A DNA stretch of 21,238 bases from a virus, in the IMG/VR virus record IMGVR_UViG_3300044547_000519, positions 1 to 21,238 of that record. The stretch is one strand, 5' to 3'. Made by a program: the position numbers and the translations under genes. Below, piece by piece: positions 1 to 21,238 of the stretch (the stretch's first letter is position 1; each line of letters starts with the position of its first letter). The notes below the pieces were generated by a model. That model did no database searches. It was not told the origin of the DNA and saw nothing but the letters and a program-made list of their open reading frames with translations.

Positions 1-699
1 AAGTCTGCTGGCTCATCGTTGACCTTGCAGGTTGGCCGGCCTGACACTACGGGCACCGTTAAGCCGTTCACCTGGAATGGTGTCAAGATCACTGGTTTCG
101 AGTTCGGTGGCAACGTCATCGATCCAGTTACCGTCAAGTTTGATATTGATGGCTGGACTCAAACCACTGCCACTGCCCTTGCCACTGCCTCGTATTCCAC
201 GACGCAGGAGCAGTTCACTGGTGCACAGTTGACCGTTGCCATCGGTGGTACTGCATCAACGACCGGCAGTGTTGTCAGCATCAGTGGTTCAACCGCGCTT
301 GCTGGTGTGACGTCAGCCACGATCAAGGGTGAGAACCCATTGGCCACTGAACGTTACTACGCCAACGCCTCGGGCATTAAGGCCGAGCAACTGGTCAACG
401 GTTTGCGCACCTATGAAGTTGAGCTTGAAGTTGACTTCATTAGCCAGGCCACGCTGTATGACCTTTACGTGGCTAACACTACAACTGCTCTTAAGTTGAC
501 CTATGCAACTGCCACGTCACTAACTGGTAGCAACAATCCTACCCTTGAGGTCATCATCCCCGCGGCGAAGATCACGAAGGCTGAAGTCAACGCTGAAGGC
601 CCAGATGTGCTTGCACAAAAGGTCACTTTTACTGCCCTGTATGACGGCACGAATGCGCCGTTCCAAATCCGCACCGTCAACACTGACGCTGCATTGTAA
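1..699 (+). CDS. Major tail (tail tube) protein, 5' end missing
   Basis: The reading frame is open from base 1, so the gene almost certainly begins before the window; the first in-window start codon is a TTG at 19 with no ribosome site. The visible 230 or so residues are rich in Thr, Ala, Val and Gly. An early stretch reading VKPFTWNGVKITGFEFGG resembles the N-terminal part of siphovirus tail tube subunits, which stack as hexameric rings to form the DNA channel. Position supports this: the next genes are the tail assembly chaperone pair and the tape measure protein, the standard order in siphoviruses. The family call rests on sequence character plus synteny, not on a catalytic motif. The gene ends 18 bases before the chaperone gene. 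Confidence 0.8.
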   Translation, partial: KSAGSSLTLQVGRPDTTGTVKPFTWNGVKITGFEFGGNVIDPVTVKFDIDGWTQTTATALATASYSTTQEQFTGAQLTVAIGGTASTTGSVVSISGSTALAGVTSATIKGENPLATERYYANASGIKAEQLVNGLRTYEVELEVDFISQATLYDLYVANTTTALKLTYATATSLTGSNNPTLEVIIPAAKITKAEVNAEGPDVLAQKVTFTALYDGTNAPFQIRTVNTDAAL

Positions 700-717
700 C
701 TAGAAGGCTGGGACCAA

Positions 718-1008
718 ATGAACATCACCATCGCTGGTGTGAAGTATGAGTTCGATTCTGAAAAGTTGATGCTCTCTGAGGCTCGCTCCATTGAGAAGGT
801 TTGCGGGTGCACATTCCAGGAATGGAGTGAACGCCTGCAAGCCGGCTCAATGGAGGCCTTGGCGGCTTTGGTGTGGATTGTGCAAAAGCGCACGAACCCT
901 GAGCTGCGTTTCAGTGAGGTTGACTTTGAGATTGGTTCGGTTGAGATCGATGAGGACGAAGTGGACGAAGCAAACCCCACGGTGCCCTCATCGGATACGA
1001 CCGACTGA
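718..1008 (+). CDS. Tail assembly chaperone, short form (lambda gpG-like)
   Basis: This 96-residue acidic protein follows an AGAAGG ribosome site. It starts MNITIAGVKYEF and contains a helical stretch around residues 18-55 (SEARSIEKVCGCTFQEW, then MEALAALVWIVQKR). This is the usual pattern of the short tail assembly chaperone that coats the tape measure during tail building. The C-terminal 25 residues are very acidic (EIDEDEVDE). Its location between the tail tube gene and the tape measure gene is diagnostic. Stop-codon termination at 1006-1008 gives this form; a -1 slip at 972-978 gives the longer form listed separately. The exact family name is an inference from length, place and the frameshift. 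Confidence 0.82.
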   Translation: MNITIAGVKYEFDSEKLMLSEARSIEKVCGCTFQEWSERLQAGSMEALAALVWIVQKRTNPELRFSEVDFEIGSVEIDEDEVDEANPTVPSSDTTD

Positions 1009-1139
1009 GGGCACAGTACGAACCATTGTTCGGCCACTTGTTTGGTTTGCATCCTTGGGATGTGGACCGTTTAACGGTTGGCCAGTTTGAGGCATACAAG
1101 TCGTTCGCCGATTCGTGGCGCAAAAGTCAGGAAGGATGA
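718..1139 (+). CDS. Tail assembly chaperone, long form by -1 frameshift (gpGT-like)
   Basis: After the heptamer AAACCCC at 972-978 the -1 frame stays open to a TGA at 1137-1139. It reads through FGHLFGLHPWDVDRLTVGQF and ends SWRKSQEG. A segment of the type GLxPxDVDRLTxxQF is what the T extension of actinophage chaperones looks like. The extension has no start codon or ribosome site of its own, so frameshifting is the natural explanation. The -1 frame has a stop at 951-953, so the slip must happen after that and before the zero-frame stop at 1006. The long form is expected to contact the tail tube subunits while the shared N-terminal part binds the tape measure. The fusion is about 140 residues. 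Confidence 0.82.
972..978 (+). promoter_or_regulatory. Candidate -1 ribosomal frameshift site AAACCCC
   Basis: In the gpG frame the codons are gcA AAC CCC. The heptamer A-AAC-CCC fits X-XXY-YYZ, so both tRNAs can re-pair after slipping back one base. It lies in the only 55-base stretch where both frames are open (954-1008). I found no other heptamer of the right pattern in that stretch. No strong downstream hairpin was obvious by eye. Confidence 0.75.
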
Positions 1140-1142
1140 TCA

Positions 1143-3167
1143 GTGGCAACGTCTAACCTGATGCTGAAAATCTTGGCGGTCGATAAGGCTTCTGGGACTT
1201 TGGGCAAAATCGGTGGCTCAATGGGTGGCCTTGGTAAGAAGGCTGGCGCGATGGGTGCTGCGCTCGGTGCCGCTTTGTCGGTCGGCGCCGTAACAAAGTT
1301 CGCTGGTGATTCAGTCAAGGCGTTTGAGGACACTGGTAAGGCAACAATAAAGTTGCAACGTTACATGGGTGGCACGACTGAGGACGCGTCCCGTTTGGGC
1401 CACGCTTTCGCAATGACTGGCATTGATACAGATATGGCTACGCGAGCGTTGGGTATCTTTTCTAAGAACTCAACTAACGCCGGCGAGGCGTTAACTACGT
1501 TTGAATCTAAGCAGGCTGCCGCCCTCGCTAGTGGTAAACCGTTTAACGGAACACTGAAGGGTAACGCTGCGGCGTTTGCAACTTTGGGCGTAAACATTCG
1601 CGGGCCCAAGGGCGAACTGCAAAACATGGGTAAACTATTGCCGCAGGTTGCTGAACAGTTCATGGACATGAAAGACGGACCAGAAAAAACTGCGTTAGCA
1701 TTAAAACTGTTCGGGCGTAACGGCATGGCGATGATGCCATTCCTCAACAAGGGTGCGGCCGGCGTAAAGGCTTTGATGCAGGAGTCGGACAAACTCGGCA
1801 CAACGCTCAGCACGAAAGACCTCAAGGCTGTTAAAGAGGCAACGCTCAATAAGCGTAAAATGGGTGAAGCGATCAAGGGATTGCAGATCGCCATTGGTAA
1901 GAACCTGTTGCCTGTTATTCAGAAAATGGTGACGTGGTTTACCGAGCGCATTGTTCCGGCCATCGGCAGGGTTATCGCCCTCATCGAGAAGAACAAAGAC
2001 AAGCTCATTCCTTTGGGTAAGGCTTTTGAGGACTTGGGTAAGTTCATTGGTGACAAGGTTGTTCCAGCGGTCGCCACTTTTGGTGGGTGGCTGGTGAAGT
2101 ACCAGGGCTGGCTGATTCCTATCGCTGGTGGTGTGCTGGCCATTGTTGCTGCGTTGAAGATTTATGCAATCTATGTGCGCATTGTCGCAGCTGTGACTAA
2201 GGCTTGGGCTGCGGTCCAGGCGGCGTTAAATGTTGTGATGAGTGCTAACCCTCTTGGGTTGATTATTTTGGCGGTCATTGGTTTGGTCGCTGCTTTTGTC
2301 ATTGCCTACAAGCGCAGTGAGAAGTTTCGCAGTGTTGTCGATGGTGCGTTCCGCGCGATTAAGACTGTTGTGATGAACGTGGTTAACTTCCTCAAGCCAT
2401 TCATCACGACCGCGTTCAGTGTGCTTAAAACTGTGTTCACTGTTTACTTCAACATTTACAAGACTGTGTTCACTGTTGCTTTCCGCATTATCAAGGCTGT
2501 TGTGGTGACCGCGTTCAACGCGATCAAGACCGCTGTGCTGTTTGTATTCAATGCCCTGAAAACAGTGTTCACTTTCTACCTCGGTATTTACAAGGCAATC
2601 ATTAGTGGTGCGATCAGGGTCATCAAGGGTGTGTGGACGGCTGGCTTCAACTTCTTCAAGACCAAGGTCGTGGGCACATTCAACGGGATTAAGACCACGA
2701 TCAGTAACGCCCTGGGCACCGTGTGGGGTTTCATCACTGACTTGAAGACTAAGATTACGGGCATTGGCTCGAACCTGTGGGATGGCTTGAAGACTGGCCT
2801 GACATCGGTTATTGGGTTCCTGCGTGATGGTCTCAATACTTTGATTGGTTTGTTCAACAAGCCCATTCAGTTCTTTAACGACAACAATGGGCCACTGCCT
2901 AACATCCCATTGATTCCAAACATCCCAGCATTGGCTATGGGTGGCATTGTCACGCGCCCAACACTGGCCCTCATTGGTGAGGCTGGCCCCGAGGCTGTCG
3001 TGCCACTGAGCGGTGCTGGTGCCCGTGGCTTCGGTGGTGGCACCACAATCATTGTGAACACTGGTCAATCCATCAGCTCGAAGGACGACATTGCACGCGA
3101 GATCAGGAAGATCATGCGTGAGGGTGCTCAGCGTGGGGCTGTGCCCGCGGCCTGGAACGTGGCGTAA
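1143..3167 (+). CDS. Tape measure protein
   Basis: This 674-residue protein starts at GTG 1143, just after a GGAAGG ribosome site and four bases past the end of the frameshifted chaperone. Order of parts: Gly/Ala-rich N terminus (1-50); an alpha-helical region (51-300); a hydrophobic region (about 323-390) with likely membrane segments at WLIPIAGGVLAIVAALKI and LGLIILAVIGLVAAFVIAY; twelve consecutive 11-residue repeats (402-533); then a C terminus with GGIVTRPTLALIGEAGPEAV, a very common tape-measure ending. Tape measure proteins set tail length and help DNA cross the membrane. At 674 residues it is short for the family, predicting a tail of roughly 100 nm by the usual rule of about 1.5 angstrom per residue. 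Its stop overlaps the next start (TAATG). Confidence 0.93.
   Translation: MATSNLMLKILAVDKASGTLGKIGGSMGGLGKKAGAMGAALGAALSVGAVTKFAGDSVKAFEDTGKATIKLQRYMGGTTEDASRLGHAFAMTGIDTDMATRALGIFSKNSTNAGEALTTFESKQAAALASGKPFNGTLKGNAAAFATLGVNIRGPKGELQNMGKLLPQVAEQFMDMKDGPEKTALALKLFGRNGMAMMPFLNKGAAGVKALMQESDKLGTTLSTKDLKAVKEATLNKRKMGEAIKGLQIAIGKNLLPVIQKMVTWFTERIVPAIGRVIALIEKNKDKLIPLGKAFEDLGKFIGDKVVPAVATFGGWLVKYQGWLIPIAGGVLAIVAALKIYAIYVRIVAAVTKAWAAVQAALNVVMSANPLGLIILAVIGLVAAFVIAYKRSEKFRSVVDGAFRAIKTVVMNVVNFLKPFITTAFSVLKTVFTVYFNIYKTVFTVAFRIIKAVVVTAFNAIKTAVLFVFNALKTVFTFYLGIYKAIISGAIRVIKGVWTAGFNFFKTKVVGTFNGIKTTISNALGTVWGFITDLKTKITGIGSNLWDGLKTGLTSVIGFLRDGLNTLIGLFNKPIQFFNDNNGPLPNIPLIPNIPALAMGGIVTRPTLALIGEAGPEAVVPLSGAGARGFGGGTTIIVNTGQSISSKDDIAREIRKIMREGAQRGAVPAAWNVA
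2346..2741 (+). repeat. Twelve in-frame 33-bp degenerate repeats in the tape measure gene
   Basis: Residues 402-533 divide exactly into twelve 11-residue units with no gaps. Examples are AFRAIKTVVMN, AFSVLKTVFTV, YFNIYKTVFTV, AFNAIKTAVLF and TFNGIKTTISN. The consensus is roughly [AYV]F-x-x-[IL]-K-T-[VA]-[FV]-x-x. The DNA copies have diverged, so this is an ancient protein repeat rather than a recent tandem duplication. Confidence 0.88.
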
Positions 3168-5227
3168 TGGCAACGGGACTGCCTGACTCCACGACCATCG
3201 AGATTGAATTCACCGATGGTGTGTGGACCGATGTCACAAGCCTAGTCAATGTTGGTGCTGGTGCGATCACTCGTAAGGTGGGCCGCTCCACACAACTTGA
3301 CACGATCAGTGCTGGGTCGTTGTCGTTCACGCTCGATAACCCGAATGGCACGTTCACACCAGATAACCCTTTGAGCACGTACTACCCGAACGTTGTTGAG
3401 GGTAAGCGTGTGCGGTGGAAGGTCACTGAGGCTGCGACAACGTACACGCGGTTTACTGGTTACATCACGCAGTGGGTCCCTGAGATTGATGGTGCGTCCG
3501 CGTCCGTAGTCAATGTCAATGCAACTGACGCGCTTGGTCACTTGTCCACGCGCCAGGTGTGGGCTATGCCTGAAACTGAGTTCCGTTACGATAAGCCCAC
3601 GGTTTACTACAGGCTTGATCACCCCAGCGAGTCTTACTATGTACCTTTTTATTCTGTTGTGGGTGGCCCGTCTTTGCGTTACCAAAAGTCGCCCGTTGAC
3701 GGTTCACTCGCGCTAAGCACTGGGGTGGGTGCGCCTTACGATGATTTGACCTGTCCAACGTGGACGCGTGGTCCGTTTGGTTCTAACCCTTACCTTTACG
3801 CTGACAACGTTTTGCAAAACGATTTAACCAATTACACTGTAGAACTATTGGTTAAGCCCGTCGCTGGTACTTACTCGGGCGGCAACTACACGCTACTTGA
3901 GTTTGGCGTATTTGCGATCACATACTCAACCACCACGGGCGTAAACATTGACGTGACCAACGGTGCCGTTAATTCCCTAAGCACCCTTAGTGTTGACCTC
4001 TTGGACGGAGACCAGCACCTAATAACTTTTACCTCGGGCGGTGGAAGTTCCTATCTTTACATTGATGGGGTTTCCTACGATTCGTCAACGTCGTTTCCTA
4101 CAATCCCCAAAGAATCAAGACTGGTGGTAGGTCAATACTACGATGGGGAAATAAGTCACGTGGGCGTTTACCCAGCTGTTTGGGGTGCGTCACAACCTAA
4201 CCAGCACGCTATTTCTGTTGACGCCTACTACGGTCAAACGATTAAGACTGCGTTAGACGCTGTGGCCCGCTGGTCTGGTGTATCAATTACGCATGAGGGT
4301 GCGGGTAGCCCGCAGTTAATTGCACCGCTTGCCACGGATGGAAAAAAGTCTTTAGACGCTTTGGCGTTGCTTAGTTCCGGTGATGGTGGCGTGCTGTACG
4401 ACAATGGAAGTGGGCTGTATGCCCGCATCGGTTCACAGTTAAAGTCATCTACCGTTGAGTTGTCTTTGGATGTTGAGGCTGACCTGAATGGGTCTGTCAC
4501 TTTGACGCGCTCAATCACTGAGGAAGTGGCGGGCGCAACGGTCACGTCATCTATTGATGAAGTCACCTACGTTGACTCGGACAATGTGGAAGCAATTGGC
4601 ACCTACGCTAGTGCCGAAGCCCCTAACCTGTCCGCTGTTGAGCTGCTTTCCATTGCGTCAAACCTTGTGGCCGTGGCCAATAACAAGCGCCTATCTGCCG
4701 GTCAGGCAACACTCGACCTGGCTAACTGCAACACAGATAAATACGCGGACACACTGACATTAAAGATTGGTGACAGGGTTCGCCTAACCAATCTGATTAG
4801 CACACAGTTCGGGCGCACCTACCTTGACACCTATGTGCAAGGCTGGTCCGAGTCCTTGAACGCACAGGGCTACACATTCACCTTTGACCTTGATGCCGCT
4901 GATGTGCCATCTGAAGCCAAGTTTGATGATGCCACGTATGGACGTTTTGCAGCTGGTGATGGTGTGCTTACATTGACTTCAACTATCACCAGCTCAGCAA
5001 CATCTATTTCTGTGACCTCCACTGGTTTGCCGTTGACTGTCCTTGCTGGGTCTTACCCATTGGACCTTGACCTTAATGGTGAGCGCATCACTGTTGCCTC
5101 GGCACCAGCATCCGCAACGTCCCCACAAACTTTGACCGTGACCCGTGGTGTGGCACCGAGCATTGCTCGAGCACACACAGCTGGTGCAGCGGTTGAGGTT
5201 TACCTGGCCGGCAAGTTCGCACTCTAA
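3167..5227 (+). CDS. Minor tail / baseplate protein with LamG-like insert
   Basis: This 686-residue protein begins at the ATG in the TAATG overlap with the tape measure gene. Residues 1-135 (SLSFTLDNPNGTFTPDNP, VRWKV, RFTGYITQW) resemble the distal tail or hub protein that follows the tape measure in many actinophages. Residues about 143-340 look like a laminin-G/concanavalin beta-sandwich: YYRLDHPSE, then FGSNPYLYADN, NYTVELLVKP, LLDGDQHLITFT, LYIDGVSYDSS and ISHVGVYPAVW. Such sandwiches usually bind carbohydrate. The rest (about 350-600) resembles the second half of the hub, with repeated ITRS and DRVRL-type segments. The last 90 residues (LTSTITSSATSISVTSTGLPLTV and following) look like an Ig-like or tip domain. 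Host glycan binding is an inference from the fold. Confidence 0.82.
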   Translation: MATGLPDSTTIEIEFTDGVWTDVTSLVNVGAGAITRKVGRSTQLDTISAGSLSFTLDNPNGTFTPDNPLSTYYPNVVEGKRVRWKVTEAATTYTRFTGYITQWVPEIDGASASVVNVNATDALGHLSTRQVWAMPETEFRYDKPTVYYRLDHPSESYYVPFYSVVGGPSLRYQKSPVDGSLALSTGVGAPYDDLTCPTWTRGPFGSNPYLYADNVLQNDLTNYTVELLVKPVAGTYSGGNYTLLEFGVFAITYSTTTGVNIDVTNGAVNSLSTLSVDLLDGDQHLITFTSGGGSSYLYIDGVSYDSSTSFPTIPKESRLVVGQYYDGEISHVGVYPAVWGASQPNQHAISVDAYYGQTIKTALDAVARWSGVSITHEGAGSPQLIAPLATDGKKSLDALALLSSGDGGVLYDNGSGLYARIGSQLKSSTVELSLDVEADLNGSVTLTRSITEEVAGATVTSSIDEVTYVDSDNVEAIGTYASAEAPNLSAVELLSIASNLVAVANNKRLSAGQATLDLANCNTDKYADTLTLKIGDRVRLTNLISTQFGRTYLDTYVQGWSESLNAQGYTFTFDLDAADVPSEAKFDDATYGRFAAGDGVLTLTSTITSSATSISVTSTGLPLTVLAGSYPLDLDLNGERITVASAPASATSPQTLTVTRGVAPSIARAHTAGAAVEVYLAGKFAL

Positions 5228-5242
5228 TAAGGAGCATTAATC

Positions 5243-5785
5243 ATGGCTGTCCCATCGCAGGGAACCGTTGCAGTAGGGGACAAGATCACTGCTTCGCTTT
5301 GGAATGATGATGTGCGTGACGCTGTTAACTTCCTTATCAGTCCACCGCGCGTGAAGGTTTACAAGACCGCTAATCAGTCAATTGGTAACGCGGGCTGGGC
5401 TTGCTTGACGTGGGACGCTGAAGCCTTCGACACGGACACAATGCACAGCAACGTGACCGCCAACTCTCGCATCACATTTACAACCGCTGGCACATACCTG
5501 ATCACGTTCAATTGTTTCTGGGCAAACAACGCAACTGGTTTGCGTAACCACAAAATAGAATTAAACGGCACAACAACTGAGGGTTCAGGCACCGACATCA
5601 TTGAGCCTTTTGCTATTGCCCCTGTCGCTGCAACACACAGCGGCGCAAACATCAGTTTTATTCAAACCTTTGCCGCCAACGATTACATCAATGCTTTTGT
5701 TTGGCAAAACAGTGGTGGCGCATTGAACCTGGCTGGCGTCAGTGAGTCACACTCGTCGTTGTCTGCTAATTGGATCGCTTCATAA
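5243..5785 (+). CDS. Small tail-tip protein with C1q-like beta domain
   Basis: This 180-residue protein has a clear AAGGAG ribosome site nine bases before its ATG. Residues 1-30 (SQGTVAVGDKITASLWNDDVRDAVNFL) are an N-terminal segment widely found in actinophage tail fibre proteins and probably used for attachment. Residues 45-180 have the alternating pattern of a C1q/TNF-like jelly roll: WACLTWDAEAFDTD, RITFTTAGTYLITFNCFW, HKIELNGT, and FAANDYINAFVWQNSGG. These domains trimerise and often sit at fibre tips where they touch the host. It is likely part of the adsorption apparatus along with the upstream LamG-like protein. The receptor cannot be told from sequence. Confidence 0.7.
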   Translation: MAVPSQGTVAVGDKITASLWNDDVRDAVNFLISPPRVKVYKTANQSIGNAGWACLTWDAEAFDTDTMHSNVTANSRITFTTAGTYLITFNCFWANNATGLRNHKIELNGTTTEGSGTDIIEPFAIAPVAATHSGANISFIQTFAANDYINAFVWQNSGGALNLAGVSESHSSLSANWIAS

Positions 5786-5815
5786 ACCATGAATAATAGA
5801 GGGGAAGCGACAATC

Positions 5816-6094
5816 ATGATGAGTGTGGTGGGGGCATTGGCCGCGGGTTCACCACTGGTCGCTGGCGTTGTGCTGACCAGCGACAACGTGGCTGGTGCGA
5901 TGACGTTCGTTGTCGCCCTGATTGTTGGACTGATCAGCATTGGCACTGGCGTGGGCAAACTGTATGCACGCTTGAAGGCCAATGTCGCCGCGAGTATTCG
6001 CCGCGACGAGTTACTCGCCGAGATCGTTTCCCGCATGGACCGCATTGAGGTTCGACAAATTGAGATACAGAAAAGGCTTGACCAGCCTCATTGA
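5816..6094 (+). CDS. Membrane protein with C-terminal coiled coil, possible second holin or antiholin
   Basis: I place the start at ATG 5816, not 5789, because AGGGGAAG (5799-5806) sits at ribosome-site distance from 5816 while nothing precedes 5789. This gives 92 residues. Two hydrophobic segments are visible (about 3-21, VVGALAAGSPLVAGVVL; and 27-46, AMTFVVALIVGLISIGTG). A charged helix follows (about 58-90, RRDELLAEIVSRMDRIEVRQ) that looks like a coiled coil. A membrane hairpin plus coiled coil, directly before a holin and an endolysin, is common for a second lysis membrane protein. It may tune hole formation. Its coding end carries one arm of the interleaved inverted repeats at 6080-6151. 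Confidence 0.6.
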   Translation: MMSVVGALAAGSPLVAGVVLTSDNVAGAMTFVVALIVGLISIGTGVGKLYARLKANVAASIRRDELLAEIVSRMDRIEVRQIEIQKRLDQPH

Positions 6095-6151
6095 CCGGCA
6101 GGCCAGTTAAGGCTGGTCCCCCTTTGACACTTCACTGTGTCCTGGCCTGCC
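6080..6151 (+). promoter_or_regulatory. Two interleaved perfect inverted repeats before the holin gene
   Basis: Arm A1 GACCAGCCT (6080-6088) pairs with A2 AGGCTGGTC (6110-6118). Arm B1 GGCAGGCCAG (6097-6106) pairs with B2 CTGGCCTGCC (6142-6151). The order A1-B1-A2-B2 means the stems are either alternatives or form a pseudoknot. A smaller stem, GACAC/GTGTC (6126-6130 with 6137-6141), stacks directly against B2. B2 is followed by TCATTTTG. The element fills most of the 101-base gap between 6094 and 6196. It could be an attenuator, a terminator or a translational control for the lysis genes; the base pairing is seen, the role is inferred. Confidence 0.6.
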
Positions 6152-6195
6152 TCATTTTGCACGACCAATTAATCACATCGATGAAGGGATCACTC

Positions 6196-6444
6196 ATGCC
6201 TGCATGGGTACGTTCAGCATTAACTACGTTCATTGTCACGTTCATTGGCCTTGTGCCAGTGAGCGCACTCGTGGGTGGGGATACCACGTGGATCACAGCT
6301 GCCGCCACGGCAGCGGTCCTAGCCACACTGCGCACCATCGTCGCAGCCATCGACTCAGGCAATACTTCCTACGGTGTGGGTGCCCCTGTTGATGTCCCTG
6401 AGTTGGACAGCGTTCAAGACGACGCACCCATTGAGGGCGAGTAA
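6196..6444 (+). CDS. Holin, r1t-like
   Basis: I use ATG 6196 because GAAGGGA (6184-6190) is well placed before it, and the upstream open frame (6091-6195) reads like noncoding sequence and carries the inverted repeats. The result is an 82-residue protein with two hydrophobic segments: TTFIVTFIGLVPVSALVGG (10-28) and WITAAATAAVLATLRTIVAAI (32-52). An acidic C-terminal tail follows (DVPELDSVQDDAPIEGE). Two helices with ATAAVLATLRT in the second match the r1t-type holins commonly found in actinophages. Holins oligomerise in the membrane and time the release of the endolysin. The stop overlaps the endolysin start (TAATG), so the two are translationally coupled. Confidence 0.82.
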   Translation: MPAWVRSALTTFIVTFIGLVPVSALVGGDTTWITAAATAAVLATLRTIVAAIDSGNTSYGVGAPVDVPELDSVQDDAPIEGE

Positions 6445-7088
6445 TGGCATGGCACCTTGCACCATCACTGGTGCAACTACGCAACGAGGTTAACGCTCGC
6501 TGGCCACGCAGGCCCAAAGGCAGTGACGGCACCGTGGGTGACACATCGCACTCGGCTCGAGCCAGTGACCATAACCCCAACGCTCGCAACAGTGTGAACG
6601 CCTTTGACATTACTTACCCAGGTGTTGACCCGAAGGTGATCATTGCCGCGGTGGCTAAGCATCCTGCTGGTAACTATGTGATCTTCAATCGCAAGATTTA
6701 CAGGCGCAACAATGGGTGGAAGGCTGAACCGTACAGTGGTGCCAGCCCTCACACAACGCATCTGCACGTGAGCATTTTGCAGACCGTGGCTGCCGAGCAG
6801 TCTAAGGCTAAGTGGCTGGCCACCGCCCCTGTGAGGCCTGTGCGTAAGCCGTTGCCGGCCTACCCAGGCAAGTCCGCGTTCCAAGTTCGCGACACAGGCG
6901 AGCACATCAAAGTTGTGCAACGCGGCGTGGGCAACAAAGTCACTGGTGTGATGAGCGTGGCCGACAAGAACAAGGTCAAGTCCTTTCAGCGTGTGCGCCC
7001 ATTGTTGTGGCCCGCGGATGGCGTCGTCGGACCAAAGACATACAAGGCATTGGCCGGCACCAAAGCAAACAAGCTCATTTACAAGTAG
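6444..7088 (+). CDS. Endolysin: M15-type peptidase plus peptidoglycan-binding domain
   Basis: This 214-residue protein carries an N-terminal peptidase domain of the M15 (VanY/D-Ala-D-Ala) type. The likely zinc ligands are visible: SDHNP (His43), a following Asp55 in NAFDIT, and THLHVS (His106, His108). The C-terminal part (146-202) resembles the three-helix PG_binding_1 fold, with VRDTGEHIKVVQRG, VKSFQRV and DGVVGPKTYKAL. There is no signal peptide, so release through the adjacent holin is expected. It should cut the peptide part of host peptidoglycan. A separate transglycosylase at 17111-17656 may supply the glycan-cutting activity. No lipase-type lysin B is visible, although a mycolate-bearing host would usually select for one. 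Confidence 0.87.
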   Translation: MAWHLAPSLVQLRNEVNARWPRRPKGSDGTVGDTSHSARASDHNPNARNSVNAFDITYPGVDPKVIIAAVAKHPAGNYVIFNRKIYRRNNGWKAEPYSGASPHTTHLHVSILQTVAAEQSKAKWLATAPVRPVRKPLPAYPGKSAFQVRDTGEHIKVVQRGVGNKVTGVMSVADKNKVKSFQRVRPLLWPADGVVGPKTYKALAGTKANKLIYK

Positions 7089-7117
7089 GACCTAGTGCTC
7101 GATGAGAGTGGGACTGT

Positions 7118-7354
7118 ATGTCTTTACGTGATGATCTGCGAGACGATACAAACAAACCACCGTGGCAAATCTGCGGAGTGCGCTGGGCCTTAAGCCTGGC
7201 CACTGGCCCTGACCTGATGGCACTTGAGTCCGCCATTGAGGGGACATTGAGTGGGGACAAGATCGCGCTGGCTGTGCGCGACCACCTGAACCTGTCAATC
7301 AGTGGTGAGTCGGTTCGCCGGCATCGTCGCGGGTCGTGCCGGTGCCCACGATGA
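7118..7354 (+). CDS. Small helix-turn-helix DNA-binding protein
   Basis: This 78-residue basic protein starts MSLRDDLRDD. The C-terminal half (46-72) reads as a helix-turn-helix: GDKIALAVRDHLNLSISGES followed by VRRHRRGSCRC. Small proteins that end in a VRRHRRGxCxC motif are frequent in actinophage genomes and are usually labelled HTH DNA-binding. Cys19, Cys74 and Cys76 could bind a metal. The target is unknown. It is the first gene after the lysis module, 29 bases past the endolysin stop, and its own stop overlaps the exonuclease start (ATGA). It could be the first member of the 7118-9163 operon and its regulator, but that is a guess from position. Confidence 0.65.
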   Translation: MSLRDDLRDDTNKPPWQICGVRWALSLATGPDLMALESAIEGTLSGDKIALAVRDHLNLSISGESVRRHRRGSCRCPR

Positions 7355-8127
7355 GTCTTGCCGATGAGCTGAACAAGGCCAGTAAGAGTGCCCGCATCCT
7401 GACCCTCGACATTGAGACCGCACCAATGCTGGTGCACTCGTGGGGATTATGGAATCAAAACCACAGCATCAACCAGATCGTTGACCCAGGCAGAGTCCTA
7501 TGCTTCGCCGGCAAATGGTACGACGAGAAGAAAGTCCACTTCTACAGTGAGCACCACAACACACATGAGGAAATGGTCAAGGCCGCGTGGACCATGCTCG
7601 ATGAGTGCGACATCCTCGTGACCTACAACGGGCCAAGCTTTGACGTCAAGCACCTGCAACGTGAGTTCGTCCTGGCTGGGATGAGTCCACCATCAAAGTT
7701 TGAGAACGTTGATCTGCTCAAGGTGGCGCGTGGGCAGTTCAAGTTCCCTAGCAACAAGCTCGACTACGTGGCACAGGCCCTCGGCTTGGGTAGCAAGTTG
7801 GCCCATGAAGGTCAAGCCCTGTGGACTGCGTGCCTAGCAGGGGATGACAAAGCGTGGGCACGAATGCGCCGATACAACAAACAGGACGTCATCCTGACTG
7901 AGGCCTTGTATGACCGCATGGGTGGCTGGATTAAGTCTCACCCACACATGGGCCTATTCACCCACCAGGCACGCTCCTGCTTCCGCTGTGGGGGCACAGC
8001 CCTGACCGCTAATGGTGTGACACGTTCCGCGTCCACAGCGTTCGCCTCATTCACCTGCGATGCGTGTGGTGCACAGTCGCGGGCCAGCACGCGCAAGCAT
8101 AATGTGAGCCTGCGTGGTGTGCGATGA
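7351..8127 (+). CDS. DnaQ-like 3'-5' exonuclease with C-terminal zinc ribbon
   Basis: I choose ATG 7351 because it forms an ATGA overlap with the previous gene; an earlier ATG at 7336 adds only MPVPT. The 258 residues hold an RNase H-like exonuclease with all three motifs: ExoI LTLDIETAP (Asp20, Glu22), ExoII VTYNGPSFDVKHL (Asn93, Asp98) and ExoIII RYNKQDVILTEAL (Tyr175, Asp179). This is a DEDDy arrangement of the YprB / RNase_H_2 type. The last 50 residues add a CxxC...CxxC zinc ribbon (Cys210, Cys213, Cys236, Cys239). It is a stand-alone nuclease, since no polymerase domain follows. It may act in DNA repair, replication proofreading or end processing. Confidence 0.85.
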   Translation: MSLADELNKASKSARILTLDIETAPMLVHSWGLWNQNHSINQIVDPGRVLCFAGKWYDEKKVHFYSEHHNTHEEMVKAAWTMLDECDILVTYNGPSFDVKHLQREFVLAGMSPPSKFENVDLLKVARGQFKFPSNKLDYVAQALGLGSKLAHEGQALWTACLAGDDKAWARMRRYNKQDVILTEALYDRMGGWIKSHPHMGLFTHQARSCFRCGGTALTANGVTRSASTAFASFTCDACGAQSRASTRKHNVSLRGVR

Positions 8128-8450
8128 GCAGGCCACGTCTAGTCAAGATCAGCCCCTACACGTGGTCAATCAAGTGGTCACGGCACGAAGTCCTGAAGCA
8201 TCACCCCAACGGGGATGCGTGTGGTGCGTGCGACATGGAGTCAATGAGCATTGCTGTTGACCCTGGCAAGCACGAGGACTACGCGCGGGCCACACTCCTG
8301 CACGAAATCTTGCACGCCTGCATCCGCAGCTCGGACCCCACGCTCGATGACGAGCACGAGGAAACCGTGGTCGCCGCAATCACCGGCCCACTGCTGTCCA
8401 TGCTCAGGGATAACCCTGACGTGCTGGACTACCTGACGGATGACGCATGA
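8124..8450 (+). CDS. Small HExxH zinc metallopeptidase-like protein
   Basis: This 108-residue protein starts in an ATGA overlap with the exonuclease gene. It has the gluzincin motif LLHEILHACI (His60, Glu61, His64). A following helix with EHEETVVAAI supplies a possible third ligand (Glu79 or Glu80). A CGAC pair (Cys33, Cys36) lies before it. The first 20 residues (LVKISPYTWSIKWSRHEV) look like a beta strand pair. It is far shorter than IrrE/ImmA-type proteins but similar in size to small actinophage HExxH proteins. If active it would be a protease for a host or phage regulator; IrrE/ImmA proteins do this in some temperate phages. Substrate and activity are unknown, and no repressor gene lies beside it. 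Confidence 0.65.
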   Translation: MSRPRLVKISPYTWSIKWSRHEVLKHHPNGDACGACDMESMSIAVDPGKHEDYARATLLHEILHACIRSSDPTLDDEHEETVVAAITGPLLSMLRDNPDVLDYLTDDA

Positions 8451-8653
8451 TGTGGGTGTCGTTTCTGTTGGCCGCGGGCAGTATCGCTGGGCTGTATTTT
8501 GTGAAACGTAACCCTCGCATTGGGTGGGGATGGTGTCTGATCATGGAAGTACCATGGGTGATCTACGCGCTCAGCATTGGTCAGCCAGCATTGGCCGTGT
8601 TGTGCGCGTTCTACGCAGCCGTTTACGCCAACAACTTGCGAGGGACTAAATGA
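8447..8653 (+). CDS. Small membrane protein, two helices
   Basis: This 68-residue protein starts at ATGATG 8447 in an overlap with the metallopeptidase stop. It has two or three hydrophobic segments: MWVSFLLAAGSIAGLYFV, WCLIMEVPWVIYALSI and ALAVLCAFYAAVYA, joined by short basic or polar turns (KRNPRIGWG). I recognise no family. Membrane proteins of this size in phage early regions are often superinfection-exclusion factors or unknowns. Its placement next to a HExxH protein is worth noting because both may act at or near the membrane, but the sequence does not show a link. Confidence 0.55.
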   Translation: MMWVSFLLAAGSIAGLYFVKRNPRIGWGWCLIMEVPWVIYALSIGQPALAVLCAFYAAVYANNLRGTK

Positions 8654-8859
8654 AAAACATCATTGACTGTGTGCCTGATTTATCTGAGGCCGTGGATTAT
8701 CGACCAATGATCACCCACGAATGTGTGTGTGGCTCACCACTGTTCAGGGTGATCTGCGCATTCGCCGACAACGAGATCGCCCAATACTTCCTAGACATGG
8801 AGTGCATTGCGTGCGGGTCCAGGTATCACGCACCCACATTGGCCGACGACAATGAGTGA
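8650..8859 (+). CDS. Small protein with two-knuckle zinc ribbon
   Basis: This 69-residue protein starts in an ATGA overlap. It contains CVCG (Cys25, Cys27) and CIACG (Cys52, Cys55), the two halves of a zinc ribbon, separated by LFRVICAFADNEIAQYFLDM. The first knuckle is CxC instead of CxxC, the same shortened form seen in the FmdB-like protein encoded at 9473-9646. The acidic N terminus (DCVPDLSEAVDYRP) is unusual for a DNA-binding protein. No function can be assigned. Confidence 0.55.
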   Translation: MKNIIDCVPDLSEAVDYRPMITHECVCGSPLFRVICAFADNEIAQYFLDMECIACGSRYHAPTLADDNE

Positions 8860-9163
8860 CTATGTGGGTGACGGTGGCCCGATCATTGGCCGGCCAGCAG
8901 AAGTCTTGGTCCCTGAGGCTGACATTGCTGGGTTACTAGCTGTGCGTGGCTCGGCCTACGGCAGCCCGCTGATCAATCACCAGCGCATCGCTGACTTGTG
9001 GTCCGCGTACCTGCGCACCGAGATCAAGCCTGAGCAGGCAGCGATGATGATGGCCCTGCTCAAGGTTGCACGCCTGATTCAATCCCCTGACCACGCTGAT
9101 TCCATTCACGACCTCGCCGGCTACGTCGAGGTGTACCGCCAGATCATTAACGAGAGTGACTAG
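8852..9163 (+). CDS. DUF6378-like protein
   Basis: The start is placed at ATG 8852 (MSDYVGDGG), overlapping the previous stop; an upstream extension to 8807 runs inside that gene. The 103 residues carry RGSAYGSPLINHQRIADLW, IKPEQAAMMMALLKVARL and DHADSIHDLAGYVEVYRQI. Together these are characteristic of the DUF6378 family found in many phages. The all-helical pattern with acidic residues near DSIHDLAGY recalls MazG-type nucleotide pyrophosphohydrolases, though I cannot confirm a catalytic set. It is the last gene of the rightward 7118-9163 run. Its stop overlaps the 3' end of the minus-strand RHH gene by four bases. Confidence 0.7.
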   Translation: MSDYVGDGGPIIGRPAEVLVPEADIAGLLAVRGSAYGSPLINHQRIADLWSAYLRTEIKPEQAAMMMALLKVARLIQSPDHADSIHDLAGYVEVYRQIINESD

Positions 9164-9309
9164 CGCGACTTCATGATGAAGTCCGTGAGGGCGAGGCGCA
9201 TCACTTCACTGACACTGAGCCCTGTCTGTTCACCAATCTCACGCAACGCATCCCAAATGTCATCGTTGAGGCGAACACTACGGTGCGGGGTTTTGGGTTG
9301 ATTCGCCAT
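9160..9309 (-). CDS. Ribbon-helix-helix regulator, 49 aa
   Basis: Reading the minus strand from ATG 9309 gives 49 residues. HRSVRLNDDIWDALREIGEQ is followed by TGLSVSEVMRLALTDFIMK. This is a clear RHH (CopG/MetJ/Arc-type) fold: a short beta strand (SVRL), helix A (DDIWDALREIGEQTG) and helix B (SVSEVMRLALTDFI). RHH dimers bind DNA through the strand and usually repress their own operon. The gene is last in the leftward cluster and starts in a TAATG overlap with the zinc-ribbon gene. Its 3' end overlaps the rightward DUF6378-like gene. The palindromes at 9939-9997 are natural candidates for its site, though nothing in the sequence proves that. Confidence 0.82.
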   Translation of the reverse strand: MANQPKTPHRSVRLNDDIWDALREIGEQTGLSVSEVMRLALTDFIMKSR

Positions 9310-9476
9310 TAGGCAATCCTACCTACACGCTTAATGGGTGGTGTCTTTGACATCTCAACACCAAATGACTCGCCGCACTTAGGGCACTGATACCACGACG
9401 ACATTGTTCCCATTACCAGCTCGAAGCGGCGCGGGCGTTCACACTCACCGCACTGCGTCCTGATCGTAAACTTCAT
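9309..9476 (-). CDS. Zinc-ribbon protein, 55 aa
   Basis: The start at ATG 9476 forms an ATGA overlap with the FmdB-like gene; an extension to 9491 would run inside that gene. The protein has two CxxC pairs: Cys9/Cys12 (TQCGECERPRRFEL) and Cys31/Cys34 (WYQCPKCGESF). This is a simple zinc ribbon with a basic C-terminal tail (KTPPIKRVGRI). No family can be named. It lies between an FmdB-like zinc ribbon and an RHH regulator, with overlapping stops and starts on both sides, so the three proteins are made together. Confidence 0.65.
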   Translation of the reverse strand: MKFTIRTQCGECERPRRFELVMGTMSSWYQCPKCGESFGVEMSKTPPIKRVGRIA

Positions 9477-9646
9477 GGCTTGCCTCCCCATCCTTCACCC
9501 TTGAACGACACACCAGGGGCCGAGTAAATACGTGTTAATGATTCCTTGCACGTGTAGCACGTTCGCTGTTCGTCACGTTGCTCAACTGGTACGCGCAAGA
9601 TCGTGGTGTGTTCGCACCCACAACGGTACTCGTAAGTCACTGGCAT
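9473..9646 (-). CDS. FmdB-like zinc-ribbon protein
   Basis: Start ATG 9646 is preceded by TTTGGAGG at good distance; an upstream ATG at 9664 lacks one. The 57 residues follow the FmdB pattern: MPVTYEYRCGCEHTT at the N terminus, a central CYTC (Cys30, Cys33), then a C-terminal VSFKGEGWGGKP. FmdB-family proteins usually have CxxCG as the first knuckle; here it is shortened to CxC (Cys9, Cys11). The molecular role of the family is poorly known and often described as regulatory. The gene begins 26 bases beyond the hairpin at 9672-9698 and heads the three-gene leftward group. Confidence 0.7.
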   Translation of the reverse strand: MPVTYEYRCGCEHTTILRVPVEQRDEQRTCYTCKESLTRIYSAPGVSFKGEGWGGKP

Positions 9647-9671
9647 GGTTCCTCCAAAGGTCAAACACTAA

Positions 9672-9698
9672 GCCCCCTCACCGACATGGTGAGGGGGC
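9672..9698. terminator. Perfect 11-bp hairpin between leftward genes
   Basis: GCCCCCTCACC (9672-9682), a 5-base loop GACAT, then GGTGAGGGGGC (9688-9698) form a perfect GC-rich stem. On the plus strand GTTGTTGTGTGTCT follows, a weak T-rich tail. On the minus strand TTAGTGTTTG follows. It could end rightward readthrough from the 7118-9163 operon, or act on leftward RNA between the 53-aa gene and the FmdB-like gene, whose ribosome site is about 12 bases away. Confidence 0.7.
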
Positions 9699-9736
9699 GT
9701 TGTTGTGTGTCTAGGCTTCTACTCCGCTGTGTTGGA

Positions 9737-9898
9737 TTAGTTGACAAAGTTGCGGACGATGATCTCTTGATCTGCCCATGAAATCTTGAACCAGTCTGGG
9801 CTGAAGATTCCTGCGTCAAACATTGCAGTGTAAATGTCACGAGCGGTGTATGGGTCGCAGTCAATCATGCACTGGATTTTGGTTCCGATGATGCTCAT
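9737..9898 (-). CDS. 53-aa protein of unknown function, first leftward gene
   Basis: ATG 9898 on the minus strand follows a strong AGGAGA ribosome site. It opens a 53-residue frame: MSIIGTKIQCMIDCDPYTAR, then DIYTAMFDAGIFSPDWFKIS, ending EIIVRNFVN. It looks like one small alpha/beta domain with several acidic and aromatic residues. I recognise no family. It is the first gene downstream of the candidate leftward promoter at 9929-9958, so it is probably expressed first and most strongly, with the hairpin at 9672-9698 separating it from the other three leftward genes. Its strong ribosome site and consistent frame make it a real gene in my view. Confidence 0.65.
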   Translation of the reverse strand: MSIIGTKIQCMIDCDPYTARDIYTAMFDAGIFSPDWFKISWADQEIIVRNFVN

Positions 9899-9928
9899 TG
9901 TGTCTCCTCTGTCTGGGCTGATAGGTCA

Positions 9929-9958
9929 TTTCTACACTAGGTGTGGGACACCTGTCAA
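9929..9958 (-). promoter_or_regulatory. Candidate leftward promoter with operator between -35 and -10
   Basis: On the minus strand TTGACA (9958-9953) and TAGAAA (9934-9929) are 18 bases apart. They lie about 30 bases before the 53-aa gene start. The spacer holds the palindrome AGGTGT-CCC-ACACCT, so a bound repressor would block polymerase. Confidence 0.55.
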
Positions 9959-9997
9959 CACCATTCTAAATAAAGATTTTTGGGTGTGTCGCACACC
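9939..9997. promoter_or_regulatory. Two related palindromic operator-like sites
   Basis: Site 1 is AGGTGT-GGG-ACACCT (9939-9953). Site 2 is GGTGTG-TCG-CACACC (9983-9997). Both have perfect 6-base arms around a 3-base centre and share the GGTGT half. Their centres are 44 bases apart, about four helical turns, with the AT-rich stretch CTAAATAAAGATTTTT between them. This is the arrangement expected for paired, looping or cooperative repressor sites. Confidence 0.6.
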
Positions 9998-10003
9998 TGC
10001 CCT

Positions 10004-10036
10004 GCTAGGCACGAGCTGCACAAGGCTAGGCACGAG
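10004..10036 (+). repeat. 12-bp direct repeat GCTAGGCACGAG, 21-bp period
   Basis: Identical copies lie at 10004-10015 and 10025-10036, exactly 21 bases apart (two helical turns). A weaker copy, GTTAGGCACAGA, lies at 10095-10106. They sit between the palindromes and the rightward promoter. They could be activator sites or iterons; the sequence alone does not decide. Confidence 0.6.
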
Positions 10037-10119
10037 AATACCCATCAGAGGGCACAGGAGGCGATCTGAGCCACTAACACGCGACACGCCGTCCGTTAGG
10101 CACAGATTGCTCACTGGCC

Positions 10120-10149
10120 TTGCACACGGTCACAGGGTAGGTCTATGGT
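10120..10149 (+). promoter_or_regulatory. Candidate rightward early promoter
   Basis: TTGCAC (10120-10125) and TATGGT (10144-10149) are 18 bases apart. They lie 36 bases before the ATG at 10185, which has a strong CGGAGGA ribosome site (10174-10180). This would drive the early operon. The match is moderate. Confidence 0.4.
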
Positions 10150-10184
10150 CAGTCACGTCAGCCCAGCACACATCGGAGGAAACA

Positions 10185-10442
10185 ATGAGTTACATCATTC
10201 ACCCGCGGAACATCGCGGTCTCACAGCTCCTGGACGAAGGCGACGGCATCAACCAAGCCATCGTCATGATCGATCACCGCACCAATGACCCCTACATCGT
10301 GCACCTCAACGATGAGCAAGCCAGCGACCTTTACTACCAACTTCAGCGCATCCGCAATCTCACAGTCCAAGCCGCACTCATGGACGTGAACGCTGAAGCA
10401 ATGCGCAAGATACAAGCCAACGTGTTTGGGGATTACTCATGA
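10185..10442 (+). CDS. First early protein, 85 aa, unknown function
   Basis: I place the start at ATG 10185 after the strong ribosome site CGGAGGA; the open frame further upstream runs through the control region. The 85 residues are MSYIIHPRNIAVSQLLDEGD, then INQAIVMIDHRTNDPYIVHL, then an amphipathic helix NDEQASDLYYQLQRIRNLTV. It looks like a small beta-beta-alpha protein with no signal peptide. I recognise no family. As the first gene under the early promoter it could be a host-takeover factor, but that is only positional. Its stop overlaps the next start (ATGA). Confidence 0.7.
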   Translation: MSYIIHPRNIAVSQLLDEGDGINQAIVMIDHRTNDPYIVHLNDEQASDLYYQLQRIRNLTVQAALMDVNAEAMRKIQANVFGDYS

Positions 10443-10558
10443 CCGCGGACACCATCACCATCCTGCTCATGGTCGTTGCATCATCAGGCATGGCCTACTT
10501 CGCTGGCTACGTCAGCGCATTGCAAGACGAGCAACAACGCAGGAAGGCTGGTAAATGA
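10439..10558 (+). CDS. 39-aa single-helix membrane protein
   Basis: ATG 10439 forms an ATGA overlap with the previous gene and opens a 39-residue frame. One membrane helix is clear (ITILLMVVASSGMAYFAGYV), followed by a polar tail (DEQQRRKAGK). The stop at 10556 overlaps the WhiB gene start. Overlap at both ends, with compact spacing, supports a real gene. Function unknown. Confidence 0.6.
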   Translation: MTADTITILLMVVASSGMAYFAGYVSALQDEQQRRKAGK

Positions 10559-10971
10559 TGACGTGGCACAACCGCGCGGCCTGCGCAGGATACCAAGACC
10601 CCGACGCGTTTGTACCGAAGAGGCACACCGAACGCGAGCAACTACGCGAAACGATCACAGCTCGAAGCATCTGCGCTGGTTGCCCTGTCAGTGACCAGTG
10701 CTTGACTGATGCCATTAAAGAGCGTGACTTTTACACGGTGCGTGGTGGAACAGTGCCCATCGCCCGCGTGCCAGGTAAGAAGCAACAGCGACCACTACTA
10801 CCAAGATCAGGGGAGGAAGCGATGTGGTTGTGGGAAGGTGGACTCGGACCTGAGCACATTGCCAAGGCCATGAACGTCAAGGTCGCCAGTGTTGAACGCG
10901 CGATCATGCGAGCCGGCATCAAGATTCCGTGGACACAAATGGGCACAACTTTTGAGCGGGCCACAGCATGA
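10555..10971 (+). CDS. WhiB-family Fe-S transcription factor with extra C-terminal HTH
   Basis: This 138-residue protein has the four WhiB cysteines: Cys10 (RAACAG) and Cys40, Cys43, Cys49 (SICAGCPVSDQCLTDAI). A FYTVRGGT turn follows at 59-66, which takes the place of the GVWGGT loop. WhiB proteins bind a 4Fe-4S cluster and modify the major sigma factor's promoter choice. They are confined to actinobacteria and their phages, so this is the best single host clue. Unusually, residues 85-120 read like a helix-turn-helix (EEAMWLWEGGLGPEHIAKAM, then VASVERAIMRAGIK), which most phage WhiB proteins lack. It is probably an early regulator of host or late phage promoters. Confidence 0.9.
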   Translation: MMTWHNRAACAGYQDPDAFVPKRHTEREQLRETITARSICAGCPVSDQCLTDAIKERDFYTVRGGTVPIARVPGKKQQRPLLPRSGEEAMWLWEGGLGPEHIAKAMNVKVASVERAIMRAGIKIPWTQMGTTFERATA

Positions 10972-11159
10972 CCGCGCAATGGCCAGAAGGCGAAACCTAC
11001 AACGCGGACTTCGAAGACGGTTGGAAAGTTGAACTACTCGCCGTGTACCTACGTAACCGCATCAGCCCAGAATCACAAGTGTGGCACTTCATGCCAATGG
11101 CCAAAGAAGCCTGGTACTTCATCAACAACGACAACAACAACGGAAGGCAATACGAATGA
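10968..11159 (+). CDS. 63-aa protein, unknown function, Asn-rich end
   Basis: The frame starts in an ATGA overlap with WhiB and has 63 residues: MTAQWPEGETYNADFEDGWK, then VELLAVYLRNRISPESQVWH, then FINNDNNNGRQYE. It is acidic and aromatic with no known motif. The Asn run is encoded by CAA-type repeats just before the next gene's ribosome site, so the codon choice may serve the RNA more than the protein. Overlaps at both ends support a real gene. Confidence 0.55.
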   Translation: MTAQWPEGETYNADFEDGWKVELLAVYLRNRISPESQVWHFMPMAKEAWYFINNDNNNGRQYE

Positions 11160-12094
11160 CTGACATCGCTAGGGATCACTACGGTCGCCCACTAATCACA
11201 CCACTCGGCGGCGGTAAGCCAGTGGGATACACACGCACCACCACCTACGTTTCCGCGCTTGAGGACACGTACAACCTTGAACAATGGAAGTGCCGACAAG
11301 TAGCCCTCGGCCTAGCCGCGCGATCAGACCTGCTTGCCCTTGTGCACTCACAAGGCGACGACAAAAAGGAAATGAATCGCATTGTCAAGGACGCACTTGA
11401 GGCATCCAACAGCTCAGGTGCGGCTAACCTTGGCACCGCAATCCACGGCATGACCGAACTCGTGGACGCCGGCGCCAGCGTTGACTCAATCCCCGCCGAT
11501 CATCGAGCAGACATTGAAGCGTACCTGGACGCGACCAAAGACATCATGCACACGTGGATTGAAACCCTGACGGTGCTGGACTCGCACAAAATCGCGGGCA
11601 CACCAGACCGAATCAGCACACTGCCCACAGGTCAGCGCGTCATCTTCGACCTGAAAACAGGGAGCATTGATTACGGCATTGGCAAGATCGCTATGCAACT
11701 CGCGGTCTATGCACACTCCGCGATCTACAACGTTGACACCTTTGAGCGCACACCACACAACGCTGACAAAACCATTGGCATCATCGCTCACCTACCCGCT
11801 GGCAGTGGCACCTGCGAACTTGTTGAAGTGGACCTTGTTGCTGGCTGGGAAGCAGTGCAGCTCGCTAAGGAAGTCCGCGAATGGCGCACACGCAAGGGCC
11901 TGAGCAAGCCCTACGTGCCACGCACCATTGTCCCTGAGCCTGTCCACGCACCCAGCGTTGACGCGATCATTGAACTGATCAACGCCTGCGACACCATCGA
12001 TGCCCTTGAAGGTGTGTATGAACTACACATCGGTGAGTGGAAGAACGAGCACACAGCCGCCGCCGCTGAACGCAAAGCGCAGTTAGTGTCATGA
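11156..12094 (+). CDS. Cas4/RecB-like PD-(D/E)XK nuclease
   Basis: Start ATG 11156 overlaps the previous stop (ATGA) and has GGAAGG eight bases before it. The 312 residues carry the RecB/Cas4 nuclease signature in order: GTAIHGM (His97), GTPDRIS (Asp151), IFDLKTG (Asp165, Lys167) and MQLAVYAHS (Gln181, Tyr185). There is no four-cysteine Fe-S set as in Cas4, which makes it closer to plain RecB-type exonucleases of phages. Such nucleases process DNA ends in recombination and replication, typically with a partner annealing protein; none is obvious here. It sits in the early block with the OB-like protein, primase and RusA. Confidence 0.87.
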   Translation: MTDIARDHYGRPLITPLGGGKPVGYTRTTTYVSALEDTYNLEQWKCRQVALGLAARSDLLALVHSQGDDKKEMNRIVKDALEASNSSGAANLGTAIHGMTELVDAGASVDSIPADHRADIEAYLDATKDIMHTWIETLTVLDSHKIAGTPDRISTLPTGQRVIFDLKTGSIDYGIGKIAMQLAVYAHSAIYNVDTFERTPHNADKTIGIIAHLPAGSGTCELVEVDLVAGWEAVQLAKEVREWRTRKGLSKPYVPRTIVPEPVHAPSVDAIIELINACDTIDALEGVYELHIGEWKNEHTAAAAERKAQLVS

Positions 12095-12276
12095 GCAGCG
12101 ACCTGGCGGACATCATCCGCGCACGCTTCACACCATTCGCCTTTACCTGCGACTGCGAAGGCACTGACCCAGAATGCTTCACCACGCGCCGAATGCCAAC
12201 AATGATTGCAACGCACGAAACCATTGAACGCATCGCAACGTTCATCGAGGACTACTACGCGATGAGTGCCGAGTGA
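12091..12276 (+). CDS. 61-aa protein of unknown function
   Basis: ATG 12091 forms an ATGA overlap with the nuclease gene. The 61 residues are MSSDLADIIRARFTPFAFTC, then DCEGTDPECFTTRRMPTMIA, then HETIERIATFIEDYY. Three cysteines (C-D-C and ECF) could bind metal, but they do not form a standard ribbon. The C-terminal half is a likely amphipathic helix. No family recognised. Confidence 0.55.
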   Translation: MSSDLADIIRARFTPFAFTCDCEGTDPECFTTRRMPTMIATHETIERIATFIEDYYAMSAE

Positions 12277-12812
12277 CCGCGGTAAAGGTGAGTGGCAAAA
12301 GGCGGCCAAACCCACCGACACACAGGGCAATTGCAAAAGCATGGAATAAGGACATGGATGACGTAGCTCATTGTTTTGCATGTAATTACACAGGATCAAC
12401 AGAAAAATCTTGGACTCGACCAAACCTAGTCAAGGCGCATGTTGTTCCCTACAGTCTTAATGGCTCCAACGAACCTGACAATTTTGTTTTATTGTGTGTT
12501 CGGTGTCATGAATTAAATCCTGAAACAACATCTAGGCAATACTTTTGCGACTGGTTAGAAGCATCACCTAAATCATTAGGGAGTGTTCATTATCTGGCTC
12601 TAGGCCACGTGCATACTTGGGCACAAAGTGGTGGCATGCAGGCAAACGATTCACTGTCAAGGGATTTAACAGGTGAGGAATTTAAGAGCATGTGGACTGC
12701 AATGGTAAATGAATTACAACCTAACCCACCATTTACACCAGGCACGTTGCAGGTCATGCTGATTGATGGTCATAAACGTGCGTTAGCAATTGTAAATGAG
12801 GAAACAGCATGA
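12273..12812 (+). CDS. HNH endonuclease-like protein, base composition unlike its neighbours
   Basis: This 179-residue protein starts at GTG 12273 in a GTGA overlap. It has a zinc-bound HNH core: HCFACNYTG (Cys34, Cys37), VKAHVVPYSL (His56), NFVLLC (Asn70, Cys75) and VRCHELNPE (Cys78, His79). The rest is helical and ends NEETA. By hand count 12361-12780 is about 43 percent GC, while two sampled 60-base lines just upstream are 53 and 65 percent, and codon ends become A/T rich. This points to recent arrival as a mobile HNH gene. No intron or split gene is seen next to it. Confidence 0.75.
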   Translation: MTAVKVSGKRRPNPPTHRAIAKAWNKDMDDVAHCFACNYTGSTEKSWTRPNLVKAHVVPYSLNGSNEPDNFVLLCVRCHELNPETTSRQYFCDWLEASPKSLGSVHYLALGHVHTWAQSGGMQANDSLSRDLTGEEFKSMWTAMVNELQPNPPFTPGTLQVMLIDGHKRALAIVNEETA

Positions 12813-13105
12813 GCGCGTGGGATGTGAAAGGCACCGACGTGATCAAGAGCTGTAAGCGGTGCCAGGTGCCAGTGTTCATTGTGCACGACGAAGCCCGACC
12901 AGTCACGCGCACAATCATTCGCTACCAGGTGGACGTTGAACCCGTTAACGGCCCCAACTACACAGCGCCCTTCTTTGAGCACGCCGGTGATGGGTACTGG
13001 ATTGAACGACACAGCCTTCTACCAGGAGCGGACGCATACCACGCAGTCCACCACTGCGCACCACCTGCTCGATGCAAGCACTGCGAGCAGGTACACAATG
13101 CCTAG
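12809..13105 (+). CDS. 98-aa protein with CxxC...CxxC metal site
   Basis: ATG 12809 overlaps the HNH gene stop. Cys15/Cys18 (SCKRCQVP) and Cys89/Cys92 (RCKHCEQV) form a likely zinc site, with one more cysteine (Cys83, HHCAPP) and a His-rich region. The middle (30-75) resembles beta strands. Terminal CxxC pairs far apart suggest a split zinc ribbon. No family recognised. Base composition returns to the neighbourhood norm, so the low-GC insertion is limited to the previous gene. Confidence 0.6.
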   Translation: MSAWDVKGTDVIKSCKRCQVPVFIVHDEARPVTRTIIRYQVDVEPVNGPNYTAPFFEHAGDGYWIERHSLLPGADAYHAVHHCAPPARCKHCEQVHNA

Positions 13106-13634
13106 ACCCACACGCCCGATCACACCAGATGTTATTGCTGGTGCGTTGCATCGTTTACAAACAAGGGTGGACATTGACCCGCGCACCAATTGTGTCAACT
13201 GGACTGGTGCACTCAGGTCCGGTTATGCTGTACTCAACGTCGATGGGCACCTTTACTCAGGTCATCGCATCATCGCGGTACTGTTTAAGTTGATGCCAGG
13301 TGACTCACCACTGTACATTGATCACACCTGTATGAATAAGCGTTGCATAAACCCTGAGCACCTCAATGCAGTAACCCATGCTGAGAACAATAAACGAGCT
13401 TGGGAACGTGGCGAATACCAAACAACTGGTTTCGCCCTAACCAATAAGAACAAAACGCATTGTCCTCACGGTCACGAATACACCGAGGACAACACGTATC
13501 TAAGACCTAAGACGGCCATGCGGTCGTGTAGGACTTGCTTGAAAGCCCGAAAGGCGGAAGATTATTTACGCACAAAGGCAGCCAAACAAGTAGACAACAA
13601 CAATAACAACAACAAGGAAGAAGGACCACAATGA
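13098..13634 (+). CDS. HNH_3-type endonuclease with extra zinc knuckle
   Basis: Start ATG 13098 overlaps the previous gene by eight bases; an open frame back to 12879 runs inside that gene and is rejected. The 178 residues show the HNH_3 pattern of intron-type phage endonucleases: CVNWTGALRSGYAVLNVDG, GHRIIAVLF, then YIDHTCMNKRCINPEHLNAV (His76, Cys78, Cys83, Asn85, His88). A C-terminal module follows: HCPHGHEYTEDNTY and RSCRTCLKAR (Cys122, Cys144, Cys147). It ends in six Asn codons in a row, a CAA-type repeat right before the next gene's ribosome site. It is the second free-standing HNH gene in this block and probably a homing-type element. Confidence 0.85.
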   Translation: MPRPTRPITPDVIAGALHRLQTRVDIDPRTNCVNWTGALRSGYAVLNVDGHLYSGHRIIAVLFKLMPGDSPLYIDHTCMNKRCINPEHLNAVTHAENNKRAWERGEYQTTGFALTNKNKTHCPHGHEYTEDNTYLRPKTAMRSCRTCLKARKAEDYLRTKAAKQVDNNNNNNKEEGPQ

Positions 13635-13954
13635 GTGACATCCAATGGGACGAGTTCGGTGCAAGTGAATTCGTCAAGTTTGGTGCAGTAGGCGACACCA
13701 TCGCCGGCAAGATCACGAACATCCGCATCGGCCAGGACTTCAACGGCAACCCATGCCCAGTGCTCGACCTTGACACAGGCAACGGTTCACGAACCGTCAC
13801 CGCTGGTCAAGCGAACCTAAAGTCCCAGATCGTGCAGCTCCGCCCAAGTGTCGGAGACAGCATTAGCATTACTTACGATCGGGATGAGAAGGCTGAGAAG
13901 GGCATGAAGAAGGTGTTTGCCATTAAGGTGGACTCAAACACAGCACCCTTCTAA
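13631..13954 (+). CDS. OB-like protein, candidate single-strand DNA-binding protein
   Basis: ATG 13631 follows AAGGAAGAAGG at good distance and overlaps the previous stop. The 107 residues alternate as beta strands: DTIAGKITNIRIGQDF, PCPVLDLDTG, SRTVTAGQANL, then SVGDSISITYDRDEKAEKGM and KVFAIKVD. A barrel of about five strands with a basic loop (RDEKAEKGMKK) fits an OB-like fold. Proteins of this kind sit directly upstream of the primase in many actinophages and may coat single-stranded DNA. The function is inferred from order and fold pattern, not from a diagnostic motif. Confidence 0.55.
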   Translation: MSDIQWDEFGASEFVKFGAVGDTIAGKITNIRIGQDFNGNPCPVLDLDTGNGSRTVTAGQANLKSQIVQLRPSVGDSISITYDRDEKAEKGMKKVFAIKVDSNTAPF

Positions 13955-13987
13955 CAAGACTTGTCGCGCTGGGCTGCGTTGACAAAC

Positions 13988-14096
13988 GCCTCCCTGCTCT
14001 ATTCTCCGGAGCAGGGGGGCACCACCCTCCCAGGTGAAAAGCCCACACAACTGAATAGCACCGGCCTTGAAGTGGGGAAGACTGATAGGCCGGTGC
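13988..14096 (+). promoter_or_regulatory. Structured leader before the primase gene
   Basis: In the 177-base gap 13955-14131 two strong inverted repeats occur. The first is a 12-bp stem with one G-U pair (13988-13999 with 14009-14020, 9-base loop). The second is a perfect 9-bp stem, GCACCGGCC/GGCCGGTGC (14058-14066 with 14088-14096, 21-base loop). The run GGGGGG at 14014-14019 can instead pair with CCCTCCC at 14025-14031, giving an alternative fold. No T-run follows either stem. It may be an RNA control element for primase-helicase expression. An open frame crosses the region but reads like noncoding sequence. Confidence 0.5.
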
Positions 14097-14131
14097 ACAG
14101 TGACAAGCAGCCCACGATCAAGGAGCCACAC

Positions 14132-14734
14132 ATGAACATTGCACAAATGAACGATCAACAACTCATCGATGCTTACGCCGATGTTGTGGCCGATGAGCCA
14201 GCCCGCATCAGGTTCCTAGAATTACTTGACCAGGCGGATGCCGATAAGCACGCGTTCCTGCGACGACCACAGGCCCTAGCCGAGTCCGCTAAATGGTATG
14301 GGGAGCAAGGCATCGCAGTGTTCCCACTCCAGCCACGAAGCAAAATCCCTATGCGTGGTTCACGAGGGTGCAAAGACGCCACCACGGACCTTGAACAGAT
14401 CAGCTCGTGGTGGACACAAATGCCAAACGCCAACATTGGCATGGTCACAGGGTTCCAATTCGATGTCATTGACGTGGACGGACCCGATGGGTTCGAGTCA
14501 CTGTCCCACCTGAAACCGATAGCCAATGTGCTTGCATCAGTGATCACTCCACGCGGGCGACACATCTACGTCAAAGCAAAGCCTGGGCGCAAGAACGGCA
14601 CGAACCTCAAACTCGGTGTGGACTTCCGCGCCAGTGGTGGATACGTTGTCGCGCCACCATCGATCAACGCTGAAGGCAAAATTTACACCTGGCTGATCAC
14701 ACCAGAAGAACTGGTGAAGCACTGTGAGCGATGA
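14132..14734 (+). CDS. Primase-polymerase domain protein (separate from helicase)
   Basis: Start ATG 14132 follows AAGGAG (14119-14124). The 200 residues are one Prim-Pol (bifunctional primase/polymerase N-terminal) domain: YGEQGIAVFPLQPRSKIPM, WWTQMPNANIGMVTG, then FDVIDVDGPDG (Asp114, Asp116, the metal-binding DxD), GRHIYVK (His144) and LGVDFRASGGYVVAPPS (Asp164). The protein ends right after this domain. In most phages the same polypeptide continues into a helicase; here the helicase is the next gene, in another frame, overlapping by 11 bases. The product should make primers, or primers plus short DNA, at the fork. Confidence 0.88.
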   Translation: MNIAQMNDQQLIDAYADVVADEPARIRFLELLDQADADKHAFLRRPQALAESAKWYGEQGIAVFPLQPRSKIPMRGSRGCKDATTDLEQISSWWTQMPNANIGMVTGFQFDVIDVDGPDGFESLSHLKPIANVLASVITPRGRHIYVKAKPGRKNGTNLKLGVDFRASGGYVVAPPSINAEGKIYTWLITPEELVKHCER

Positions 14735-16268
14735 CGGGCTAGACGATTGGGAACGCAAACTCTTTGGTGACAAACCACAGCAAGCACCAGATGCAGTGTT
14801 TAACAATGTGGTGAACATCAACAAGAACCAAGACATCCGCGCGTACTCACTTAAGGCCCTTGTCGATGAACTTTATGAAGTGGCTAATGCACCAGAAGGA
14901 ACACGAAACCACACGCTGAACAATGCCGCGCTCAAACTTGGCACCCTTGTTGCTGCTGGTGGACTGACACAGCTCGAAGTAATCCAGCCACTACTTGATG
15001 CTGCCATCGGTAATGGGCTGCCGGAGTCCGAGGCCGTGGGCACAACACGCTCAGGGTACGAGTTTGGGTTATTGAACCCGCGGGAGATACCAAACAGCGT
15101 GGACCTGTTAGACGCCTTCATACGCGAATACACCGACATTACCCCCACACCTAGCCCAATCACCCCAGAACAGGGTGCAAGTGCCTTAGAAGGGCACACA
15201 GAGCCTCTAAAGGGCATTGAGCCTGACGAGGATGATGAGCCGGCCTTACCTTACGCCGATCTCACCTGGGCAGCCAATGGGGAAGTGCGACCACCCACCC
15301 TGCCCAGCGTAGGTGAACGCAACGACGGTGCACACATCCTCTACGCAGGCAAAATCAATGGCATCTATGGCGACCCAGAAACCGCAAAGACGTGGTTTGC
15401 GCTACACCTCGCACAACAAGTGCTCAGCGCAGGTGGCACAGTCGCACTCATCGACATTGACCACAACGGTGAAAACGACACAGTGGACAGGTTACGCAAA
15501 CTCGGTGTCAGCAATCAGCTCATCGGCGATGCTGCACACTTTCGCTATTACATCCCAGAGACACCAGCAGAACTCCTAGCCACCCGCGACGACATCATCG
15601 AGCAGCACCCCACGTTGTGTATCCTGGACAGCATCGGTGAACTCATCCCCATGCTCGGACTGGACAGCAACAGCAACGACGACATCAGCCGTGGATACCG
15701 CGCAATGCTCACACCACTAGCACAAGAACACACCGCGGTCCTAACCATTGACCACCTCGCCAAAGCAGGCAAATCAGACCACGGCTACGCCATCGGAGGC
15801 ATCGCCAAGAAACGAATCATCAACGGGGCCTACTACCACGCCGAAGCACTAACCATTCCCGCACCAGGCATCGTGGGCAAAGTGCGCATCATGGTCACAA
15901 AAGACCGACCAGGAGGAATCCGCGAACACGCACCACAAGGCTCACTCGGCAACTTCATCATCGACTCCAGCGCCAGCGACGGCCACGTCAACGCACTCAT
16001 CGCCAACGTCATCGGCAGCCCACTGCGACCAACAAACGCAATGGAACGAATTTCTCGCCTACTCGCCGGCAACGACGGGATGCACAAAACCACAATCGGT
16101 AAAGACGCCGACGTAACCAAAGCCACCACACTCAATCAAGCCCTCCTCGTCCTCGTGCAAGAGGAATACGTGCGCACCGGCGAAGTCGCCGGCAAAACAA
16201 TCTACTACCACGAGCGCGATTATCGTCAGCTCGACGAAGAACTCAACAGCCTCAACAAAGCGGACTAA
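14724..16268 (+). CDS. RepA/RecA-like replicative ATPase (helicase partner of the primase)
   Basis: This 514-residue protein starts at GTG 14724 inside the primase gene's end. Residues 40-122 (ALVDELYEVANAPEGTRNHT, LNNAALKLGTLVAAGG, YEFGLLNPREIP) are the helical segment that normally links Prim-Pol to helicase. The ATPase core (200-400) has Walker A GIYGDPETAKTWFA (213-226, Lys222), Walker B LCILDSIGEL (298-307, Asp302) and a later TIDHLAK. The Walker A has Ala in place of the usual Gly before Lys, a form seen in some RepA-like ATPases. Residues 430-514 form a winged-helix-like C terminus. With the primase it should unwind and prime DNA. Confidence 0.85.
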   Translation: MSDDGLDDWERKLFGDKPQQAPDAVFNNVVNINKNQDIRAYSLKALVDELYEVANAPEGTRNHTLNNAALKLGTLVAAGGLTQLEVIQPLLDAAIGNGLPESEAVGTTRSGYEFGLLNPREIPNSVDLLDAFIREYTDITPTPSPITPEQGASALEGHTEPLKGIEPDEDDEPALPYADLTWAANGEVRPPTLPSVGERNDGAHILYAGKINGIYGDPETAKTWFALHLAQQVLSAGGTVALIDIDHNGENDTVDRLRKLGVSNQLIGDAAHFRYYIPETPAELLATRDDIIEQHPTLCILDSIGELIPMLGLDSNSNDDISRGYRAMLTPLAQEHTAVLTIDHLAKAGKSDHGYAIGGIAKKRIINGAYYHAEALTIPAPGIVGKVRIMVTKDRPGGIREHAPQGSLGNFIIDSSASDGHVNALIANVIGSPLRPTNAMERISRLLAGNDGMHKTTIGKDADVTKATTLNQALLVLVQEEYVRTGEVAGKTIYYHERDYRQLDEELNSLNKAD

Positions 16269-16302
16269 ATCGTGCCAAAACACTCCACACATAGACCCCG
16301 AT

Positions 16303-16332
16303 TTGACGGTCGCTTGCCGCGACTGCTAGGAT
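16303..16332 (+). promoter_or_regulatory. Candidate promoter after the helicase gene
   Basis: TTGACG (16303-16308) and TAGGAT (16327-16332) are 18 bases apart in the 124-base gap 16269-16392. A short inverted repeat GGCC-TTAAC-GGCC (16334-16346) straddles the expected start site and could be an operator. It would drive the 16393-18498 genes. Confidence 0.6.
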
Positions 16333-16392
16333 CGGCCTTAACGGCCGTCCCAGCCGGAGCGAGGGTCAAGGCCCGCGGACATGGAGCGCCTA

Positions 16393-16590
16393 ATGGATAG
16401 CCTCCAACAAGTCATCGACAAGCTCATAGACCTCAGCGTCAACCTCCTCTACGCGATCAGCGAGATCACAGCAATGCACCTCCCCGACAACGACCTGGGA
16501 TGCTGCAAAGAATGCTTCCAAGCATGGCCATGCAAAACAGTGAACGCACTCACCGAAGCGTTTCGTGAACTGGACGACGACGATGAGTGA
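16393..16590 (+). CDS. 65-aa protein with Cys cluster
   Basis: I prefer ATG 16393 over 16381 because GGAG (16384-16387) lies at ribosome-site distance before it. The 65 residues are an N-terminal amphipathic helix (MDSLQQVIDKLIDLSVNLLY), then CCKECFQAWPCKTVNAL (Cys37, 38, 41, 47), then an acidic end EFRELDDDDE-like. Small proteins with a CxECxxxWPC-like motif occur in many actinophages without a known role. The stop overlaps the following 37-aa gene. Confidence 0.6.
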   Translation: MDSLQQVIDKLIDLSVNLLYAISEITAMHLPDNDLGCCKECFQAWPCKTVNALTEAFRELDDDDE

Positions 16591-16696
16591 TCAACCATGC
16601 ACAGCCTGTGGACAGGAATGGGGACAAGTTGATGCCACCCTGCCAAGTGGCGAGATTGTGACCTTGTGCATCACGTGTGCCACAATAGAGACATGA
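16583..16696 (+). CDS. 37-aa zinc-ribbon miniprotein
   Basis: ATG 16583 overlaps the previous stop and ends in an ATGA overlap with RusA at 16693. The 37 residues hold CTACG (Cys6, Cys9) and CITC (Cys29, Cys32), a minimal zinc ribbon. Both overlaps are in the same style as its neighbours, which supports a real gene in spite of its size. Function unknown. Confidence 0.65.
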   Translation: MSDQPCTACGQEWGQVDATLPSGEIVTLCITCATIET

Positions 16697-17118
16697 GGCT
16701 CACCTTCACCCTGCAAGGCACACCAGTGTCACAAGGGTCAATGGTGCGAACCTCATACGGTATGCGTCACAGCAAACCAATGGCCATCAACGTATTCAGG
16801 GACCAGGTGGCACAGGCAGTAACCAAGACCGGCATCGATGAACTCCCACTAATGGGAGCACTCACAATGTCGGTCACATTCGTTCTACCCCGTCCCAAGT
16901 CCGCTCCAAAGCGGAGAATCTGGCCAGAAGTAAAGCCAGACCTGGACAAACTCGTTCGCGCCCTGTGCGACGCCCTCACCCAATGCGGTGCCTGGGGCGA
17001 CGACGCGCAGCTCATCCACCTAACAGCGACAAAGCGCTACGTGGGAACCAGTGACGTGCTCAACGTCCCTGGTGTGGTGGTTGACATTGGCCCTGTTGAA
17101 GTGGGCACCCTTGTCTGA
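16693..17118 (+). CDS. RusA-type Holliday junction resolvase
   Basis: Start ATG 16693 (MRLTFTLQGTPVSQGS) overlaps the miniprotein stop; an upstream ATG at 16666 lies inside that gene. The 141 residues fit RusA: an N-terminal strand with GTPVSQGS, a basic PRPKSAPKRR, then VKPDLDKLVRALCDALTQ (Asp83, Asp85, Asp93) and AWGDDAQLIHLTATKRY (Asp103, Asp104). RusA dimers cut four-way junctions, so this product should resolve recombination or replication branches before packaging. Its length is close to the usual 120-140 residues. Confidence 0.9.
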   Translation: MRLTFTLQGTPVSQGSMVRTSYGMRHSKPMAINVFRDQVAQAVTKTGIDELPLMGALTMSVTFVLPRPKSAPKRRIWPEVKPDLDKLVRALCDALTQCGAWGDDAQLIHLTATKRYVGTSDVLNVPGVVVDIGPVEVGTLV

Positions 17119-17656
17119 AAAGAAACTAACCATCATCCTTGTTGTCATAACAGCGTTGCTGATCACAGGTATCTGGGCTGTTGAGTACCGTGACCGCGGC
17201 ACCAGTGTTGTGCCGGCATCACCGATCAAGGCATCAGCGAAAGCGGTAGTCAAAGCCAAGCCAGCAGCCAAGGCCAAGGTCAAGGCCAAGGCCAAGGCTA
17301 GGAGTAACAAGCGCGTTAGCCGATCACGTGCACAAGGATTCACTGCACCACAAACCGGCTCAAACCGAAGCATTGGCAGGAAGATGGCCGCCGCACACGG
17401 CTGGACAGGTGTGCAATGGGATTGCCTGAACAACCTTTGGCAAAAGGAATCAGGCTGGAGCACACGCAGTAGCAACAGCTCAGGGTCAGCGTGGGGAATA
17501 CCGCAGGCCCTACCAGGGTCAAAGATGAAGTCAGCCGGCAGTGACTGGCGCACTAACCCTGCCACACAAATTAAGTGGGGCATTGGGTACATCGATAACC
17601 GATACGGCACAGCCTGCAAAGCGTGGGGGCACTGGCAGTCCCATAACTGGTACTAG
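17111..17656 (+). CDS. Membrane-anchored lytic transglycosylase-like protein
   Basis: I place the start at TTG 17111, overlapping the RusA stop, which gives 181 residues; earlier starts lie within RusA. Residues 4-25 (KKLTIILVVITALLITGIWA) form a signal anchor. Residues 40-75 are a Lys/Ala-rich linker encoded by CAAGGC-type repeats (about 17268-17302). Residues 90-181 resemble a lysozyme-like/SLT domain: GWTGVQWDCLNNLWQKESGW (likely catalytic Glu113), then AWGIPQALPGSKM, IKWGIGYIDNRYG and HNWY. It should cut glycan strands outside the membrane. It lies far from the lysis module, in the early block. A role as a second, membrane-released (SAR-type) lysin is possible. Confidence 0.75.
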   Translation: MSEKKLTIILVVITALLITGIWAVEYRDRGTSVVPASPIKASAKAVVKAKPAAKAKVKAKAKARSNKRVSRSRAQGFTAPQTGSNRSIGRKMAAAHGWTGVQWDCLNNLWQKESGWSTRSSNSSGSAWGIPQALPGSKMKSAGSDWRTNPATQIKWGIGYIDNRYGTACKAWGHWQSHNWY

Positions 17657-17667
17657 GGAGCACATCA

Positions 17668-18498
17668 ATGATTGATGAGTCAACGAGCAAGTGCCTGGTC
17701 TGTGGCAAGGACTCTAAGCGGTTGGCGTGCGTTGAGTGTTTCGTCATCATGCACCGGCAGCTCGGTGAGATACCTGAGTATTACGCGCTGGCCAGTGGCG
17801 AGTATTGGTCACAGGGCACGAGCAACAACAGTGGTGGAAGCAATGAGCGGTCGTTGGGCTTGCGTGTTGAGGCCCTTGATGCTCGATCACCGCGGAACGC
17901 GATCAGTGCCCTTGAGGAATGGGAACGCGACTGGCGCGAAACCTTGGACGTCTTTGGCAACGATGAGCACGCAGTCAGGTCACAGCGTTCACGTAAAGCC
18001 GGCGAATGGAATCGGTCTGACACACGTGACCTGATGGGCACCAGCCTTGTCGGGGTGACACGGTTCCTACTCAAGCACCTGGACTCAGCGTGCCTGGAGC
18101 ACCCTGCCATTGATGACTTCGCCCAAGAGTTGCACCACATACATCGCAAGGTGAAGGCTGCGGCCCGTGAACCTAGTGAGCAGGTCAGCATCATTGAGTG
18201 CCCCGCGGATTATGCGCAGGGAATCTGCAAAGCCGAGCTGCGCTTAAGCAAGGCTGACATTGAGTGCCCTCGATGTGGCACAACCTGGGACCAGTCACGG
18301 TTACTCATGGTCGCAAAGTCTGCCGGTACTAATACCTGGCAACCTGCTGGTGTGATCAGTGAGCACCTTGGTGTGCCACCGAGCACGCTGTCATCGTGGG
18401 CTCGTCAAGGTCACGTTCGACGTAAAGGAACGTCCTACTTGTGGTCATCGGTGGTGGCTCACCTTGAGGCTAGGGCCACCCACGTTGACACGGCTTGA
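17668..18498 (+). CDS. Zinc-ribbon and C-terminal HTH protein of a type common in actinophages
   Basis: This 276-residue protein follows a GGGAGC ribosome site. Residues 9-24 (CLVCGKDSKRLACVEC) and 178-203 (ECPADYAQGICKAEL, ECPRCGTTW) form two cysteine-rich sites. Residues 226-268 (AGVISEHLGVPPSTLSSWAR, then GHVRRKGTSYLWSSVVAHLE) form a MerR/excisionase-like winged HTH. The middle (70-165) is helical. This N-zinc, helical middle, C-HTH arrangement is widespread in actinophage genomes, usually as an HTH DNA-binding protein. Base use changes here: the plus strand becomes G-rich again, as in the late genes. It is last before the late promoter and is a candidate for the late activator, an inference from position. 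Confidence 0.7.
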   Translation: MIDESTSKCLVCGKDSKRLACVECFVIMHRQLGEIPEYYALASGEYWSQGTSNNSGGSNERSLGLRVEALDARSPRNAISALEEWERDWRETLDVFGNDEHAVRSQRSRKAGEWNRSDTRDLMGTSLVGVTRFLLKHLDSACLEHPAIDDFAQELHHIHRKVKAAAREPSEQVSIIECPADYAQGICKAELRLSKADIECPRCGTTWDQSRLLMVAKSAGTNTWQPAGVISEHLGVPPSTLSSWARQGHVRRKGTSYLWSSVVAHLEARATHVDTA

Positions 18499-18519
18499 CA
18501 TCGTATGCAATACTAGCGA

Positions 18520-18548
18520 TTGACTACGGGACCATTGTGTTCTAATAG
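18520..18548 (+). promoter_or_regulatory. Candidate late promoter
   Basis: TTGACT (18520-18525) and TAATAG (18543-18548) are 17 bases apart, the best sigma-70-type match in the window. It precedes the tail fibre/connector/HNH run. A second -35-like TTGACA lies at 18495-18500. The expected start is near 18555, where the hairpin begins. Confidence 0.65.
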
Positions 18549-18554
18549 TTAACG

Positions 18555-18588
18555 AAACCCACTAACCCTCCCCCGAGTTAGTGGGTTT
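18555..18588 (+). terminator. 12-bp hairpin with T tract directly after the promoter
   Basis: AAACCCACTAAC (18555-18566) pairs perfectly with GTTAGTGGGTTT (18577-18588) around a 10-base loop, with one more T and then CG. It looks like a terminator for the 17668-18498 gene. It also starts at the expected first base of RNA from the promoter at 18520, so that RNA would carry a 5' stem-loop. Confidence 0.7.
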
Positions 18589-18616
18589 TCGTATGCCCAC
18601 CGAGGAGGTGGTGATC

Positions 18617-18778
18617 GTGTCGCCGATTGAACAAAACCGCTCAGAGCTTGTTGAAGCGTGGCTTGCTGCCGCGCTGTCATACAGCCAGCGAAAATCCGAT
18701 GGACTTCCCATAGACGGCACACGGTCATACCTCGACTCGTTGATGGACGAATACCTTGAAACTGTTAGGGGTGCGTGA
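18617..18778 (+). CDS. 53-aa protein, first gene after the late promoter
   Basis: GAGGAGGTG (18602-18610) is a near-perfect ribosome site and points to GTG 18617, not to the GTG at 18581 (inside the hairpin) or ATG 18593. The 53 residues are MSPIEQNRSELVEAWLAAAL, SYSQRKSDGLPIDGTRSYLD and SLMDEYLETVRGA. It is helical and acidic, with no recognised family. It is a candidate structural-module accessory protein. Its stop overlaps the start of the 20-aa ORF. Confidence 0.65.
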   Translation: MSPIEQNRSELVEAWLAAALSYSQRKSDGLPIDGTRSYLDSLMDEYLETVRGA

Positions 18779-18840
18779 TGGCTGCTCCTAGTTTTAACCT
18801 AATTGCTTTCTCATTTGTTGTATCTACCTTGGAGGCGTGA
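18778..18840 (+). CDS. 20-aa leader-like ORF before the tail fibre gene
   Basis: ATG 18778 overlaps the previous stop (TGATG). It encodes MAAPSFNLIAFSFVVSTLEA and stops one base before GTG 18842 of the tail fibre gene, whose ribosome site TTGGAGG lies inside it. It could couple translation between the two larger genes. A membrane-like segment (FNLIAFSFVV) is visible, but at this size a protein role is uncertain. Confidence 0.35.
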   Translation: MAAPSFNLIAFSFVVSTLEA

Positions 18841-18841
18841 C

Positions 18842-20314
18842 GTGGCAATCTCCCAGGTAACTGTTACTGGTACTTTTGTCGATTTCTCTGGTCAAGCGAT
18901 GACTGGCCGAATCATTTTTACACCCACACCTACAGCTGTGAATGATGCTGGTGCGGATTTGGTTTACATGTCGCGACCAGTCGCAGTTTTGTTGACAACA
19001 GGTGGTCGCCTCAGCGTGGACTTAGCTGCAACTGATGACACAGACGGTAATCCTGTGGGCTTCACTTACACTGTGACAGAAGAGTTTGACAACTTTGCTG
19101 GTGGCCGGACTTATCCAATCTCGTTACCTGCTGCGAATTCACCTGTTGACCTTGCTGACATTTCGCCGGAGTCGTCGGCTAGCGCGGGAACTGTGGTGTG
19201 GGCTGGTATGCCTGTTGGTGGGACAACGGGACAGTTCATGGTTAAGACTGGTGCCACGAATTATGACGCTGGTTGGTCCACTATGGCTGACCAATATTTA
19301 CAGGGCACAGGTTCACCTAATGGTGTTGTCACGGCGGTTGTTGGTTCAACATACGTGGACACGGCTGCTACTGGTGGAATTATTCGCTACACGAAGTTCA
19401 CTGGCTCCGGTAACACTGGTTGGCTCGCTGACCCGATAGATAGCGCGGTTGTTCACACGGCTGGCACTGAGACCATTGCCGGTATCAAAACATTCACGGA
19501 CAACGTCTACGCGAATGGTTCGTCAGCAAACCGTTACTTTATTGCAAACGCTTCCGACACGGGCGCTGAACGCACAGCGGGCGTGCAGTTCCAGCGACGC
19601 GGTGTGACTCGGTGGATTGTTGCTAAGGGCTCAGGAGCAGAGTCGGGCAGTAACGCGGGAAGCGATTTCGGTATTTACCGCTATGACGATTCGGGCGCAC
19701 AGTTGGGAACACCGCTCAGTATCATCCGAAGCACTGGTGAGAACCGAATCGGTGAAACAACCGCAGGAACCGCACACCTACGACTTGACCGTTCCGCAGG
19801 CAACGTTGGCATCATCACCGGCACAGGTTCACCTGAAGGTGTTGTTACCGCCCCCGTTGGAAGTATGTATACCGACACTGATGCCACCAATGGTGCGATC
19901 CGTTGGATCAAAGCCACTGGCAGTGGCAACACGGGGTGGAAAGTTGAGTACGGTGACACGGGTTGGCGCAACCTGAATGCTACTTCGCTGTCTAACGGTT
20001 GGGCGTATTACGTAAGTTATTTCCGTATGAGGCGTGTCAACCAAGACGTTCATTTGGGGATGTACCTGGACGCTACTTCGGCCACCTCTGACACTGTGGG
20101 CACATCAATTATCCCAACGGGTTTCCGCACAACTTTTCAGACGATTATAGCCGCACCTCGTGGCACTGGGCGTGACAAAACGAACCTCGTAAACATGGAA
20201 CCAACAATTTTAAGGGTTGTGAACCGGATCGCTGACGGCAATGCTGTTTACATTGACACCAACTACCCAACGAACGACACATGGCCCGCTACCCTTCCAG
20301 GTACCGCTGTCTAG
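18842..20314 (+). CDS. Tail fibre / minor tail protein
   Basis: Start GTG 18842 follows GGAGG (18830-18834); an open frame from 18803 is ignored because it has no ribosome site. The 490 residues begin with a beta-rich attachment domain (ISQVTVTGTFVDFSGQAMTG, IIFTPTPTAVNDAG). Then come a linker, a repeated 40-residue motif (listed separately), a TETIAGIKTFTDN segment of the fibre-shaft type, and a C-terminal knob (YGDTGWRNLNATSLSNGWAY, and following) like many actinophage fibre tips. Host recognition is the likely role. It is unusual that it sits upstream of a connector gene and the terminase side, not after the tail module. Confidence 0.82.
   Translation: MAISQVTVTGTFVDFSGQAMTGRIIFTPTPTAVNDAGADLVYMSRPVAVLLTTGGRLSVDLAATDDTDGNPVGFTYTVTEEFDNFAGGRTYPISLPAANSPVDLADISPESSASAGTVVWAGMPVGGTTGQFMVKTGATNYDAGWSTMADQYLQGTGSPNGVVTAVVGSTYVDTAATGGIIRYTKFTGSGNTGWLADPIDSAVVHTAGTETIAGIKTFTDNVYANGSSANRYFIANASDTGAERTAGVQFQRRGVTRWIVAKGSGAESGSNAGSDFGIYRYDDSGAQLGTPLSIIRSTGENRIGETTAGTAHLRLDRSAGNVGIITGTGSPEGVVTAPVGSMYTDTDATNGAIRWIKATGSGNTGWKVEYGDTGWRNLNATSLSNGWAYYVSYFRMRRVNQDVHLGMYLDATSATSDTVGTSIIPTGFRTTFQTIIAAPRGTGRDKTNLVNMEPTILRVVNRIADGNAVYIDTNYPTNDTWPATLPGTAV
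19304..19423 (+). repeat. First copy of 40-residue fibre repeat
   Basis: This 120-base copy begins GTGSPNGVVTAVVGSTYVDT and ends GSGNTGW. It matches the copy at 19820-19939 at 30 of 40 residues by my count. Such units also occur singly in other phage fibres and may trimerise the shaft. Confidence 0.85.
19820..19939 (+). repeat. Second copy of 40-residue fibre repeat
   Basis: This copy begins GTGSPEGVVTAPVGSMYTDT and ends GSGNTGW, with the same 120-base length and no gaps. The two copies are 396 bases apart. The DNA has diverged more than the protein, so selection keeps the unit. Confidence 0.85.
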
Positions 20315-20323
20315 GGGTATGTG

Positions 20324-20893
20324 ATGGCTGCCAAGAACCTGGTCTATGTCGATGAGCGTGGTGTAAGACAACTGCAAAACGCAGCGGCGAAGATGAAGGC
20401 CAGTGGCCAGTCCAAAGAATTAACTAAGATGCTGAACAAGCGCATCAGGGTTGCCACTAAACCCATTGAAACTGATCTCAAGAGCGCGGCCAAAGACCTC
20501 ACCTTTGTTAGCACTTCGCGCAAGGGTGGCTCTCGCGCGAAACGTAGTGGTCGCACGTTGAAGTCGGGAAAGTTTAAGCGCGGTCGTGGTCTGCGTGAAG
20601 AGATGCAGTTTGGTATTAAGACGCGCGTGGATAAGGGTGTCAACTCTGCTGGTGTGCGAATCCTTGAAGCGCACCCTAAGACTGAAGTGAACCGCATCGC
20701 TCGAGCAATCAACAGCAAGGGCCAGGTGCGTCACCCTTTGTTCGGTGACAAGAACCACTGGTACATGACCAAGACAGAGAATGGTCAGGGCTGGTTTGAT
20801 AAGACCGGCCAAAACAAAATGCCTCAGGTTCGCGCATCAGTAAACGCTGTGGTTGTGGACTTTACTAACGAGATCGCACGCAAGATCAAGTGA
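20324..20893 (+). CDS. HK97 gp10-like connector / tail completion protein
   Basis: I use ATG 20324 (AGGGG at 20313-20317); a GTG at 20321 would add one residue. The 189 residues have a basic helical start (NLVYVDERGVRQLQNAAAKM, LNKRIRVATKPIETDLK), a Ser/Arg/Lys-rich middle, then VRILEAHPKTE and VRHPLFGDKNHWYMTKTENG with QGWF. The RHPLFGxxxxW...WF pattern is typical of gp10-like proteins in actinophages, which join head and tail. These genes normally lie between the capsid and tail tube genes. Here it is between the tail fibre gene and an HNH gene. Confidence 0.72.
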   Translation: MAAKNLVYVDERGVRQLQNAAAKMKASGQSKELTKMLNKRIRVATKPIETDLKSAAKDLTFVSTSRKGGSRAKRSGRTLKSGKFKRGRGLREEMQFGIKTRVDKGVNSAGVRILEAHPKTEVNRIARAINSKGQVRHPLFGDKNHWYMTKTENGQGWFDKTGQNKMPQVRASVNAVVVDFTNEIARKIK

Positions 20894-21159
20894 GCATCAC
20901 GTACAGGTCAGCAGCATGGAAGCGTGCCGCCGCCCAGGTACTTGCTGAGGAAACTATCTGCCACTTGTGTGGGCACCCTATTGACTTTGATGCACCAGCT
21001 CGAACGCGTTACTCACCGAGCGTTGATCACGTCATCCCTTTGAGTAAGGGTGGCGAGATGCTGGCTCGAGAGAACTTACGTGCCGCGCACTTTGGTTGTA
21101 ACAGCAGTAAGCGTGAAGGCCGCGGCTTGAAGAAGCCACGCACATCACGTATGTGGTGA
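20890..21159 (+). CDS. HNH endonuclease of the packaging-associated type
   Basis: This 89-residue protein starts at GTG 20890 in a GTGA overlap. It has a standard HNH core: ICHLCGHPIDF (Cys24, Cys27), SVDHVIPLSKGG (Asp46, His47), NLRAAHFGCNSSK (Asn62, His67, Cys70, Asn71) and a basic end. Small HNH proteins directly before the terminase genes help the terminase cut cos DNA in HK97-like phages. The G-rich stretch just after the stop is consistent with a packaging site. Unlike the HNH gene at 12273, its base composition matches the neighbours, so it is probably a resident gene. Confidence 0.85.
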   Translation: MSITYRSAAWKRAAAQVLAEETICHLCGHPIDFDAPARTRYSPSVDHVIPLSKGGEMLARENLRAAHFGCNSSKREGRGLKKPRTSRMW

Positions 21160-21238
21160 GCGCACATTCGCAATAGCACATCAACCTGACATCCGATGGG
21201 GGGTGGGGGTGTTGATCGTGCGTGTGATGACGCGCCAC
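21160..21238. other. Possible cos/packaging region at the window edge
   Basis: No gene is seen in these last 79 bases. They contain GGGGGGTGGGGGTGTT (21199-21214) and several GTG repeats, next to a packaging-type HNH gene. A cos site or the terminase leader is plausible, but the window ends before the expected terminase gene. Confidence 0.35.

Follow-up and report, generated by a model that had tools for sequence, protein, structure and literature searches.

A conserved RNA structure between an OB-fold-like gene and a primase gene in a phage: a candidate cis-acting leader

Why a phage operon in which most neighboring genes share a 4-nt overlap should hold 177 nucleotides between two of them, directly ahead of its primase gene, is the question raised by the locus studied here. 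The sequence is the IMG/VR virus record IMGVR_UViG_3300044547_000519, analysed over its 21,238 nucleotides and referred to as the window, and its replication-protein relatives are found mostly in phages of actinobacteria (Mycobacterium, Streptomyces, Gordonia, Arthrobacter), so that the host is likely an actinobacterium, as judged from sequence. The gap (13955-14131) extends from the stop codon (13952-13954) of a 107-aa ORF (13631-13954, + strand) to the ATG (14132) of a bifunctional DNA primase/polymerase gene (PrimPol, 14132-14734, + strand; N-terminal domain PF09250, E 2e-33), which is followed by an AAA_25/RecA-like helicase-like ORF (14724-16268). The PrimPol Shine-Dalgarno sequence (SD), AAGGAG, lies at 14120-14125. 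A first-pass annotation had singled out the gap as large in a genome where almost every gene overlaps, and had proposed that it holds a structured RNA leader; large it is, but not unique, as gaps of 75-115 nt are present elsewhere. For the 107-aa protein, no PHROG matches and no Pfam matches above the cut-off were obtained, and its AlphaFold model, which is of low confidence (pLDDT 66.6), weakly resembles the OB folds of PrgE and RPA (best E 0.013). We therefore label it, with low confidence, OB-fold-like and a possible ssDNA-binding protein, and not SSB. Upstream of it, an HNH-like endonuclease ORF (about 13101-13634) separates it from a 98-aa ORF (12809-13105), and as the counterparts of these two flanking ORFs are almost adjacent in the related records L002 and L008, the HNH-like ORF looks like an insertion in the window phage.

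The folding energy of the gap RNA is -82.3 kcal/mol (z = -5.66), a value reached by none of 200 dinucleotide shuffles, and the gap ranks first among 482 windows taken from both strands of the whole record, with z -6.0 on the + strand and -2.8 on the complement. In the predicted architecture, all on the + strand, a helix P1 closes a multi-branch domain comprising P2 to P5. The 5' strand of P1a (CUUGUCG, 13960-13966), which begins 6 nt past the upstream stop codon, pairs with CGAUCAAG (14115-14122), a strand that takes in the first three bases of the SD, and P1b is formed by UGGGCUGC (13970-13977) and GCAGCCCA (14107-14114). P2 is the hairpin GUUGACAAAC (13978-13987). P3 (13988-14020, 12-14 bp) carries in its 3' arm a run of six G residues (G6, 14014-14019), and it corresponds to a 12-bp stem that had been noticed on first reading (13988-13999 with 14009-14020, including one U-G). 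P4 is the hairpin CACC CUCCCA GGUG (14023-14036), and the junction J4/5 (14037-14049) leads to P5 (14050-14101), which consists of an outer ACUG/CAGU helix, an inner helix (14058-14067 with 14087-14096) and the apical loop GUGGGGAAG (14072-14080). The inner helix is the perfect stem that had been described as having 9 bp; the stem is real, and its length is 10 bp. A pseudoknot between J4/5 and the P5 loop is possible, as a weak candidate pairing of CCCAC (14042-14046) with GUGGG (14072-14076) is kept in all six distinct sequences of the element, with one C-to-U change giving U-G. After the gap, the strongest fold of the record lies at 705-1146 on the + strand (z -5.3, -4.8 and -4.2 in nearby windows); it covers an ORF (718-1008) directly 5' of the tape measure gene and could be a tail-chaperone frameshift region.

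Protein and motif scans revealed the element in at least seven further IMG/VR records (L002, L003, L005, L006, L008, L009 and L016; the loci L010-L015, L020-L027 and L032-L038 are from the same records as L002-L009 and L016), and these seven are matched by the covariance model. As the element is the same in L005, L006 and L008, six distinct sequences are available, the window included, and the covariation alignment A3 built from them represents a single lineage with mostly at least 83% identity. Standard pairs occupy 99.7% of the pair cells, and compensatory double changes occur at five base pairs spread over P3, P4 and P5, a result equalled by none of 500 column shuffles, while slid partners gave 0 or 1 double-change pairs. 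Three of these pairs lie in P5; in P4, both L003 and L016 have U-A in place of C-G, a double change, and P3 of L016 shows a C-G to U-A double change, a U-G to C-G change and a co-inserted A-U pair. In P1a of L016, two pairs are kept by G-U changes although the SD of that record is shifted. A single A.C mismatch is present, in P5 of L002. P1b, P2 and the outer P5 show no variation among the six sequences and hence no covariation, and the basis for these helices is purely thermodynamic. Where only one partner has changed and the pair is kept (P1a, P3 and P5), most changes are of the G-U type when read on the + strand, an indication that it is the + strand that folds. Searches for known relatives gave no match to Rfam 15 at the gathering threshold in the whole window, chance-level matches in the gap region at a loose threshold (E 1.7 and 5.8), and chance matches of about 24-36 nt in phage and plasmid DNA collections. 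The covariance model R1 detected no relative among 66 more distant loci with PrimPol or the upstream ORF, in 9 genome loci, in 156 loci with short motif matches, or in 396 genomes from the phylum of an Arthrobacter, the genome scans being run without a positive control. By these sequence comparisons, in which rarer relatives may have been missed, the RNA structure is previously undescribed.

Could the conservation of the gap reflect a protein instead? Its identity to that of the window is 83-99% in the relatives, compared with 52-78% (upstream ORF) and 35-76% (PrimPol) at four-fold degenerate sites, and an open frame does start at 13961. This frame is broken by stops or frameshifts in L002, L003 and L016, so its translation, the finding that would have spoken against an RNA, was rejected, and protein coding does not explain the conservation. 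The gap is thus a conserved, non-coding + strand RNA structure, and the initial proposal of a structured leader before the primase gene gains support from the covariation, the strand bias, the lack of a conserved reading frame and a fold that abuts the SD. Two more specific proposals fared less well. It had been suggested that G6 switches between two C-rich partners, one 5' and one 3' of it, and in the window it can indeed pair with CCTCCC (13989-13994) or CCCTCCC (14025-14031). However, in L016, the most diverged relative, G6 is changed to GGGTGAGC and the 5' partner to GCTCACCC, so that this pairing (P3) covaries, whereas the 3' stretch, CCATCCTCC, does not match. A riboswitch with alternative G6 pairing was therefore rejected, as only one of the two pairings is conserved. 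It had also been considered that such a switch controls a terminator, but none of the GC-rich stems is followed by a T-run on the + strand of the gap, and an intrinsic terminator was rejected.

The genes behind the element are not constant. In L005, L006, L008 and L009, the leader is 98-99% identical to that of the window, but the PrimPol is different (47% identity), and the second gene of the cassette looks unrelated to the helicase-like ORF of the window. A BLAST comparison of the window with L008 showed similarity through 14138, about two codons past the ATG, which resumes from 16389, with one short similar stretch inside PrimPol in between. The leader is thus constant before two different PrimPol and helicase cassettes, which suggests that the element goes with the sequence 5' of it and can serve one cassette as well as the other. 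This exchange argues for a cis-acting leader and against the idea that the neighboring replication proteins recognise the element as an origin.

How would such a leader act? The reading we prefer, to which we give an about even chance and which is based on structure modeling, is that the gap is a cis-acting mRNA leader tying primase translation to translation of the upstream ORF. P1a would pair the first bases of the SD, and the rest would be paired, through GAGCCAC (14123-14129), by the 3' end of the upstream ORF (GUGGACUC, 13928-13935). This would close the primase ribosome site on the free RNA. A ribosome finishing the upstream ORF would cover the 5' strand of P1a and the coding-region partner and thereby open the site, so that primase synthesis would depend on synthesis of the upstream protein, and a protein on the conserved loops could further tune primase translation. 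When 30 nt of upstream coding sequence are folded in, the predicted unpaired probability of the window SD is at most 0.02, with P1a and GUGGACUC as partners. If the terminating ribosome is mimicked by keeping the RNA unpaired as far as 13 nt beyond the upstream stop, the predicted cost of opening the SD drops by 2.9-7.3 kcal/mol in all six sequences, a drop that was matched by 1-6 of 60 leader shuffles per sequence. The opening cost itself is not above that of shuffles, and masking alone is therefore not unusual. Furthermore, the coding-region partner, which is present in the minimum free energy (MFE) structures of the window, L002, L003 and L009, is absent from that of L016 and weakened in L008; together with the ordinary opening cost, this makes coupling a reasonable reading and not a proven one. 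The P4 loop contains CUCC complementary to GGAG of the SD in all six sequences, but this pairing was set aside as a second lock, being too short to be evidence. Coupling through the unwinding of structure over a downstream start is an established proposal (PMC7538156), and as reinitiation after termination, in the native pairs that have been tested, is largely lost once the distance exceeds about 20-40 nt (PMC10666635), coupling would here have to act through unfolding. Also counting against the coupling reading is the size of the element, which far exceeds what coupling requires, and its five helices with invariant loops hint at a more specific role.

Such a role could be that of a binding site. 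The multi-branch fold with its invariant loops may be a site at which a protein or metabolite sets primase translation, with the OB-fold-like upstream protein as a conceivable ligand, in a control similar to that of T4 gp32, or with the element acting as a riboswitch; we consider this a possible though unlikely alternative. In its favor, the loops and junctions (GACA, UAUUCUCCGG, AGCCCAYACAACUGAA and GUGGGGAAG) are nearly invariant while the helices covary, the J4/5 segment AGCCCA(C/U)ACAAC and the P5 loop being invariant in the alignment apart from that C/U position, the junction-loop pseudoknot is possible, and the OB-fold-like protein stays linked to the element across the PrimPol exchange. 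There is also precedent, since T4 gp32 and gp43 autoregulate translation via leader RNA structures (PMC3014915). Against it, no known riboswitch family matched in Rfam, by which a known riboswitch was rejected, and the controlled gene would be the downstream one and not the OB-fold gene itself, unlike in the case of gp32. It would be a new class of phage riboregulator if a domain with a junction-loop pseudoknot sensed a replication protein or ligand and set the expression of the primase-helicase cassette, whichever one happens to lie behind it, and this we hold to be rather unlikely.

In more distant PrimPol phages, the equivalent gap often contains a strong hairpin or a tRNA gene, none of which matches the covariance model. 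ARAGORN identified a tRNA-Val at 2880-2962 of L041 and a tRNA-Leu at 2886-2960 of L044, both in the gap before PrimPol, and the corresponding gaps of L018, L040 and L080 have GC-rich hairpins with stems of about 13-16 bp, perfect or nearly so, that lack a T-run. In L017, the upstream protein is 70% identical, and the gap is shorter, otherwise different, and as a whole folds no better than chance (z -0.20); the sequence of the P5 loop, GUGGGGAAG, recurs at 6364 in a hairpin loop of this gap, a single case that may go back to an ancestor common to both.

These tRNA genes bring up the idea that the gap encodes a stable, trans-acting small RNA, either processed from the operon or transcribed within it. 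Actinophages are known to express non-coding RNAs from mid-genome intergenic regions, an example being the 63-64 region of D29 (PMC5712189), and a TTGACA is found at 13979 of the window, followed by TATTCT at 14000. With only 15 nt between the two, the spacing is poor, the pair was not called as a promoter, and a sigma-70 promoter was rejected as the main explanation. In addition, the extension of P1a into the SD would be needless for a free RNA, and neither ARAGORN nor Rfam recognised a known RNA, so that a tRNA or tmRNA was rejected for the window element. We consider a small RNA quite unlikely.

The position between replication genes and the strong hairpins would also suit a replication origin, as had been suggested on first reading, or a primase start site, recognised either in the form of folded single-stranded DNA or through an RNA primer. 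This is disfavored by the exchange of PrimPol (47% identity) and the helicase-like gene beside an element that is still 98% identical, by the G-U type of the changes on one strand, by the location of the GC-skew extremes, which lie near 8.5-9 and 17 kb and not at 14 kb, and by a search for iterons that found none, and we regard it as very unlikely. A transcription attenuator, antiterminator or mRNA-stability element, as might be proposed from the strong GC hairpins at the same position in L018, L040 and L080, is extremely improbable, since the + strand stems have no T-run and the multi-helix fold with invariant loops exceeds what a terminator needs.

The coupling reading can be compared with known systems. 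In phage MS2, long-range pairing reportedly covers the replicase start in the coat-replicase system. The window element would be similar in that the downstream start is predicted to pair with upstream coding sequence, with opening expected on upstream translation; unlike in MS2, it is a 177-nt conserved multi-branch domain between genes of a DNA phage, and its coupling is predicted. A paper on coupling by unwinding (PMC7538156) has MS2 coat-replicase among the work it cites. The pseudoknot leader of T4 gene 32 (PMC3014915) is likewise a structured RNA beside a gene of the ssDNA-binding type in a phage replication operon, with a possible pseudoknot and a predicted action at the ribosome site as further parallels; the element described here, however, lies 3' and not 5' of the OB-fold-like gene and has five helices. 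With the D29 63-64 RNA (PMC5712189), it shares an intergenic place within an actinophage genome, but the D29 RNA is known from RNA-seq. The tRNA genes of L041 and L044 are located at the equivalent operon position, with the upstream ORF on one side and PrimPol on the other, but are tRNAs according to ARAGORN, which the window element is not.

In summary, phages of uncultured bacteria have been little explored for structured RNAs that act in cis, and here one RNA element is conserved whole across an exchange of the primase and helicase that follow it. If the element controls the cassette, replication modules would be swapped behind a fixed RNA regulator, and such a regulator, if real, would explain how exchanged cassettes are expressed at the proper dosage.
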